A stretch of 64,000 nucleotides of DNA, taken from the NCBI RefSeq assembly GCF_004795895.1, contig NZ_CP039250.1, positions 2,232,001 through 2,296,000 on the forward strand, written 5' to 3'. The position numbers were made by a program, and so were the translations under genes. Positions 1 to 64,000 of the stretch are shown here, one piece after another. This DNA is from Sphingopyxis sp. PAMC25046. Its GTDB lineage: Bacteria > Pseudomonadota > Alphaproteobacteria > Sphingomonadales > Sphingomonadaceae. Under the pieces are notes generated by a model that saw only the letters and a program-made list of their open reading frames with translations, was not told the origin of the DNA and searched no databases. The number at the start of each line of letters is the position of its first letter. The stretch's first letter is position 1.

Positions 1-46
1 GATCACCTATCGCCTGCTCGCGTCGGGTTGGAAGCTTAAGGCTTGA
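1..46 (+). CDS. C-terminal fragment of an unidentified protein
   Basis: An open frame enters from the left edge and stops at TGA 44-46. The last residues read ITYRLLASGWKLKA. Only about 15 residues are visible, so no family can be named. It runs towards hspQ, which lies on the opposite strand 7 bases further on. It could also be chance coding. Confidence 0.3.
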   Translation, partial: ITYRLLASGWKLKA

Positions 47-53
47 AACCCGC

Positions 54-428
54 TCAGTGACGGTGGATCGCGCGGACGCGGTAGCGGCCGTGATCAAGCC
101 CGTCGAACATCGCGTCGATCTGCGGATGGTCGATCGGCCCGCCGTCGCCGTCGGCAACCAGATTCTGCTGGCTGACATAGGCGATATAGGATGAATCGCC
201 GTTTTCGGCGAGCAGGTGGTAATAGGGCTGTTCCTTGGCGGGACGGATTTCCTCGGGAATCGCCTCATACCATTCGTCGGTGTTCGCAAAGACCGGGTCG
301 ATATCGAACACGACGCCGCGAAAGTCGAACATGCGGTGGCGCACGATGTCGCCCGGCGCAAAACGCGCGCGGCCGATCAGCGGCGCAGTAACGGTTGCGC
401 CAAGGGCGGAAGAGGACTCGGGTGTCAT
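54..428 (-). CDS. hspQ: Heat-shock protein HspQ (YccV-like, hemimethylated-DNA-binding fold)
   Basis: A 124-residue cytoplasmic protein of the HspQ/YccV family. In enterobacteria HspQ is a heat-inducible factor that binds hemimethylated DNA, affects DnaA stability and acts as a specificity factor for Lon. The family core is clear: FAPGDIVRHRMFDFRGVVFDI near residues 23-42, then a central EQPYYHLLAE segment and YVSQQNLV. About 20 N-terminal residues precede the core, slightly more than usual, so the start at 428 is the longest option. A sequence resembling a heat-shock promoter lies immediately upstream (436-463); its position would leave almost no 5' leader. The gene is divergent from the Yip1-type gene. 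The family call is firm; the exact cellular role in this organism is inference. Confidence 0.9.
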   Translation of the reverse strand: MTPESSSALGATVTAPLIGRARFAPGDIVRHRMFDFRGVVFDIDPVFANTDEWYEAIPEEIRPAKEQPYYHLLAENGDSSYIAYVSQQNLVADGDGGPIDHPQIDAMFDGLDHGRYRVRAIHRH

Positions 429-435
429 AAGATCA

Positions 436-463
436 ATCTATGGCTGTTTACGCCTGTTTCAAG
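436..463 (-). promoter_or_regulatory. Possible sigma-32-type promoter of hspQ
   Basis: On the minus strand CTTGAAA (463-457) is followed after 12 bases by GCCATAGAT (444-436). This is close to the sigma-32 pattern CTTGAA, 12-15 bases, CCCATnT. Transcription would start near 429, right at the hspQ ATG at 428. The match is by eye. Confidence 0.4.
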
Positions 464-606
464 TCCGTTACATTCACGTCGGCCGCGATTTGCCGAATCG
501 GCTGTGATCAGCGTTACAGATGGACTGGCCAATCGGGCTAAATTGCTCCTCTGGCTTGTGCATTTCCCATTCGGGTTGCGGGCCGCACCTTCAGGGGAGA
601 AGCATT

Positions 607-1233
607 ATGGCTGACGTACCACCCAATATCTCCGGGCCCGCATCGGGCATTGTCCAGCGCGTGAAGGATATCCTGCTCAAGCCGAAGGAAACATGGCCGG
701 TGATTGCGGCCGAACCGGCGACGACGCAGTCGATCTACGTCCCCTATGTCGTCGTGCTCGCCGCGATCGGGCCGATCGCGCAGTTCATCGGCGGACAGGT
801 CTTCGGTTTTACCGCCTTCGGAGTCACTTATCACCCGCCGATCGGTACCGCGCTGGGCTCGGCAGTCCTGTCCTATGGGCTCTCGCTCGCGATGGTTTTT
901 GTCCTTGCGCTCGTCATCGACGGGCTGGCACCCAATTTCGGTGGGCAGAAGGATCAGGTTCAGGCGCTCAAGGTCGCCGCCTACTCGGCAACCGCCGGCT
1001 GGGTCGGCGGAATTTTCGGGTTGATCCCGGCACTCGGCCTAATCGGGATGCTGTTCGCGCTCTACGGGCTCTATCTTCTCTATCTCGGCTTGCCGGTGCT
1101 GATGAAGGTGCCGCTGGACAAGGCGCTCGGCTATACCGCCGTTGTCGTGATTGTCGCGATTGTCCTGGTATTCATTGTCAGCGCGATCGTCGCTTCGCTG
1201 ACGGCGCCGTCGCTACTCAGCATCCGGGGCTAG
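607..1233 (+). CDS. Yip1-family integral membrane protein
   Basis: A 208-residue protein. A polar N-terminus (about 45 residues, including VQRVKDILLKPKETWPVI) is followed by four or five hydrophobic segments: around residues 48-72, 80-105, 122-160 (probably two) and 175-200. The Pxx-W element in KPKETWPVIAAEP before the first membrane segment is typical of bacterial YIP1-domain proteins (PF04893). Their function in bacteria is not established; they are assumed to be inner-membrane proteins. The ATG at 607 is preceded by GGGGAG, and translation further upstream does not look like this family, so this start is preferred over in-frame upstream codons. It stands alone between hspQ and the SGNH hydrolase gene. 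Confidence 0.8.
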   Translation: MADVPPNISGPASGIVQRVKDILLKPKETWPVIAAEPATTQSIYVPYVVVLAAIGPIAQFIGGQVFGFTAFGVTYHPPIGTALGSAVLSYGLSLAMVFVLALVIDGLAPNFGGQKDQVQALKVAAYSATAGWVGGIFGLIPALGLIGMLFALYGLYLLYLGLPVLMKVPLDKALGYTAVVVIVAIVLVFIVSAIVASLTAPSLLSIRG

Positions 1234-1364
1234 TCATGGCCTGATATTGTCATATATATCATCTCTTCAGCGGTACGGACGATCTGCCGTTCGGCCGATA
1301 TGGCCGGTCCGGTGCGGTCCGCTGCGACCATTCTAGGGACGCGCCGCTGAACAGGGAGTATGTG

Positions 1365-2549
1365 ATGCCTCATCCTTGGAAGTTTTTCGCTGCCGCGTCG
1401 GCTTTGCTGCTGGTCGCCGCCGCCCCGGCGAAAGGCGAATGGACGCCCGCCTGGTCGGCGAGCATGTGGGAAGCGGCGAACGAGAAGCAGAAAGTCGCGG
1501 TAGACGATGCGACGCTGCGCTTTGCCGTTCGCGTCGGCGCTGCGGGCGAAGGCATCCGGCTCCGATTGTCGAACGAATATGGCGAGCCGCTGCTCATCGG
1601 CGCGGCCAGCGTTCGGAAGCCGGGTGAAAAAGCGGTGCCCGTCCTCTTCGGCGGTCAGGCGTCGGTACGCGCATCCGCCGGCACGACCCTGGTCAGCGAC
1701 GCGGCAGAGCTGCGCGTCGGGGCCTTCGATGTGGTCGAGGTTTCGGTCTATCTTCCCGATGCCGTAAAGCTGAACACGGTCCATGGCGCCGGCGGGGCCC
1801 GGACGCAGATATCCGCGCCGGGCGATTTCACGCAGGCGGGCTTCGTCGCGGTGCGTACAGCGGATACCCGGCCGCTGCTCGCGGGCGTCGATGTGCTGGG
1901 CAAGGCGCAGCGGCCGGTCGTCGTCGCTTTCGGCGATTCGATCACCGACAATCCGGGATGCGCCAACGACGCCGTGCCGATATGCCGGTGGGGCGATGTG
2001 CTCGGCCGCCGCCTCGCGCAGGCGGGCAAGCCCCACGTCGTCGTGACGCAGGCGATTTCGGGTAACCGCGTCATTTCGCGCGGCTCAGGACCCAGCGCGG
2101 TCGAACGATTCGATCGCGACGTTCTGGGGCTGCCGGGCGTCACCCATGTCGTCATCCTCGAAGGGGTCAATGATATTGGGGGTTCGGGCCGCCGGCGCCC
2201 CGATGGCACAGCCGCGCCGACCCTGTCCTATGACCATCTGATCGAAGGCTATCAAACGCTTGTCGCAAGCGCGCATCGGCACGGCATCAAGGCGATCGGT
2301 ATGACCATATTGCCGTTCGAGGGCGCCAATTATCACACGGCGGCGGGCGAAGCGATGCGCCAGCGCGTCAACGATTGGATCCGCACGTCGGGCGCGTTCG
2401 ACGCCGTCATCGATATGGAGAAGTCGGTCGCCGATCCCGCCAATCCCCGGCGCCTCGATCCGGCCTTGCATCGCGGCGACTATCTGCACCCCAACGGCCA
2501 GGGTCAAACGCGGATCGGCGAGGCGATCCCGCTCGACCTGTTCGAATGA
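1365..2549 (+). CDS. Secreted SGNH/GDSL-family hydrolase
   Basis: A 394-residue protein with an N-terminal signal peptide (hydrophobic FFAAASALLLVAAAPAKG, cleavage probably near residue 24), so it acts in the periplasm or outside. An N-terminal beta-rich region of about 150 residues precedes the hydrolase domain. SGNH blocks are present: block I FGDSITDN carries the nucleophile Ser, block III EGVNDIG carries Asn, and block V GDYLHPNGQG carries the catalytic Asp-x-x-His. The family cleaves esters in lipids, acetylated sugars or arylesters; this layout resembles secreted rhamnogalacturonan-acetylesterase-like or related esterases, but the substrate cannot be read from sequence. Start ATG 1365 follows AGGGAG at good spacing; the GTG at 1362 is possible but less likely. 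Confidence 0.88.
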   Translation: MPHPWKFFAAASALLLVAAAPAKGEWTPAWSASMWEAANEKQKVAVDDATLRFAVRVGAAGEGIRLRLSNEYGEPLLIGAASVRKPGEKAVPVLFGGQASVRASAGTTLVSDAAELRVGAFDVVEVSVYLPDAVKLNTVHGAGGARTQISAPGDFTQAGFVAVRTADTRPLLAGVDVLGKAQRPVVVAFGDSITDNPGCANDAVPICRWGDVLGRRLAQAGKPHVVVTQAISGNRVISRGSGPSAVERFDRDVLGLPGVTHVVILEGVNDIGGSGRRRPDGTAAPTLSYDHLIEGYQTLVASAHRHGIKAIGMTILPFEGANYHTAAGEAMRQRVNDWIRTSGAFDAVIDMEKSVADPANPRRLDPALHRGDYLHPNGQGQTRIGEAIPLDLFE

Positions 2550-2573
2550 GGCGGGCCCCTTCGAGCCTATAAT

Positions 2574-4409
2574 CTACGGAGCGGTTACGGAAGGCGCGTC
2601 GCTCGATCGGGCGGACGCTTCGGATATGGCCGGCGCTTCGGGCGGAACGAATGTCCAGATCACATCCTCCGGCTCGACGGTAGGGCGCCGTTCGCTCGAG
2701 AAGATGACAAGCTCGCCTGACGATTTCGCAACGGCGAGGCTGTCGCCGCCGTTCGCCTTCATCCGCGCGACGAAATCGTCATAGGTGAATTTCTCCGTGA
2801 TGCGCGTCCGCCCGAAACTCCAGCCGGCCTGGAGGCGGTCGAGCAACTCCTCGATAGGCGTGCCCGCAAGGGTGAAAATGCGGCCGCGGCGCAGGCCCTT
2901 CAGGCGCGACTGTCCGCCGGTGCGGCTGACGCGGTCGGCACCGATCTCGGGCGCAAGCTCGCTGCAGACGAGGGCGTTGTAGCTGTCGCTGCCGGTCGCC
3001 GCGATCAGTTGGCGATACTGGCCGAGTTCGATCTCATCCTCATGCGCCTCGTCCAGAATATTGCCGTGATAAACCGGAATATCGGCGCGGCGTGCGCGGC
3101 GGAGCGCAAGCTTGTCTTCGTCGGCGATCAGCACGTTGCGCTCTTGCCGCTTCACGAACTCGGCAAAGGCGATCGTCCAGCTGTTGGCACCGACGAGCAG
3201 GACGCCGTTGCCCTTGCCGCGATCGAGATCGAGCAGCCGCGCCACGGTTCCCGCCGTAAAGCCGTGCGCGAAGATCGTCACGATGACCACGCCAAAGCCC
3301 AGCGGCACGAGCGCCTCGGCACCCGGAACGCCATAGTCGGTGAGGCGAAGCGCGAAGAGCCCCGTCACGGCGACCGCGACGATGCCGCGCGGCGCGATCC
3401 AGGCGACGAACAGGCGCTCGCGCAGCGGGATGCGCGTGAAGAGCAGCGCCGTCATGATCGTGAGCGGGCGCACGACGAAGAGGAGGAGCAGAAGGAACAG
3501 GACAAAGCGCAGTTCGAAATTCCGGACGACCTGCCAGTCGAGCGTCGCGGACAGGATGATGAAGACGCCCGACACGAGCAGGATCGTCAGATCTTCCTTA
3601 AACCGCCGGAGCGTGTGGCTCGAATAGGTTTCGCGATTGGCCATCACGACTCCCATCGCCGTGACGGTGATGAGCCCCGTCTCGTGCATCACCAGATCCG
3701 ACAGGACGAACACCCCGATCACCGATGTCAGCAGGATCGGCGCCTTCAGATATTCCGGAATCCAGCCGCGGAGATAGGCCGTGGTAAGGGCAAAGCCGGC
3801 CGCGGTGCCTAGAAGGATGGCGAGCAGGCTTGCCGCCGCGACGTCGATGACCACCGTGCTTGCCGCCGCGCTTCCGCCGTGGGTGATATAGCTGTAGACA
3901 CCGACGGCGATCAGCGCGCCGATCGGATCGTTTACGATCGCCTCCCATTTGAGCATATGCTTGACGCGCGGCGGAATGTTGAGCGAGCGGAGCAGCGGGG
4001 CGATGACGGTCGGCCCCGTGACCACCATCACCCCGCCGAAGAGCGCCGCGAGTTCGAGCGGCAGGCCCGCGCCGTAATAGGCCGCGGCGGTGCCGAGCGC
4101 CCAGCCGAGCGGCACGCCGATGAACACGAGCATCAGCACCGCGGTGCCGGCCTGTCGCAGCTCGCGGAACTTGAGGCTGAGTCCGCCCTCGAAGAGGATC
4201 ACCGCCACGGCGAGCTTGATGATGGGCTCGCGCAGCGCGCCAAAGTCCCGCTCGGGATTTATGAAGCCAAGAATCGGTCCGGCGACGATCCCCGCGATCA
4301 GCATCAGGGCGATCGCAGGGCGCCCCGTTCGCCAGGCAATCCACTGGGCGCCGAGGCCGATGATGCCGATGAGCGCGATTTTGACGAGCAGCGAGTCGAT
4401 TGCAAACAT
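2574..4409 (-). CDS. CPA1-type cation/proton antiporter with C-terminal TrkA-N (RCK) domain
   Basis: A 611-residue inner-membrane transporter. Residues about 1-390 form some 12 hydrophobic segments of the Na+/H+ exchanger superfamily (NhaP/Kef-like), with the substrate-site signature WEAIVNDPIGA near residue 155 (the NDP pair is the CPA1 hallmark). Residues about 395-520 look like a TrkA-N nucleotide-binding domain (GNGVLLVGANSWTIAFAEFV), although the glycine-rich loop is degenerate (GANSW rather than GxGxxG), so NAD binding is doubtful. A short TrkA-C-like tail follows. It probably exchanges Na+ or K+ for protons in pH or salt homeostasis. The end is convergent with the SGNH gene at 24 bases distance. 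Confidence 0.87.
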   Translation of the reverse strand: MFAIDSLLVKIALIGIIGLGAQWIAWRTGRPAIALMLIAGIVAGPILGFINPERDFGALREPIIKLAVAVILFEGGLSLKFRELRQAGTAVLMLVFIGVPLGWALGTAAAYYGAGLPLELAALFGGVMVVTGPTVIAPLLRSLNIPPRVKHMLKWEAIVNDPIGALIAVGVYSYITHGGSAAASTVVIDVAAASLLAILLGTAAGFALTTAYLRGWIPEYLKAPILLTSVIGVFVLSDLVMHETGLITVTAMGVVMANRETYSSHTLRRFKEDLTILLVSGVFIILSATLDWQVVRNFELRFVLFLLLLLFVVRPLTIMTALLFTRIPLRERLFVAWIAPRGIVAVAVTGLFALRLTDYGVPGAEALVPLGFGVVIVTIFAHGFTAGTVARLLDLDRGKGNGVLLVGANSWTIAFAEFVKRQERNVLIADEDKLALRRARRADIPVYHGNILDEAHEDEIELGQYRQLIAATGSDSYNALVCSELAPEIGADRVSRTGGQSRLKGLRRGRIFTLAGTPIEELLDRLQAGWSFGRTRITEKFTYDDFVARMKANGGDSLAVAKSSGELVIFSSERRPTVEPEDVIWTFVPPEAPAISEASARSSDAPSVTAP

Positions 4410-4674
4410 ATGGGCAAGCTATGCGGGAAGGGCGCTATGGTTCCCGCCTGGATGCGCCATCGGGTATCGCATCTTTTCGCCGATGCTTCGGCCGGGGCCC
4501 CGGCGGAGTCGTGCCGCGGAGCATGTAACGACTGCAGCTGGATGCTCCGATGCCATATCCGGTTTCCTGTTTCGACGGATCGATTACGGTCCATTGTAAT
4601 TCTGGCCGTGATTTGTCGAGGCTGAATATAGACGAAGGCGTTGTCGCCCGAGGCTTCCCAACCATAAGCATTAA

Positions 4675-4812
4675 ACAGGTTCGCGGTCTGGATATGATGG
4701 CGTTCTCGCGGACGCAGGGCTCGGCATCGCGCTCATAGGCCAGCCCCTCGCGGTCGACTGGCTGATCGACGGCCGCCTGACGACGCGGTTCCCTTTCGGG
4801 TCAGTTGCCTAG
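4675..4812 (+). pseudogene. Remnant of a LysR-family regulator (C-terminal end only)
   Basis: This frame, open after TAA 4672-4674 and ending at TAG 4810-4812, encodes LADAGLGIALIGQPLAVDWL and then IDGRLTTRFPF. This matches the end of LysR substrate-binding domains (pattern AG.GIAL......D...GRL...F). There is no start codon or DNA-binding domain; the preceding 4410-4674 has no recognisable coding sequence and lower GC. The last 12 bases overlap the convergent DUF899 gene. I read it as the stump left after deletion of most of a regulator gene. Confidence 0.6.
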
Positions 4813-5544
4813 ATCATCCGAAAAACCGGCTTCGAGGCGCGGCCACTGCGCAATCGGCCGGCCGTCGCTGCGGAAGGGGTGCACCGTCTCATTCTCTCCC
4901 CAGCCTTGCGGCCAGCCGGGTGGCGATACTTCCTGTTCTTCCTGCCGCCCATAGACGGTGAGGTCGAGCAACCTATAGCAATTGTCCATCGCCTCGACCC
5001 CGCGGCGCGTCGTCCAATAGGTCTCGAAGACATCGGAGCCGCGGCGCAGATAGCAGATGAGGTACATGCTGCCCGCCTCGCGGCCGGCCAGCAGGGTGTC
5101 GAGCCCCTCCGTCACCGAATACCATGGCAGGTTCCATCCCATGAAATCGCGATACCGGCTGCTCTCTTCATATGGGCCCTGGCAGAATGTCGCATAGGTC
5201 GCGTCGCGCGAATGGATGTAGCTGAGCTCGCGCACCTGCGAGGTGAACCAGCTGCATCCTTGGCATTGCCTTTCCGCGGGCCGGCCGGTGAACCACATAT
5301 AATAATAGGCGATCAGCATTCGCCGGCCCTCGAACGCGTCGAGCAATGTCGTGGGGCCGTCCTTGCCGATCAGCCGCGCGGCGCCGTCGACCGCCACCAT
5401 CGGCAGCCGGCGCCGTGCCGCGGCGATTTCGTCGCCGGCGCGCGTATGCGCCTTTTCGCGTGCGCGCAGTTCGTCCAGTTGCGCCTGAAATGCCGCCCGA
5501 TCCGCGATCTCGGGCGTGGTGGCTTCTCCTTCGGCTATGTGCAT
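4801..5544 (-). CDS. DUF899-family thioredoxin-like protein
   Basis: A 247-residue protein of the DUF899 family (thioredoxin-like fold, function unknown). Diagnostic segments are LIAYYYMWFTG and the cysteine-containing QCQGCSWFTSQV near residues 85-110, then NLPWYSV, followed by a C-terminal domain with FETYWTTRRGVE and HPFR. The CxxC-like CQGC could be redox active, but this is inference. Start ATG 5544 has GGAGAG just upstream; an ATG four codons earlier (5556) overlaps that Shine-Dalgarno sequence and is less likely. It follows the VOC gene by about 40 bases on the same strand, so the two probably form an operon. Family members often sit beside regulator and VOC genes, which fits the regulator remnants on both sides. 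Confidence 0.85.
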   Translation of the reverse strand: MHIAEGEATTPEIADRAAFQAQLDELRAREKAHTRAGDEIAAARRRLPMVAVDGAARLIGKDGPTTLLDAFEGRRMLIAYYYMWFTGRPAERQCQGCSWFTSQVRELSYIHSRDATYATFCQGPYEESSRYRDFMGWNLPWYSVTEGLDTLLAGREAGSMYLICYLRRGSDVFETYWTTRRGVEAMDNCYRLLDLTVYGRQEEQEVSPPGWPQGWGENETVHPFRSDGRPIAQWPRLEAGFSDDLGN

Positions 5545-5585
5545 CTTTCTCTCCATACCTTATGAGGCCCGCCGACCGGCACGCA

Positions 5586-5954
5586 TCACGCCGCTGGGAA
5601 GGCATGCGAGGGCGGTGTCGCCAGCGTCACAAGGTTGCCGTCGGTATCGCGCACTTGCGCGAGGGTCGAATAGTCGCCCGCAATGTCTTCGCCGAGCGCG
5701 ATCCCGGCGCCTTCGAGCCGGCGGCGCTCCGCCGCAAGGTCCGCGACATAGAGGAAGATCGAACCCCGGCTGGCAATCTCGTCGCTGGTCGAGACCATGA
5801 GCCCGCCTTCGTCGAACAATTCCCAGTGCAGCAAAGTGGGCATGGGCCGATGATCGGGCCCGCGACCGAGGAGGCCCGTATACCAGTGCTCGGCCATCGC
5901 GAGATCCGCGACGAGCAACGAGGGATAGGCTTTCTCCACTTTCATTTTGGGCAT
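5586..5954 (-). CDS. VOC-superfamily (glyoxalase/bleomycin-resistance-like) protein
   Basis: A 122-residue single-module protein with the beta-alpha-beta-beta-beta fold of vicinal-oxygen-chelate proteins: AYPSLLVADLAMAEHWYTGLL at the start, LLHWELFDEGGLMV in the middle, and VRDTDGNLVTLATPP at the end. The final segment resembles the usual DPDGN motif. Metal ligands are not obvious, so an enzyme, a binding protein or a resistance protein are all possible. ATG 5954 is chosen (GAGGA upstream); the frame stays open further upstream, but that part is the remnant of a MarR regulator. Probably cotranscribed with the DUF899 gene. Confidence 0.8.
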   Translation of the reverse strand: MPKMKVEKAYPSLLVADLAMAEHWYTGLLGRGPDHRPMPTLLHWELFDEGGLMVSTSDEIASRGSIFLYVADLAAERRRLEGAGIALGEDIAGDYSTLAQVRDTDGNLVTLATPPSHAFPAA

Positions 5955-6215
5955 CTCCGGCTTTCCTCGCCTGCGATCGCGGCGTGGCCTTCCTTCCATA
6001 TACCTCAGGAGGGGGCCTTGGTTCCGTGCATGGGTCGCGCAGGACATGTGTACGGCAGCGCGCCGCAGCAGGGAAAGGAGATCCATTGTCTCGCACGCCG
6101 AAAACCCTCGTGTCGCCGCTTCATATACGTCGAGCGACACGTTTTTCAGCGCGCGTTGGAGATCGCGTCCGGCTTGCGTCAGATAAACCAGCGTTTCGCG
6201 CCGATTATCCAGCGC
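5955..6215 (-). pseudogene. C-terminal remnant of a MarR-family regulator
   Basis: Read on the minus strand in the same frame as the VOC gene, this stretch encodes LDNRRETLVYLTQAGRDLQ, the wing and following helix of MarR proteins, then helices ending in MDLLSLLRRAAVHM. The DNA-recognition helix and N-terminus are missing: the homology starts within a few bases of the sulfatase stop codon (6220-6222). No stop separates it from the VOC gene. It is the tail of a regulator whose front was replaced by the sulfatase/receptor segment. Confidence 0.65.
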
Positions 6216-6219
6216 TCGG

Positions 6220-7935
6220 TTATCCGGGCTGGTTGTACATTTCGGTCGGCCCGGGATATTCGCGACCGTCGTCGAGACCCTTGCCGATTTCGCGTTCCGA
6301 CAGCGCGTTGACCATCGCGTTGAGCCGCATCACCGTCTTCCGGTGTTTGGGGTCGTTCGCCAGATTGACCAGTTCACCCGGATCGGCGTGGGTGTCATAA
6401 AGCTCGAGGTCGTTGCGCGCATTGAGCGTCTTCCAGTCGCGCGGCATATGGTGATACGCTGGCGCGAAATAGCGCGCGAACTTCCAGCGTCCGTCGTGGA
6501 CGCCGCGGTGCAGCCGCCGCTTCGACAGGTCGTAGATCGCGCTATAGTCGGGAATCTTCTCGCCCGGCGGGCGAGGGCCGACGACCCTGTTCGATGCCGG
6601 TTCCCACATATGCGCGACGGCATAGTTGAAAAAATGCCCGCGCCGGTCGCGTTCGGTCGGCGCGGTCGGCGACGACAGCAGCGCCGATACATCGACCCCC
6701 GGCAGGTCGGGAAAGCGATTGCGCCCTTCGTCGGCCGACAGCCCGGCGAGCGACATCAAGGTCGGTGCGATGTCGATCGCCCCCATCAGGCCCTTGGTCG
6801 CCTGTCCGCCCTTCACGTAGGGATGGGCGATGATCATCGGGATATTGGTTTCCTCGCGGTACATCGTGCCCGCTTTCTGCCGCATCCCGTGCGCGCCGGC
6901 GCGTTCGCCATGGTCGCTGGTATAGATGATGATCGTATTGTCGATCTGGCCGCTTTCCTTGAGCGCCCAGAGCAATTGCCCGAGCCGCCGGTCGACGTCG
7001 CGCAGGCAGTTGTAATAATAATTGTTGAAGCGGTGCCACGACGCTTCGTCGTCATGCGGCATCGGGCCGTAGAAGAGGTCGTTGAGGCGCACGATCGCGC
7101 GATGCGCTTCGGGCTTGGTGGAAAGATCGTCCTTGTAGAAGCTTTCGGGGAGGTCGAACTTGTTGTCGACCTCATAGATCGGGTCGCCGGGCTCGCGGCG
7201 CAGCGGCGCGAGAATGTCGGGATGGACGCGGTGCTTCGCCTGCTCGCCCGTCGCGTCATAGAACATGATGTCGTGCGGGTTGATCAGCCCGACCACCATG
7301 AACCACGGCTTTCCCTCCGCCTTGTCGCGGCGCACGAAATCGAAGATGCTGCGCGCGGCGTCGCCCGCGACATACATGTCAGCGCGATAGCCGTCCCAGG
7401 TCAGGCCGAGTTCCTCACCGTCGAAGCCATAGTCGTGGAAGCCGTATTTCTCCATCGCGCGTTCGGTGCTGGGATAGATGCCGCCGGGCACGCGGTTCCA
7501 GTCGCGTTCGAAATTCATCCGGCTGAGGTGCCACTTGCCCTTATAGCTCGTGTAATAGCCTGCGGCCTGCATCATGTGGCCGAGCGTCGGCATATCCTCG
7601 GCCGCGACCGGATTGGGCGCGTTGTCGCTGTTTAGGAACAGCCCGGTCTGCTGGGTGTGGTGTCCCTGGAAGATCGTCGAGCGGGACGGGGTGCAGGGCG
7701 TCGTGTGGACGTGGTAATTTTCGACGAGCATCCCGCGTTCCATCAATTCGCGGTGCGCCGGCAGCTTTTCGAGCAGGCCCTTTGGATAGCTGGCGATGCC
7801 CTGTTCCTGATCGGTGACGATCATCAGTACGTTCAGCTTCTTGCCGTTCTTCGCATAGGTCGGCAGCGCCAATCCGGCGGCGGCGAGCGCGCCCATACCG
7901 CCGACGAATGTCCGCCGATTCACGTCCCAACCCAT
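6220..7935 (-). CDS. Tat-exported sulfatase (alkaline-phosphatase superfamily)
   Basis: A 571-residue type I sulfatase or phosphonate monoester hydrolase-like enzyme. The N-terminus has a twin-arginine signal (NRRTFVGG, then a hydrophobic stretch ending PTYA), as expected for an enzyme folded before export. The core starts with VLMIVTDQEQG (metal-binding Asp42), followed by the sulfatase signature PCTPSRSTI, in which Cys81 would be converted to formylglycine by a maturase; no maturase gene lies in the window. Further metal-site segments are WFMVVGLINPHD and IIYTSDHGE. It probably removes sulfate or a phospho/phosphono group from an organic substrate in the periplasm. The downstream end touches a truncated MarR gene. 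The neighbouring TonB receptor, read in the same direction, suggests uptake of a sulfated substrate. Confidence 0.9.
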   Translation of the reverse strand: MGWDVNRRTFVGGMGALAAAGLALPTYAKNGKKLNVLMIVTDQEQGIASYPKGLLEKLPAHRELMERGMLVENYHVHTTPCTPSRSTIFQGHHTQQTGLFLNSDNAPNPVAAEDMPTLGHMMQAAGYYTSYKGKWHLSRMNFERDWNRVPGGIYPSTERAMEKYGFHDYGFDGEELGLTWDGYRADMYVAGDAARSIFDFVRRDKAEGKPWFMVVGLINPHDIMFYDATGEQAKHRVHPDILAPLRREPGDPIYEVDNKFDLPESFYKDDLSTKPEAHRAIVRLNDLFYGPMPHDDEASWHRFNNYYYNCLRDVDRRLGQLLWALKESGQIDNTIIIYTSDHGERAGAHGMRQKAGTMYREETNIPMIIAHPYVKGGQATKGLMGAIDIAPTLMSLAGLSADEGRNRFPDLPGVDVSALLSSPTAPTERDRRGHFFNYAVAHMWEPASNRVVGPRPPGEKIPDYSAIYDLSKRRLHRGVHDGRWKFARYFAPAYHHMPRDWKTLNARNDLELYDTHADPGELVNLANDPKHRKTVMRLNAMVNALSEREIGKGLDDGREYPGPTEMYNQPG

Positions 7936-7987
7936 TTTGCTCTCCCAATCAAATATTTGCCGGTAAAAGCCCGCGGCGCGGGTTGCG

Positions 7988-10273
7988 TCAGAATTTGAAG
8001 GCGACGTCGACCCCGAACTCGCGCGGCGGCTGGTAGAATTGCTGGATCGGCGTCGCGCCCGCCGAGATCGCGCCCGAGATCACTTCCTGATCCGTCAGGT
8101 TCGATCCGTATAGCGTGACCTTCCACTTGTCGTCCTCGCCTGCGACCGCAATGCTGGCGTTCAGCAACACGACTTCCTTGCGATAGTAGCCGGGGTCGTT
8201 GTCGCGGCCCCAGGTGTTGAAGCGGGCCGAGTAGCGCGCGTCGCTGTGGAGCTTGATCTCGCCGAACGACACCGGGATCACGTAATCGGCCGAGAGGCTG
8301 CCGCTCCACTTCGGCGCATTGGCGAGGTCGAGCCCTGTCGAATCGGTCGGCACCGCGAAGGTGCCGTTCGGAACCCCGTTGAGCAGGACCGGCACCGCGG
8401 GGCCGCACTGGCCGGGCTCGGGCGAACCGTTGGTGAAAACGCCGTCGGTGTCGGCGCAGAAGTCGGTGTAGCGCGCGTGGAGATAGGCGATATTCGCGCC
8501 CAGCGTGAAATTGTCCGACGGGCGCAGCAGCGTTTCGACCTCGAAGCCATAAATCTTCGCGGCGGCGACGTTGGTGGTGATATTCTCCGGCCGCACCGAG
8601 CCCATCTTGGTCACCGAGCTTTGCAGGTCGCGGTAATTGTTGACGAAACCCGCGACGTTGAAGCGGAGCAGGCGGTCGAACAGATCGGTCTTCGCGCCGA
8701 TTTCGAACGCGTTGACGCGCTCGGGATCGTACGGCCCGACATTTTCGGGGATCGTCCCGCGCGAGTTGTAGCCGCCGGCCTTATAGCCTTGCGAATAATT
8801 GGCGTAGATCATCGCCGAAGGGCCGATCTCATATTCGACCGTCAGGCGCGGGGTGAATTCGGCCCAGCTCGCCTCGAGGCTGCTCTGGAACGACGATCGC
8901 TGGACGCCGCCCACCAGTACCTGTGAGGCGATATCGTACTGCTTGCGGTCGTGGCTGTAGCGACCGCCGATCGACAGCGTCAGGCTGTCGGTGGGGTGCG
9001 CGTTGACCAGCGCGAAGAGCGCATAGCTTTCGGTATCCTGACGAAGCTGCGCGAGCGTCGTCGTCGTCGGGTTCGCGAGCACCGTGTTGAACTGGCGCCA
9101 CTTGTCGGTCTGATAATAGGCGCCGACGACGAAATCGACCGGCTCGCCAAAGGGGGAGACGTAGCGCAGCTCGCCGCTCTTCGATTCGCCCGAAAAATCG
9201 CGGGTGACATCGAGCTGCGGCACGGGTGTTATCAATCCGTCGAAATCGCCGCGCGTCACATAATCGAGGTGGCGATAGCCGAGCACCGAGGTGATCGTGC
9301 CATATCCGACGTCGAGGTTCGCGGTCCACGACCCGCCATAACTCTCGGTCCGGGCATAGGGATCGAAGGGAACCGCGGCCTTGCGCACGTCGGTTTTCGC
9401 TTCGTCGGGCAGCAGGTCCCAATTGGGATCGCCATTGTCGAGGACGTGCGGCGCGGGGCCGGTCGTCTTCTGCTTCAGCCAGTCGGCGACGAGGGTCGAC
9501 GTGAAGGCGCCGCCCCGGTCGAAATCGAGCGCGCCGCGCACCGACTTGACGTTGGCGCCATTGAGCCGGTTTCCGGTGATCACGTTGCGGCTGTAGCCGT
9601 CATAGTCGCGGAAATTGACCGCGATCTTGGCGGCAAGCGCATCACCCGCAAAGCGGCCGCTGTTGATCTTGCCGCGGACCTGCCGAAGCCCGAACGAGCC
9701 CGCGGTCAGCCGGACCTCGCCGCCGAAATCGTCGGTCGGGCGCGCGGTGATGACGTTGATCGTCCCGGCGAGGTTGTTCTTGCCGAACAGCACGCCCTGG
9801 GGTCCTTTCAAGACCTCGATGCGTTCGACGTCGAACAGGTCGAGCATCGTGCTCGACACGAAGGGGATATAGACGCCGTCGATGATTGTGCTGACCTTCG
9901 GGTCGGCATTGGGGTCGGGGTCGGCGGTGCTCATGCCGCGAATCGAGATCATCGGCACGTTGGCGACGAGGCCCTGCGTCTGGAGCACCACATTGGGCGC
10001 GAGGCCGTTGAGGCTGGTGATGTTGGTGGTGCCGCTCGCCTCGACCATCTCGGTGTTGAACGCCGAAATGGCGATCGGAACGTCCTGCACGCTTTCGGAG
10101 CGGCGCTGCGCGGTGACGAGAATTTCGCCATAGCTGTTGTCGGTTCCCGACCCGCCGTCGTCGCTGGCGGCATCTGCGCTCGCAGTATCGGCGGTTGGTG
10201 CGGTCTGCGCCTGCGCGGGCGCCGCGGACAGTGCGATCGCGGCCGACGACAGCAAAAGAACACTCGTCTTCAT
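7988..10273 (-). CDS. TonB-dependent outer-membrane receptor
   Basis: A 761-residue receptor with a signal peptide (MKTSVLLLSSAAIALSAAPA, cleavage after AQA), a TonB-box-like EILVTAQRR, a plug domain (DVPIAISAF, NPxV-type SLNGLAPNVV, ISIRGM, VLKGPQGVLFGKN), and a 22-strand-type barrel ending in the terminal aromatic motif VDVAFKF. ATG 10273 is preceded by GGAGGG. Sphingomonad receptors of this type import plant or xenobiotic compounds as well as siderophores; the ligand cannot be read, but the sulfatase 52 bases downstream suggests a sulfated organic compound. The upstream 500 bases are non-coding. Confidence 0.93.
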   Translation of the reverse strand: MKTSVLLLSSAAIALSAAPAQAQTAPTADTASADAASDDGGSGTDNSYGEILVTAQRRSESVQDVPIAISAFNTEMVEASGTTNITSLNGLAPNVVLQTQGLVANVPMISIRGMSTADPDPNADPKVSTIIDGVYIPFVSSTMLDLFDVERIEVLKGPQGVLFGKNNLAGTINVITARPTDDFGGEVRLTAGSFGLRQVRGKINSGRFAGDALAAKIAVNFRDYDGYSRNVITGNRLNGANVKSVRGALDFDRGGAFTSTLVADWLKQKTTGPAPHVLDNGDPNWDLLPDEAKTDVRKAAVPFDPYARTESYGGSWTANLDVGYGTITSVLGYRHLDYVTRGDFDGLITPVPQLDVTRDFSGESKSGELRYVSPFGEPVDFVVGAYYQTDKWRQFNTVLANPTTTTLAQLRQDTESYALFALVNAHPTDSLTLSIGGRYSHDRKQYDIASQVLVGGVQRSSFQSSLEASWAEFTPRLTVEYEIGPSAMIYANYSQGYKAGGYNSRGTIPENVGPYDPERVNAFEIGAKTDLFDRLLRFNVAGFVNNYRDLQSSVTKMGSVRPENITTNVAAAKIYGFEVETLLRPSDNFTLGANIAYLHARYTDFCADTDGVFTNGSPEPGQCGPAVPVLLNGVPNGTFAVPTDSTGLDLANAPKWSGSLSADYVIPVSFGEIKLHSDARYSARFNTWGRDNDPGYYRKEVVLLNASIAVAGEDDKWKVTLYGSNLTDQEVISGAISAGATPIQQFYQPPREFGVDVAFKF

Positions 10274-10780
10274 CAAATATCCCTCCACAATGCGGCCGAT
10301 CTGCTCCGCTTCCCGCACGCGCCATCGCGTCGGAAATGCAGCTTGCGCATCCGGCCTTTTTGGCGGGACGGGGTGTGTCTGGCGAATGCCTGTTCGACCG
10401 TCGGTGCGGGATATCTTCGATCCTCGGTGCGTACCGTCGGCTTGTATCCTCCGTTCCCGAGCTTGGGATTAGCACCGGAAAAAAATACTTCAAGTGCTAA
10501 GTATATTTTGATGCGGCGGCGCAGCCGATCAGTCAAAGGACAATCCGGCTTTCCCTTTTGAGCGTCTCGAAGCGGTCATTCCACAACCGGGCTGCGGTTG
10601 CCGGTGCGTATGTGCGGGGAGGGCGGAGGCCGGGAGGAACGCAACGACCAGGTTTCAAGAATCGATTGGCGCCCGTAGCCGGGGCGCCGGTCCGGACGCA
10701 CGCCTATCCTAACCGTCCCGGAGGGCCGACGGTTTCTCCAGGCGCTCACCGGATGGTCGGAATGGATCGAAATAAGAAAA
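10274..10780. promoter_or_regulatory. Non-coding region upstream of the receptor, with a 7-bp inverted repeat
   Basis: About 500 bases without a credible gene. The one notable signal is a perfect inverted repeat TTAGCAC (10469-10475) and GTGCTAA (10494-10500) with an 18-base A/T-rich spacer. It lies about 195 bases upstream of the receptor start and could be an operator or part of the promoter. I see no structural RNA or insertion sequence in the rest. Confidence 0.4.
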
Positions 10781-10870
10781 TGGAGGAGAGTGAGGGATTC
10801 GAACCCTCGGTACCGTTGCCGGCACTTCGCATTTCGAGTGCGACGCTTTCGACCACTCAGCCAACTCTCC
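10781..10870 (-). tRNA. tRNA-Ser (anticodon CGA)
   Basis: On the minus strand the gene starts GGAGAGT at 10870 and its 3' arm ACTCTCC ends at 10785, followed by one base and an encoded CCA (10783-10781). The anticodon stem TCGCA/TGCGA holds the loop CTCGAAA, giving anticodon CGA for the UCG codon. A long variable arm (GCCGGCAACGGTACC region) and the T-arm GGGTTCGAATCCC mark it as a class II serine tRNA. The discriminator position reads U, where G is usual for serine tRNAs. Confidence 0.95.
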
Positions 10871-10960
10871 TCGCTGAGAGGAGACGCCCCTAGCGGCGGT
10901 CCGGACGTCTTGCAACCCTCTCGTCACAAAATTGCGGCCCGCCGCCGATTTTGGCGCGGC

Positions 10961-13900
10961 TCAGGGCTTGTCGGCCTCCCACCAATAGGGCTGGCGCTTG
11001 CGGTCGCCCGTCTCGACCTCGTTCATCGTCAGCGGGTCGTAGAGCCGCCCGCCGAGCATGACACGGTGGATCTTCTCGGTATTGCGGATGTCCTGCGTCG
11101 GATCGGCGTCGAGAATCACCAGATCGGCGAGCTTGCCCGCCTCGATCGAGCCGACATCCTTGCCATAACCCAATGACGTCGCCGGCATGATCGTCGCGGC
11201 GCGCAGCGCGTCGATATTGCTCCAGCCGCCACGCACGAAGGACCAGATTTCCCAATGCGCGCCGAGCCCCGACTGCTGACCGTGCGCGCCGATCGACACC
11301 ATGCGGCCCGCCGCGGCGATCTTGCCCGCCTCGCGCGCCGAATCGTCGTCGACATAGTCGCTTTCGGGGGCGATCACGCGGCGCTTGTTGTTCGCGGCGA
11401 GTTCGGCCGGCGGCGCGTGGCGCGACAGAATCGGATGCTCCCAGACGTTCGTGTGCGCGCGCCAATAGGGGTCGCCGGCGGGGCCGCCATAGGTGACGAC
11501 CAGCGTCGGGGTGTAATCGACCTTGGTCTGTCCCCACAGCTGGACGAGATCCTTGTAGAAGATGTCGAGCGGGATGTTGTGCTCGACGGTCGAATTGCCG
11601 TCCTGGATCAGCGTCACGTCCTGCGTGAACAGCGAGCCGCCCTCGGGCACGACGGTCATGCCTTCCATCTGCGCGGCCTTCACGACCATCTGCCGCTGGT
11701 CGCGACGCGGCTGGTTGTAATTCTTGACGCTGTGCGCGCCCTGCGCCTTCAACCGGCGGACGTGCGCGAGCGCGTCGTCATAGCCGTTGATCTCCGCATA
11801 GACGCCCGCCGCCTTCGCGCCATAGATGACCTCACCGGTCGAAAAGATGCGCGGCGCGAGGATCAAGCCGGCGCGCTGCATTTCGGACGACACGAAAATC
11901 TCCGACGCACGCGACGAGGGATTGTGGCTCGTCGTGGTGCCCATCGCGAGATTGACGATCTCCGACCAGTTCTGCTGCGGCACCAGTTCGTCGTCGCCGT
12001 GCGATCCGTGCGCGTGCGCATCGACGAAGCCGGGGACGATCGTCTTGCCCGCCGCATCGACCGTTACCGCTCCCGCAGGAGCGGTGATCGCGCCCGCCGG
12101 GCCGACCGCGGTGATGCGGTCGCCTTCGATGACAATCGCGCCATTTTCGATCACGCCGCCGTCCTTGTCGGCCATCGTCACGATTTTCGCGCCGGTGATT
12201 ACCACCACGCCCGCATGCTTCGAGACCTCGCGCGTCATCGAAAGCGAGACACCTTCGGTCGGCGGGGTGAACTTGGGCGCCTTTTCGTCCACCGGGGCGC
12301 TTGCGAAAAGGCTCGCGAGGTCGGCGCTGAACAAAGTCGCGCCGCGGCTCCAATGGAGACGGCGGCCGCCGTCCGACCAGTGCATATATTCGGCGCCGCT
12401 GCCCGAAACGCGGGTTACGGGGAGCGCCGCGCTCTTGGTGCCGAGCGACACATCCTGTCCGCCGGGCATCAACGGAGTGACATAAGCGTCGTAATTCTGC
12501 CGGAAGGCGAGCGTGCGCCCGTCGGGCGAAATCTCGTAATCGCTGACAAGCTCGCCATTGGCATGAACGCGCTTGTCCTCACCATGAAGGTCGGTGCTGA
12601 CGAGCTGGCTCTTGCCGTCGCCCGCGGTGACCATGAACACCCGGTCGCTCGTCGCGCCGAATTGCGGCTTGGCGCCATCGCTGCTGATCCGTTCGGCTGT
12701 CCCGCCCGCGGCGGCGATGCGATAGACGCCCGGGTCTTCACCCCAGCGTTCGGAGGTGAGGCCCCCGCCGCCACGCCGCTCGAACACGATCGTCTTGCCA
12801 TCGGGCGAAAAGCGCGGTTCGGCATAGTGGCCGGGGTTCGTCGTCACCTTGCGCGACGCGCCGCCGCTCGCGCCGGTAACGTGGATTTCACCCAGTCCTG
12901 CGTCGGTCCAGCGTATGAAGACGATCGACTTGCCGTCGCGCGACCAGCTCGGCCAAAGCTCCATCGCAGCGTCTTTGGCGTTCGTCAGCCGCCGCGCGGT
13001 GCCGCCGGCGGCGGGCTTGACCCAGAGCCTGCCGAGCGTTTCGAACACGACGCTCCGCCCGTCGGGCGACACTTCGGCCCAGCGCGGCATTTTCGTCGCA
13101 AAGCTGTCGGGGGCGACCTCGACCGTGGGATGCGTCGCATCGACGATCACGCGGTCATCGTTGATCGCGAACGGGATGACTTGGGCCTCGCCGCCGTTAC
13201 CGTTCACGCGGCGCAGCTTCCCACCGGCCCAAAAGACGATGTCGCGGCTGTCGGGGGTCCACGCCATGTTCGGATAGACGCCGGTGACTGCCCAGGTTTC
13301 CTGCACATCCTGATCGAGTGCGTCATAGACCTTCTTCTCTACGCCCGAGGCGAGGTCCCTGACGTACAGCTTCGATTGCGTGCCCTCGCGCCGCACGAAG
13401 GCGAGGCGCTTGCCGTCGGGCGAAGGCGTGGGGCGCACCGCGCCGCCGGGTCCCGACGCGGCGGTGCTGATCTCGCCATCCTCGAGGCTGTAGCTTTCGA
13501 TGTGGAACAGGTCGGTGTTACTGTCCTGCGCATATTCGAAGATCGGCCCCGGCGTGACGTTGCGCGTATAATAGACGCTCTTGCCGTCGGGAGCGAAGAT
13601 CGGTTCGCCCAGCTCCTTCTGATGCTTTTCATTTGGCTTCTTGACCAGCGGCACGCCCGCGCCGCCCGACACATGATACATCCACACCTCACCGGTGCCG
13701 AGCGAGCGACCGGTCGTGAAATGCTTCTTGGCGACGAGGAACTGGCCGTCGGGCGACCAGCTCGGCTGGTTGAGCAGGCGGAAATCCTCCTTCGAAATCT
13801 GGCGCTTGTCGCTGCCGTCGCGATTCATCAGCCAGATATTGTCGCCCCCCGCGCGGTCGGAGACAAAGGCGATGCGCTGGCCGTCGGGCGAAAAGCGCGG

Positions 13901-14194
13901 CTGGTGTTCATAGGCGAGGCCCTCGGCAATCCGCGTCGGCGTCCCGCCCTCGATCGGCATGGTATAGATGTCGCCGAGCAGGTCGAACGCGATCGTCCGC
14001 CCGTCGGGTGCGACATCGATGTTCATCCAGCTTCCTTCGTCGACCGACAGCTGAACCTTGCGCGTCGCGAGGCCCGGCGGCGCGTTGACGTCCCACTTGT
14101 CCTCCTTCTTCGTGTCGGCATCGGGCGCGGCCTGCGCCCAGGCCGAGGTTGAACAGGCCAATGTCGCCGCAAGGGCGAGAGCGAAGCGCGCCAT
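10961..14194 (-). CDS. Exported PD40 beta-propeller / amidohydrolase fusion
   Basis: A 1077-residue protein with a signal peptide (MARFALALAATLACSTSAWA). Residues about 50-690 contain repeated WD40-like/TolB PD40 blades (repeating FSPDG, SPDGR and WSPDG followed by I-F), forming one or two propellers. Residues about 710-1070 are an amidohydrolase domain: metal ligands in VDAHAHGSHG, later VKNYNQP, EHNIP and SIGAHGQ, and a closing ADLVILDADP that is typical of imidazolonepropionase/dipeptidase-like members. Proteins with this architecture are common in sphingomonads and other Proteobacteria and are thought to be periplasmic hydrolases, perhaps of cyclic amides or peptides; the substrate is unknown. 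Start 14194 is chosen because it begins a proper signal peptide. Confidence 0.88.
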   Translation of the reverse strand: MARFALALAATLACSTSAWAQAAPDADTKKEDKWDVNAPPGLATRKVQLSVDEGSWMNIDVAPDGRTIAFDLLGDIYTMPIEGGTPTRIAEGLAYEHQPRFSPDGQRIAFVSDRAGGDNIWLMNRDGSDKRQISKEDFRLLNQPSWSPDGQFLVAKKHFTTGRSLGTGEVWMYHVSGGAGVPLVKKPNEKHQKELGEPIFAPDGKSVYYTRNVTPGPIFEYAQDSNTDLFHIESYSLEDGEISTAASGPGGAVRPTPSPDGKRLAFVRREGTQSKLYVRDLASGVEKKVYDALDQDVQETWAVTGVYPNMAWTPDSRDIVFWAGGKLRRVNGNGGEAQVIPFAINDDRVIVDATHPTVEVAPDSFATKMPRWAEVSPDGRSVVFETLGRLWVKPAAGGTARRLTNAKDAAMELWPSWSRDGKSIVFIRWTDAGLGEIHVTGASGGASRKVTTNPGHYAEPRFSPDGKTIVFERRGGGGLTSERWGEDPGVYRIAAAGGTAERISSDGAKPQFGATSDRVFMVTAGDGKSQLVSTDLHGEDKRVHANGELVSDYEISPDGRTLAFRQNYDAYVTPLMPGGQDVSLGTKSAALPVTRVSGSGAEYMHWSDGGRRLHWSRGATLFSADLASLFASAPVDEKAPKFTPPTEGVSLSMTREVSKHAGVVVITGAKIVTMADKDGGVIENGAIVIEGDRITAVGPAGAITAPAGAVTVDAAGKTIVPGFVDAHAHGSHGDDELVPQQNWSEIVNLAMGTTTSHNPSSRASEIFVSSEMQRAGLILAPRIFSTGEVIYGAKAAGVYAEINGYDDALAHVRRLKAQGAHSVKNYNQPRRDQRQMVVKAAQMEGMTVVPEGGSLFTQDVTLIQDGNSTVEHNIPLDIFYKDLVQLWGQTKVDYTPTLVVTYGGPAGDPYWRAHTNVWEHPILSRHAPPAELAANNKRRVIAPESDYVDDDSAREAGKIAAAGRMVSIGAHGQQSGLGAHWEIWSFVRGGWSNIDALRAATIMPATSLGYGKDVGSIEAGKLADLVILDADPTQDIRNTEKIHRVMLGGRLYDPLTMNEVETGDRKRQPYWWEADKP

Positions 14195-14336
14195 GAAATT
14201 ATCCCCGTTTGAAATTATGTGCCGAGCATATGGCGCGCGGGCGAACATGCAAGCGGCAGCTTTCGACGAAGGCGCTGGCAGGCTCGACGGGCGGCTGCTA
14301 GCCCGGTCGAAAGACAATGACCGGAGAGGATGAGGC

Positions 14337-15515
14337 GTGCCGCTAAAAGGGATCAGGGTACTGGATTTCGGCCGTTATATCGCCGGCCCCTATTGCGCGG
14401 CCCTGCTTGCCGATTATGGCGCCGACGTGATCCGGATCGAGGCACCCGGCGGCAACGACGACCGCTATACGGTTCCCGTCGCCGACGATGGATCGGGCGC
14501 GATGTTTATGCAGATGAACCGCGCCAAGCGCGGCCTGACGCTGAAACCCGGCAGCGCCGAGGGGCGCGAAATCGTCCGCCGCCTCGTCGAAAGCGCCGAT
14601 GTCGTGATCGCCAATCTGCCGCACGACGCGCTCGTCAAGCTCGGCCTCGATTACGACAGCCTGTCCGCGGTCAACCCGCGCATCATTCTCGCGACCGCCT
14701 CGGCGTTCGGCAGCGAAGGCCCGCTCGCAAGCCGCGTCGGCTTCGATGCGGTCGGGCAAGCGATGTCGGGAACGGTGCACCTGACCGGCACCCCCGATCA
14801 GCCCTATCGCGCACAGGTCAATTATGTCGATTTCGGCACCGCGCTCCACTGTGCGTTCGGGATCATGCTTGCGCTGCGCGAGCGCGAGACGACGGGGAAG
14901 GGACAATGCGTGTCGGGCTCGCTGCTCGGCACCGCGCTCGCAATGTCGAACGCGCTCACGATCGACCATGCGCTGAACGGCGTTGACCGCCAGCCGATCG
15001 GCAACCGCGCCTTCAGCTCGGGACCGACCGACCTGTTCAGGACGCGCGACGGCTGGATCGTCACCCAAATCGTCGGGAATGGCATCTTCGCGCGCTGGGC
15101 CGAACTCGTCGGGCGCCCCGAATTGGTCGACGATCCGCGCTACGCCAGCGACATCTTGCGCGGCGACAATGGCGAAGAACTCAGCGCGATCATGCAGCGC
15201 TGGTGCATCGAGCGCACGAGCGCCGATGCAATCGCCGAGTTTGCCGTGGCGCGCGTTCCCGCAGCACCGGTGTTGCGTGCGGGCGAGGCACTCGCGCAGC
15301 CGCAGGTGGCGGCGATGGGACTGGTCGAGCCGGTCGATTATCCGGGAGCGAACGGCGCGGTTCCCGTCATCCGGGCGCCGATCCGCCTGTCGGGCAGCGA
15401 CAAGGTCGACCCGGCTCGCGCACCGCGGGTCGGCGAGCATAGCGACGCGATCCTGGCCGAGCTGGGTTATGACATCGACGCGATCGCAGCTTTGCGTGCG
15501 GCGAAGATAATTTGA
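14337..15515 (+). CDS. Family III CoA transferase (CaiB/BaiF type)
   Basis: A 392-residue cytoplasmic enzyme of the class III CoA-transferase family, which moves CoA between carboxylic acids. The opening LKGIRVLDFGRYIAGPYCA and ADYGADVIRIEAPGG are the classic family start, and FMQMNRAKRGLTLKPG follows. The catalytic Asp is probably in NYVDFGTALH, and KGQCVSGSLLGTALAM matches the conserved segment after it. The start is GTG at 14337, with purine-rich GGAGAGGATGAGG upstream. It is divergent from the amidohydrolase gene and 75 bases before yghU. The acid substrate is unknown; the acyl-CoA dehydrogenases 4 kb away hint at acyl-CoA catabolism, but no operon links them. Confidence 0.9.
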   Translation: MPLKGIRVLDFGRYIAGPYCAALLADYGADVIRIEAPGGNDDRYTVPVADDGSGAMFMQMNRAKRGLTLKPGSAEGREIVRRLVESADVVIANLPHDALVKLGLDYDSLSAVNPRIILATASAFGSEGPLASRVGFDAVGQAMSGTVHLTGTPDQPYRAQVNYVDFGTALHCAFGIMLALRERETTGKGQCVSGSLLGTALAMSNALTIDHALNGVDRQPIGNRAFSSGPTDLFRTRDGWIVTQIVGNGIFARWAELVGRPELVDDPRYASDILRGDNGEELSAIMQRWCIERTSADAIAEFAVARVPAAPVLRAGEALAQPQVAAMGLVEPVDYPGANGAVPVIRAPIRLSGSDKVDPARAPRVGEHSDAILAELGYDIDAIAALRAAKII

Positions 15516-15589
15516 GCAGGGAAGGGTGGACAAACGGCATTCGCCCATTAAATTACCGGTCAGTATAAAAATCAGCCCAGGAGCCCCCG

Positions 15590-16465
15590 ATGACCGACAA
15601 CAGCGAATATGTGCCGCCGAAAATCTGGACGTGGGACAAGGAAAGCGGCGGACGTTTCGCCAATATCAACCGCCCCGTCGCGGGGTCGACGCACGACAAG
15701 GAGCTGCCGGTCGGCAAGCATCCGCTCCAGCTTTATTCGCTCGGCACGCCCAACGGTGTGAAGGTCACCGTGATGCTCGAGGAACTGCTCGCCGCCGGAC
15801 ACAGCGGCGCCGAATATGACGCCTGGCTGATCAATATCGGCGAGGGCGACCAGTTCTCGAGCGGCTTCGTCGGCGCCAACCCGAACAGCAAGATCCCCGC
15901 GCTTGTCGACCGCAGCGGCGCGGAACCGATCCGCGTCTTCGAATCGGGCGCGATCCTGATCCACCTCGCGGAAAAATTCGGTGCCTTCCTGCCGACCGAA
16001 CCAGCGAAGCGCGCCGAAACCTTGTCATGGCTGATGTGGCAGATGGGCAGCGCGCCCTTTCTCGGCGGCGGTTTCGGTCACTTTTACGCCTATGCGCCGA
16101 CGAAGCAGGAATATCCGATCAATCGCTATGCGATGGAGGTGAAGCGCCAGCTCGACGTGCTCGACCGGCGCCTCGCGGAGCATGAATATATTGCGGGCGG
16201 CGACTATACGATTGCCGACATGGCGATCTGGCCCTGGTATGGTGCGCTCGCCAAGGGGCTCATCTATGACGCGGGCGAATTTCTGCAGGTCGACGAGTAT
16301 AAGCATGTCCAGCGCTGGACCGACCAGCTTGCGACGCGCCCGGCGGTCAAGCGCGGGCGCATGGTCAATCGCGTGACCGGCGATCCGGCGAGTCAGCTTC
16401 GCGAACGCCACGACGCGTCGGACTTCGATCTGCGTACGCAGGACAAGCTGGAGGACGCCGAATAG
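15590..16465 (+). CDS. yghU: YghU-type glutathione S-transferase (disulfide-bond oxidoreductase)
   Basis: A 291-residue cytoplasmic member of the Nu-class GST family. The long N-terminal extension before the thioredoxin-like domain (YVPPKIWTWDKESGGRFAN) and NRPVAGSTHDKELPVGKHP are specific to YghU. The glutathione-binding region follows as LYSLGTPNGVKVTVMLEEL, NPNSKIPALVD and FESGAILIHLAEK; the C-terminal helical domain contains LDRRLAEHEYIAGGDYTIAD. YghU of E. coli binds two glutathiones and reduces disulfides and organic peroxides. ATG 15590 has AGGAG upstream. The gene is followed by a strong stem-loop terminator. Confidence 0.93.
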   Translation: MTDNSEYVPPKIWTWDKESGGRFANINRPVAGSTHDKELPVGKHPLQLYSLGTPNGVKVTVMLEELLAAGHSGAEYDAWLINIGEGDQFSSGFVGANPNSKIPALVDRSGAEPIRVFESGAILIHLAEKFGAFLPTEPAKRAETLSWLMWQMGSAPFLGGGFGHFYAYAPTKQEYPINRYAMEVKRQLDVLDRRLAEHEYIAGGDYTIADMAIWPWYGALAKGLIYDAGEFLQVDEYKHVQRWTDQLATRPAVKRGRMVNRVTGDPASQLRERHDASDFDLRTQDKLEDAE

Positions 16466-16575
16466 GGCATTTTGCGCACAGCGGCGGATCGCGGCGATTA
16501 ACGATCCCGCAATAGCTACAGCTATGCGGCCGATCGCTGCGACGTGACCCGCGGCGAAATCCCGTAAAATACATA

Positions 16576-16607
16576 AAAGCGGCGTCGGGTCTTCTCGACG
16601 CCGCTTT
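16576..16607 (+). terminator. Stem-loop terminator after yghU
   Basis: Perfect 12-bp inverted repeat AAAGCGGCGTCG (16576-16587) and CGACGCCGCTTT (16596-16607), loop of 8 bases, followed by CATTTG. The A-run on one side and T-run on the other make it usable in both directions. Confidence 0.75.
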
Positions 16608-16632
16608 CATTTGCGCCCGCCATTCTGGATGC

Positions 16633-17076
16633 ATGATCGGCTCCTGCAGAATTTCGCGCTGCGTTCGCAAGAATGGCGTCACAGGCCTTGCCCTGGCGCG
16701 CGAGGAGCGCGGCGCCGCCATCGTCGAAATGGCGCTGGTGTTGCCGCTGCTCCTCGCGTTGCTGATGGGCATTCTCGTCTACGGCCAATATTTCATGCTT
16801 GCGCATAATGTGCAGCAGGCCGCGAACGACGGTGCGCGGGCCTCGATCGTCGGGCTCGACGCCGCCGACCGCAGCGCTGTCGCGGGCCGCGCGGTGGCGC
16901 GCAGCTTGCAGGCGGTCGGCGGCACACACAGCGTCGCGGTTTCCGAAACGAGCGAGGCGATCACCGTCGCCGTCTCTTTCACCGCGCCGCAGGACAGTCT
17001 CTTGCGCTCGAGCCTCGTGCCGTCGCCCGACCATGTCATTCGTGCGCGCGCGACCTTCGAATTGCCGGTCGATTGA
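16633..17076 (+). CDS. TadE-like pseudopilin/assembly protein
   Basis: A 147-residue membrane-anchored protein of the TadE family. The signature is a charged stretch ending in Glu-Arg-Gly (EERGAAIVEMALVLPLLLAL), with the conserved Glu five residues into a single hydrophobic helix (about residues 33-55), followed by QQAANDGARA. The rest is a periplasmic beta-rich domain. TadE/TadF/TadG minor pilins work in the Tad system that builds Flp pili, but no secretion ATPase or Flp pilin gene is in the window, so this may be an orphan pair with the following gene. The start is uncertain: ATG 16633 has a weak Shine-Dalgarno, and the typical family start would lie nearer the EERG segment. Confidence 0.78.
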   Translation: MIGSCRISRCVRKNGVTGLALAREERGAAIVEMALVLPLLLALLMGILVYGQYFMLAHNVQQAANDGARASIVGLDAADRSAVAGRAVARSLQAVGGTHSVAVSETSEAITVAVSFTAPQDSLLRSSLVPSPDHVIRARATFELPVD

Positions 17077-17078
17077 TC

Positions 17079-18707
17079 ATGGCAGGCCTTTCCTTCCTTC
17101 GCCGTCTCGTTCGCAGCCGCCGAGCGAGCATCAGCATCACGACCGCCTTCGGCATGGCGATGCTGATCGGCTCGGCCGCCTTCGCGGTCGATCTCGGTTC
17201 GCTTTATCTCGATCGCCGCAAACTGCAGGGGATCGCCGATGCCGCGGCGATGGCGGCGGCGGGGCGGCCCGGCGAAGAGCGCGCGGCGGCGGAACGGATC
17301 ATCGCGGCCAATTGCGACTGCGGCATCGAAATCGCCGCGCTCACCCCGGGAACCTACACGGCGGATCCCTCGGTTCAGGCGGAACAACGCTTCGCCGGCG
17401 GCGGCGCATCGCCGAACGCGATACGCGTCACGCTGACGCGCGATCGCCCGCTATTCTTCGGCAGCTTCCTGACCGGGCGGCAAGACAGCGTCATCCGCGC
17501 GACCGCAACCGGCGCGCGGCGCGGCTATGCTGCCTTTTCGCTCGGATCGCGTGTCGCGGCGCTGAACGGCGGCTTGCCCAACGCGCTGCTGTCGGCGCTG
17601 ACGGGTAGCGAGGTCAATCTGTCGGTCATGGATTATAACGCGCTCGCCAGCACCGACATCGACCTGCTCGCCTTTTCGGACGCGCTCCGGACCGAACTCG
17701 ACGCCGATGTGTTGACCTTTGGCCAGACGCTGAACACGCAGGCGACGCTGCCGCAGGTGGTGTCGGCGCTGGCGAGCGCGTCGGACGGGCAGGCGGCGAG
17801 GGCGCTCGAACATATCGCCGACAGCGCGTTGCCGCATGCGCTCCTGCCGTCGCGTGCGATCGACTTGGGGCCGCGATCGTCGAGCATCCGCATCGACGCC
17901 GCCAATCCGGTCAAGGTCAATGCGCTCAGCCTGCTGCGCACCATGCTGCTCCTCGGCAATGCAAACCGCCAGGTCGACCTGTCGCTCGCGGGCAATCTTC
18001 TCGGCGGTTCGGGCATCAATATCGCGCTGCTCGTCGGCGAACCGCCCGCCGACTCGCCGCTCATCGCGGTGACCGACACCAATGACGTCATCGTCCGCAC
18101 CGCGCAGGTCCGGCTGAAGGTCGATACGCGGGTGGCGACGCCGCTCGCCAGCGTCCATGTGCCGCTGCTTGCCGAACTCGGGTCGGCGTCGGCGCGGATC
18201 ACCGACATCGACTGCGCCCCGAACAGCAACGCCGCGGTCTCGCTCGGCGTCGTCACCTCGCCGGCGATCGTGGCGATCGGCACGGTTCCCGACAGCGATT
18301 TCCAGGACATGCAACGGCCGCTTGAGCCCCAGCCCGCCCGCGTGGTGAAGCTGCCGCTCGTCAGCATCGACGCACAGGCCGAACTGATCCTGTCCGACCT
18401 CAATGAAAAGCAGGTGGCCTTTTCGCGCAGCGAAATCGACGACGGACAGGTCAAGACCGTGTCGAGCGGCGGGCTGGTCGCGGGTGCGGCGGAATCGCTT
18501 TCGGACCGGATGGAACTCGACGTCAACGTCCTCGGCCTAGGCCTGAACCTGAAAGCGTTGACGGCGGTAGTGGGCGAAACCGTCGCGCTCGCGGCGCCAG
18601 TGCTCGATACCGTCCTCGCCGATCTCACGGGCTTGCTCGGCCTGCAGGTCGGGCAGGCCGATACGCGGGTCAACGCGCTGCGCTGTGGCAAGGCGCGGCT
18701 GGTCTGA
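17079..18707 (+). CDS. TadG-like protein (Flp pilus-assembly TadE/G family)
   Basis: A 542-residue protein with one N-terminal membrane helix (SISITTAFGMAMLIGSAAFAVD, residues about 18-40) followed by LGSLYLDRRKLQGIADAAAMAAA, the TadG N-terminal signature, and a large extracytoplasmic domain (about 480 residues) rich in Ala, Leu and Val. It has no von Willebrand A domain, unlike some TadG proteins. ATG 17079 lies 2 bases after the tadE-like stop, so translation is coupled; a TTG at 17073 is in frame but overlaps the previous gene. Probable role: cell-envelope scaffold or pilus assembly; the absence of other tad genes nearby leaves the function open. Confidence 0.78.
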   Translation: MAGLSFLRRLVRSRRASISITTAFGMAMLIGSAAFAVDLGSLYLDRRKLQGIADAAAMAAAGRPGEERAAAERIIAANCDCGIEIAALTPGTYTADPSVQAEQRFAGGGASPNAIRVTLTRDRPLFFGSFLTGRQDSVIRATATGARRGYAAFSLGSRVAALNGGLPNALLSALTGSEVNLSVMDYNALASTDIDLLAFSDALRTELDADVLTFGQTLNTQATLPQVVSALASASDGQAARALEHIADSALPHALLPSRAIDLGPRSSSIRIDAANPVKVNALSLLRTMLLLGNANRQVDLSLAGNLLGGSGINIALLVGEPPADSPLIAVTDTNDVIVRTAQVRLKVDTRVATPLASVHVPLLAELGSASARITDIDCAPNSNAAVSLGVVTSPAIVAIGTVPDSDFQDMQRPLEPQPARVVKLPLVSIDAQAELILSDLNEKQVAFSRSEIDDGQVKTVSSGGLVAGAAESLSDRMELDVNVLGLGLNLKALTAVVGETVALAAPVLDTVLADLTGLLGLQVGQADTRVNALRCGKARLV

Positions 18708-18799
18708 TCGCCAGCACAATGGCGCCATTGGGGACCTATCGGCGCGCCAGATCACCTCTTGCGCGCCCTATAATGGTCGAAAGAATTTTGGGGGTGAGC

Positions 18800-19699
18800 G
18801 TGGCGACCGCACAAGAACCACAGCGCGTATCGGCGGCGGACTTCATCCGCGGCTTTGCCAATTGGCGATTGCAGTCGGCGCGCAAGCCCGTCGTCGTGAC
18901 GCATCATGGCAAGGACGCGCATGTGCTGATCTCGCTCGACGATTATCGCCGTCTCGACGGCAAGACGGCGCGCGATGTGGCGGCCGCTTCGGATCTGCTC
19001 CAGGCCTCGCTTGCCGGACTCGTCGAATCGGTCCGTGACGCGGTGATCCTGATCGACCGGCAGCGGCGCATCGTCGCGGTCAATCCGGCGGCGTCCGATA
19101 TGCTCGAAATGTCGGCGGCGAGCCTGATCGGCGCGGAATTGACCTCCGTGCTGCCGTCGCTCGGCGACAGTCTCATCCTTCATCACATTGTGCGCCTGCT
19201 CGACCATAGGGAGCGGTTTTCGGGCGATTTGCCCGGGCTGCTGCGACCGCGCCAATGGCTGCACGTCGATCTGGTTCCGGCGCCGGTAGGCGGCGCGATC
19301 ATGCTGCGCGACGTCAGCGAATCGATGGACGAATTCGCGGCGGGCGGCATGCGCGCCGCGATGCTGGATGCCGTAGAGGCCGATGGGGGCATCGGTCACG
19401 CCTGCATTTCGGTTCGCGAGGCGGTGGAATCGGCCAACGCAACGCTCACCGAACTGGTCGGCGTCGATCCCGCTGCGATCCGCCGCGTGCGTTTTTCCGC
19501 GCTCCTGCCCGTGGGGCAACGCGCCGCCTTCGTCGAGGCGCTCGAATCGGTTTTCCGCTTGCGCGACCCGGCGCGTCTCGCATCGCAGATGGTGACGCGC
19601 GACGGGGGCATTGTCGCCGTCAACCTGACGATCGCCGAAATGCGCGGCCCCTATGCAAGCGACGGCGCGGTCATACTCGTCACGCGCCGCGCGGATTAG
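18800..19699 (+). CDS. Regulator with Phd/YefM-like N-terminus and two PAS-like domains
   Basis: About 299 residues. The first 50 (VSAADFIRGFANW, KPVVVTHHGKDAHVLISLDDY) match the Phd/YefM antitoxin fold, which binds DNA and normally neutralises a partner toxin. Residues about 65-165 form a PAS domain (VRDAVILIDRQRRIVAVNPAA, HVDLVPAPVGGAIMLRDVSE), and about 190-299 a second, more diverged PAS (ATLTELVGVDPAAIRRVRF, RDGGIVAVNLTIAEM). No toxin-like gene is adjacent. It may be a sensory transcription factor in which small-molecule or redox sensing controls an antitoxin-type DNA-binding module. Start: GTG 18800 with GGGGG upstream; ATG 18773 overlaps a TATAAT-like element, so it is less likely. Confidence 0.72.
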   Translation: MATAQEPQRVSAADFIRGFANWRLQSARKPVVVTHHGKDAHVLISLDDYRRLDGKTARDVAAASDLLQASLAGLVESVRDAVILIDRQRRIVAVNPAASDMLEMSAASLIGAELTSVLPSLGDSLILHHIVRLLDHRERFSGDLPGLLRPRQWLHVDLVPAPVGGAIMLRDVSESMDEFAAGGMRAAMLDAVEADGGIGHACISVREAVESANATLTELVGVDPAAIRRVRFSALLPVGQRAAFVEALESVFRLRDPARLASQMVTRDGGIVAVNLTIAEMRGPYASDGAVILVTRRAD

Positions 19700-19772
19700 C
19701 TGCCGCCTTCAACCATAACCGTGCGGCTGGACAAGCCCTGACATTGCGCGCAATCATTGCCTACGAAACGTT

Positions 19773-19800
19773 GCAAGTCGCAACTTGCCGTTTACGTAAA
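19773..19800 (+). promoter_or_regulatory. Palindromic operator candidates upstream of the acyl-CoA dehydrogenase pair
   Basis: TTTACGTAAA at 19791-19800 is a perfect 10-bp palindrome, similar to sites of LiuR-type MerR regulators of branched-chain/acyl-CoA catabolism. Just upstream, GCAAGT (19773-19778) and ACTTGC (19783-19788) form a second inverted repeat. Both lie 48-75 bases before the dehydrogenase start. Assignment to a regulator is inference. Confidence 0.45.
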
Positions 19801-19847
19801 GGTGAGCGCCCATTATAAGGGCGCCGGTGCCCAATGGGAGATTCGTG

Positions 19848-21041
19848 ATGGACATGGAATTCAGCCCCGAGGATTTGGCCTTCCAGCAGGAAGTTCGCCA
19901 ATTCATCGCCGAAAATTACCCCGCGGAACTCCGCGGCAAGCAGGACGAGGGCGAAGAATTGTCCAAGGAGGATTTCCTCGCCTGGCACAAGATCCTGTAC
20001 AAGAAGGGCTGGATCGCGCCCGCCTGGCCCGTGGAATATGGCGGCACTGGCTGGACGCCGACGCAGCGTTTCATCTGGTCCGAAGAGACCGCGCGCGCCG
20101 ACTGTATCCGCCTGATGCCCTTCGGCCTCGCGATGGTCGGCCCGGTGATCTACACCTTCGGCACGCCCGAGCAGAAGGCGCATTTCCTGCCGCGCATCCT
20201 GTCGGGTGAGGATTGGTGGTGCCAGGGCTATTCGGAACCCGGCTCCGGCAGCGACCTTGCCTCGCTTCGCACCACGGCCGTCCGCGACGGCGACGACTAT
20301 ATCGTCAACGGTCAAAAGACCTGGACGACGCTGGCGCAACACGCCGACTGGGGCTTTTTCCTCGTCCGCACCGACAAGGACGCCAAGCAACAGGAAGGCA
20401 TCAGCTTCCTTTTGATCGATATGAAATCGCCCGGCATCACCGTGCGCCCGATCATCACCTTGGGCGGCGAGCATGAGGTCAATGAGGTATGGCTCGAGGA
20501 CGTCCGCGTGCCCGTCTCGCAGCGAGTCTATGAAGAGAATAAGGGCTGGACCTGCGCCAAGTTCCTGCTCGCGCACGAACGCACCGGCATCGCCGGCGTC
20601 GCGGCGTCGAAGCGCGGTATCGAGAAGGTGAAGGCAATTGCGCGCACCGAACTCGACGGTGACAAGCCGCTGCTTCAGAATCCCTTTTTCAAGCGCAAGG
20701 TCGCCGAGCTCGAGGTCGACCTGACCGCGCTCGAATTCACCGAGCTCCGCAGTCTCGCCGGCGCGAACGCGGGCAAGGGGCCGGGGCCGGAATCGAGCCT
20801 GCTCAAGATCAAGGGCTCAGAAATCCAGCAGCGCCTCACCGAACTGACGCTCGAAGCCGTCGGCCATTATGGCGCGCCTTATTTCCGCGGGTTCGGAGAG
20901 GGCGACAATGAGCATCCGATCGGGCCCGATTATGCGCACAGAGCCGCGCCGACCTATTTCAACATGCGCAAGACGACCATCTATGGCGGATCGAACGAGA
21001 TCCAGCGCAATATCATCGCGAAGATGGTTTTGGGATTGTGA
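19848..21041 (+). CDS. Acyl-CoA dehydrogenase, large PimC-like subunit
   Basis: A 397-residue FAD-dependent acyl-CoA dehydrogenase, catalysing alpha,beta-desaturation of an acyl-CoA and passing electrons to ETF. Family landmarks: WPVEYGGTGWT near residue 60, the FAD/substrate segment GYSEPGSGSDLASLRTTA, NGQKTWTT, LLAHERTG, and the C-terminal YGGSNEIQRNIIAKMVLGL. It pairs with a second, more diverged dehydrogenase 104 bases downstream; such pairs occur as PimC/PimD, the large and small subunits of pimeloyl-CoA dehydrogenase, in alphaproteobacteria. The substrate here is not provable. ATG 19848 has GGGAG at suitable spacing. Confidence 0.9.
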   Translation: MDMEFSPEDLAFQQEVRQFIAENYPAELRGKQDEGEELSKEDFLAWHKILYKKGWIAPAWPVEYGGTGWTPTQRFIWSEETARADCIRLMPFGLAMVGPVIYTFGTPEQKAHFLPRILSGEDWWCQGYSEPGSGSDLASLRTTAVRDGDDYIVNGQKTWTTLAQHADWGFFLVRTDKDAKQQEGISFLLIDMKSPGITVRPIITLGGEHEVNEVWLEDVRVPVSQRVYEENKGWTCAKFLLAHERTGIAGVAASKRGIEKVKAIARTELDGDKPLLQNPFFKRKVAELEVDLTALEFTELRSLAGANAGKGPGPESSLLKIKGSEIQQRLTELTLEAVGHYGAPYFRGFGEGDNEHPIGPDYAHRAAPTYFNMRKTTIYGGSNEIQRNIIAKMVLGL

Positions 21042-21046
21042 CGCGC

Positions 21047-21133
21047 GTCGCCCCCGCGAAGGCGGGCGCCGCTGGAGGCCTGGTCTCCCGGTCATTGTAG
21101 AACTAAAGCGACCCCCGCCTTCGCGGGGGCGAC
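21047..21133. repeat. REP-like inverted repeat between the two dehydrogenase genes
   Basis: Perfect 20-bp arms, starting GTCGCCCCCGCG at 21047-21066 and mirrored at 21114-21133, separated by 47 bases. It sits inside a two-gene unit, 5 bases after the first stop and 11 before the second ATG. This GC-rich type is typical of dispersed sphingomonad REP elements and could fold in the mRNA. Confidence 0.8.
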
Positions 21134-21144
21134 GGGGATAAAAA

Positions 21145-22284
21145 ATGGATTTCACCTACACCGAAACGCAGGACATGATCCGCGACACGCTCGCCCGTTT
21201 TCTGAGCGACACCTATGATTTCGAGACGCGCCACAAGTTCATCAATGGCGATACGGGGCGCGATCCCGCAATCTGGACCGCGCTCGCGCAGGAACTCGGC
21301 ATGCTCGGCGCGCCCTTTGCCGAAGAGCATGGTGGCCTTGGCGGCGGCGCGCTCGAAAATGCGATCGTGATGGAGGAACTCGGCAAGGTCATCGGGGTCG
21401 AGCCCTATCTACCGACCGTCGTCATCGCGGGCGGCGCCCTGAAAGCTGTCGGCGGGGCGCAGGCCGACGCGATGATCCCGGAGATCATCGCGGGCAATGC
21501 GATCGTCGCTTTCGCCTATGCCGAGCCGCAGGGGCGTTATGACCTTGCCAATCTGCGCACCACCGCGAAGAAGGACGGCGGCGGCTATGTGCTGAACGGC
21601 CACAAGGGCGTCGTCTATGCCGCGCCCTGGGCGACGCACCTGCTCGTCACCGCGCGCACCGGCGGCGGTCAGCGCGACAAGGACGGCGTGTCGCTGTTCC
21701 TGATCGACGCCGATCTGCCGGGCATCGTCCGCCGCGACTATCCGACCGTCGACGGCAGCCGCGCTTCCGAAATCTATTTCGAGAATTTCGCGATCCCCGG
21801 CGACGCGCTGCTTGGGCCCGAAGGTGCGGGCCTGCCGCTGGTCGAACAGATCGTCGACGAAGCGACCGTCGCCGTCTGCGCCGAGGCCACCGGCGTGATG
21901 CAGAAGCTGCACGAGGGCACGCTCGAATATACGCAGCAGCGCAAGCAGTTCGGCGTGCCGATCGCGAAGTTCCAGGTGCTCCAGCACCGAATGGTCGACA
22001 TGTTCATGGAGGTCGAACAGGCGCGGTCGATGACGATCATGGCGACGCTGAAACTGGGTCTGCCCGCGAACGAGCGCATGGCGGCGGTGTCGGCGGCGAA
22101 GAACAAGGTCGCGCGCGGCGCGAATTTCGTCGGGCAGAATGCGATCCAGACCCACGGCGGCATCGGCATCACGCAGGAACTGGCAATCGGCCATTATTTC
22201 AAGCGCGCGACGATGATCGAAGGCCAGTTCGGCAGCGCCGATTTTCATATGGACCGCTACGAGCAGATCACGCTGGCGGATTGA
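21145..22284 (+). CDS. Acyl-CoA dehydrogenase, small PimD-like subunit
   Basis: A 379-residue second acyl-CoA dehydrogenase, diverged from its neighbour: MDFTYTETQDMIRDTLARFL at the start, MLGAPFAEEHGGLGGG, then FAYAEPQGRYDLANLRTTA where the canonical TEPxxGSD motif is altered, and the C-terminal QTHGGIGITQELAIGHYFKR. The altered FAD-loop and shorter C-terminus fit the PimD-type small subunit that works with the upstream subunit. Start ATG 21145 follows GGGG inside the arm of the REP-like element. No downstream gene is co-directional. Confidence 0.88.
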   Translation: MDFTYTETQDMIRDTLARFLSDTYDFETRHKFINGDTGRDPAIWTALAQELGMLGAPFAEEHGGLGGGALENAIVMEELGKVIGVEPYLPTVVIAGGALKAVGGAQADAMIPEIIAGNAIVAFAYAEPQGRYDLANLRTTAKKDGGGYVLNGHKGVVYAAPWATHLLVTARTGGGQRDKDGVSLFLIDADLPGIVRRDYPTVDGSRASEIYFENFAIPGDALLGPEGAGLPLVEQIVDEATVAVCAEATGVMQKLHEGTLEYTQQRKQFGVPIAKFQVLQHRMVDMFMEVEQARSMTIMATLKLGLPANERMAAVSAAKNKVARGANFVGQNAIQTHGGIGITQELAIGHYFKRATMIEGQFGSADFHMDRYEQITLAD

Positions 22285-22312
22285 CCGGGTAGCGACGGAC
22301 ATTCCCCCTTAC

Positions 22313-22400
22313 CGTCACCCCGGGCTTGACCCGGGGCCTGCCTTGCCTTTTCGCTGTCGTTAGAAAAAAAGGCGGGTCCCGGGTCAAGCCCGGGATGACG
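22313..22400. repeat. REP-like inverted repeat, possible bidirectional terminator
   Basis: Left arm from 22313 (CGTCACCCCGGGCTTGACCC...) and right arm 22374-22400 ending CAAGCCCGGGATGACG are near-perfect inverses around a 35-base centre that contains AAAAAAA. It lies between the convergent dehydrogenase and receptor genes. The same family recurs at 31237-31328. Confidence 0.8.
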
Positions 22401-22444
22401 AAGCTGGAGGAAGCAATGGCAGCCCGCGGAAAGGCCGCCATTCG

Positions 22445-24943
22445 CTAATAAGCCACGTCCACCGCGATCCGGAGCGTGCGCGGGCGCAGCGGAGTAAGAA
22501 AGCCCTCGTTCCCTTCAAGGAACGGCGTTCCGAGCGAAAAGCGGTTGCCACGCGAATCGAACAGATTGGTCAGCGTAAGCGACAGCCCGCGGCGATTGTT
22601 GCCGACCCGCATCGCGAGCCCGGTATCGACATAATCGCCCTGACTTTCGCCCAGCACCGGACCGATGCCGAGCCGCGACGGCCCGATATAATTCGCCCAG
22701 CCGTTGACGCGGAAATCCTCGTCGCCGATCATCGTCGCATAGTTGATCGACCCGCGCACCGCATGGCTCGCGACATTGGGGATGCGGCCGAGCCGCGCGG
22801 GCGCCGCGGCGAACACCGGCAGGATCTGTGGCGAAAGATCGTCGACGCGGCTATGATTATAGACCGCGCCGAGCTCGAAGGTCAGCGCATCGGTCGGCCG
22901 CATCGCGACCGCGCCCGACAGGCTGGTGATCCGGCCGTTGCCGATATTGGCGGTGGTTGGAAAGCCGCTGCTGTCGATAAAATCCGCCTGGATGTTGCGC
23001 CAGCGGCTGTGCGAGATCGAAAGGCTTGCGTCGAGCAGGCTCCGTCCCTTGTCGCCAAACCGCATCCCGGCCTCCCAGGTGCGCACCTGATCGTTGAGGA
23101 AGCGCCGCACGAAATTGCCGTCGACCGCAAGGCCGCCGGGGCGGAACCCCTCCTGATAGCGTGCGTAGAGCCGGACGTTGTCGAGTGGGGTCGCCAGCAG
23201 CGAAACCGACGGCAGCAGATCGGTTTCGTTGCGCGATGCGGTCGTCGCGCGGTTCGCTTCCGCCAAGGCAAAGGAAACACCCTCGGCCTCGCCGCCCAGC
23301 CGCGCATGCGACAGGCGGAGGCCGCCCGAAGCGATCAGGTTGGGCATGATTTCGACCGTCGCCTCGGCATAGCCGGTGACTTCGGTGATCCGGTTGGTCA
23401 CGCCGGGCAACACCGTGCGAAGCGGGCCATAGGCATATTCGCGGTCCTGCCGCGCGCGATTGTCGATGAAGCTCGCGCCGACCACCCAGCCGAGCCCGTC
23501 GTGATAAGGCCGCGACAGCCGGTTCTCGCTGACGAACATGCGCGTGTCGTTATGCTGGTCGAGCACGCGCGGCACATCGGACATGGGAACAACCTCGACC
23601 GGCGCGAACAGGCGCTCTACATCGACTGCGCCCATAGCAGCGCCGGCGTCGGCGCCGGTACCTTCGCCGCGCCGCGCTTCGGGCAGGCTCGCATCGAACC
23701 GTTCGAACAGGCGATGGTCGATGAAAGCGTTCGACGACTGGAAATAAAGGTCGCCCCAATCCTTCATCACGACGACCGTGCCCATGCCGTAACGCGCGGT
23801 CGCATTCTGCTCGACCATCGAGGCGCGGGTCAGCGGCGGCGCATCCTTGTCGGCATATTGCGCGTCGTCGGAGGTGATCGCCTGATAGATGCCGCCTAAA
23901 TCGACCGTCCAGCCGTCGCCGGCTTCAAGGCGTAAGGTGCCCCGTCCGCCGCGCACATGGACGCGGTTGACGTCATTCTGTCCGCGCAGCGGATTGTCGA
24001 TATAGCCGCCGTCGGTGAGCATATAGCCGACCAAGCGCAGCGCATGTCCGTTGTCGCCGACGGGCAGGTTGGCGATCGCGGCGATGTCGCCGCCGGGGTC
24101 GCCATGCTGGGTCACCGACAGGCCGGCGATCGCCTGGATGCTCATCGCGCGCGGATCGGGCGCTTTCGGCACGACGTGGATGATGCCGCCGAGCGAGCCC
24201 GCGCCATAGAGCGTGCCCTGAGGCCCTTCGAGGATTTCGACATTGTCGATGTCGTAGAGGCGCAGGTCGGGGTCGGGCGCGTTGTAGCTGAGGCGGATGT
24301 CGCCGAAATATTGGCCGACGGTCGATTGCGTCGGGCCGGTGAAGCTCGAATCGGCGATGCCGCGGATGAACAGCTTGTTGCGCCCCGAACCCAGATGGGT
24401 CGAGGAAACGGTCGCGGTGCGCGAGAGGATCGAATCCATTCCGCGTTCACCGCCAAACGCCAAATCGTCGCCATCCAATCGGGTGACGACGCCCGCGAAA
24501 TGCGAATGGGGAAGGTCGGTCTTCGACGCGGTGACGATGATCTCGTCTTGCGCCGCCGCGATCAGGTCGTTCGCCGGTTCGCGCGCCCGCGGCTGCGGCA
24601 CCGGTCGAGGCGCAGCGGCGGCCTTCGCGACGCGGGCCGGCGCGGGCCGCCGTTCGATCCGCCAGCTCGTCGCGCTGACCCGGACCGCGCGCGCATCGGA
24701 GCCGTCGAGCAGGCGCTGGATCGCCCGCTCGACACTCATCCGCCCGCGCACGGGCTTGACGCGCGCCTGCCACAGCTTCGCGTCGGCGACGCTGATACTG
24801 ACGCCCGCCTGCCGGCTGATCAGCGGGAGAGCGGATGACAGGCTGCCTTTCGGCACATTGAACGCGCGCTCGTCCGCCGCCAGCGCCTGCGCGGGCAGGC
24901 ACAGCGCTATCGCTGCGACGGCGAGGGAAAGGCGCGGGTGCAT
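22445..24943 (-). CDS. FecA-like TonB-dependent receptor with N-terminal signalling (STN) domain
   Basis: An 832-residue outer-membrane receptor. Signal peptide HPRLSLAVAAIALCLPAQALA; STN (secretin/TonB short N-terminal) domain about residues 25-85 (FNVPKGSLSSALPLISRQAG, SVERAIQRLLDGS), then a TonB-box region (DEIIVTASK), a plug (GERGMDSILSRTATVSS, ILEGPQGTLYGAGS) and a barrel ending in LRIAVDVAY. The STN domain is what transducer receptors use to contact a FecR protein, and a fecR gene ends 2 bases upstream, with an ECF sigma gene before it, so this is a complete cell-surface signalling set. Start 24943 is chosen for the signal peptide; ATG 24964 inside fecR is also possible. Ligand unknown; no siderophore genes are nearby. 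Confidence 0.92.
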   Translation of the reverse strand: MHPRLSLAVAAIALCLPAQALAADERAFNVPKGSLSSALPLISRQAGVSISVADAKLWQARVKPVRGRMSVERAIQRLLDGSDARAVRVSATSWRIERRPAPARVAKAAAAPRPVPQPRAREPANDLIAAAQDEIIVTASKTDLPHSHFAGVVTRLDGDDLAFGGERGMDSILSRTATVSSTHLGSGRNKLFIRGIADSSFTGPTQSTVGQYFGDIRLSYNAPDPDLRLYDIDNVEILEGPQGTLYGAGSLGGIIHVVPKAPDPRAMSIQAIAGLSVTQHGDPGGDIAAIANLPVGDNGHALRLVGYMLTDGGYIDNPLRGQNDVNRVHVRGGRGTLRLEAGDGWTVDLGGIYQAITSDDAQYADKDAPPLTRASMVEQNATARYGMGTVVVMKDWGDLYFQSSNAFIDHRLFERFDASLPEARRGEGTGADAGAAMGAVDVERLFAPVEVVPMSDVPRVLDQHNDTRMFVSENRLSRPYHDGLGWVVGASFIDNRARQDREYAYGPLRTVLPGVTNRITEVTGYAEATVEIMPNLIASGGLRLSHARLGGEAEGVSFALAEANRATTASRNETDLLPSVSLLATPLDNVRLYARYQEGFRPGGLAVDGNFVRRFLNDQVRTWEAGMRFGDKGRSLLDASLSISHSRWRNIQADFIDSSGFPTTANIGNGRITSLSGAVAMRPTDALTFELGAVYNHSRVDDLSPQILPVFAAAPARLGRIPNVASHAVRGSINYATMIGDEDFRVNGWANYIGPSRLGIGPVLGESQGDYVDTGLAMRVGNNRRGLSLTLTNLFDSRGNRFSLGTPFLEGNEGFLTPLRPRTLRIAVDVAY

Positions 24944-24945
24944 GG

Positions 24946-25878
24946 TCAGCGGGTCAAGATCCATCCATCGCCTTGCCGCGCGGCCTTCGTCCCCGACAAT
25001 GCGGCGAGGTCGGCGATCGTGCGGTCGCGGTTCTTGTCGATGATCAACGCACCGCGGAACGACAGGTCGGTCGCCTCTGGCGCGATGCGCACCTGCATCC
25101 CGGCGGTGCGTTTCAGATCCTCGGCGACGACGGCAAGCGGCGTGCCGTTGTAGACGAGCAATCCACTGCGCCAGCCGCCGACGTTCGCGACGTCGACGTT
25201 CTGCACGACCGGCGGCTTGGCGTCGCCATCGCGCGCTTCGATGCCCTTGCCCGCGACCAGCCGGACATTGTCGCGGTCGGGGTTATAGAGGACGATGCCT
25301 TCGGACACGGCAACATTGGTCTGACGGTCGCGGCGCACGACGTTGAAGGCGGTGCCGAGATCGACGATCTTGGCGCCGCCGGTCTCGACCACAAAGGGAT
25401 CGTTATTGCGGTGTACGACATGGAACATCGCCTCGCCCACTTCCAGCCGGGCAAAACGCGGGCGATCCGCGTCGATTTCAATCACCGACGCGCCGTTGAT
25501 CTCGATCTTCGACCCGTCGGCAAGGGTGACGGTGCGATGTTCGCCCGCAAGGGTCTCGATCCGGTCGCTGCCACCCAGCAGGCCAAGCCCCGAGATGCTG
25601 ACCACCCCGACGATCGCGGCCGCCATGGCGCCACCGAACCACGCGCGCCGCGAAGGCCGGCGCGGGGCGTCGGGGATCATCACCACCGACGGGGCGGGTG
25701 AAGGCGGCAGTGCATCGAGGTCGCGATCGAGGCTCGCGAGGGCGTCGTAAATCGCGGCGTGCGCGCTGTCCTCGGCGAGCCAGTCGGCAAAGCCGTCCCA
25801 GTCGGTGAAATCGGGGTCGCGCTGGCGGATCAGCCAGTCGATTGCGCGCGCTTCGGCGTCCGCCCGTTCAACCTGCAT
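24946..25878 (-). CDS. FecR-family anti-sigma/signal-transducing membrane protein
   Basis: A 310-residue inner-membrane protein. The N-terminal cytoplasmic part (DUF4880: AIDWLIRQRDPDFTDWDGFADWLAED) should hold the sigma factor; one membrane helix lies around residues 90-112 (AWFGGAMAAAIVGVVSISGLG); the periplasmic FecR domain follows (GEHRTVTLADGSKIEINGAS, GEAMFHVVHRNNDPFVVETGGAKIVDLGTAFNVV). The C-terminus is the part that contacts the receptor STN domain. ATG 25878 has GGAGGC upstream and overlaps the sigma gene by 11 bases. Confidence 0.93.
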   Translation of the reverse strand: MQVERADAEARAIDWLIRQRDPDFTDWDGFADWLAEDSAHAAIYDALASLDRDLDALPPSPAPSVVMIPDAPRRPSRRAWFGGAMAAAIVGVVSISGLGLLGGSDRIETLAGEHRTVTLADGSKIEINGASVIEIDADRPRFARLEVGEAMFHVVHRNNDPFVVETGGAKIVDLGTAFNVVRRDRQTNVAVSEGIVLYNPDRDNVRLVAGKGIEARDGDAKPPVVQNVDVANVGGWRSGLLVYNGTPLAVVAEDLKRTAGMQVRIAPEATDLSFRGALIIDKNRDRTIADLAALSGTKAARQGDGWILTR

Positions 25879-26389
25879 CGAACTGCCTCCGGATTTCGGC
25901 GAGCTTCGCATAGACCTTGCGCAGATCGGCTTCGACGGTGCTCAGGCTGACCCCCATTTCGCTGGCGATTTCGCGTTGATGGACCCCGTCGACGCGAAAG
26001 CGCCGGAAAATCCGCGCCGGACGTTCGCCCGTCGCCGCGATCGCATTTTCGACGAGCGTCAGCTGTTCACGCGAAATCAGCGTGCTTTCGCTCGACGGAC
26101 TTTGCGTTGCCGATGCTTCGCCCCATGCCTTGTCGCGCAGCTCGCGTTGGCGCGCGGAGCGATAGCGGTCGAGCATCAGATTGTTCGCGGCGCGCATCAC
26201 ATAGGGCAGGGGGTCCGAAATCGGCCCCATGCGCCGATCGGTAAGCCGCATCCACAGGTCCTGAAACAGATCCTCGGCGCCATCGCCCGCACCGCGAACC
26301 TCAAGGAAGCGCACGATACGGTCGCGGTTGGCGAGCAACACGCCTTCGATGCCCTGGGCGGCGTCGGTTCGATCATGCGTATCGGTCAT
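25868..26389 (-). CDS. FecI-like ECF sigma factor
   Basis: A 173-residue extracytoplasmic-function sigma-70 factor. Region 2 includes GAEDLFQDLWMRLTD and PYVMRAANNLMLDRYRSARQRE; region 4 includes ARIFRRFRVDGVHQREIASEMG and SLSTVEADLRKVYAKL. It should direct RNA polymerase to the receptor genes once FecR is triggered. Start is uncertain: ATG 26389 gives normal family length; an ATG at 26413 adds eight residues and is also possible. No clear Shine-Dalgarno is visible for either. First gene of the sigma-fecR-receptor operon. Confidence 0.88.
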   Translation of the reverse strand: MTDTHDRTDAAQGIEGVLLANRDRIVRFLEVRGAGDGAEDLFQDLWMRLTDRRMGPISDPLPYVMRAANNLMLDRYRSARQRELRDKAWGEASATQSPSSESTLISREQLTLVENAIAATGERPARIFRRFRVDGVHQREIASEMGVSLSTVEADLRKVYAKLAEIRRQFDAG

Positions 26390-26563
26390 GGATTGATTGC
26401 TTTGGAACGCCATCTTCCGTCGGGTAGCGCCGCTTCGCCCTGCGCCATACGTCCCCCTGATGACGCCGTCATATAGCGTCCAGGCTCCACCGCGCAACCG
26501 CGGTGCCGGGAAAGCGGGGAGGGATAGTGCAAGCATCGTCTTCTTCATTCGTTCATGCCCTAG

Positions 26564-26604
26564 GCAAGGGGGAAGCATGGGTAGGGGTAACGCTTCCCCC
26601 TTGC
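26564..26604. terminator. Strong 13-bp stem-loop downstream of the autotransporter gene
   Basis: GCAAGGGGGAAGC (26564-26576) and GCTTCCCCCTTGC (26592-26604) are exact inverses with a 15-base loop. It lies 21 bases beyond the autotransporter stop. No T-run follows, so it could be a transcript-stabilising hairpin rather than a classical terminator. Confidence 0.6.
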
Positions 26605-26625
26605 GGGCGGGGTCGGCCCGGGGGG

Positions 26626-29600
26626 CTAGAGACCGACCCGCAGGCTCGCACGGAACGCCCAGCCGATATGGCTTTGCTGTTCTTCCGCGGAGACTTCACC
26701 GGCGAACTGAAAGGCCGAGTTACCGGCGATGCCGCGAAAACGGCCGACCCAGCCGCTCGTGCGATCATCGGGAACCAGCGTGAAGGGCGTGCCGTCCTTG
26801 AACGACGCGGTCGTCGCGCCCAGCATGCCACTCACGATCTGGCGACGGCCACCTTCGAGTTCGAAGCGCGTCCAGCCGTCATATTCGTCGGCGCCTCCGA
26901 ATTCGAGGCCGAGCGTCATCGTGCCCGACACCGCGAGCTCGTCGCTATCGCGGCTCAGGACCGTCAGGTCGAGCGCGTCGCCGCCGCCCGTTTCCTGATA
27001 GCCATCCTCCTTCAGCTTGAAATAGTCCACGGCAACCATCGGGCGAAGCGTGAGGCCGCCGACGCGCGTGTCATAGGCGAGCGAGCCCGACGCCGACCAC
27101 AGCGTCGCGTCCCACTTGCCTTTCATCGTTTTTTCGATGTCCTCGGCGCCGGCTTCGGCGCGGAAGATACGCGTGCCCTTCAGGCTGATCGGCGCGCCCG
27201 AGATGCGGGCGTTCGCCATGAAGCCGTCCGAGCGCAAGCGCCAGTGCAGTGCGCCTTCGAACTGGCTCGTGCTCACTTCGTTGGCGTTACTGCCGTTGCC
27301 GTCCTTGCCGCTGAGATAACCGATCGAGCCGCCGAAATTGCCGACATCGCTTTCGATTTCGGCGCCGAGCGAAATGCCCCAGCCGCTGACGTCGTAGCTC
27401 GCCGTGTCGCCGACGCTCTTCGAGGTACCCCATACCGCCTGATTGACCCAATAACCCCATTTGCCCTCGTCCTGATACGGTGCGCTGGGATCCTGGAGAT
27501 AGCGCGACAGGGCGCGCGAGCCCGAGGTGACGGTTTCGAACACGCCGCCTTCATGCTCGGGGAGCATCTGGCCGAGCTGGTTGCGGAACTGGTCGCCGTC
27601 GGTGATGCCGAGGAAGACGTCCTCGATCTTTTCATCGGCGACAACGGCGTCGAGCACCGCATCGAACGCGCCGGTTTCCGAACGGTTGAGGCCCAGTTCG
27701 CCCGTGCTCTTGCGCGACACGTCGACGATCAACTGCGTGGCGTTCGAGCTCAGCGTGCCCTTGTAGAGGAAGGGCAGCAGCGTCTGCGACGCGGTCAACT
27801 TGTCGGCGCCGGTCAGCGTACCGGCGGTCAGCACGACATGCTGACCCTCGGCCTGCTCGATGCTCGACAGCTTGAGCGCGAGTTTCGATTCTTCGCCGAA
27901 GCTGGCGTTGCCGGTGACCTGAAGATTGGTGCCGGTCGCGCCGGTATCGAGCATCACCGCCAGCGTGCCCTTCTCGGTCACCGCGAGCGACGAGATCGTC
28001 GCCGTGCCGCCGACATCGAAGGTGCCGCCGGCCACCGAAACCGCAAGGCCCTGCGAATTGGCCAGCGTGCCCGCAAAGGTCGAGGTGCCGCCGATCGTCA
28101 GCGTGTCGGTGCCGCCGCCGAAATCGGCGAGCCCGGTGAATTTCGAGGTTCCGGCGAGCGTCATCATGTCGCTGCCGGCGCCGAAGCGGGCATTGCCGGC
28201 ATAGGTCGCATCGCCCGACAGCGCGAGCTTGTTGTCGCCGGCGCCGAAGAAGCTGTTCCCCTTCACCGACCCGTCGGCGATGTCGAACACGTCGTTGCCG
28301 CCGCCGAAGCGGACGTCGCCGACGATGCTCGGGGCCGTGACGCCCGAGGCGACCGCGGTCTGCTTCACCGTCGCGCCATTGCCGTTCGCGGACAGGTCGA
28401 TCGCGATGTTGCGGTCCGACGAGGCGAGCGCACCGGACGCGTTGATCGCGCCGCTGTTCTCGACCGTGTCGACCGTTCCCGACAGATCGACGATAGCGCG
28501 CGCGGTACCGTCGTCGCCGCCGGTCTTCGCTGCGATCGAGCCGCTGTTGCGGATCAGCGCGACATCGCCGCCGGCTTCGATCAACACCGCTGTCGCAACC
28601 GAATCCGCGGCCTTGCCGCCGGTCGTCGCCTCGATCTTGCCCGCGTTCCGAATTTCGGGAGTCGTCGCGCCGCTTCCGATGCGGATCGCCGTGGCGGCCT
28701 TGTCCTTCGATTTCGCGGCGACGCTGCCGGTGCTGCCGATGCCGATGCCGATGCCGCCGGCGATCGTGACCGCACCGCCGAGCCCGCCGATCTGGATCCC
28801 GTTGCCGTCCTTGCCCGCATAAAGCCCGTCGCCGAGCACGGCGCCGTCGATGATGAAACCCAGTCCCGTACCGGTCCCGGCAACCGCGCCGATCGCGACA
28901 TCGCGGTCGGCCGATCCGATGCGAATCGCCGCCGCCGAGCCGTAAGAGCGCACCACGGCATTGCCTTCCTTGGCGTCTTCGATCCCGTCCTTGTCCTCGT
29001 CCTTGTCGTCGGGTTTGGCGTCCTTGGGCGCGACGGCGAGAATGATGCCGCCCGTGACGTCGCCCTCGACCGACAGCGCGCTGCCGCCAATCAACAGGTC
29101 ATCGGCGTCGAGCTTCGACGGATCGGTGGGCGGCGTCGTAAAGCGATAACCGGTGGCGGTGACATTGCCCTGAACGACCAGCGCATCGGTGACGTCGCCG
29201 GCGAGGCGCGCGCCGATCGCGTCGACACCCGTGGCGGAGATGGTTCCAGCGAGCCGGACATTGCCCGTCACATCCTGCAAACCGACGCCGAGCGCGCGGT
29301 CGCCGAGCACGCTGATCGTCCCGTCGTTGGTGAAATTGCCGGTCAGCGGGCCGCCGAGGCGGATGCCCGCCGAGTCATTGCCTTCGATCGCGATCGCGCC
29401 CGAATTGACGATGTTGCCCGTAAAGGCGCCCGCCGTCGCGATGCCGACGCGGTTGCTGCCAATCGCGAACGCACCGTCGAGGTCGCCGTCATTGTCGATG
29501 TCGGTGGCGGCATAGGTTTCGCCGATGGTGATTTTGCCGGTCGCGCTGTTCGTGATGCCGCCCGAGGTGCTGGCGCCCGCCAGGATGCCCGTCGCGCCGT

Positions 29601-29847
29601 CGACATTGGTAAACTCGATCGTGCCCTCGTTGACGACCTTGTGGTTGCTGTCGATCGTCACCGCCGGCCCGGCGGCGGTCGGCTTGATCGACCCCGCCGA
29701 GGTGATCTTGATATCGTCGGGCGACCCCGATTTGATCGTCGAGGTGCGCACCGGCGCCGTCGTCGCGGTGGTGACGGTGGTTTCGGCGTGGGCGGCGGTC
29801 GAAATTAGGGTGGCCAGGCAGGTGGAGGCCAGCAAGGTCTTGCGCAT
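26626..29847 (-). CDS. Autotransporter (type Va) with calcium-motif-rich passenger
   Basis: A 1073-residue surface protein. Signal peptide RKTLLASTCLATLISTAAHA; residues about 20-770 are a repetitive beta-helix passenger with many short N/G-rich turns (ITNSATGKI, IVNSGAIAIEG, FTNDGTISVLG); residues about 800-1073 form the autotransporter beta-barrel, starting near KWGYWVNQAVWG and ending in the aromatic terminus WAFRASLRVGL. Two acidic loops look like calcium sites: DIDNDGDLDGAF near residue 115, and DKDEDKDGIEDAKEGN near residue 285, like thrombospondin type-3 repeats. No catalytic triad is visible in the passenger; adhesion or biofilm function is inferred. Start 29847 has AGAGGAA upstream. 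Confidence 0.88.
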   Translation of the reverse strand: MRKTLLASTCLATLISTAAHAETTVTTATTAPVRTSTIKSGSPDDIKITSAGSIKPTAAGPAVTIDSNHKVVNEGTIEFTNVDGATGILAGASTSGGITNSATGKITIGETYAATDIDNDGDLDGAFAIGSNRVGIATAGAFTGNIVNSGAIAIEGNDSAGIRLGGPLTGNFTNDGTISVLGDRALGVGLQDVTGNVRLAGTISATGVDAIGARLAGDVTDALVVQGNVTATGYRFTTPPTDPSKLDADDLLIGGSALSVEGDVTGGIILAVAPKDAKPDDKDEDKDGIEDAKEGNAVVRSYGSAAAIRIGSADRDVAIGAVAGTGTGLGFIIDGAVLGDGLYAGKDGNGIQIGGLGGAVTIAGGIGIGIGSTGSVAAKSKDKAATAIRIGSGATTPEIRNAGKIEATTGGKAADSVATAVLIEAGGDVALIRNSGSIAAKTGGDDGTARAIVDLSGTVDTVENSGAINASGALASSDRNIAIDLSANGNGATVKQTAVASGVTAPSIVGDVRFGGGNDVFDIADGSVKGNSFFGAGDNKLALSGDATYAGNARFGAGSDMMTLAGTSKFTGLADFGGGTDTLTIGGTSTFAGTLANSQGLAVSVAGGTFDVGGTATISSLAVTEKGTLAVMLDTGATGTNLQVTGNASFGEESKLALKLSSIEQAEGQHVVLTAGTLTGADKLTASQTLLPFLYKGTLSSNATQLIVDVSRKSTGELGLNRSETGAFDAVLDAVVADEKIEDVFLGITDGDQFRNQLGQMLPEHEGGVFETVTSGSRALSRYLQDPSAPYQDEGKWGYWVNQAVWGTSKSVGDTASYDVSGWGISLGAEIESDVGNFGGSIGYLSGKDGNGSNANEVSTSQFEGALHWRLRSDGFMANARISGAPISLKGTRIFRAEAGAEDIEKTMKGKWDATLWSASGSLAYDTRVGGLTLRPMVAVDYFKLKEDGYQETGGGDALDLTVLSRDSDELAVSGTMTLGLEFGGADEYDGWTRFELEGGRRQIVSGMLGATTASFKDGTPFTLVPDDRTSGWVGRFRGIAGNSAFQFAGEVSAEEQQSHIGWAFRASLRVGL

Positions 29848-30077
29848 CGGGTTCCTCTTGAGATCGGGACCGGGACGTCTTCCCGGCGACAATCACAAGA
29901 CGGAGTGCCGTCCGCGCGGCCTTGGAAAAAAATGCGGAACGCCCGAACGGGCCTCTCCAGGGCATGGAACATTTTGCCCGGCGGCAGGAAAAGGCGCATA
30001 GCTATGCCCTGTTGCATCGATTTCGGCTGTGCGACATGCCACCATGGCACCGGCGTAGGGACCGGCAAGGGAGAGTC

Positions 30078-31052
30078 ATGAGCGAACAGATCGTCACGGT
30101 GGACATCGGCGGCACGCATGCGCGCTTCGCCATCGCCGAGGTCGAAGGCGGCCGCGTCCTTTCGCTTGGCGAAGCGACGACGCTGCACACCAAGGATCAT
30201 GCGAGCTTCCAGACCGCGTGGCAGGATTTCGAACGGCGGCAGGGCGGAACCTTGCCGCGCGCCGTCGCCATCGCGATCGCGGGTCCGACGCGCGGCGAGA
30301 TCATCCGCTTCACCAACAATCCGTGGATCATCCGCCCTGCGCTGATCGGCGAAAAGCTGAACGTCGACCGCTATGTGCTAGTCAATGATTTCGAAGCCGT
30401 CGGTCATGCCGTCGCACAGGCCGATGCGAGCTATTTCGAGCGGCTCGCCGGCCCCGACCAACCGCTGCCAGAAACCGGAACGATTACCGTTATCGGCCCT
30501 GGCACCGGGCTTGGCGTCGCGCATATCTGGCGCGACGGCCATCAATATCGCGTCCAGGCGACCGAGGGCGGGCATATCGATTTCGCGCCGCTCGACAGCA
30601 TCGAGGACGCGATCCTCGCGCGGCTGCGCAAACGCCATCGGCGCGTATCGGTCGAGCGGATCGTGTCGGGCCCGGCGATCGTCGACATATACGAAACGCT
30701 CGCCGCGCTCGAAGGGCGCGCGGTGACGCCGCTCGACGACAAGGCGATCTGGACCCGGGCGATGAACCGCGAGGACAGCCTTGCCGCGGCGGCGGTCGAC
30801 CGCTTCTGCCTGTCGCTCGGCAGCGTCGCGGGTGACCTCGCGCTGGCGCAGGGCGCCAGCGGCGTCGTCGTCGCGGGCGGCCTCGGCCTGCGCATCCGCG
30901 ACAGCCTCGTCCGCTCGGGCTTCCCCGAACGCTTCATCGAAAAGGGACGCTTCGAAGGCTTCATGTCGGCGCTGCCGGTCAAGCTGATCACCCACCCGCA
31001 ACCGGGCCTGTTCGGCGCGGCGGCGGCGTTTGCGCGGCAGCACGCGGAATGA
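30078..31052 (+). CDS. glk: Glucokinase
   Basis: A 324-residue cytoplasmic ATP-dependent glucokinase, first step of Entner-Doudoroff/glycolysis. ATP-phosphate motif VTVDIGGTHARFAIAE near the start; AIAGPTRGEIIRFTNNPW and VLVNDFEAVGHAV carry the glucose-binding Asn-Asp; GPGTGLGVAH is the connecting glycine motif; QATEGGHIDFAPLD contains the conserved Glu-Gly-Gly-His; GGLGLRIRD follows near the end. This is the GlkA-type of Proteobacteria. ATG 30078 follows GGGAG. It is divergent from the autotransporter gene; no other sugar genes are adjacent. Confidence 0.95.
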   Translation: MSEQIVTVDIGGTHARFAIAEVEGGRVLSLGEATTLHTKDHASFQTAWQDFERRQGGTLPRAVAIAIAGPTRGEIIRFTNNPWIIRPALIGEKLNVDRYVLVNDFEAVGHAVAQADASYFERLAGPDQPLPETGTITVIGPGTGLGVAHIWRDGHQYRVQATEGGHIDFAPLDSIEDAILARLRKRHRRVSVERIVSGPAIVDIYETLAALEGRAVTPLDDKAIWTRAMNREDSLAAAAVDRFCLSLGSVAGDLALAQGASGVVVAGGLGLRIRDSLVRSGFPERFIEKGRFEGFMSALPVKLITHPQPGLFGAAAAFARQHAE

Positions 31053-31090
31053 CTCGCACCATCCGCTAGCGGCCGATAGTTGCCATCAAA

Positions 31091-31224
31091 TCCTCCCTGT
31101 CGCGAAGCGATGGGGAGGGTGACCGCCGCCGCAGGCGGTGGTGGAGGGGCCGCGACGTTGCGCCATGAGCCCCTCCGTCAGCGCTTCGCGCTGCCACCTC
31201 CCCATGGCTTCGCCACAGGGAGGA
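31091..31224. repeat. REP-like inverted repeat downstream of glk
   Basis: Imperfect arms starting TCCTCCCTGTCGCGAAGCG (from 31091) and CACCTCCCCATGGCTTCG...AGGGAGGA (to 31224), enclosing a smaller GCCGCAGGCGG hairpin and paired GGAGGGGC/GCCCCTCC segments. It forms a long nested fold in the gap between convergent glk and clc. Confidence 0.75.
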
Positions 31225-31236
31225 TATTTCCTCGTT

Positions 31237-31328
31237 CGTCACCCCGGACTTGATCCGGGGTCCCGCTTGATGCCGAAGACCGGTCGACGCCCCAAAAAAC
31301 GGGATCCCGGGTCAAGCCCGGGATGACG
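31237..31328. repeat. REP-like inverted repeat, same family as 22313-22400
   Basis: Left arm CGTCACCCCGGACTTGATCC from 31237 and right arm 31300-31328 ending GTCAAGCCCGGGATGACG, with a 34-base centre containing AAAAAA. The remaining 31329-31420 holds no gene that I can see. Confidence 0.78.
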
Positions 31329-31420
31329 GAAGTGGAGGAGAGCAACGACAGCTCTCCACCCCTAAGCGGACGTCGGAAAATATGTCGGCTTAGCTTTCGC
31401 CGTAATCGGCCGGCGTGCCG

Positions 31421-32761
31421 CTAGTCCTCCTCCCGTCGCACCGCCGAGGCCTTTGTCGGCATCATGCGCCTTGCGAGTCCGTGATACAGTCGGGTCGGGC
31501 AGATCTGCGCGCTCGTCCAGTCGGCAATCAGCGCGGTGGCGAACAGCGGCAGGATGATGCCGCGCGCCGCGGTGGTTTCGATCAGGATGATTACCGCGGT
31601 CAGCGGTGCGCGCACGACCCCGACGAAATAGGCCGCCATGCCCAGCATCACGACCGCGCCCGCCGGACTGTCGGCAAAGACAGGGGTCAGGAGGTTGCCG
31701 AAGCCGGCGCCGACGGCGAGCGACGGCGCGAAGATGCCGCCCGGCGCGCCGCTGAGCGTCGAGGCGAGCGCTGCGACGAATTTGGCCGGAAAGAACCAGA
31801 GCTTTCCCTGATTGCCCTCAACGAGGAATTTCGTGACGTCATAGCCGGTGCCCCAAGTGCCACCGTTGGTTGCGATCCCGATCAGCGCGACGACCAGCCC
31901 GCATCCCGCCGCGAACAATACCGGCCGCGCCGCGGCTCGCCGAGCCCAACCCGCCGTCCGGTCGCTTGCAGCAAGGACGATCCGCGCGAACAACCCGCCA
32001 GCCAAGCCGCCGCCGATCCCGGCTATCGGCGCGATCAGCAGCACGTCGGCGATGGGTAGCGTATCGCGCATCACCCCGAAATAGACATAGTCGCCCGCAA
32101 CCGACAGGCTGACGAGACCGGCGATCAGGACGGCGCCCATCGTCAGCACCGCAACGCGCTGTTCATAGGCTGCAGCCAGTTCCTCGATGGCAAAGGCGAT
32201 GCCGGCGAGCGGCGTATTGAACGCCGCCGCGACGCCCGCCGCACCACCGGCGATAAATACGCCCGCGGTGACGCGAACTTTGAGCAGGCGGTGCATCGCG
32301 ACCATGATCGCCGCGCTGACCTGCACCGTGGGTCCCTCGCGGCCAACCGAACCCCCGACCGACAATGTCACAATTGTCAGGCCGAGCTTGGCAAAGGCCG
32401 TGCGCAGCGACACCAACGGCCCGGTCGCCTCCTGCTCGGGGCGACGGCCGGCGGCAATGATTTGCGGGATGCCCGAACCGCGCGATAAGGGGAAATAGCG
32501 GTTCGCAGTCCAGACGATCAGCGCAAAGCCGGTCGGCGTGATCAGGAGCGGCAGCCACCAGGCTCTATCCGAAAGACGGAAAATCAAATGCTGCGCCCGG
32601 TCGCCAGCGGCGGCGAATGCCAGCGCGACGAGGCCCAGCAGAATCGCGCCGCCGACCATGGCGATGCGCCGGCGTATGTCGCCGACCTCGCTGCGGGCGC
32701 GGCGATTGAAGCGGTGTTGCGCGAGGCGGACCCAGCGCGGGACGGTAAGCTTGGAGGGCAT
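31421..32761 (-). CDS. ClC-family chloride/proton exchanger
   Basis: A 446-residue inner-membrane ClC protein. The chloride-pathway signatures are all present: GSGIPQ near residue 95, GREGPTVQ near 140, GGIFAPSLAVGAGFG near 345, and the tyrosine-containing helix AAYFVGVVRAPLTAV near 380. The gating glutamate (in GREGP) and the proton-path glutamate (in FAIEELAAAYE, equivalent to E203 of the E. coli protein) are both kept, so this should be a 2 Cl-/H+ exchanger rather than a channel. No CBS domains are present. Probable role: acid resistance or charge balance. Convergent with glk, separated by two REP elements. Confidence 0.93.
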   Translation of the reverse strand: MPSKLTVPRWVRLAQHRFNRRARSEVGDIRRRIAMVGGAILLGLVALAFAAAGDRAQHLIFRLSDRAWWLPLLITPTGFALIVWTANRYFPLSRGSGIPQIIAAGRRPEQEATGPLVSLRTAFAKLGLTIVTLSVGGSVGREGPTVQVSAAIMVAMHRLLKVRVTAGVFIAGGAAGVAAAFNTPLAGIAFAIEELAAAYEQRVAVLTMGAVLIAGLVSLSVAGDYVYFGVMRDTLPIADVLLIAPIAGIGGGLAGGLFARIVLAASDRTAGWARRAAARPVLFAAGCGLVVALIGIATNGGTWGTGYDVTKFLVEGNQGKLWFFPAKFVAALASTLSGAPGGIFAPSLAVGAGFGNLLTPVFADSPAGAVVMLGMAAYFVGVVRAPLTAVIILIETTAARGIILPLFATALIADWTSAQICPTRLYHGLARRMMPTKASAVRREED

Positions 32762-32827
32762 GGGGGGGCTGTGAACCCGCCGCCAGCCAAGCGCAACCCC
32801 CGTCCCGAAATCGCGTTTCTCGCAGGC

Positions 32828-33466
32828 TCAGGCCGGTGCGAATTCCCCCGTCGCTTCGTCCATCACGTGCAATATGCCGTCGCTGATCGCGAAGAAGGCG
32901 CCGCGCAGCTTCAGGCTCCCGCGCTTTTCCTTCTCCTGGATGCAGGGGAAGGTTCGCAAATTCGCGATGCTTACACGCACAGCCGCCATTTCCATCGCGC
33001 GCCCGGCATCGCGGTTGTCTATATCGGGGTGGGCGGCACGGACCGTCGCGCTTGCCCCGTCGAGCAGCGCGATCCAGTCGGCGATAAAGCCGCCGCGCCC
33101 GGGCTCCGCGCCTTCCATCGACTTGTGAAGCGCTGCATGGCACCCGCCGCAAAGACCGTGCCCCATCACGACTATTTCTTCGACCTTCAGGAACTGGACC
33201 GCGAATTCGAGCGCCGCCGAAACGCCGTGGCGTCCCGGCGTCGTCTCGAACGGCGGAACGAGCGCCGCGACGTTGCGCACAACGAAGATTTCGCCCGGAT
33301 TGGTGTCGAAAATCTGCGAGGGTTCGGATCGGCTGTCCGAACAGGCGATCACCATCACCTTCGGCGATTGCCCCTCGGCAAGCTGTTCCCAGCGTTCGCG
33401 TTGTTCCGCCCAGCCGCCTTTACGGAAACGCCGGTATCCTTCGATCATGTCTGCAAAGTGAGTCAT
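32828..33466 (-). CDS. can: Beta-class carbonic anhydrase
   Basis: A 212-residue cytoplasmic zinc enzyme interconverting CO2 and bicarbonate. Zinc and active-site residues: Cys42, Asp44 and Arg46 in ACSDSRSEP, then His103 and Cys106 in [21 protein letters not shown] and [20 protein letters not shown] complete the fold. It supplies bicarbonate for carboxylases and pH balance. It is divergently arranged with lipA, with only about 60 bases between the starts, so their promoters must overlap; no operator was recognised there. Confidence 0.95.
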
Positions 33467-33528
33467 GGAGGCGCCTTAGCATAGGTAGAGAGGTTGAGAA
33501 GAGGCGCGTGCGCGACTATGTGGGCGGC

Positions 33529-34476
33529 ATGAACGCTCCTGCCCAGCCTCAACCGGCCTCCGCCGCCACCCCCAGCCAGCGCCAGCGCAAGCCCGACTGG
33601 ATCCGCGTCAAGGCGCCGACCAGCCCCGGCTATGCCGAAACGCGCAAGCTGATGCGCGAGCTGGGCCTGCACACGGTGTGCGAAGAGGCGGCGTGTCCGA
33701 ACATCGGCGAATGCTGGACCAAGAAGCATGCGACGGTGATGATCCTCGGCGACACCTGCACGCGCGCCTGCGCCTTTTGCAACGTCAAGACCGGGATGCC
33801 GCGCCCTGTCGACCTGCTCGAGCCCGAGCATACCGCGATCGCGGCGGCGAAGATGGGGCTCAGCCACATCGTCATCACCTCGGTCGACCGCGACGACCTG
33901 CCCGACGGGGGTGCGAGCCAGTTCGTCAAGGTCATTCAGGCGCTACGCCGCGAAACCCCTCAGACGACGATCGAGATCCTGACTCCTGACTTTCGCAACA
34001 AGCCCGAAAGCGCGGTCGCGGCGATCGTCGACGCGCGGCCCGACGTTTACAACCACAACCTCGAAACCGTGCCGCGACTCTACCCGACGATCCGCCCCGG
34101 TGCGCGCTATTATGCGTCGCTGCGCCTGCTCGAAAGCGTCAAGCGCCGCGATCCGTCGATCTTCACCAAATCGGGGATCATGCTCGGCCTCGGCGAGGAG
34201 CGGATGGAGGTCCATCAGGTGATGGACGACATGCGCAGCGCCGACATCGATTTCATGACGATGGGCCAATATCTCCAGCCGACGCCGAAACATGCCAAGG
34301 TCGCGGAATTCGTGACGCCGCAGGCGTTCGACGCCTATGCGCAGATCGCGCGCGCCAAGGGCTTCCTGCAGGTCGCTTCGTCGCCTTTGACCCGTTCAAG
34401 CTATCACGCCGGCGACGATTTCGAACGGATGCGCGCCGCGCGCGAGGCGCAATTGGCGCGCGCCAAGGCGGACTGA
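33529..34476 (+). CDS. lipA: Lipoyl synthase
   Basis: A 315-residue radical-SAM enzyme that inserts two sulfurs into octanoyl-carrier domains to make lipoate. Both iron-sulfur motifs are intact: the auxiliary [12 protein letters not shown] (C-x4-C-x5-C) and the radical-[11 protein letters not shown] (C-x3-C-x2-C); the closing [12 protein letters not shown] holds the Ser ligand of the auxiliary cluster. [17 protein letters not shown] and MLGLGEE are also family features. Start is ambiguous: ATG 33529 has little Shine-Dalgarno; in-frame GTG 33508 follows AAGAGG at very short spacing. The next gene starts at the base after the lipA stop. Confidence 0.96.
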
Positions 34477-34956
34477 TTGCCGCGGCATCACGAAACGCGG
34501 GAGTTGCCGTACAGCGACGAGCAGATGTTCGCGCTCGTCACCGATATCGCGCGCTATCCCGAATTCCTGCCGTGGGTCGTCGCGCTCCGCATCCGCGACG
34601 ACAGCGAGCATGAAACCGTCGCCGACATGATCGTCGGCTTCAAGGGGCTGCGCGAAAGCTTCTCGTGCCGCGTCCACAAGCAGCGGCCGCACGAGGTGAT
34701 CGTCAGCTATATCGACGGCCCGATGAAGCACCTCGGTAACGAATGGCATTTCCATGCCCTTGAAAGCGGCGGCTGCCGCGTCGATTTCATGGTCGATTTC
34801 TCGTTCCGCAGCCGCATGTTCGAGGCGCTCGCCGGACAGATGTTTGACAAGGCGCTGCGCAAGATGATCGCGGCGTTCGAAACGCGCGCCGGCGACCTTT
34901 ACGGCGCGGGGAGGGCGATATCCTCCGACGGCCGTAGCCCGTCGTTATCGGGCTGA
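34477..34956 (+). CDS. COQ10/RatA-like START-domain protein (ubiquinone-binding)
   Basis: A 159-residue SRPBCC-fold protein of the polyketide cyclase/COQ10 family: LPYSDEQMFALVTDIARYPEFLPW at the start, GFKGLRESFSCRV in the middle, and VDFMVDFSFRSRMFEALAGQMF at the end. Mitochondrial COQ10 binds coenzyme Q and aids its use in respiration; the E. coli homologue was named RatA, a translation inhibitor, but most alphaproteobacterial copies are regarded as quinone chaperones. The start is TTG 34477, directly abutting the lipA stop (TGA TTG), indicating coupling. Its last 58 bases overlap the convergent cinA-domain gene. Confidence 0.87.
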   Translation: MPRHHETRELPYSDEQMFALVTDIARYPEFLPWVVALRIRDDSEHETVADMIVGFKGLRESFSCRVHKQRPHEVIVSYIDGPMKHLGNEWHFHALESGGCRVDFMVDFSFRSRMFEALAGQMFDKALRKMIAAFETRAGDLYGAGRAISSDGRSPSLSG

Positions 34957-35462
34957 AGCAGGTCGAGGGCAAACAGTGTCGCATGATGGCGGATCGTGGC
35001 GCGATCGGTCGATTCGAACTGGACGCGCTGGGTGAAATAATCGTCGGGATCCTGCCCGCGCAGCGCGCGTGCGAAAACGACGAGACCGACGGGCTTCTTC
35101 TCCGACCCGCCGCCCGGTCCGGCAATGCCGGTGATCGCGACCGCGACGTCGGCGTCACTGTTCGCGAGCACCCCCGCGGCCATCGCCCACGCCGTGGCGA
35201 GCGAAACTTCGCCGAAGGTTTCGAGGATTTCGCTGCTGACGTCGAGCTGCGCCTGTTTCGCTTGTCTCGAATAGGTAACGAACCCGGCAGAAAACACATC
35301 GGAGCTGCCCGCGATGTCGGTCAGCGCGGCGCTGACCATACCGCCGGTGCAACTTTCGGCAACGGCGACCCTGCGACCCGCGGACCGATTGCCGGCGAGC
35401 ACGGCGGCGGCAAGTTCGTCGCGCGCGGCAAGGCGTGCTTCTTCGACAGATTGCAAGATCAA
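34899..35462 (-). CDS. CinA C-terminal-domain protein (nicotinamide-nucleotide amidohydrolase, PncC type)
   Basis: A 187-residue protein made only of the CinA C-terminal domain, which deamidates nicotinamide mononucleotide in NAD recycling. Diagnostic residues: VAVAESCTGGMVSAALTDI (catalytic Ser and Thr), GFVTYSRQAKQAQL, SLATAWAMAAGVL, and AITGIAGPGGGSEKKPVGLV. A C-terminal tail of about 20 residues extends beyond the domain and overlaps the convergent gene. ATG 35462 overlaps the ispDF stop by four bases (ATGA), so the two genes form an operon. Confidence 0.92.
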   Translation of the reverse strand: MILQSVEEARLAARDELAAAVLAGNRSAGRRVAVAESCTGGMVSAALTDIAGSSDVFSAGFVTYSRQAKQAQLDVSSEILETFGEVSLATAWAMAAGVLANSDADVAVAITGIAGPGGGSEKKPVGLVVFARALRGQDPDDYFTQRVQFESTDRATIRHHATLFALDLLQPDNDGLRPSEDIALPAP

Positions 35463-36637
35463 TTCTCCGGAAGTTGGATGGTCGCGACGGCTTGAGCCGA
35501 TATCCCCTCGCGACGGCCGGTAAAGCCGAGCCGCTCTGTCGTTGTCGCTTTCACACTAACCCGTCCGACCGGAATCGCAAGGATTTCGGCAATTCGTTCG
35601 CGGATTGCGACGCGGTGTGGCCCGATTTTCGGGGCTTCGGCGATGATTGTCAGATCGAGATGCGCTATCCGCCCGCCGTTCGCAGCGATCCGATCGCCCG
35701 CAAAGCTCAGGAAGCGATGGGATGCTGCGCCGCGCCATTGCGGGTCGGTGGGTGGAAAATGATCGCCGATGTCGCCATCGCCGAGCGCGCCGAGGATGGC
35801 GTCGGTCAAGGCATGAAGCCCGACGTCGGCATCGCTATGGCCTTCAAGTCCATGACTATGCGCAATTTCTATGCCGCCGATCCATAAGGGTTTTCCTTCC
35901 ACCAAGCGGTGAACGTCATATCCCATGCCGACGGCGGTTCGCATCATAGCGCCTGTCCCCAATAGCCCCGAGAGTATTGCCATATCCTCGGCATATGTCA
36001 GTTTGTGGAGCCGCGCGTCACCGGCGACGGTCGCGACGGCAGTGCCGGACTGTCGCACAAGCTGGGCATCGTCGGTCGCGCTTGCGCCTGCGGCCGCGGC
36101 GTGCGCCCGGCGCAGCGCGCCAAGCCGGAACGCCTGCGGTGTCTGGACCCGCGCCAACCGCTCGCGCCCCATAACATCGCCCGCCGCGCTATCGGCCTGC
36201 TCGACCAGCGTATCGGGAACGGGCAGCGTCGGAATGGCCGCGTCGGCGTGGGAGAGCGCCGCGAGCAGCCGGTCGATCACCACGGGACCGACACCGGGTC
36301 GCGCGGCGTCGTGGACCAGCACGATCGCATCATCTTCCCAATCGGCGAGGGCGGCGAGCGCATTTGCGACCGAATCCTGCCTTTCGGCGCCGGGGTCGGC
36401 GGAAATCCATCCGTCGGGAAGCGGGGCGACGGCAGCCTTGACGTCGCCGTTGCCAACCAGAACGCCGCCCGAAACTGCCGGATGTGCATCGAATGCCTCG
36501 AGGCTCCAGCATAGCACCGGCTTCCCGCCGAGCCATTCGAGCTGTTTTGGCTGTTCGAACCCCGCGCGCTTGCCTGTGCCGCCGGCAAGCAGGATTGCGG
36601 CGACGCGCGGGACAGGGGAGGAAACGGACTCGATCAT
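35459..36637 (-). CDS. ispDF: Bifunctional IspD/IspF of the MEP isoprenoid pathway
   Basis: A 392-residue fusion. Residues about 1-228 are IspD, 2-C-methyl-D-erythritol-4-phosphate cytidylyltransferase: AAILLAGGTGKRAGFEQPKQ (CTP-binding loop with the catalytic Arg/Lys), LVHDAARP, PVPDTLV. Residues about 232-392 are IspF, the MECDP synthase: GMGYDVHRL (metal Asp and His), HSHGLEGHSDADVGLHALTD, LGDGDIGDHFPP, and KATTTERLGFTGRREGI. Such fusions are common in alphaproteobacteria. The gene precedes the cinA-domain gene and is divergent from dusB. Confidence 0.97.
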   Translation of the reverse strand: MIESVSSPVPRVAAILLAGGTGKRAGFEQPKQLEWLGGKPVLCWSLEAFDAHPAVSGGVLVGNGDVKAAVAPLPDGWISADPGAERQDSVANALAALADWEDDAIVLVHDAARPGVGPVVIDRLLAALSHADAAIPTLPVPDTLVEQADSAAGDVMGRERLARVQTPQAFRLGALRRAHAAAAGASATDDAQLVRQSGTAVATVAGDARLHKLTYAEDMAILSGLLGTGAMMRTAVGMGYDVHRLVEGKPLWIGGIEIAHSHGLEGHSDADVGLHALTDAILGALGDGDIGDHFPPTDPQWRGAASHRFLSFAGDRIAANGGRIAHLDLTIIAEAPKIGPHRVAIRERIAEILAIPVGRVSVKATTTERLGFTGRREGISAQAVATIQLPEN

Positions 36638-36734
36638 CGCCCGCGCGGTTAGCGCAGCCGCGCCTTGCGGGAAAGCGCCTTAGCGTGTAGGGGCGCTGCT
36701 TAAATTTTAGGCAGTTTGACGAAAGCTCCCCGCC

Positions 36735-37733
36735 ATGGCGCCGCTCCGGCCCATCCAGATTGGCAATATCACCATCGCGGATCCCGTGATCCTCGCGCCG
36801 ATGACGGGCGTCACCGATCTGCCGTTTCGCAAACTCGTGCGCTATTATGGCTCGGGGCTCAACGTCACCGAGATGATTGCGAGCCAGGCCGCGATCCGCG
36901 AGACGCGCCAGTCGATCCAGAAAGCGGCATGGGATCCGGTCGAAGAGCCAGTGTCGATGCAACTGGTCGGCTGCACCCCCTATGAAATGGGCGAGGCGGC
37001 GAAGCTCAACGAGGATCGCGGCGCGTCGATCATCGACATCAACATGGGTTGTCCCGTGCGCAAGGTAACTAACGGCGATGCGGGTTCGGCGCTGATGCGC
37101 GATCCTAAGCTCGCCGCGGCGCTGATTAAATCCTGCGTCGAGGCGGTCTCGGTGCCGGTGACGGTCAAGATGCGCATGGGCTGGTGCCACGACAGTCTGA
37201 ACGCCCCCGAACTTGCGCATATCGCCGAAGATCTGGGCGCAAAGCTCGTCACGGTCCACGGCCGCACGCGCAACCAGATGTATCGCGGCGAGGCCGACTG
37301 GGCTTTCGTGCGCTCGGTAAAGAACGCCGTGTCGATCCCGGTGATCGTCAACGGCGACATCTGTTCGGCCGACGATGCCCGCACCGCCCTCGCACAGAGC
37401 GGCGCCGATGGCGTCATGATCGGCCGCGGCGCCTATGGCCGTCCCTGGCTGCTCGGCCAGGTCATGGCGGCGCTGCGCGGCGAGGCCGAGCGGCCCGATC
37501 CCGGTCTCGACGAACAATATGACGTCATTACATCGCATTACCGCGCGATGATCGACCATTATGGCGAGATGACGGGGGTTAATATGGCGCGCAAGCATCT
37601 CGGCTGGTACGTCAAGGGCCTGCACGGGTCGGCCGAGTTCCGCAACAAGGTCAACCAGATTCCTGACAGCAAGGGCGTGCTCGAGGCACTCGAAGCTTTT
37701 TACGGTCCTCACCTCACCAAGGCCGCGGCGTGA
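36735..37733 (+). CDS. dusB: tRNA-dihydrouridine synthase DusB (NifR3)
   Basis: A 332-residue FMN/NADPH enzyme that reduces uridines in the tRNA D-loop. [34 protein letters not shown] (catalytic Cys), [17 protein letters not shown] (His and Arg binding FMN/tRNA) and VNGDI are all present. In alphaproteobacteria this gene, called nifR3, leads the ntrBC operon, and here it overlaps ntrB by four bases (GTGA), so expression of the nitrogen regulators is coupled to it. Confidence 0.96.
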
Positions 37734-38821
37734 CCGCGCTCACGTCGAGCATCCCGAGCTTCGACCATGACGAGCTGATCCAGTCGCACCCCGTTCCCAC
37801 GCTGCTGATCGACGGCGGCGGGGTCGTGCTCTTCGTCAACGCCGCCGCCGAGCAGCTTTGCAACGTCAGCCGCTCGGCGATGGTCGGGCGCGTAATCTAT
37901 GACGTCATCGCGATGGATCGCGGCTATCGCCAGCGGATGAGCGACGCCGCGACCTCGGCGCTTTTCGCGCATCGCGCCGAAATCTCGGTCGGTGGACGCA
38001 AGGCGGTCTTCGTCGACATGCAGATGGTCCCTTATGGCAACAGCGGCCACCGCATCCTCGCGCTCGTGCCTTCGCCGAGCGATACCGAGCTGATGGGCGG
38101 CGCGATCGGCCGTTCGGGGCGCGCGGCCGGCGCCGCCGCGTCGATGCTGGCGCACGAAATCAAGAATCCGCTCGCCGGCATCAAGGGCGCGGCACAACTG
38201 CTTGCACGCAAAACCGATACCGGCGGCGAACGCTTCACGACGCTAATCTGCGCCGAGGTCGACCGGATCGCGACGCTGATCGACCAGATGGAGCATTTTT
38301 CGCGCGGCCAGCCGATCGCGTGCAGTCCGATCAACCTGTATCAGCCGATCCACCAGGCGATGGAAACCGCGCGTGCGCGCCAGTTTCCCGGTGTGCGCTT
38401 CGCCGAGGATTTCGACCCCTCGCTGCCGCTCGTGCACGGTAATCATGACGCCTTGGTACAGATATTGCTCAACCTCCTTACCAACGGGTGCGAGGCCGTG
38501 GGCGGCCGAGACGATGGCGTCGTCCGGCTGACCACCGCCTATCGCCACGGCCTGTCGATCGACAATGGCGACGGGCGCGGACGCATTGCGCTACCGATCG
38601 AGGTCAGCGTCAGCGACAACGGTTCCGGCGTTCCCGTCGACATCCGCGGCGACCTGTTCGATCCCTTCGTGACGACGAAGCGCGAGGGGCGCGGACTCGG
38701 GCTTGCGCTTGTCGCCAAGCTTGCGCGTGACATGGGTGGCACCGTCCAGCATATCCGCGACGGCGACTGGACGCGCTTTCGTGTGCATCTCCCTGTCGCG
38801 CAGAAGGGACGCGCGGCATGA
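37730..38821 (+). CDS. ntrB: Nitrogen-regulation sensor histidine kinase NtrB
   Basis: A 363-residue soluble kinase (no membrane helix). A PAS domain (about 20-120: [21 protein letters not shown]) precedes the dimerisation/phosphoacceptor helix with [20 protein letters not shown] (the conserved His) and a HATPase domain ([16 protein letters not shown]-box, [23 protein letters not shown]). It should phosphorylate NtrC under nitrogen limitation under control of PII. GTG start 37730 overlaps the dusB stop. Confidence 0.96.
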
Positions 38822-40236
38822 GTTCGGGCAAGACGATCCTGCTCGTCGAGGACGATCCGGCGATCGCGATGATCATTCGAGAAACGCTTGTCGGCGAATG
38901 CGGCCATTTCGCGTCGGTCGGCAGCCTTGCCGAACGCAACGCCTGGCTGGCCGACCACCGCGCGGATATCGTCATCACCGACGTCGTGCTGCCCGACGGC
39001 GACGGCATCGATTCGCTGTCGCACACGGGAATCGACCCCTCGACCCCCGTGATCGTGCTGTCCGCGCAGAATACGCTCGACACCGCCGTGCGCGCGACGG
39101 GAATCGGCAGCTACGACTATCTGCCCAAGCCCTTCGATCTCGACGAACTGACCGCCAGCGTCCGCGCCGCGCTTGAAAAGCGTAGCGAACCGGCGACGCG
39201 CGACGCGGCGGTGCCGGCCGACAGCCATGGGCTGGTGGGGCGCGCGCCGGCGATGCAGGCGGTCTACCGCACCATTGCTCGCCTCGCGTCGAACGACCTC
39301 GCCGTTCTGATTCTCGGCGAATCGGGCACCGGCAAAGAGGTCGTCGCTCGCGCGATCCACGCGACCGGGTTGCGGCGGAACGGGCCTTTCGTCGCGATCA
39401 ACATGGCCGCGATCCCGCGCGAGCTGATCGAAGCCGAGCTGTTCGGGCACGAAAAGGGGGCGTTTACCGGTGCCCACAGCCGCAATGCGGGGCGCTTCGA
39501 ACAGGCGGCGGGAGGCACGCTTTTTCTCGACGAGATCGGCGACATGCCGCTCGAGGCGCAGACGCGGCTTCTCCGCGTCCTCCAGAGCAACGAATATTCA
39601 ACCGTCGGCGGCAGTCAGGCGCTGCGCGCCGACGTCCGCGTCATCGCCGCGACGCACCGCGACATGCGCACGCTCGTCGCCGATGGCCGCTTCCGCGAGG
39701 ATCTCTTTTACCGGCTCAACGTCATCCCGGTCACGCTGCCGCCGCTGCGTGACCGCCGGAGCGACATTGCGGCGCTCGTCGGTCATTTCGTTGATGCGGG
39801 GCGCAGCTCGGGGCTGCCGCACCGCCAATTCGCTCCCGCCGCGATGCAGTGGCTCGAACGCTATGACTGGCCCGGCAATGTTCGCGAGCTGGGAAATGTC
39901 GTCCAGCGGCTCGCCGTGCTGTCGCGCGACACGGTGGTGACGGCGCGCGATGTCGAAACATTGCTCCGCGAAAACGGCGAGGGGGGCGGCGCGGTTGAGC
40001 CGGCCGCGCTCATCGCGCGCGCCGTCGACGACTGGGCGCGCGAAGCAATGGCGGGCGCAACAAACGACGGCGATATTCACGAACAGCTCGAGGCCATCGT
40101 CGAGGCGGCGCTATTCCGCCGCGTTCTGCGCGAAGTGCGCGGCAACCAGCTCGAGGCGGCGCGGCGACTCGGGATCAACCGTAACACGCTACGTAAGCGG
40201 CTCGGGCAGCTCGACATCGATCCAGCGCATCCGTGA
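38818..40236 (+). CDS. ntrC: Nitrogen-regulation response regulator NtrC (sigma-54 activator)
   Basis: A 472-residue three-domain protein. Receiver: ILLVEDDPAIAM and ITDVVLPDGDG, with the phosphoacceptor Asp near residue 54. AAA+ domain: Walker A GESGTGKE, sigma-54-contact loop GAFTGA, Walker [14 protein letters not shown], arginine segment RFREDLFYRLNV. C-terminal Fis-type helix-turn-helix: NQLEAARRLGINRNTLRKRL. ATG overlaps the ntrB stop by four bases. It is complete and should activate genes of nitrogen assimilation. Confidence 0.97.
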   Translation: MSSGKTILLVEDDPAIAMIIRETLVGECGHFASVGSLAERNAWLADHRADIVITDVVLPDGDGIDSLSHTGIDPSTPVIVLSAQNTLDTAVRATGIGSYDYLPKPFDLDELTASVRAALEKRSEPATRDAAVPADSHGLVGRAPAMQAVYRTIARLASNDLAVLILGESGTGKEVVARAIHATGLRRNGPFVAINMAAIPRELIEAELFGHEKGAFTGAHSRNAGRFEQAAGGTLFLDEIGDMPLEAQTRLLRVLQSNEYSTVGGSQALRADVRVIAATHRDMRTLVADGRFREDLFYRLNVIPVTLPPLRDRRSDIAALVGHFVDAGRSSGLPHRQFAPAAMQWLERYDWPGNVRELGNVVQRLAVLSRDTVVTARDVETLLRENGEGGGAVEPAALIARAVDDWAREAMAGATNDGDIHEQLEAIVEAALFRRVLREVRGNQLEAARRLGINRNTLRKRLGQLDIDPAHP

Positions 40237-40329
40237 CGTCAGGCGATAATCCCGAAATCGGCGCGATTCGGCGACCTGCGGACCGATTGTGTGTTTTCTA
40301 TGCAACAGGATTGTCGTAACGAGGCAACA

Positions 40330-42621
40330 ATGACGCAATCGGCATCTTTGGCCTTAGACATGGATTCGGACGGGGAGGAAGCGCGCTCCGGCTTCTGGCG
40401 CTTTGGAACGCCCGAATATTACACGCTCGGCATCATCGTCAGCGTTGCGATCGCGACCTATATTTTCGTCACCGGCGACGCGCAGAGCGAGCGGTTGCTG
40501 ACCCCGGCGCTGGTGGCGGCGATCATGGTCGTCAACCTTGTGCCGGCGATGGCGCTGATCGTGCTGATCGGCAGCCGCGTCGCGCGCGCGCGCGCGGTGC
40601 GTTCGATGGCGGGTGGCAACGGCCGTCTCCATGTCCGGCTCGTTGCGCTCTTTTCGCTGATCGCGGCGGCGCCGACCCTGCTTGTGGTGATCTTCGCGTC
40701 ATTGTTGTTCCAGTTCGGCGTCGACTTCTGGTTCTCGGACCGGTCGCGGGGCATGTTCGAAAACGCCGCCAATCTTGCCGAAGGCTATTATCAGGAAAAT
40801 CAGCGCCAGGTCGGCGCGAACACCTTTGCCATGGCGACCGACCTCGGCAAACAACTGACGCAGTTTCCGATCGATAGCCCGAAGTTCAGCAACTATTATT
40901 TTCAGCAAGTCGTCGTTCGCAGCCTCAATGAATCGGCGATTATAGAGCTCGGTCAGGATGGCGTCGCGCGCACGGCGGCAGCGATTAATCCCGACGAACG
41001 AGCCGCCGAGAACCGGCTGAGTTCCGAGATGGTCGGCCGTCTCGACGCCGGCGAAGATGTGGTCGTCATCCGCCAGGCCAATCGGATCGAAGCCGCGGCT
41101 CGGCTTCCCGGAACCGATCGCGCTTACGTCTATGCTTCGCGGGATACGAATGTTCCGGGGTTCCAGCAGTCGGCGCGTGCGAGCGCGGTGCTGGCCGATT
41201 ATAACGGCCTGTTCGAACGGTCGCAGATGCTCCAGCTCCAGTTCAACGGCGCGCTCTACCTCGGATCGCTTTTGCTGCTTGCGCTCGCGGTGATCGCCGC
41301 GATCGTGGTCGCGGACCGCATCGTGCGGCCGCTGGGGACTCTGATCGGCGCGACGCGGACCGCTGCCAATGGCGACCTGTCGGTCCGGGTGACTCCGCCG
41401 GTTCGCGATGACGAAATCGCGGTACTGACCCGTGCTTTCAATCGGATGACCGAGCAGCTGGAGGGGCAGACCGGCGTGCTCGTCAATGTGAACGAACAAC
41501 TCGAAGCACGGCGCAGCTTCATCGAAGCGGTGCTGAGCGGAGTATCCTCCGCCGTGGTCTCGGTCGATGCCGGTCGCCGCATCCTGCTGGCGAATGCCGC
41601 TGCCGAGCGCTTGATCGGCCAGTCGGCGGAAAGTCTTACCGGTCAGCCGCTCGACGATGTGGCGCCCGAACTGGCGCGGCTTTTGACCGGAGAGGAGCGC
41701 GAAGGGATCGTGCAACTGTCGCGCACGGACGCCGAACCCGCGACGCTCGCCGCCAAGGCGGTGGCGCAGGGCGACGGTTTCGTCCTCAGCTTCGAGGACA
41801 TCACACAGCAATTGCTCGACCAGCGTCGCGCCGCCTGGTCCGACGTCGCTCGGCGTATCGCGCACGAGATCAAGAATCCGCTCACCCCGATCCAGCTCGC
41901 CGCCGAACGGCTCCAGCGCCGCTTCGGCGATAAGGTCGAGGGCGATGCGGCGACCTTCCGCAAGCTCACCGACACGGTGATCCGGCAGGTTCACGACATG
42001 CGGCGCATGGTCGATGAATTTTCGAGCTTCGCGCGGATGCCGAAACCCACCTTCGGCGTCGAGGACGTGCGCGACATATTGCGTCAGGCCGTTTTCCTGT
42101 TCGAGGTCGCAAAGCCTGACATCGCCTTTTCGGTCAAGACGCCGGCCGAGATCGAGCCGCTGGTTTGCGATCGCCGCTCCTTGTCGCAGGCGATAACCAA
42201 TATCGTCAAAAATGCCGTTGAAGCGATTGAAGAAAAGCATAAAATTTCGGATTTCGCTCCAACGGGCCACATCGGTGCCGCGCTCGACATCGGTGCAGGC
42301 GGGGAGGTGATCATTCGCGTCACCGACGACGGCATCGGGTTGCCCGAGGCGCGCGATGCGATCGCCGAGCCTTATATGACGACGCGCCAAGGCGGGACGG
42401 GTCTCGGCCTCGCAATCGTCAAGAAGATCGTCGAGCAACATTATGGTGAACTTGAATTTTCGGACAATCCGGCGGGGCAGGGGACATGTGTGACCCTGAC
42501 GCTCCATCCCGACCGGCTTCGCCCCTTGACCGGAAAGGGCGGCGAGCAAAACATGGGGCAGAATGAAACGGTCCCGGGGCGCATCCGGAACCGGCAGGAC
42601 AGAGAAGATCATGGCGCTTGA
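40330..42621 (+). CDS. ntrY: Membrane sensor histidine kinase NtrY
   Basis: A 763-residue membrane kinase. Two or three helices in the first 140 residues (YTLGIIVSVAIATYIFV, LVAAIMVVNLVPAMALIVLIG, FSLIAAAPTLLVVIFASLLF), a periplasmic region, another helix near 310-330, HAMP (ADRIVRPLGTLIGATRTAANGD), PAS (IEAVLSGVSSAVVSVDAGRR), phosphoacceptor [18 protein letters not shown] and ATPase (NIVKNAVEAIEE, GTGLGLAIVKKI). It partners with NtrX in nitrogen, redox and envelope control in alphaproteobacteria. ATG 40330 follows GAGG. It overlaps ntrX by 11 bases. Confidence 0.95.
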   Translation: MTQSASLALDMDSDGEEARSGFWRFGTPEYYTLGIIVSVAIATYIFVTGDAQSERLLTPALVAAIMVVNLVPAMALIVLIGSRVARARAVRSMAGGNGRLHVRLVALFSLIAAAPTLLVVIFASLLFQFGVDFWFSDRSRGMFENAANLAEGYYQENQRQVGANTFAMATDLGKQLTQFPIDSPKFSNYYFQQVVVRSLNESAIIELGQDGVARTAAAINPDERAAENRLSSEMVGRLDAGEDVVVIRQANRIEAAARLPGTDRAYVYASRDTNVPGFQQSARASAVLADYNGLFERSQMLQLQFNGALYLGSLLLLALAVIAAIVVADRIVRPLGTLIGATRTAANGDLSVRVTPPVRDDEIAVLTRAFNRMTEQLEGQTGVLVNVNEQLEARRSFIEAVLSGVSSAVVSVDAGRRILLANAAAERLIGQSAESLTGQPLDDVAPELARLLTGEEREGIVQLSRTDAEPATLAAKAVAQGDGFVLSFEDITQQLLDQRRAAWSDVARRIAHEIKNPLTPIQLAAERLQRRFGDKVEGDAATFRKLTDTVIRQVHDMRRMVDEFSSFARMPKPTFGVEDVRDILRQAVFLFEVAKPDIAFSVKTPAEIEPLVCDRRSLSQAITNIVKNAVEAIEEKHKISDFAPTGHIGAALDIGAGGEVIIRVTDDGIGLPEARDAIAEPYMTTRQGGTGLGLAIVKKIVEQHYGELEFSDNPAGQGTCVTLTLHPDRLRPLTGKGGEQNMGQNETVPGRIRNRQDREDHGA

Positions 42622-43990
42622 TATTCTGATCGTCGACGACGAACGCGACATTTGCGACCTCGTCGCGGGGGTCATGGAAGACGAAGGTTATGAGGCGCGC
42701 ACCGCGTCCGACAGCGATTCGGCGCTTGATGCGATCCGCCAGCGGCGGCCGTCGCTGGCGCTGATCGACGTCTGGCTGCAGGGTTCGCGGCTCGACGGCC
42801 TTGGCCTCGTCGAGGCGATCAAGGCGTTTGATCCGACGCTGCCGATCATCGTCATCTCGGGCCATGGCGGGCTCGACACCGCGGTCGCGGCGATCCGCCG
42901 CGGCGCGTTCGACTTCATCGAAAAGCCGTTCGAAGCATCGCGCCTGCTTCATCTCGTCGCGCGCGCGACCGAAAATGAGCGGCTGAAATTCGAATATGAG
43001 CAGCTGCGCGAAAAGGCGGGTCCGTCGGACGAGCTCACCGGCACCAGCGCTGCAATCAACAATGTCCGCGCGACGCTGAAGCGCGTGGCAGGGACGGGAA
43101 GCCGGGTTCTGATCACGGGCGCGCCGGGTGTTGGCAAGGAGGTCGCGGCGCGTGTGCTGCACGGATGGAGCGGACGGCAAAACGCGCCCTTCCGCGTCAT
43201 TTCGTCGGCGCGCATGGACCCGGAAACGGTCGAGCTCGAATTGTTCGGGTCCGAGGCAGAGGACGGTTCGATCCGCGTCGGCCTGCTCGAGCAGGCGCAT
43301 GGCGGCACCCTGTTCCTCGACGAGGTCGCGGACATGCCGTTGACAACGCAGGGCAAGATCCTTCGCGTGCTGACCGACCAGAGCTTCGCCCGCGTTGGGG
43401 GGCGCACGATGATCCGCGTCGACGTCCGCATCATTTCGGGTTCGGCGCGCGACCTGACGACCGAAATCGCCGAGAGCCGATTCCGCGAGGATCTTTATTA
43501 CCGGCTCAACGTCGTGCCGGTGCATATCCCACCGCTGCGCGAGCGGCGCGACGATATCGCGAGCCTTTGCGACCACTATATTCGGCGCTATGCGGCCGAC
43601 CGCCGGGTTCCGCCGCCCGAGATCAGCGCCGAGGCGATGGCGGCGTTGCAAGCGCATGAATGGCCGGGCAACGTCCGCGAACTGCGCAACGTCATCGAAC
43701 GCGTCATGATCCTTGCACCGAGCGACCGGCTGGCGCGGATCGATGCCGACATGCTGCCCGCCGAACTGGTACGTGGCGGGGCCGACATCTTGCCCAATTC
43801 GGAATCGATCACCGCGATTCCGCTTAAGGAAGCGCGCGAGAATTTCGAGCGCGAATATCTGCGTATCCAGATCAATCGCTTTTCGGGCAACATTTCGCGC
43901 ACCGCGACCTTCATCGGGATGGAGCGGTCCGCGCTGCACCGGAAACTGAAACTTTTGGGCCTTACCGAGAGTTCGGAAGGCGAAGGTTAG
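42611..43990 (+). CDS. ntrX: Response regulator NtrX (AAA+ type lacking GAFTGA)
   Basis: A 459-residue regulator: receiver ([28 protein letters not shown]), AAA+ domain ([14 protein letters not shown]alker [14 protein letters not shown]alker [14 protein letters not shown]) and a Fis-like helix-turn-helix ([21 protein letters not shown]). At the place of the sigma-54-contact loop the sequence reads [19 protein letters not shown], so GAFTGA is missing. This loss is known for alphaproteobacterial NtrX, which probably works without sigma-54. The ATG at 42611 overlaps the end of ntrY. Confidence 0.95.
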
Positions 43991-44051
43991 GCTTTGCGCT
44001 AGACGTCCCACGCGCTTTGCCGCATATTGCGTTTCAGAAGAAGGTCTTGAA

Positions 44052-44103
44052 TGCCGGAGGAAACCGGCACCGTACCCGCGGTTGCACCGCCAAGAACAGG
44101 AGG
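44052..44103 (+). promoter_or_regulatory. hfq leader: hairpin and strong ribosome-binding site
   Basis: TGCCGG (44052-44057) pairs with CCGGCA (44064-44069) around AGGAAA, and 29 bases later a consensus AGGAGG-type site ends at 44103, five bases before the GTG start at 44109. The ribosome site fixes the start codon; the hairpin might allow regulation of hfq translation, which is inference. Confidence 0.5.
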
Positions 44104-44108
44104 CAAAT

Positions 44109-44612
44109 GTGTCCGATAAAAACCAGAATCTCCAGGATATTTTCCTCAACGCCCTCCGCAAGAGCAAGACCCCGGTGACCATGTTCCTGGTCAAGGGCGT
44201 CAAGCTGCAGGGCATCATCACCTGGTTCGACAATTTCTCGCTGCTGCTCCGCCGCGACGGCCAGTCGCAGCTGGTGTACAAGCATGCGATCTCGACGGTG
44301 ATGCCGTCGCACGATTTCGACCTGTCGCTGCTCGGCGACAATCTGCGCGATGCGCCGGCGAGTAAGGGCAAGGCGTTGCAGGATGTGTTCCTGAACGCCG
44401 TCCGCCGTTCGGACGAATCGGTCACGATGTTCCTCGTCAACGGCGTGATGCTGCAGGGCGACATCGTCGCCTTCGACCTCTTCTGCATGCTGCTCGAGCG
44501 CGAGCGGCAAGTGCAGCTCGTCTACAAGCACGCGATTTCGACCGTTCAGCCGAACGGGCCGATCAACCTGACCGACAATGGCGAGGGTGACGGCGAAGCG
44601 GACGACGCCTGA
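44109..44612 (+). CDS. hfq: RNA chaperone Hfq with two tandem Sm domains
   Basis: A 167-residue RNA chaperone containing two complete Hfq modules: residues about 7-66 ([13 protein letters not shown] ... [11 protein letters not shown]) and about 88-147 ([13 protein letters not shown] ... [11 protein letters not shown]), joined by about 20 residues and ending in an acidic tail [10 protein letters not shown]. Ordinary Hfq is a 70-100-residue single module forming hexamers; here three chains could form a pseudo-hexamer. Both modules keep the Gln-Asp, Phe and Tyr-Lys-His residues of the proximal RNA site. Rim basic residues differ: RKSK in the first and RRSD in the second. Tandem Hfq is known in sphingomonads. 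The start is GTG 44109 after AGGAGG. Confidence 0.95.
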
Positions 44613-44671
44613 TCGACCCGATAATCAACAATGAAGACGAGGTAACGCGCGGCGCTCCCGCGCTTGTCATC

Positions 44672-45964
44672 GTGCCCGAATGGCATAGCCAGCGGCTCGC
44701 ACGCGACCTCGACGCGCGCGCCGAGGAGGCGCGGGGCCTTGCGCTCGCGATCGGGCTCGACGTCGTCGCCGTTCATACGCTCCGCCTGCGCCAGACACGG
44801 GCCGCAACGCTGCTCGGCGTCGGGCAGATCGATGCGATCGCGCCCGAAATAGCGGCGAAGGGCGTCCTGCTCGTGGTGGTCGACGCGGCGCTCACCCCGA
44901 TTCAGCAACGCAATCTCGAAACGGCGTTCGGTACCAAGGTGATCGATCGCACCGGCCTGATCCTCGAAATCTTCGGTGAGCGCGCCGCGACGGCCGAAGG
45001 CCGCTTGCAGGTCGAACTCGCGCATCTCGACTATCAGGCGGGGCGGCTCGTGCGCAGCTGGACCCACCTCGAGCGCCAGCGCGGCGGTTTCGGCTTCCTA
45101 GGCGGCCCCGGCGAAACGCAGATCGAGGCCGACCGGCGGATGATCCGCAACCGGATGGCGCGAATCCGGCGTAGCCTTGAGGATGCGCGCCGGACGCGCC
45201 AGCTTCAACGGTCGAAACGCCAGCGTGCACCATGGCCCGTCATTGCGCTGGTTGGCTATACCAATGCCGGAAAATCGACTTTCTTCAACAGGTTGACGGG
45301 AAGTGACGTCATGGCGGAAGATATGCTTTTCGCTACACTCGATCCGACGATGCGCGAAATCCGGCTGCCCGGCATCGACAAGGCGATCCTGTCCGACACG
45401 GTCGGTTTCGTGTCCGACCTGCCGACAGAACTCGTCGCGGCGTTCCGGGCGACGCTGGAAGAGGTCACCACCGCCGATCTGATCGTCCATGTGCGCGACA
45501 TCGTCCATCCCGACAGCGAAGCGCAATATGACGATGTGCGCGCGATCCTGAGCTCGCTCGGCGCGAATGGTCCGCAGGACGGTGGGGAGGGCGATACTGC
45601 CGAAGCCATCCCGCAGATCGAAATATGGAACAAGGTCGATACCGCCGATGTCGATCGCCGGGCGATCATCGAAGAAATGGCTGCGCGACGTCCCGACGTC
45701 GCGGTCATTTCGGCGGTGACCGGTGAGGGCGTCGAGGACGCGCGCATCCTCATGGCGTCACAATTGACCGCGCGGCATCAGGTGCACCACATTCATCTGG
45801 GCTATGAGCAGGGCGAGGCGATGGCATGGCTCCATGCGCGCGGCGAAGTGCTCGCTGACGAGCCGGAGGGTGAGGGGCATGCGCTTACCGTACGGCTCGA
45901 TCCCGCCGACCGGGCGCGCTTTGAACGGCTGTGGCCGAACCTCAGGGACGCTCCGACAGCTTGA
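44672..45964 (+). CDS. hflX: Ribosome-associated GTPase HflX
   Basis: A GTPase of the HflX family that binds ribosomes and splits stalled 70S particles under stress. The N-terminal HflX domain includes [10 protein letters not shown] and [13 protein letters not shown], then [27 protein letters not shown], and the G domain: [12 protein letters not shown] (G1), [10 protein letters not shown] (G3), NKVD (G4). The first conventional start codon is GTG 44672, giving 430 residues, but the frame is open upstream and encodes conserved family sequence ([15 protein letters not shown]), so translation probably starts earlier, perhaps at CTG 44609, which overlaps the hfq stop. Follows hfq directly; the order hfq-hflX is widespread. 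The 3' end overlaps convergent mazG by 23 bases. Confidence 0.93.
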
Positions 45965-46715
45965 CCGCCTGCCAATGCGCTTCCTGGGCGTCGAGCGACA
46001 GGCCCGTCAGCGTACCGCCTGCGCGGTCTTCCATGGCCGCGAAGCGGCGCGCGAACTTGGCATTGGCATCGCGCAACGCGCCTTCGGCATCGACACTTAG
46101 CTTGCGCGCGTAGTTGACGACGGCAAACAACAAGTCACCTATTTCTTCGTGACGCTCGCTGTCATCACTTGCACCCGCGACTTCGGCCAGTTCTTCGGCG
46201 ATCTTGTCGCGCGGTCCGTCGGTATCGGGCCAGTCGAAACCGACGCGCGCGGCGCGGCCTTGTAGCTTCTGGGCGCGGAGCAAGGCCGGTAGCGCCAGCG
46301 CGACGCCCGCCAGCGCGCCGCTTGGCCCATCGGCGGCGCGTTCGTCGGCCTTGATCGCTTCCCATTGCCGGCGGACATCGTCGGTCTTGCCGTCGCCGAA
46401 GATGTGCGGATGGCGGCGTTCCATCTTGTCGCTGATCGTATTGGCGACATCGTCGAAACCGAACAGGCCGTCGTCGGTCGCGATTTGGCTATGGAACACG
46501 ACCTGAAGCAGAAGGTCGCCGAGTTCGTCGCGGATCGCGGCAGGATCGCCGCCGGCGATCGCGTCGGAAACTTCATAGGCTTCCTCGATCGTATAAGGCG
46601 CGATCGTCGAAAAATTCTGCGCGAGATCCCATTCGCAACCGCCGTCGGGATTGCGCAACTGGCGCATGATGACGAGCAAGCGGTCGATGGGGGATTGGTT
46701 CGCCGTTTCAGGCAT
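45942..46715 (-). CDS. mazG: Nucleoside triphosphate pyrophosphohydrolase MazG
   Basis: A 257-residue tandem MazG protein. Both domains carry EExxE-type metal motifs: [12 protein letters not shown] and [13 protein letters not shown] in the first, KIAEELAEV and [14 protein letters not shown] in the second. [13 protein letters not shown] is the typical start. It hydrolyses NTPs and (d)NTP analogues to monophosphate and pyrophosphate, lowering damaged nucleotides and affecting ppGpp. ATG 46715 has no Shine-Dalgarno; an A/T-rich palindrome sits directly before it. Confidence 0.95.
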
Positions 46716-46717
46716 AT

Positions 46718-46732
46718 TATTATCCGATAATA
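46718..46732 (-). promoter_or_regulatory. A/T-rich palindrome at the mazG start
   Basis: TATTATC, one C, then GATAATA (46718-46732) is a perfect 7-bp palindrome, inside a 27-base run that is almost pure A/T, next to the mazG ATG. It could be the promoter -10 region of a leaderless mRNA or a repressor site. The rest of 46733-46858 holds no gene. Confidence 0.4.
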
Positions 46733-46858
46733 TATATTATGTTAAATACAATTCAATGAGTATGTGAAACGGACGGCATTCCATCCACTCATAGGTCCCC
46801 CGTCTAAAATCGCCTCTTGCGACAGTAAAGCCTGAGCACTCATGTCTCCTGACGAATG

Positions 46859-47575
46859 CTATCGCTGCTGGACCCATCCGGCGTCCCGCGCCGCCCGTTC
46901 GGACCGAGCATCGAGCGCGTCGCGCTTCATCATGGCCGCCGCCGCTGCGGCAAGTTCGCCCGATGAAGCCTGCCGGTAATCGCCGCGCGTCTGGCCCGGC
47001 AATGTCCTTTCGATCTGCCAGCGTTCCTGCTCGCGGCACCCGATGCCGTCGATCGCGCGGCTTTCGAAGCTGCGGCAATAGCGTCCGGCCTTGTCCTCGA
47101 AGCTCAGGACGATCCGCACCGCGGGATCGCCGCGCTGGGTCGAGACGAGCTGCGTATCGAGCGCCTCGGCGAGCGGACCCGCCGCGACCAGCGTGCCATT
47201 GTCGATCGCGACATCCGCGGCAGGCATCCATGGCCGCAGCCCGACCGTTAGGCCGAGTATGAGCGAGGCGGCGATAGCGCCCCAATGGATGCCGCTGAAG
47301 CGCGCCCGCCCGGCGCTACGGCGATCGGCCAGACTGGTATCAACCTTGTCATCGACTGCGTCATCGACCGCGAGCAGCGACCGGAGCCGTTCAGGAACCG
47401 CTTCTGTCGTGACGGGCGCATAATGCGCCGTCAACTGCGCCTTGAGCGTGCGGTGACGTGCGATCTCGGCCGCGAGCACCGCGTCGGTGGTTGCCTTGCG
47501 CTCGATCCGGCGCGCTGTCAGGTCGTCGAGTTCGCCGTCGACGAAAGCGGCAACGGTGGCGGGATCAAAGCTCAT
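46859..47575 (-). CDS. Membrane anti-sigma factor paired with the upstream ECF sigma
   Basis: A 238-residue protein: N-terminal cytoplasmic anti-sigma-like domain (SFDPATVAAFVDGELDDLTARRIERK; the zinc-binding HxxxCxxC is not present), a membrane helix around residues 97-115 (IHWGAIAASLILGLTVGL), and a periplasmic region with GRYCRSFES and IGCREQERW (two cysteines). Family anti-sigmas sequester an ECF sigma until an envelope signal is sensed. ATG 47575 overlaps the sigma gene stop by four bases, which supports the pairing. Confidence 0.82.
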   Translation of the reverse strand: MSFDPATVAAFVDGELDDLTARRIERKATTDAVLAAEIARHRTLKAQLTAHYAPVTTEAVPERLRSLLAVDDAVDDKVDTSLADRRSAGRARFSGIHWGAIAASLILGLTVGLRPWMPAADVAIDNGTLVAAGPLAEALDTQLVSTQRGDPAVRIVLSFEDKAGRYCRSFESRAIDGIGCREQERWQIERTLPGQTRGDYRQASSGELAAAAAAMMKRDALDARSERAARDAGWVQQR

Positions 47576-48060
47576 GCTGCTTCTCCGAGATAGAACATCA
47601 ATGCCTCGCGCCCACGCGCAAGCCGCGAGGTGACGGTGCCGACCGGCACGTCGAGTATCTCCGCGGCTTCGCGATAAGCATAGCCTTCGACGAGTATGAG
47701 CATCACCACTTCGCGCTGTTCGTCTGGAAGCCGGGCCATGGCACTATCAACATCGCCGCGGAGCGCTACCGCCTCGACTTCGGCCGCCCCTTCGCCGGCG
47801 ACTTGCGTGACCGCATCGTCGATCGGGGCGTGAACGCCGCGCCGGCCTGCCGCGCGGCGCTCGTCGATCCAGAGATTGCGGGTGATGCGGTACATCCAGC
47901 TGTCCAGTCTCGTTCCTCGTTGCCATTGGTCACGCGATTTCAGCGCGCGCTCGATCGCCGCCTGGCACAAATCGTCGGCATCGCTTTGATGACGCGTCAA
48001 TCCGCGTGCGAAACGTCGCAGGCGTGGCAGCAATTCGACCAGATCCTCTTCGAAGCGCAT
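47572..48060 (-). CDS. ECF sigma factor
   Basis: A 162-residue sigma-70 family ECF factor. Region 2: RFARGLTRHQSDADDLCQAAIERAL, then RLDSWMYRITRNLWIDERR; region 4: LPDEQREVVMLILVEGYAYREAAEILDVPVGTVTSRLARGREAL. Together with the anti-sigma it forms an operon that faces away from a subtilase gene. The shared intergenic region carries a perfectly symmetric sequence that reads as a promoter of ECF type in both directions, so the sigma probably activates itself and the protease gene. Confidence 0.93.
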   Translation of the reverse strand: MRFEEDLVELLPRLRRFARGLTRHQSDADDLCQAAIERALKSRDQWQRGTRLDSWMYRITRNLWIDERRAAGRRGVHAPIDDAVTQVAGEGAAEVEAVALRGDVDSAMARLPDEQREVVMLILVEGYAYREAAEILDVPVGTVTSRLARGREALMFYLGEAA

Positions 48061-48083
48061 ATTTGCCTTTTCGCTGTGTCCGA

Positions 48084-48115
48084 GGAAGAAACGACGCCAC
48101 CCTATCGTTTCTTCC
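48084..48115. promoter_or_regulatory. Symmetric bidirectional ECF-type promoter
   Basis: A perfect 11-bp inverted repeat, GGAAGAAACGA (48084-48094) and TCGTTTCTTCC (48105-48115), 10-base spacer. On each strand it gives GGAAGA, 16 bases, CGTTTC, matching the general ECF pattern (-35 GGAA-, about 16 bases, -10 CGT-). Predicted starts are near 48118 (+) towards the subtilase and near 48081 (-) towards the sigma gene. Confidence 0.6.
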
Positions 48116-48184
48116 GCAGGATGCTAAATTTTTCGGACGCGATTGGTCACCCTGCCTTTCCGTTCGACGATATGAGGAGCCTCG

Positions 48185-49453
48185 ATGCGCATCTTTGTCG
48201 CCCTGCCCGTGATGTTCTCGCTTTTGTGCGCGGGAATTGCAGTGCGTGTCGACGCCCAGATCGCGCTGCCATCGGTCCAGCTGCCCGACACGTCTCGCAC
48301 GCTGCCTTCGCTGCCGGACATCGTCGCCGAGCCATTGCAGGCTGCGGGCGACACGCTCGCACGGGTACGGCTCGACCGGATCGACAGGCTGCTTCACGAC
48401 AATCGCGACCGGATCGAGCCCGACCGCAACGGCCAGCCCGCCGTGCGCGGCATACTCGTCGCCACGGGGGTCGACGAGGCGATGATCGCGCGCGCTGCCC
48501 AGGAAGGATTCCGACTGATCGACCGCGATCGCATCGAAGGCATCGATCTCGACATCGTTCGTTTCGCCGTTCCCGACGGGCGTAGCTTGGTTCGTGCACA
48601 AAAACGTCTCGCCAAGCTGCTCCCCGATGCCGAAGTCGATGCCGATCATATCTATTTCGCGAGCGGCCCAGGCGGCGCACTGCCGGCCGCCGCATTGGCG
48701 ACGGCAGCGTCGCCCGGCCAAACCCGGCTCGGACTGATCGACGGCGGCGTTGCCGCGCATCCGTCGGTCGCGGGCCGCGTCGAGCAGCGCGGCTTCGCTG
48801 CCGGCGCCCCGCAGGCAAGCCGCCATGGGACCGCCGTGGCGTCACTGCTGATCGGCAGTGGGCGAGTGCGCGGCGCGGCTTCGGGGCAGAGGCTTCTTGC
48901 CGCCGATGTTTACGGCTCCGATCCGGCGGGCGGCAATGCGAGCGCCATCGTACGTGCGCTCGGCTGGCTGGTTCAGCACGGCGTTGCGGTGACGACGATC
49001 AGCCTCGTCGGGCCCGACAACAAGCTGCTGGCAGCCGCGGTGTCGCGCGCGCAGCAGCACGGCATGCTGATCGTCGCGGCGGTCGGCAACGACGGCCCCG
49101 CCGCCCCGCCCGCCTACCCCGCCTCCTATAAGGGCGTATTTGCCGTGACCGGAGTCGATACCAAGAATCGCGCCTTGCCCGAAGCTGGCCGCGCGCTCCA
49201 CCTCGACTTCGCGGCGCCGGGCGATGCCGTGCTTGCCGCGACCGGGCTCGACACAACCGACCGCCTGCGGGGCACCTCTTTCGCTGCGCCCTTGGTGGCC
49301 GGGCGCCTCGCCCTTCGCTATCCCGCGCCGGCGATCGACCGGATCGGACCCGCGGTTTCCGCGCTGGTCTTCGAAGCGCGCGACCTTGGCAAAAAAGGTC
49401 GCGATAAAATCTATGGCCACGGCCTGATTTGCGGGGATTGCGGCGGCCGCTGA
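48185..49453 (+). CDS. Exported S8-family serine protease (subtilase)
   Basis: A 422-residue subtilisin-like protease. Signal peptide RIFVALPVMFSLLCAGIAV; a pro-region of about 150 residues (ILVATGVDEAMIARAAQEGF, LVRAQKRLAKLLPDAEVDADHIYF); catalytic domain with Asp186 (LGLIDGGV), His214 (SRHGTAVASLL), oxyanion Asn302 (AAVGNDGP) and Ser365 (LRGTSFAAP). All three catalytic residues are intact. The end of the protein has three cysteines (GLICGDCGG). Next to a sigma/anti-sigma pair and under a shared promoter, it is probably an envelope-stress or surface-remodelling protease. Confidence 0.9.
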   Translation: MRIFVALPVMFSLLCAGIAVRVDAQIALPSVQLPDTSRTLPSLPDIVAEPLQAAGDTLARVRLDRIDRLLHDNRDRIEPDRNGQPAVRGILVATGVDEAMIARAAQEGFRLIDRDRIEGIDLDIVRFAVPDGRSLVRAQKRLAKLLPDAEVDADHIYFASGPGGALPAAALATAASPGQTRLGLIDGGVAAHPSVAGRVEQRGFAAGAPQASRHGTAVASLLIGSGRVRGAASGQRLLAADVYGSDPAGGNASAIVRALGWLVQHGVAVTTISLVGPDNKLLAAAVSRAQQHGMLIVAAVGNDGPAAPPAYPASYKGVFAVTGVDTKNRALPEAGRALHLDFAAPGDAVLAATGLDTTDRLRGTSFAAPLVAGRLALRYPAPAIDRIGPAVSALVFEARDLGKKGRDKIYGHGLICGDCGGR

Positions 49454-49545
49454 CCCGCCCGGCATGTTTTTCGGAAGAAATTCGAACGCGCCATCGTTCT
49501 TCCTTCAGGCCCTCCCCTCCGGGCCGCAGATGAAGGAGAAGGATA

Positions 49546-50394
49546 ATGGCACATCGTATTTTCATGCCGGCGCTCGCGCTCGCCGCGTCGGCTATCGCAT
49601 TTTCGACCCCCGCCGCGGCGCAGCTGCTCGGCGGCAGCGGTGGGTTAGGCGGCGGCTTGGGCGGAACGATCGGAGGCACGCTGGGCAATCCCACCGGGCC
49701 GATCGGCGGGACGCTTGGCACCGCGAGCGACATCACCGGGTCGGGCCGCGGCGACGCCAATGTCGATCGCCGCTCGGGCCGGGTTCAGGGCAAGGGCCGC
49801 GCCGATGCGAACGGCAAGGGTTCGGCCGATGGCGACGCGAATCTGCTCGGCCGCACGGTCGGCGGCAGCGCCAGCGGTTCGGGTTCGGCATCGGGTAGCG
49901 GCAGCCTCGACGCGCAAGCCGTCGGCACCGATTTCGTCGGTCAGACCGCGCGTGGCGCCGTCAGCACGGCCCGCGGTGCCGCTTCGACCGCTACCGACAC
50001 CGCGCGCGGTGCGGTCGGGACTGTCCGTGATCGGGCCGGCGGCGCGCTGTCAGACGTCTCAGGCAGTGCCAGCGGCGCCGGCTCGATCGCGGGCAGCTTC
50101 CAGGGCAGCCTCGGCCAGCTTGCCGCCGCGGGTAGCGGCGCAGCCAGCGGCAACGGCATGTTCGCGATCGCTCCGGGCATGCCGGTCACCGACCCGCGCG
50201 GCAAGGTGATCGGTCACGTCCAGAACCTGCGCCAAACCGGTCGCGGCGTCGTTCAGGCGGTGACGGTCGAAGTGGGTGACCGGGTCGCGACGCTGCCCGC
50301 CGCGAACTTTACGGGCTCGGGTGACGTGCTCGTGACCGGGATGACGAAAGGCCAGCTCAAGAACGCGGCCGAACAACAGGAAAACGGCGAGTAA
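49546..50394 (+). CDS. Secreted Gly/Ser/Ala-rich protein of unknown function
   Basis: A 282-residue protein that I do not recognise by family. It has a signal peptide (HRIFMPALALAASAIAFSTPAAA), then a low-complexity region of about 180 residues: Gly-rich (LLGGSGGLGGGLGGTIGG), Gly/Ser (GGSASGSGSASGSGS) and Ala/Thr repeats (GAVSTARGAASTATDTARGAV). The C-terminal 75 residues are ordered: GMPVTDPRGKVIGHVQNLRQ with VTVEVGDRVATLPAANF resembles a PRC-barrel-like module. It follows the protease by about 90 bases on the same strand and has an AAGGAGAAGGA ribosome site, so it may share regulation. A surface or periplasmic role is inferred. Confidence 0.7.
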   Translation: MAHRIFMPALALAASAIAFSTPAAAQLLGGSGGLGGGLGGTIGGTLGNPTGPIGGTLGTASDITGSGRGDANVDRRSGRVQGKGRADANGKGSADGDANLLGRTVGGSASGSGSASGSGSLDAQAVGTDFVGQTARGAVSTARGAASTATDTARGAVGTVRDRAGGALSDVSGSASGAGSIAGSFQGSLGQLAAAGSGAASGNGMFAIAPGMPVTDPRGKVIGHVQNLRQTGRGVVQAVTVEVGDRVATLPAANFTGSGDVLVTGMTKGQLKNAAEQQENGE

Positions 50395-50473
50395 CCGATG
50401 GAATGGGGCGATCGGCGATGACCCCAATGCCGCCGATCGACAACTGGGCGGGCCGCCACGCGGCCCGCCCTCT

Positions 50474-50650
50474 TTATGTCACCGTCTGCCACGTCCAGAT
50501 CACGAGGAAAACGAGGCCGAATATCGCGACCCATGCGAGCGCCATCTTGAGCCAGTCGGCCATCGGTAACCGGCGCGCGAGCAACGAGCTTAGCACCAGC
50601 GCGAATGCGCCGGCGAACCACAGCGTCTGGACGAAGGTATCACCACTCAT
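50474..50650 (-). CDS. Small two-helix membrane protein (58 residues)
   Basis: Reading starts at ATG 50650 and ends at TAA 50474. Two hydrophobic helices (LWFAGAFALVLSSLLA, then WLKMALAWVAIFGLVFLVIW) with RRLPMADW between. No known domain was recognised. It overlaps the preceding metallo-hydrolase gene by four bases (ATGA), so it is translated with that operon. The overlap and the clean membrane pattern make it real despite its size. Confidence 0.75.
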   Translation of the reverse strand: MSGDTFVQTLWFAGAFALVLSSLLARRLPMADWLKMALAWVAIFGLVFLVIWTWQTVT

Positions 50651-51411
50651 AGCTGGACCTCCAACCCGTCATAGCCCGGTTCGACCCCCACGGGCAATTC
50701 GGCCGCAAGGTCCTCATAATCCATTGTATTGTCCATATGCGTGATGATCGCGCGCGGATTTCCGACCTTGGCCAGCCCCTCGAGGGTCATCTGAAGGTGC
50801 GGATGCGTTGGGTGGGGGTAGCGGCGCAGCGCGTCGATGACGAACAGGTCGACGCCTTGGAAAAAATCGACCATTTCATCCGTAAACTTCGAAAAATCAG
50901 TGGCATATGCGATCCTGTGAGCGCCATCGCTGAAGATCAGCCCGCTCGCCTTGATCGGCCCGTGCGGCATCTCGATCGCCGATACTTCGATCGGGCCGAT
51001 CGACTGATGATCGTGGAGATCGATCGGATCGACCGAAGCCGGATAGCCTGCATTGCCGACGAAAGCGTAAGTGAAGCGCCACTTCAATATGTCGAGGACA
51101 TGATCGCGAGCGTAGACCGGAACCGCCGAGCGGCGCAGGTGCATGACCTGGCGCAGATCGTCGAGACCATGGGTGTGATCGGCATGCTCGTGCGTCCAGA
51201 TAACGGCGTCGATCTCGCCCACGCCTGCGTCGAGGAGCTGCAGCCGCATATCGGGGCTGGTGTCGACAAGAATCCGAAAGCCGCCGAGCGACACCATGAT
51301 CGACGCGCGGCTGCGCAGGTTGCGGGGATTATCGGGATCGCACTGCCCCCAATCATTGCCGATCCGCGGCACGCCCGACGACGTACCGCAACCCAGAATT
51401 CTCAGCTTCAT
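50647..51411 (-). CDS. MBL-fold metallo-hydrolase (PhnP-like)
   Basis: A 254-residue metallo-beta-lactamase-fold hydrolase. MKLRILGCGTSSGVPRIG start, ILVDTSPDMRLQLLDAGV, metal motif WTHEHADHTHGLDDL (HxHxDH), then AYATDFSKF and a C-terminal HMDNTMDYE. PhnP-like members cleave cyclic phosphodiesters; the physiological substrate in this context is not known. ATG 51411 begins the conserved core. It follows tatD by 13 bases and overlaps the small membrane protein gene at its 3' end. Confidence 0.88.
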   Translation of the reverse strand: MKLRILGCGTSSGVPRIGNDWGQCDPDNPRNLRSRASIMVSLGGFRILVDTSPDMRLQLLDAGVGEIDAVIWTHEHADHTHGLDDLRQVMHLRRSAVPVYARDHVLDILKWRFTYAFVGNAGYPASVDPIDLHDHQSIGPIEVSAIEMPHGPIKASGLIFSDGAHRIAYATDFSKFTDEMVDFFQGVDLFVIDALRRYPHPTHPHLQMTLEGLAKVGNPRAIITHMDNTMDYEDLAAELPVGVEPGYDGLEVQL

Positions 51412-51424
51412 TGGGCGCGCGACG

Positions 51425-52201
51425 TCATGGTGCCGCCTTGTTGAAAAGCGCATAGAAATTGGCGCTCGTTGCGGCTGCCAGCGCATCGTTTTCCTCGCCG
51501 CGCAGGTCGGCGAGGAAGGCGAGCGTGTCGGCGACGAAGGCGGGCTCGCCAGGCTTGCCCCGGTGCGGGACGGGAGCAAGGAAGGGGGAATCCGTTTCGA
51601 TCAGCAGCCGATCCTGCGGCAACCATTTGGCGGTCGCCTGAAGGTCCGCAGCGTTCTTGAACGTCACGATTCCCGAAATCGAAATGTAGAGGCCAAGATC
51701 GAGCGCCTTCCGCGCGAAATCGTCGCTCGCCGTGAAACAGTGGATCACGCCGGGGAAGCTCGCCCGCCCCATCTCCTCGCCAAGCATCGCCAGCGTATCC
51801 GCCTCGGCATCGCGCGTATGCACGATGATCGGCAGGCGAGTCTGCTGCGAGGCATGGATATGGCGGCGGAAACTATCCTGTTGGCGCGCCCGGTCGCTCT
51901 TGTCGTAATAATAGTCGAGCCCGGTTTCGCCGATGCCGATCACGCGCGGGTGCGCGGCGCGTTCGACCAGCTTGGCGGTGTCGACGTCGGGATGATGGTC
52001 GGCATCGTGCGGATGGATGCCGACGCTGGCCCAGACATCGTCGTTCGCCTCGGCCGCGGCGAGCACCTCGTCCCATTCGCTTTCACGCGTCGCGATGTTG
52101 AGCATCGCGGTAACGCCCTTCTCCCGCGCGCGCGCCAGCACGTCGCCCTGTTGCTCGGCAAGCCCCTTGTAATTGAGGTGGCAGTGCGAATCGACGAGCA
52201 T
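51425..52201 (-). CDS. tatD: TatD-family metal-dependent DNase
   Basis: A 258-residue TIM-barrel hydrolase: VDSHCHLNY (HxH metal site), GIHPHDADHH, GIGETGLDYYYDKSD, IVHTRDA, VIHCFTAS and LIETDSPFLAP. TatD proteins are 3'-5' exo/endonucleases involved in DNA turnover and oxidative damage; the name does not mean Tat export. The ATG overlaps the metG stop by one base (52201). Confidence 0.95.
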   Translation of the reverse strand: MLVDSHCHLNYKGLAEQQGDVLARAREKGVTAMLNIATRESEWDEVLAAAEANDDVWASVGIHPHDADHHPDVDTAKLVERAAHPRVIGIGETGLDYYYDKSDRARQQDSFRRHIHASQQTRLPIIVHTRDAEADTLAMLGEEMGRASFPGVIHCFTASDDFARKALDLGLYISISGIVTFKNAADLQATAKWLPQDRLLIETDSPFLAPVPHRGKPGEPAFVADTLAFLADLRGEENDALAAATSANFYALFNKAAP

Positions 52202-53784
52202 CAGGCCTCCCCTTCCCCTTCACCCTCGGGCAATTCGAGGCGCGGAAAGATCGGCACGGGTTGGCCGACTGCGAAGCCGCTCGCCACCAGCTTCGCGAAC
52301 CAGTCGGTGTCAGCTAGCGCCCCAAAATCACGCGCATCCTCGGCGATGCCCATCTGATCGAGTAGTTTGTCGGCGGCTGCAGGCACCACCGGACGGATCG
52401 CGATCGCGAGCGTGCGGACTGCCCGAAACAGCGTCATCAGTACCGCGCGCATGCGTTCGGGGTCGGTCTTGCGCAGCGCCCAGGGCGCCTGCGTATCGAC
52501 ATATTGGTTGCAGGCGAAGACGGCGCGGATCCAGTCTTCGATGCCCACCGAAAAGGCGAGCTGCTCGAATTCGCGCGGCAGGCGGACCGCCGCCATGTCG
52601 ACGAGTTCGGCCAGCAGGTCGATATCCTCCTCAGCCGGTGTATCGTCGTCCGAAAGTTTGCCATCCAAATTCTTGAAAATCATTGACAAGCTGCGCTGCG
52701 CGAGATTGCCGAAGCTGTTCGCAAGGTCGGCGTTCGCGGTGCGCACGATCGCTTCGGCCGAATAGCTGCCGTCCTGACCGAAGCTGACTTCGCGGAGCAA
52801 ATAATAACGTAGTGGATCGACGCCGAACCGGTCGGCGAGCGCCATCGGGTCCACGACGTTGCCGAGCGACTTCGACATCTTTTCCCCGCGATTGAGCAGG
52901 AAGCCGTGGCCGAACACCTGCTTCGGCAGCGGCAAATCCGCACTCATCAGGAAGGCCGGCCAGTAAACGGCATGAAAACGCACGATATCCTTGCCGATCA
53001 TATGGATGTTCGCTGGCCAGAATGTCCCGAAGTCGCTGGCGGGATCGGGATAGCCGAGCCCCGAGAGATAAGTGGTCAGCGCGTCGACCCATACATACAT
53101 TACATGTCCCGGCGATCCCGGTACCGGCACGCCCCAGTCGAAACTGGTGCGCGAGACGCTGAGATCCTTGAGTCCGCCTTCGACGAAGCGCAACACCTCG
53201 TTCAGCCGGCTTTCGGGCCGAATGAAATCAGGTTGCTCGCTGTAGAGCGCGAGCAACCGGTCCTGATAGTTCGACAGGCGGAAGAACCAGCTTTCCTCGA
53301 CGGTCCATTCGACCGGCGTCCCCTGCGGCGACAGACGCACGCCACCCTCCCCGTCCGAGAGCTCGCTTTCGTCGTAGAAAGCCTCGTCGCGAACTGAATA
53401 CCAGCCTTCATAGCGATCGAGATAGAGGTCACCCTTCGCCTCCATCGCTTTCCAGATCGCCTGCGACGCAGCATGATGCGCGGCGTCGGATGTGCGCATG
53501 AAATTGTCATAGCCGATATTCAGCTTGGCGTACATCTCACGGAAATATCCAGACATTTCATCGGCGAGATCGATCGTCGCGCGGCCTTGGTCGCGCGCCG
53601 TCTGGAACATCTTCAGCCCATGTTCGTCGGTGCCGGTGACGAGCCGCACGTCGCGGCCGCGCGCACGCTGGAAACGCGCCATGACATCGGTTGCAATCGC
53701 CTCATAGGCGTGGCCGATATGCGGGCGGCCGTTGGGATAGCTGATCGCGGTGGTGATGTAGAAAGGTTCGCTATTTTCGGACAT
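52201..53784 (-). CDS. metG: Methionyl-tRNA synthetase
   Basis: A 527-residue class I aminoacyl-tRNA synthetase charging tRNA-Met. YPNGRPHIGHAYEA holds the HIGH motif, and KMSKSLGN the KMSKS motif. There is no C-terminal dimerisation/EMAP domain, which is the short form typical of many alphaproteobacteria. It lies in a co-directional run after holB (38 bases) and overlaps tatD. Confidence 0.97.
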   Translation of the reverse strand: MSENSEPFYITTAISYPNGRPHIGHAYEAIATDVMARFQRARGRDVRLVTGTDEHGLKMFQTARDQGRATIDLADEMSGYFREMYAKLNIGYDNFMRTSDAAHHAASQAIWKAMEAKGDLYLDRYEGWYSVRDEAFYDESELSDGEGGVRLSPQGTPVEWTVEESWFFRLSNYQDRLLALYSEQPDFIRPESRLNEVLRFVEGGLKDLSVSRTSFDWGVPVPGSPGHVMYVWVDALTTYLSGLGYPDPASDFGTFWPANIHMIGKDIVRFHAVYWPAFLMSADLPLPKQVFGHGFLLNRGEKMSKSLGNVVDPMALADRFGVDPLRYYLLREVSFGQDGSYSAEAIVRTANADLANSFGNLAQRSLSMIFKNLDGKLSDDDTPAEEDIDLLAELVDMAAVRLPREFEQLAFSVGIEDWIRAVFACNQYVDTQAPWALRKTDPERMRAVLMTLFRAVRTLAIAIRPVVPAAADKLLDQMGIAEDARDFGALADTDWFAKLVASGFAVGQPVPIFPRLELPEGEGEGEA

Positions 53785-53822
53785 GCGCGCGCCTTAGCCG
53801 CTGGCGCGCGGAAGGGAAAGCG

Positions 53823-54812
53823 TCAGCGTGCCGCCCGCTCGGCCCGCGGTGCCAATTCGGCCAGACAGTTGCCGATCTCGAAACCGACCATCGCGCCGTC
53901 ATATGATCCGCGGATCGCATCGCGAACGGTGCGCTGAACGCGTTCCCACTGGGTGAGGATGGGTGCGATTTCGGCAATCGGGCGCTCGCGCGCGATACGC
54001 GAGAGCAGGCCCGGCACGATATCGATGACCAGTTCGAGACGCGCTCGATTGCTGGTGCCGCCGACCTCGCGCGCAAGCGCTTCGCGCAGCCGGTTCTCCG
54101 GATCGCCGCTCGCCGCGATCGCGAGCAACTTCTTTTCCATGACCGCGACATCGCTATCGACGAGTGCGAGGGCCTTGCCAGGAACGCCGCCCGATGCGGC
54201 AACGATCGCGCGGACCTCCTCCATCTCGATCATCGGGCGCAGATCGTGCAACCATGTTGTCATGACGTCACGCGCAACGGGCTGAAAACGAAGGGTTCTG
54301 CACCGCGAGCGGATCGTGGGTAGCAAGCGTCCGGGCGAGTGGCTGACAAGCAGGAAAAGGGTTTTTGCCGGGGGCTCCTCGAGCGTTTTCAGCAGCGCAT
54401 TGGCGCCGTCGGTCTCGAGGTCGTCGACCGCATCGACAATGATCACCCGCCACTCGCCGAGCGACAAGGACAGATGCAGGCGGCGGATCATCTGCCGAAC
54501 CTGTTCGATCGTGATATTCCGCGCGAGTTCCTTGGCCTTGTCCTTCGGCTGCCGCGCGAGGCGCAGGATTTCGGGGTGGTTCCCCGCGTCTACCAATCGT
54601 GCCGACGCATCGTCGCCGCGATCGTCGAGCGCGAGCGCCTGAGCTTCGCAGCTGCGCCCGTGGGTAACGAGAAAACGGGCGACACGCTCGGCAAAAGCCC
54701 CCTTCCCCATCCCCTGCGGCCCTGCGAGCAGCCAGGCATGATGGACGCGGCCGCCCTGCCACGCTTCGAGAAACGCCTTTTCGGCCTCCCGATGCCCGAT
54801 CATGACAGCCAT
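53823..54812 (-). CDS. holB: DNA polymerase III delta-prime subunit
   Basis: A 329-residue clamp-loader subunit: GHREAEKAFLEAW, HHAWLLAGPQGMGKGAFA (P-loop-like), IRRLHLSLSLGEWRVIIVDAVDDL, TDGANALLKTLEEPPAKTLFLLVSH (the conserved sensor segment), and SRCRTLRFQPV. Delta-prime works in the gamma complex that loads the beta sliding clamp. ATG 54812 overlaps the end of tmk by 13 bases; an in-frame ATG at 54803 is an alternative. The pair tmk-holB is a conserved arrangement. Confidence 0.93.
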   Translation of the reverse strand: MAVMIGHREAEKAFLEAWQGGRVHHAWLLAGPQGMGKGAFAERVARFLVTHGRSCEAQALALDDRGDDASARLVDAGNHPEILRLARQPKDKAKELARNITIEQVRQMIRRLHLSLSLGEWRVIIVDAVDDLETDGANALLKTLEEPPAKTLFLLVSHSPGRLLPTIRSRCRTLRFQPVARDVMTTWLHDLRPMIEMEEVRAIVAASGGVPGKALALVDSDVAVMEKKLLAIAASGDPENRLREALAREVGGTSNRARLELVIDIVPGLLSRIARERPIAEIAPILTQWERVQRTVRDAIRGSYDGAMVGFEIGNCLAELAPRAERAAR

Positions 54813-55423
54813 TCCGCAAGGTCCGCGAGGATCGCTTCCGTCACCTCTTCGGCGCGCCTGTCGGCGTCGATGATCTGCCAGCGTCCTGCTTCGGCCGCGG
54901 CCATTTCGACGAAGCGCGCGGCGAGGCGCGCCTGATAGTCGAGGGGCTTGTTCCCCATGCGGTCGCTGCCGCCACGCTCGACGAGGCGGCGCGCCGCCTC
55001 GTCCGGGCTGACCGTGAGCAGGAAGGTGCGGTCGGGCAACAGCCCTTCCGAACCGAAGCGGTGCAGCGCAAGCAGATCGGCGTCGGTGATCCCGCCGCCG
55101 CCGCCCTGATAGGCGCGGCTCGAATCGACGAAGCGGTCGCACAGCACCCAGGCCCCCCGAGCCAGTGCCGGACGGATCGTGCGCGCGACATGGTCGGCGC
55201 GCGCGGCGGCGAAGAGCAAAGCTTCGCTGCGCGCGTTCCATCGGTCGTCGCTGCCTTCCATCAACAGCGTACGGATCGCCTCGGCGCCGGGGCTGCCGCC
55301 GGGCTCGCGCGTCGCGACGACTTCGAGGCCCCGTTCTTCGAGGGCCGCCGCCAGCGCACCGATCTGCGTCGACTTGCCGACGCCCTCGCCGCCCTCCAGC
55401 GTGATGAAACGCCCGGAGGTCAC
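54800..55423 (-). CDS. tmk: Thymidylate kinase
   Basis: A 207-residue kinase converting dTMP to dTDP. P-loop LEGGEGVGKSTQ, TREPGGSPGAEAIR (substrate loop), the DRFVDSSRAYQGGG substrate-binding segment, and the LID element RLVERGGSDRMGN. It is followed by holB in the same operon; the upstream dac gene is 75 bases away. Confidence 0.97.
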   Translation of the reverse strand: MTSGRFITLEGGEGVGKSTQIGALAAALEERGLEVVATREPGGSPGAEAIRTLLMEGSDDRWNARSEALLFAAARADHVARTIRPALARGAWVLCDRFVDSSRAYQGGGGGITDADLLALHRFGSEGLLPDRTFLLTVSPDEAARRLVERGGSDRMGNKPLDYQARLAARFVEMAAAEAGRWQIIDADRRAEEVTEAILADLAEWLS

Positions 55424-55498
55424 TTCGCTAGCTCGCGAGGGATGAAAAGGGAAAGCGCGCCGTGCATGGACCGGCCGTAGCCCGACGGATCGGCTTTG

Positions 55499-56449
55499 TC
55501 ATCTCGCCGCGGCAGTGCTTGTCCGGCCTTTCGCCGCAACCGATGTGTTGGTGGGTGCAAAGCCCCAGTTCATTAGCCGTTCGGCTTCGTCGCGGCGCGC
55601 CTTTGCGCTGGACAGACCGGCCACGACCATGACCAGACGGCGCCCGTCACGCTTCGCCGAGCCGAGAAAGCAATAGCCGGCTTCCGACGTATGCCCCGTT
55701 TTGAGCCCGTCGGCGCCGGCGAAACGGCCCAGAATCGGATTGCGGTTCGCCTGGATGATCGGCTGGCCGTCGGGCGATATCCCGTGCTGGAATTTCGGCA
55801 TCGAGAAATAGCGGGCATAGGCATCGGGATGATCGCGGATCAGCCGACTGGCAAGCAGGACCAGATCGCCCGCGCTGACCTTGGTGATGCCGCCGTCGGG
55901 CCAGCCGCTCGCGGTGCCGAATCGGCTCGACGTCATGCCCATCTCTGCTGCCACCGCATTCATTCGCTTGACGAAAGCATCCTCGCTGCCGTCGATGCCC
56001 ACAGCAAGAACCGATGCCGCATCATTCCCGGAAACGGTGATCAATCCCTTGACAAGATCATCGACGGACACCTTTTCGCCTGCACGCAGGAACATGGTGG
56101 AGCCACCTCGACGTGCACTCCATTTCTTCCATGTCGCGTCTTCGACGGTGATGAGCTTGTCGCGTGATAATTTGCCCTTCTCGATCAGGTCGAGGATGAC
56201 ATAGGCGGTCATAACCTTTGCCATCGACGCGGGCGCAAAACGTTTTTCGGCTCCGCGCGAGAAGAGAATCCGTCCCGAATCCAGATCCTTGAGCATCACG
56301 ATGGGCGCGTCGGTTTCATAGGGCGCGCGGATGACCGGAGCGCTCTTCGGGCCGACCTCGCCAGCCGAGGTCGCCGGACTGGAAAGCGCGAGCGCCACAC
56401 CCGATAAGAGGATTGCGCCGGTTCGCAATGACAGGGAGGGCTTGTTCAT
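55499..56449 (-). CDS. D-alanyl-D-alanine carboxypeptidase (class C-type PBP)
   Basis: A 316-residue periplasmic low-molecular-weight penicillin-binding protein trimming the peptide stem of peptidoglycan. Signal peptide ends near PATSAG; catalytic motifs are SMAK (Ser75-x-x-Lys78), SGN (140-142) and KTG (250-252). The C-terminal domain that binds the membrane in DacA/DacC is short or missing, and no amphipathic anchor is obvious, so it resembles the DacD/PBP7-type short forms. Lies in the envelope block behind rlpA. Confidence 0.92.
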   Translation of the reverse strand: MNKPSLSLRTGAILLSGVALALSSPATSAGEVGPKSAPVIRAPYETDAPIVMLKDLDSGRILFSRGAEKRFAPASMAKVMTAYVILDLIEKGKLSRDKLITVEDATWKKWSARRGGSTMFLRAGEKVSVDDLVKGLITVSGNDAASVLAVGIDGSEDAFVKRMNAVAAEMGMTSSRFGTASGWPDGGITKVSAGDLVLLASRLIRDHPDAYARYFSMPKFQHGISPDGQPIIQANRNPILGRFAGADGLKTGHTSEAGYCFLGSAKRDGRRLVMVVAGLSSAKARRDEAERLMNWGFAPTNTSVAAKGRTSTAAAR

Positions 56450-56458
56450 ATCCCGCCG

Positions 56459-57439
56459 TCAGCGATCGCGTTGGATCAGGGCGTCGCCGAAACCTTTGGC
56501 TTTCGCCGTGGCAAGCGCGCTGCGGGCTTCGGCGTCACTGGCGAATGGCCCCATGCGCACGCGCCACAGCTTTCCGGCCTTGCTGACGTGTCCGCCGACC
56601 GATTTCGCGGCGGCATTGGCGCGGTGCTCGGTGCTGAAGGCTCCAACCTGCACGACGTAATTGCCGGTGGCAGCCGGTTTCGCGGCCTGCGCCGGTTTTG
56701 GGGTCGGCTCGACATTCGGCGCTGGCACCTTCGTGCCCGGGCTGTCGACGATGAAGCGGTCCTTGCCGGGCTTGCTGGTCGCCGATGCTGTCGCCGGACT
56801 GGCGGGTGCCGGCGCCGTCGCGGTCTTTGGCACCGGCAATTCCCTCACCTTGGCGCGGAGAATCGCCAGCAGCGATTGGGGCGTGGCGATGCGCTCGCGG
56901 ACCGACTGCCCGGCACGAAGCCGTGCGCGCTCGGCGGCGGGCGGGTTCGTGCGGCGCACGCGGACCGCGGTGACGCCGTCGGTAATGCCGAGTTGCTCCG
57001 CCGCGCCGCGCGACAGGTCGATCAGGCGGTCCGTGACCATCGGGCCACGGTCGTTGACGCGAACCAGGATCGTCCGCCCGGTGTCGAGCGCGGTCACTTC
57101 GACATAGCTTGGTAGCGGCAATGTCTTGTGCGCCGCGCTGATCGCCGCCGGATTGAAGCTTTCGCTGTTTGCGGTCGGCTTTCCGGCGAGTTCGTCGGCA
57201 TAGGAGCCCGCGTAGCCAACCTCGTCATAATCGGCGACATCGGTGGGCGTATAGGTCGCCCCGCCGATCTTGTAAGGCTCACCGATCACCACCGGCACAT
57301 CGGCGACGCCCGCTGTAGCAGTCGCGGGCGCCGGACTTGCCGTCGGCCCACTCTTGCGTTGACCATTAAAACTACCGCAACCGGATACCAGCAACGCCGT
57401 CCCGGCCATCAGGCCCCAGCCCCTAACGATCGATTTCAT
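56459..57439 (-). CDS. rlpA: RlpA-family septal-ring lipoprotein with SPOR domain
   Basis: A 326-residue outer-membrane lipoprotein: lipobox LLVSGC (Cys about residue 20), a DPBB domain (YADELAGKPTANSESFNP, ILVRVNDRGPMVTDRLIDLSRGAAEQLG), a Pro/Ala/Thr-rich linker and a C-terminal SPOR domain (YVVQVGAFSTEHRANAAAKSVGG). RlpA binds denuded septal glycan and in Pseudomonas is a lytic transglycosylase. Start 57439 gives the signal/lipobox; it overlaps mltB by 17 bases. Confidence 0.92.
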   Translation of the reverse strand: MKSIVRGWGLMAGTALLVSGCGSFNGQRKSGPTASPAPATATAGVADVPVVIGEPYKIGGATYTPTDVADYDEVGYAGSYADELAGKPTANSESFNPAAISAAHKTLPLPSYVEVTALDTGRTILVRVNDRGPMVTDRLIDLSRGAAEQLGITDGVTAVRVRRTNPPAAERARLRAGQSVRERIATPQSLLAILRAKVRELPVPKTATAPAPASPATASATSKPGKDRFIVDSPGTKVPAPNVEPTPKPAQAAKPAATGNYVVQVGAFSTEHRANAAAKSVGGHVSKAGKLWRVRMGPFASDAEARSALATAKAKGFGDALIQRDR

Positions 57440-58487
57440 CCGCCAGCAACCCCACAGACAATGCGTAAAAATTGGAACAATTATAGTCCAATATCGCACG
57501 ATAGTTACCGGTCAGCAAATATGCCGTCCGGCCGGGGCCATCGGGTTCGAGCAAAGTCGCCTGCACATTGCCGTCGGGCCAGCGCCCGCTCAGCGGCTGG
57601 ATGCCCGCCGCGCGCCATTCGGCCATTGAGCGCCAGCGACTGTGACGGTCGAAAACGCGCGGGCAGCGGGTCGGAGCCAGGCGATTGGCGACCGCGCCGC
57701 GATTGAAGCTCGCAGGGACGGTGACCGCTACCCCCCACGGTTGCCCGGCGCGCCAGCCGGCATTGCGGAGATAGGAGCCGATCGATTCGATCGCATCGGC
57801 TTCGCTCGACCAGATCTGCGCGACGCCGTCGCCGTCGCCGTCTTCGGCGACGCGCAGATAGACCGACGGCAGGAACTGGGGATAACCGAAGGCACCCGCC
57901 CAGCTGCCCTTTAACGCGCTGCGCGGCACGCCGCGTTCGACCATCACCATCGTCGCGATCAGCTCGGGTTCGAACAGGCTGCGGCGGCGCCCCTCATAAG
58001 CCAATGTGGCGAGCGCCTCGGGCAGGTCGAAATTGCCTGTGACCTGGCCATAGGCGGTTTCGTGGCCGTAAATGGCGATCATGATACTCGTCGGAACGCC
58101 GGTGCGCTGCTCGATGCGCGAAAGCAGCGGCAGCAACCGGTCATGGACGCGGCGTCCGCCGCCGATGCGCGCGGCATCGACATGCTTCACCCGATAAGGT
58201 GCAAAGGCCGGAATCGGCGTATTCGGACTCGGCGGGCTGCCGAGATTGTCGCGATCGAGCGCAACGACGCGGGCATTGTAGCGCAGCCCTGCCGTGACGC
58301 GGTCGAAGGTCGTGCGCGAGACGCCGCGCGCCTGCGCCTTGGGCCATAGCGACTGAACATAGGTGTCGAAGCCGGCGTCGCCGCTCTGCGCATGAAGCGG
58401 CGCTGAAGCGGTGAGCATCCATGCCGACAGGAAGGCGGCCGCGATTCCGAAAAGGCGCCCGGTTCTGAAACGAATAGCGTGCATCAT
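57423..58487 (-). CDS. mltB: MltB-family lytic murein transglycosylase
   Basis: A 354-residue exported peptidoglycan lytic transglycosylase. Signal segment LFGIAAAFLSAWMLTASAPLHA; the catalytic Glu sits in IYGHETAYGQVTG near residue 140; FGYPQFLPSVYLRVAEDGDGDG and IGSYLRNAGW are further MltB features. It cleaves the glycan to 1,6-anhydro products. It ends with YRAILDYNCSNFYALSVGLLAD. The exact start (58487 or 58484) is open, and neither changes the signal peptide much. Confidence 0.91.
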   Translation of the reverse strand: MMHAIRFRTGRLFGIAAAFLSAWMLTASAPLHAQSGDAGFDTYVQSLWPKAQARGVSRTTFDRVTAGLRYNARVVALDRDNLGSPPSPNTPIPAFAPYRVKHVDAARIGGGRRVHDRLLPLLSRIEQRTGVPTSIMIAIYGHETAYGQVTGNFDLPEALATLAYEGRRRSLFEPELIATMVMVERGVPRSALKGSWAGAFGYPQFLPSVYLRVAEDGDGDGVAQIWSSEADAIESIGSYLRNAGWRAGQPWGVAVTVPASFNRGAVANRLAPTRCPRVFDRHSRWRSMAEWRAAGIQPLSGRWPDGNVQATLLEPDGPGRTAYLLTGNYRAILDYNCSNFYALSVGLLADEIDR

Positions 58488-58631
58488 GTCCCCACCCATA
58501 AGCGACGTCTCGCACAGATGCGAGCCGCTTGGCTAGGTCGCGGCGGGACGAGGCGAGTCATTCGTGCGATGGGTCGAGCGGGCAAGGTTTCGCTTGCCGC
58601 CGGGCGCCCGCGCGCTATGGCGACGGCACAA

Positions 58632-58721
58632 GGACAGGTGGCCGAGTGGTTTAAGGCAGCGGTCTTGAAAACCGCCGTGGGTGCAAGCTCACCGTGGGTT
58701 CGAATCCCACCCTGTCCGCCA
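58632..58721 (+). tRNA. tRNA-Ser (anticodon UGA)
   Basis: Acceptor arms GGACAGG (58632-58638) and CCTGTCC (58711-58717), G73 and an encoded CCA (58719-58721). The anticodon stem GCGGT/ACCGC holds CTTGAAA, anticodon UGA. The long variable arm and GGGTTCGAATCCC T-arm confirm class II. An integrase gene follows at 132 bases, so this gene is the likely attachment site of the downstream island. Confidence 0.96.
58698..58721 (+). other. Probable attachment site (attL) at the tRNA-Ser 3' end
   Basis: P4-type integrases commonly recombine in the T-arm/3' end of a tRNA gene and leave the gene intact. The 3' end from GTTCGAATC to CCA is the expected core. A second copy was not found up to 64000, so the right end should lie outside the window. 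Confidence 0.4.
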
Positions 58722-58852
58722 GGTTTCAATCCCACTCTTTCCCGAACCGTTTCCGAAACCCCAGCTTAGCTGCGGGTTTGAGATGCGATTCGTATCCCTG
58801 TGCGTCCCACATGATCCAGGCCGACATTTTTGCCAATGTGGGAACAAATTTT

Positions 58853-60016
58853 ATGATCAGAGGGATGAAAAGCACTTCGAACGGGCTGTCGCAGCCCAAG
58901 GAAAAACAGCGGCGCGTGAGTCTCGGCGACGGCCTCATGCGCCTCGAACGGCCAGGAGGCACCAGCAGCTGGGTGTGCCGGGTCCAGAGCGACGGCGTGC
59001 GCCGCGACTTCGGCCTTGGCAGTTGCCAGAAGGTCAGTCTGGCGCAGGCGCGCGAGATGACGCAGGAAATTCGCAGTCAGATCGAGACGGGCGTTGACCC
59101 GCACGTTGAGCGGCGCAAGCGACGGGCCGTGCCGACCTTCAAGGACGCCGCCGTCACAACCTACGAGATACACTCAAAGACATGGCGCAATGGCAAGCAT
59201 CACGCACAATGGATGCGAACGATGGAGCTTTATGCCTTTCCGCACATCGGCAAGTTCAAGGTCGATCAAATTACCGGCCCGATGATCCGCGACTTGCTCG
59301 CGGAAATCTGGCTGGCCAAGCCCGAGACGGCGCGCCGCGTCCGGCAGCGGATCGGCGCCGTCCTCGATTGGGCGTACGCATCGGGGTATCGCGAGACCGA
59401 TGCCCCGATGCGTGCCATCACGAAAGGCCTGCCCCGCCAGCCCCGCCGCGACAACCACTTTGCGGCGATGCCCTATGAAGATGTGCCGGCCTTCATACAG
59501 CGCCTGCGCGAGCGGGAATCGTTCAGCCGCCTCGCGCTCGAGTTTGCCATTTTCACCGCCGCCCGGTCGGGAGAGGTTCGCGGCGCCACATGGAGCGAGT
59601 TCGATCTGGAAAAGGGCCTGTGGAAGCTCTCCAAGGACCGGATGAAAGCCTATCGGGAGCATGTGGTTCCCCTCACCCGCCGCCCGCTGCGCATCGTCGA
59701 GCGGTGCGCGCGGTTGCGGATTAAGGGCTGCGACCTTGTCTTTCCCGGCATGCGGCGCAATCGCCCCCTGTCCGATCAGACGCTGACCAAGCTGCTCAGG
59801 GAAATGGGCGAGCCATACACTGCCCATGGGTTCCGCTCGTCGTTCCGGGATTGGGTGAGCGAGGAAACGAACCACCCGAGCGACGTCGCCGAAGCCGCCC
59901 TTGCGCATACCGTCGCAAACAAGGTCGAGGCCGCCTATCGGCGCGGCAACCTCCTCGAAAAGCGCCGCCTTATGATGGAGGATTGGGCGAACTATTGCGA
60001 CGGGAGGAAGCGATGA
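58853..60016 (+). CDS. Tyrosine-family site-specific integrase (P4 type)
   Basis: A 387-residue recombinase. N-terminal DUF4102-like arm-binding segment (GLMRLERPGGTSSWVCRV, FGLGSCQKVSLAQAREM), a SAM-like core-binding domain (FPHIGKFKVDQITGPMIRDLLAEI), and a catalytic domain with Arg in TAARSGEVRGATW, HGFRSSFRDW (His-x-x-Arg) and the final ALAHTVANKVEAAYRRGN with the His and catalytic Tyr. Complete active-site set. ATG 58853 (GGGAA upstream) is preferred; ATG 58865 is possible. The direction, pointing away from the tRNA-Ser, is normal for such islands. Confidence 0.93.
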   Translation: MIRGMKSTSNGLSQPKEKQRRVSLGDGLMRLERPGGTSSWVCRVQSDGVRRDFGLGSCQKVSLAQAREMTQEIRSQIETGVDPHVERRKRRAVPTFKDAAVTTYEIHSKTWRNGKHHAQWMRTMELYAFPHIGKFKVDQITGPMIRDLLAEIWLAKPETARRVRQRIGAVLDWAYASGYRETDAPMRAITKGLPRQPRRDNHFAAMPYEDVPAFIQRLRERESFSRLALEFAIFTAARSGEVRGATWSEFDLEKGLWKLSKDRMKAYREHVVPLTRRPLRIVERCARLRIKGCDLVFPGMRRNRPLSDQTLTKLLREMGEPYTAHGFRSSFRDWVSEETNHPSDVAEAALAHTVANKVEAAYRRGNLLEKRRLMMEDWANYCDGRKR

Positions 60017-60261
60017 GCCGCTACACCCGCGCGCGGCGCCACCTGCTCCGCCAATATGAGCGCGCCGTCGATCGGATCGACGAGGAGGATCGCGCGATCT
60101 TTCTCGGTCACCGCGTCGAGGAGCTTAGCTATCGCCAGCTTGCCGAGCGCCATGGCGTCAGCATAACGGAAGTCGAGGACGCGATGATACGCAGTTTGCG
60201 GGTCATCGCCCATTCGGTCGACAGGAAGAACCGCAGGTGGTGGCAATTCTGGGGACGATAG
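60013..60261 (+). CDS. Small sigma-70-region-4-like DNA-binding protein
   Basis: An 82-residue protein: IDEEDRAIFLGHRVEELSYRQLAERHGVSITEVEDAMIRSLRVIA has the two-helix pattern of sigma region 4, including a helix-turn-helix at SYRQLAERHGVSITEVEDAM. No region 2 is present, so it is a regulator rather than a full sigma factor. The ATG overlaps the integrase stop (ATGA), so it is translated with the integrase and may control the island. I do not know a named family member. Confidence 0.7.
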   Translation: MSRYTRARRHLLRQYERAVDRIDEEDRAIFLGHRVEELSYRQLAERHGVSITEVEDAMIRSLRVIAHSVDRKNRRWWQFWGR

Positions 60262-60313
60262 AGCCGCCTAGACCTTGCCAATCAGCCGCCACGCCGACAG
60301 GGTGCCGCCAGCA

Positions 60314-61243
60314 ATGAAAACCGACCTCGATCATCTTCCCGCCAACAAGCAGCGCGAGCTCGAACGCGTCAAAGCAATCGTCTTCGAAGAATTCGAAGAC
60401 GCCATCGCGCTCGGTACGATGGGCTGGAAGAAGAAGGGCCGGATCGACAAGATCATCCTCTATGGCAGCTATGCGCGCGGCGGCTGGGTCGATGAGCCGC
60501 ACACCGCCAAGGGCTACCGCTCGGACTTCGATCTGCTGATCATCGTCAACGACAAGCGGCTCACCGAGAAGGTCGACTTCTGGGGCAAGCTGGAAGACCG
60601 GCTCATTCGCGAACTCGCGATCGACAAGACCCTCAAGACGCCGGTCAACTTCATCGTTCACACCCTGCAGGAGGTGAACGACGGGCTGGCCCACGGCCGC
60701 TATTTCTTCATGGACGTCGCGCGCGACGGGATCGCGCTCTACGAGTATGACGACAAACCGCTTCACAAACCCAAGCCCAAGACGCCCGAGCAGGCGCTCG
60801 CGATGGCGCGGGAGTATTTCGACGAATGGATGCCCAGTGCTTCCGACTTCTACGATGGGCACGTAGATGCGAAGGCGCGGGGAAAATTGAAGAAGGCCGT
60901 TTTCGATCTGCATCAGTCAGCGGAGCGCATGTACCACTGCGTCCTTTTGGTTTGCACCTTCTACACGCCGCACGTCCACAATCTCGCCTTCCTGCGCACA
61001 CAGGCTGAGCGCATCGACATGCGGCTGGTCGATGTGTGGCCGCGCGAGCGCCGCGAGGACCGGGCGCGGTTTGAGAAGCTGAAAGAGGCTTACGTGAAGG
61101 CCCGCTATTCGAAGCATTACCGCATCACCGAAGAAGAGCTGACGTGGCTCGGCGGCTGCGTCGAGGAGCTCGGTCGTGCCGTTCACGCAATCTGCTCGGA
61201 GCGGATCGCCGCTCTCGAAGCAAGCGCTTCAACTCGCCCCTAA
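60314..61243 (+). CDS. Nucleotidyltransferase-HEPN fusion protein
   Basis: A 309-residue protein combining a minimal nucleotidyltransferase (IILYGSYARGGW with Gly51-Ser52, then YRSDFDLLIIV with Asp71 and Asp73) and a C-terminal HEPN domain (VFDLHQSAERMYHCVLLV, HNLAFL, KARYSKHYRITEEEL). The third acidic residue of the transferase is not clear: KTPVNFIVHTL has Asn where Asp is usual, so activity may be altered. No RxxxxH-type RNase motif stands out in the HEPN part. MNT and HEPN are often a two-gene toxin/antitoxin or signalling unit; here both are fused. ATG 60314. Confidence 0.8.
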   Translation: MKTDLDHLPANKQRELERVKAIVFEEFEDAIALGTMGWKKKGRIDKIILYGSYARGGWVDEPHTAKGYRSDFDLLIIVNDKRLTEKVDFWGKLEDRLIRELAIDKTLKTPVNFIVHTLQEVNDGLAHGRYFFMDVARDGIALYEYDDKPLHKPKPKTPEQALAMAREYFDEWMPSASDFYDGHVDAKARGKLKKAVFDLHQSAERMYHCVLLVCTFYTPHVHNLAFLRTQAERIDMRLVDVWPRERREDRARFEKLKEAYVKARYSKHYRITEEELTWLGGCVEELGRAVHAICSERIAALEASASTRP

Positions 61244-61249
61244 TTATCC

Positions 61250-61305
61250 AATGCCATACAAAAAGCTCGTGACTTCGCGCGGTTTCGCGCGCTGGGTATG
61301 GCATT
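61250..61305 (+). terminator. Inverted repeat with T-run after the nucleotidyltransferase-HEPN gene
   Basis: AATGCCATAC (61250-61259) pairs with GTATGGCATT (61296-61305), followed by TTT; the loop holds a second GCGCG/CGCGC stem. It starts 7 bases after the stop, so it probably terminates that gene. GCCATAC also recurs at 61315-61321. The rest of 61322-61458 has no gene. Confidence 0.5.
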
Positions 61306-61458
61306 TTTGTGCCGTGCCATACGCTCAAAGCCGCAGAAAACCAACCATCGCGAGGGCCAAGCTGGCACGGCTTTTATCTTGCCGTCCTATTTTGCTCCCG
61401 CTTTCTGCAGAATCAAAAGCCAACAAGACCGGTCCCGCTTGCGTATGAGGTTCGGCAA

Positions 61459-61722
61459 TTAGCCCCGGATCGCTTCCTTGATGACGGGGAGATACATACG
61501 CACCTGTTCGCGATCACTTTCCTTCTCGTCCTCCGTCAATGATTGATACGGAGTTTCGATCTGTCGCTCCCAACGCTCCACCAGTTCGGCGGGGATCACC
61601 AGAGAACCGTCCGGCTGCTTCACTGCCTTGTCGTGAAGATACCGCTGCCATTTGGCCCAACGCGCGTGCTCAATGTTGGCAAGTGTTTCAATTAGCCCGT
61701 CGATGATCTGATCGGTATTCAT
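61459..61722 (-). CDS. RyR-domain-like small protein, third gene of the TIR-caspase operon
   Basis: An 87-residue soluble protein. Residues about 10-81 match the RyR (ryanodine-receptor) repeat pattern: LANIEHARWAKWQRYL (His19, Arg21-Trp22; pattern LA..xHxxW), later TPYQSLTEDEKESDREQV (pattern PYxxLxxxEKexDR), ending MYLPVI. RyR domains occur alone in bacteria and have been proposed to bind nucleotide-derived signals. It starts 7 bases after the caspase gene stop on the same strand. The domain call is by motif only and needs profile confirmation. It has no signal peptide or membrane segment. Confidence 0.65.
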   Translation of the reverse strand: MNTDQIIDGLIETLANIEHARWAKWQRYLHDKAVKQPDGSLVIPAELVERWERQIETPYQSLTEDEKESDREQVRMYLPVIKEAIRG

Positions 61723-61729
61723 TCGATTA

Positions 61730-62710
61730 TCACACCAAGCCTTCGGCCACCAAGCGCCGATAGTGCTCGCCTAGTGCTGTGAGGCGGACGGACTTGCTCT
61801 CCATCGCAGCGTGATACATGTGCGGCGCGTCTTCGGGAACGAGGAGATTCAGGCGGTTAAACTTTTGCAAAATAGCGAAAATCTCATTCTTCTTTGGATC
61901 CGGAGCCGGAGCGGACGATATAATCTGAGCTACCGGGCGCTCGGGCTCGTAAGCAGGATCAAGCGGGAAGCGGCAATCCTTGTCGGGAAAGAATTCGGCA
62001 ATGCGCTGCAGGTCAGCCAGATCAATTGGCGGGCGCACTTTCCTCAAAGAAATGAAAGATTGCACGTTCGTTTTGAACACTGGACGCTGCGCCCAAGCCC
62101 AGAGAGATTGATCGATGTGCGCGTAGACGCTGCCCGGCGTTACGTCGCCAAGTAGGTTGGCTGCTCCACCGTCAAGAGCATCGCAGAAAAGCGTGGTGAA
62201 GACGCCGGAGCCGTTTTTTTCGCTCGCGTACTGATCTGCTGTTGACGCGGTAAGGATCGTCACTCCGTCTTTAAGCTCTGCTACGGCTCCATGTGTCGGA
62301 TGGTTTCCGGCAATGCCGCTGTGACAGCTGTCCAACACGACGATCTTGTTTCGGAAACCAGATGTGTTGGCAAATGTCATTATATCAGAGAGCGCCACAC
62401 CATCATTGCCGCTCTTGCAATCGCCGGCACACAGGTAACCGCCCGTGGCTTCGATGTGACCGTGCCCCGCGAAATAGAATAGGGCAACTTCACCGTCGCC
62501 TTGGAAAAGCCCTGCCACCGCACTTCGGAGCTCATCGCGATCGAGCATATCTTGAGGGTCATCGCCTACGACGGTGCGCACGTCAAAGTTGCGCGATTTG
62601 TCCTCGTTACGCTCAAGCCGAGCGGCCACAGCCTTTGCGTCATTCACGCACCCGAAGAGCGGAGAAATGTGCTGGTATTTATCTATCCCAACGACCAGTG
62701 CGCGACGCAT
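61730..62710 (-). CDS. Caspase-family (C14-like) protease
   Basis: A 326-residue protein. Residues 1-210 form a caspase/metacaspase p20-like fold: [12 protein letters not shown] at the start, [13 protein letters not shown] with catalytic His83, and [14 protein letters not shown] with catalytic Cys129. [21 protein letters not shown] continues the fold. After a linker the C-terminal 55 residues ([34 protein letters not shown]) are a small helical domain of unknown role, perhaps a sensor. There are no transmembrane segments. The ATG overlaps the TIR gene stop by one base (TGATG). In type IV Thoeris, a caspase-like effector is activated by a TIR-made nucleotide; this gene has the right partner and order for that. 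Confidence 0.88.
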
Positions 62711-63081
62711 CAGAGAGAGTCGATCCAAGCAGCGATGTTGTCCCAAGTCCAGATCATAGTGTTGAGACCATCGATCTTGGTGCGGTCATCCTTGTAAATC
62801 CACATGCCTCTAACCGGTTTGCTTTCCTCGAGCGCGCACTTGATCTCCCATTTCTGACCGCTCGATTTAAGGGAGTTTGCGCTGACCAAAGCCAAGACGC
62901 CGTCGGAACGACGAATACGCGCACGGACCTTGTCCTTCCACGCCTCGTCGTAAGCTTCTTTGACCGACATATCAATGTACTCGAAGGGAGAGCGAGTATT
63001 GAGCGACTGCCCTTTTAGGTAATCCCGTGAACGCTCATCTTCGATTGCAAATGCTACGAATACCACCTTTTTTGCAGCCAT
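62710..63081 (-). CDS. TIR-like (MTH538/ThsB-type) protein
   Basis: A 123-residue single-domain protein: [18 protein letters not shown] (first strand and loop), [55 protein letters not shown]. This is the PF08937 pattern (TIR-like, as in ThsB of Thoeris): second-strand hydrophobic block, Ser-Asp before LALVS, then the Trp-Glu motif in WEI. ThsB-type proteins cleave NAD+ to make cyclic ADP-ribose isomers as immune signals; catalytic residues should be checked by alignment. Start 63081 is chosen for the GGGGGC upstream and the domain start. First gene of the operon. Confidence 0.75.
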
Positions 63082-63120
63082 TTCGACAGCCCCCGCCCCT
63101 TTGCTCAAGCCATGTGTCGA

Positions 63121-63149
63121 ATGAGAACGATCTTCCAAGAGACAGTCAA
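63121..63149 (-). promoter_or_regulatory. Possible sigma-70 promoter of the TIR-caspase-RyR operon
   Basis: On the minus strand TTGACT (63149-63144), 17 bases, TCTCAT (63126-63121). The -35 matches 5 of 6 and the -10 matches 4 of 6 consensus bases. It is 40 bases before the start at 63081. Confidence 0.4.
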
Positions 63150-63395
63150 GTATTTCTGGCACGACCCTTCCCAGAATGGACATGTCTTTTTCTGTTCGAC
63201 AAACGATTGTCCTCTACGCCATCGGGTGGTTTGGTACTGCCACGAGCTTGACGATGGAAAACTGAATATCCATGCCGCACCGGAGCGGTCAATCGCCCGG
63301 GGCTCTCTCAGCTGCCTCGATCCAATTTATCGGGCCGCGATGCTCCGCATCGGACCCACAATCTACAATCACACACCTTACGCACGGGTGCATAG

Positions 63396-63488
63396 CGCTT
63401 TTCTGCCACTTTTCGAGGGTGCGATCCGGCAGCGCGCGCTGCCTCGCTCTCGCAAACTGACGTTTTTCTGCGACTTTTCGAGGCTGCG
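63396..63488 (+). repeat. Pair of imperfect direct repeats, 65 bases apart
   Basis: The 28-base copies 63396-63423 and 63461-63488 share the core TTTTCTGC-ACTTTTCGAGG-TGCG with a few mismatches. The non-coding 63150-63851 contains nothing else I could identify. Possible binding sites of an island protein. Confidence 0.45.
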
Positions 63489-63851
63489 CATCGCACTCTC
63501 GCTGGACAAGAATATGGCGGAGGAAAATGATGCGAGGGGCGGATCAGCCGCGCGCGAATTGGCAGTGCGGAACTGGCGTCAGGGTGACCTGTCGCCCCGC
63601 CCTCTGGGCTATTGCCGCGGTCACCGGCACTCGGCCCGCGTCCGAGATGCGTCCCGATACTTCCGTATGCCGAGCCGTCCAGCGACAATCAAAGGTGTTC
63701 ATTCGGTCGAGGTGTGGCAGCCGGGCGCAGGAAAACAGGCGTTGGCGTACAAACGTCGTGTGGAATGGCGCAGCACAAATCTGGATAATCGAGCGCGACG
63801 GGTGGCGCCCCTTCCGGCCGCCCGTCTCCGTTGTCCAGCGAGAGCGCCGTT

Positions 63852-64000
63852 ATGCCTTTCCAATCCCCTGCCCCATCACCGTCGTCACCGCTTGCCATCG
63901 AGCCCATCAGCATGCGGATTCCGGACGCATGTCGGTTCACGGGCATAAGTCGCAGTTCCCTCTACCTTCTCATCGCGAGAGGCGAAGTCGAGATCGTTAA
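63852..64000 (+). CDS. AlpA/excisionase-type helix-turn-helix protein (truncated by the window edge)
   Basis: Starts at ATG 63852 (GAGAG upstream); the first 49 residues include RIPDACRFTGISRSSLYLLI and ARGEVEIV, the helix-turn-helix of AlpA/HTH_17 excisionase-type proteins. The Pro/Ser-rich N-terminus (MPFQSPAPSPSSP) is unstructured. It runs off the end. Such genes control excision or transcription of integrated elements. Confidence 0.65.
   Translation, partial: MPFQSPAPSPSSPLAIEPISMRIPDACRFTGISRSSLYLLIARGEVEIV

Follow-up and report, generated by a model that had tools for sequence, protein, structure and literature searches.

The window, that is, the whole stretch of 64,000 nucleotides analysed here from Sphingopyxis sp. 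PAMC25046, carries on its minus strand a TIR gene, a caspase-fold protease gene and a small RyR-like gene, arranged head to tail in this order. Based on sequence comparisons, our tentative interpretation is that these genes form an operon which is mobile, probably directed against phages and built like type IV Thoeris, with the RyR-like protein as an in-built sink for the signal, either a sponge or a hydrolase; we would give this reading slightly less than an even chance. The TIR-caspase type itself is already known, and what appears new, within the literature searched, is the RyR-like third gene in such an operon.

The tight minus-strand layout described in an earlier note on this DNA was recovered in all its parts. 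The TIR gene (62710..63081, minus strand) encodes 123 aa and is a putative NAD+-using signal maker, the caspase-fold gene (61730..62710, minus strand) encodes 326 aa, and the RyR-like gene (61459..61722, minus strand) encodes 87 aa. The TIR stop codon (TGA, 62712-62710) overlaps the caspase start (TGATG, 62710..62712, minus strand), its A being the first base of the caspase ATG, so that a single base is common to both genes, and exactly 7 bases (61723..61729, minus strand) separate the caspase stop from the ATG of the RyR-like gene. A promoter scan gave a result at chance level.

In Pfam searches, the TIR protein matched PF08937 (ThsB_TIR, E = 5e-7) and the caspase-fold protein matched PF00656 (Peptidase_C14, E = 1e-17), each exceeding its curated cut-off, and PADLOC classified them as ThsB-like (1e-4) and as "caspase" (3e-19), respectively; the small RyR-like protein had no match in PADLOC or PHROGs. 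Among loci picked by similarity, His83 and Cys129 were kept in 87/87 aligned caspases, and E79, which we take to be the catalytic Glu position by comparison with other TIR enzymes, was kept in 81/81 aligned TIRs. Both the ThsB/MTH538-type TIR and the caspase fold with a His83/Cys129 pair, initially proposed from the letters alone, were therefore borne out. The best PDB matches were a metacaspase for the caspase (E = 0.025) and an unrelated design for the TIR protein (E = 4.6). The predicted model of the caspase had a pLDDT of 66.5, with residues 130-169 and 181-226 below 50, and its conserved C-terminal stretch (approximately residues 272-324) may be a candidate signal sensor.

Taken alone, the third protein matched PF02026 with E = 0.0021 and 18.7 bits, below the curated Pfam cut-off of 27.4 bits, and it is for this reason named RyR-like instead of being filed as RyR. 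The RyR signature claimed at first reading thus fell short for the single protein but was significant at the family level: 37 of 40 aligned members matched PF02026 at E ≤ 0.01 (best value 5e-6), and the family profile retrieved the RyR1 chimera entry 6uhi from the PDB at 4e-6. In addition, a relative with 86% identity (P0006) bears a precomputed PF02026 assignment. Fold searches with the predicted model of the RyR-like protein returned nothing significant, RyR3 R12 appearing only in a second look. H19 and W22 were kept in 23/23 operonic, 15/15 viral and 120/120 listed database relatives (the best 120 of 972), and D70 in 23/23, 14/15 and 120/120 of the same sets, respectively; position 53 (R53 in the window) was R or K in 18/23 operonic rows and variable across the family. 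A chance match to RyR was ruled out by the 972 homologues, by the residues kept in the 120 listed and by the specific neighbourhood.

A functional context for these residues is given by a preprint of May 2026 on RyDEP (phage DyoEdafos gp78). According to its main text, this phage protein attacks 2' and 3'cADPR at their ribose-ribose bond, which it hydrolyses by means of a catalytic dyad of H75 and D117, with W78 stacked on the adenine base and H100 contacting the phosphates (PMC13232231). The same text reports eight further phage RyR-domain homologues, six of which bound signals and none of which is reported there as cleaving them, with two characterised as sponges relieving Thoeris; it also describes the same pocket residues in animal RyR R12 domains, and 2' and 3'cADPR as exceptionally stable molecules for which no hydrolysing protein was known before RyDEP (PMC13232231). 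In our alignment, H75, W78, H100 and D117 of RyDEP fall on H19, W22, R53 and D70 of the RyR-like protein, and separate Pfam matches place H19/H75 and D70/D117 at the same model positions, if gap-free near the match ends. Direct comparison of the RyR-like profile with RyDEP gave no match (hhalign probability 0.2%), so that the link between the two runs via PF02026 and the matching residues. As sponges, the hydrolase and animal receptors all retain these pocket residues, sponge, hydrolase and co-receptor are inseparable by sequence. The idea raised in the earlier note, that the RyR-like protein may bind, buffer or degrade the TIR product, gains weight by analogy with these phage proteins, as far as they are described in the preprint's main text (PMC13232231).

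The operon was also said to lie in an integrated island, and the surroundings agree with this. A tRNA-Ser(TGA) gene (58632..58721, plus strand), the probable integration site, is followed by a tyrosine integrase (58694..60016, plus strand; these coordinates follow a mechanical ORF call, and the real start probably lies only after the tRNA), and the last 15 tRNA bases (58707-58721) recur exactly 23.9 kb downstream, at 82621 in extended coordinates (L127:4621). No other exact repeat of at least 15 bases of 58601-58900 was present within the 40 kb searched, and this copy sits where the G+C content drops to 56.8% and then climbs to 66.2%; it probably marks the far end of the island, past the end of the window. 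The span between tRNA and repeat (approximately 23.9 kb, roughly 24 kb) looks like a defence island, as it includes Shedu SduA (L126:10555-11976, extended coordinates 68555-69976; match 4e-170) and a type III restriction enzyme (L127:70-2658; match 6e-164), and additionally encodes a sensor kinase and an SMC/AAA-type ATPase. Convergent with the operon, a plus-strand gene at 60275-61243 combines a nucleotidyltransferase (Polbeta) and a HEPN domain, which makes it a candidate for a defence or toxin-antitoxin gene of the MNT-HEPN type. Between it and the integrase, 60028-60261 (plus strand) encodes a protein of 77 aa that has a helix-turn-helix resembling sigma-70 region 4.

RyR-like genes were repeatedly found together with TIR-caspase pairs. 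A plasmid search starting from RyR yielded 22 records, 20 of which had a caspase of the family, in 19 cases within 300 bp; sixteen of these 20 were read as loci and the other four by coordinates only, and the plasmid records include near copies (four from Rhizobium, two from S. paucimobilis). On an S. parapaucimobilis plasmid (L103) the RyR-like gene lies approximately 3 kb downstream of the caspase, beside a second TIR gene; on a Sphingobium cloacae plasmid it adjoins what is left of a caspase (a frame of roughly 66 codons) cut by an IS1380-type element; and a haloarchaeal plasmid was the only plasmid record with RyR and neither TIR nor caspase in the 10 kb read. Within the order of the window, an RyR-first search was positive in 4/396 genomes, each time beside a caspase or a remnant: intact operons were present in the window, G549 and G672, and caspase and RyR fragments occurred together in G689. 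At the class level, the RyR-like gene was detected in 1/385 genomes (the window's own) and the caspase in 3/385, and a class-level search centred on G549, in largely the same genomes, again detected the RyR-like gene in 1/385, that of G549 only.

Of the 26 loci read in which RyR and caspase, or what remains of them, occur together (window included), 22 had the order TIR-caspase-RyR on one strand, two of them with identical RyR, and they were distributed among alpha- and gammaproteobacteria, actinobacteria and one cyanobacterium. The loci outside this order were two with remnants (L101 and L133), the S. parapaucimobilis locus and one from R. rhizogenes (L102), in which RyR precedes the caspase and two TIR genes lie on the opposite strand. 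The neighbourhood check for conserved co-occurrence was thus positive, RyR being accompanied by caspase in 20/22 plasmid records and in 4/4 order-level positives, the remnant included. At four plasmid loci (L098, L114, L117 and L118) a metallophosphoesterase gene directly follows the RyR-like gene, and in L102 it follows the caspase; the metallophosphoesterase of these five loci is possibly a further signal-processing enzyme. Three of them (L098, L114 and L117) contain an additional TIR gene upstream. In Paenarthrobacter, a second TIR gene detected with the same profile (L119:5180-5596) lies slightly downstream of a complete TIR-caspase-RyR operon.

Searches starting from the caspase gave the reciprocal view. 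From the genomic search 80 of 118 relatives were kept, and eight of these 80 (L073-L080) were left out as distant caspases, resulting in 72 family loci. A TIR profile built from the TIR-like frames of the same loci matched in 65 of the 72, in 63 within 200 bases of the caspase frame. The RyR-like gene was present in four of the 72 (Leptolyngbya, Brevibacterium, Methylocystis and Luteibacter); in four of the 72, the sequence past the caspase frame is shorter than 350 bases, and two of these four loci have no sequence there. Among plasmids, 20 of 52 caspase records had the RyR-like gene, nine of the 52 being fragments that cover 39% of the caspase, and among TIR-caspase loci on viral contigs it was found in 0/6, one of which (L120) ends at the caspase. 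Given these frequencies, the core of the system is the TIR-caspase pair and RyR is an optional module. The presence in 4/72 genomic loci also rules out RyR as an obligatory third component. Absence of the small gene from most homologous loci, which by the earlier note would speak against its proposal, is literally what the genomes show (68/72), although the absence is phylogenetically structured. Of the three-component version proposed in the earlier note, therefore, the recurrent cassette stands and the universal third component does not. In nine genomic loci (L012, L018, L032, L036, L038, L039, L055, L062 and L064), the frame after the caspase resembles, by eye and as one sequence cluster, a second TIR instead of RyR. 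In three caspase loci, clustering revealed alternative third genes of approximately 160-170 aa, that of L056 lacking a Pfam match at 0.001.

In a quick tree of 84 caspases, RyR presence required 6 changes, compared to 19.0 in shuffled data, with 0/500 shuffles as low. Fourteen RyR-positive rows, belonging to alpha- and gammaproteobacteria and to actinobacteria, fell into one group (support 83, not starred). The RyR-positive share of the tree is inflated, since 16 of its 21 RyR-positive rows came from the RyR-based plasmid search and one is the window itself. The nearest caspase to that of the window was from R. ruizarguesonis (86% identity), also with RyR; the starred clade of nine rows that holds both had RyR in three and lacked it in six. 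Mean pairwise identity of the caspase C-terminal part was 0.613 with RyR vs. 0.659 without, and that of the catalytic part 0.587 vs. 0.621, indicating that, relative to the catalytic part, the C-terminal part is kept about equally in both groups of sequences.

These patterns bear on whether the RyR-like protein is instead a positive component, that is, a co-receptor that activates or scaffolds the caspase or broadens the signal range. Its position as last gene of the same operon and the conserved pocket residues would suit such a role, as would the existing proposal that RyR domains sense nucleotides. We nevertheless consider it unlikely, because 65/72 genomic loci have a TIR and 68/72 have no RyR, sisters within the starred clade included, so that the TIR-caspase pair presumably works without it, and because the C-terminal part of the caspase shows no clear relaxation in loci that carry RyR. 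As most caspase loci lack RyR, it would not be needed for activation in general, and given the equally kept C-terminal part it is probably no stand-in for a lost caspase sensor. Together, the retention of this part and the frequent absence of RyR favour a modulator over a receptor.

The RyR-like family itself belongs to phage gene content. In IMG/VR, 13 loci encode it, and neither TIR nor caspase was found in any of the 13 (0/13) within the contig stretch read; in five of them this absence is weaker, as less than 1.5 kb lies upstream of RyR. A PHROGs check of 20 larger frames from nine of the 13 loci detected terminase, portal and major head genes (L087), tail sheath and tape measure (L086), terminase and Erf (L096), primase (L092), a replication initiator (L085), an exonuclease (L089) and GroEL (L090); L097 matched families of unknown function only, and the one checked frame of L093 had no PHROGs match. 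Among phage records, 12 had a RyR match, eight of them named Microcystis phage (two pairs being the same phage) and one cyanophage. No TIR or caspase was detected in the neighbourhoods read of Microcystis phage LMM01 and Moorella phage MTATph1. Gene gp044 of LMM01 (L107:3998-4240), RyR-like and with no TIR or caspase close by, is a candidate anti-Thoeris protein. All three genes of the operon are present in an unverified metagenomic "phage" record (MT835687), its RyR and the one on an S. paucimobilis plasmid being identical. In the RyR tree, the split between operonic and viral sequences required 3 changes vs. 12.7 after shuffling (0/500 as low; bootstrap not settled), and the operonic RyR of Leptolyngbya was sister to that of LMM01 (97/85), whose branch was flagged as long.

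Two further explanations depend on these viral relatives. In the first, the RyR-like protein would answer phage counter-defence by competing with phage sponges, by recovering or modifying the signal, or by guarding the TIR signal; viral homologues that stand apart from TIR-caspase (0/13), several of them near phage structural or replication genes, are compatible with this. We regard this explanation as quite improbable, since we know of no signal-restoring or sponge-resisting activity of RyR domains, and 5/13 viral loci offer less than 1.5 kb of upstream context. The second, which appears very unlikely, is that the gene is a captured phage counter-defence or plasmid self-protection gene serving the mobile element, for example by limiting entry toxicity. 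Its higher frequency in plasmid records (20/52 vs. 4/72 genomic loci; Fisher p = 6e-6, with near copies among the plasmids and differing taxa) and its absence from the six TIR-caspase loci on viral contigs, with L120 ending at the caspase, would fit this origin. It is at odds with the constant operon position in 22/26 loci, with the clustering of RyR presence on the caspase tree (6 vs. 19.0 changes) and with the largely separate placement of operonic and viral sequences in the RyR tree (3 vs. 12.7 changes, 0/500).

Returning to the preferred reading of a built-in signal sink, infection would lead the TIR protein to convert NAD+ into an ADP-ribose-type signal, which would bind to the caspase-fold protein, perhaps through the conserved C-terminal stretch, and thereby trigger proteolysis. 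The RyR-like protein would take the same signal into its His/Trp/Asp pocket and either hold it, as a sponge, or hydrolyse it. Such a sink could set an activation threshold and stop leaky signalling, as ring nucleases do in type III CRISPR. Against a sink stand the absence of the RyR-like gene from 68/72 genomic loci, six rows of the nine-row starred clade around the window among them, the replacement of the phosphate-binding H100 of RyDEP by R53, the lack of a match in the direct profile comparison with RyDEP, as well as the difference between the RyDEP substrate (2'/3'cADPR, in the main text of PMC13232231) and the signal reported for type IV, as far as the consulted part of its source goes (N7-cADPR, PMC12847820).

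A broader proposal, which we put forward as rather doubtful, is that TIR-caspase immunity includes a host-encoded off switch (glycosidase or sponge) and that phages obtained their RyR counter-defence genes from such operons; the latter part is suggested by the sister relationship of the Leptolyngbya and LMM01 sequences (97/85, with LMM01 on a long branch). If true, one small protein module would act on both sides of the phage-host conflict. With an RyR-like gene located inside a TIR-caspase operon, it becomes possible to test directly whether cADPR-type immune signals are terminated on the host side.

Regarding known systems, Burroughs et al. (2015) reportedly suggested that RyR domains sense nucleotides in conflict systems, and may list TIR neighbours; type IV Thoeris is reportedly the subject of Rousset et al. 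(2025). No TIR-caspase operon with a RyR gene was found in the literature searched by titles and abstract openings, these two works lying outside that search. A phage-encoded sponge that, by its title, binds the signal of a TIR-caspase system is reportedly described by Chen et al. (2026); it differs from the RyR-like gene of the window, which is part of the operon. Ring nucleases of type III CRISPR are host-encoded enzymes that remove an immune second messenger, and they are comparable to the putative sink only in the way they work, protein and signal being unrelated.

Type IV Thoeris, in the part of its description consulted, comprises a TIR protein and a caspase-like protease with N7-cADPR as signal (PMC12847820). 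The operon of the window resembles it in gene architecture, with the TIR gene directly upstream of the caspase-fold gene in one operon, and in the active-site residues kept in both proteins, and differs by its third, RyR-like gene. RyDEP and its phage homologues share with this gene product the small size, the RyR domain and His/Trp/Asp at the positions matching H19, W22 and D70, and relatives of the present RyR-like family occur in phages as well. RyDEP, however, is phage-encoded, whereas the RyR-like gene shares an operon with the gene of the putative signal maker; moreover, RyDEP has the phosphate-contacting H100 where the RyR-like protein has R53, and the two show no direct sequence match. 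The main text of the preprint mentions neither N7-cADPR nor type IV, "caspase" occurring once, in the reference list, so that a host operon of this kind is left untreated there (PMC13232231). Finally, the RyR-like family resembles the R12 domain of ryanodine receptors (PF02026), as judged from the match to the RyR1 chimera at 4e-6 and the retained pocket residues, and differs from it in consisting here of a single bacterial domain of 87 aa with a single-sequence score below the Pfam cut-off; through this likeness, the finding touches on a long-standing question, namely what is sensed by the RyR R12 domains of animals.
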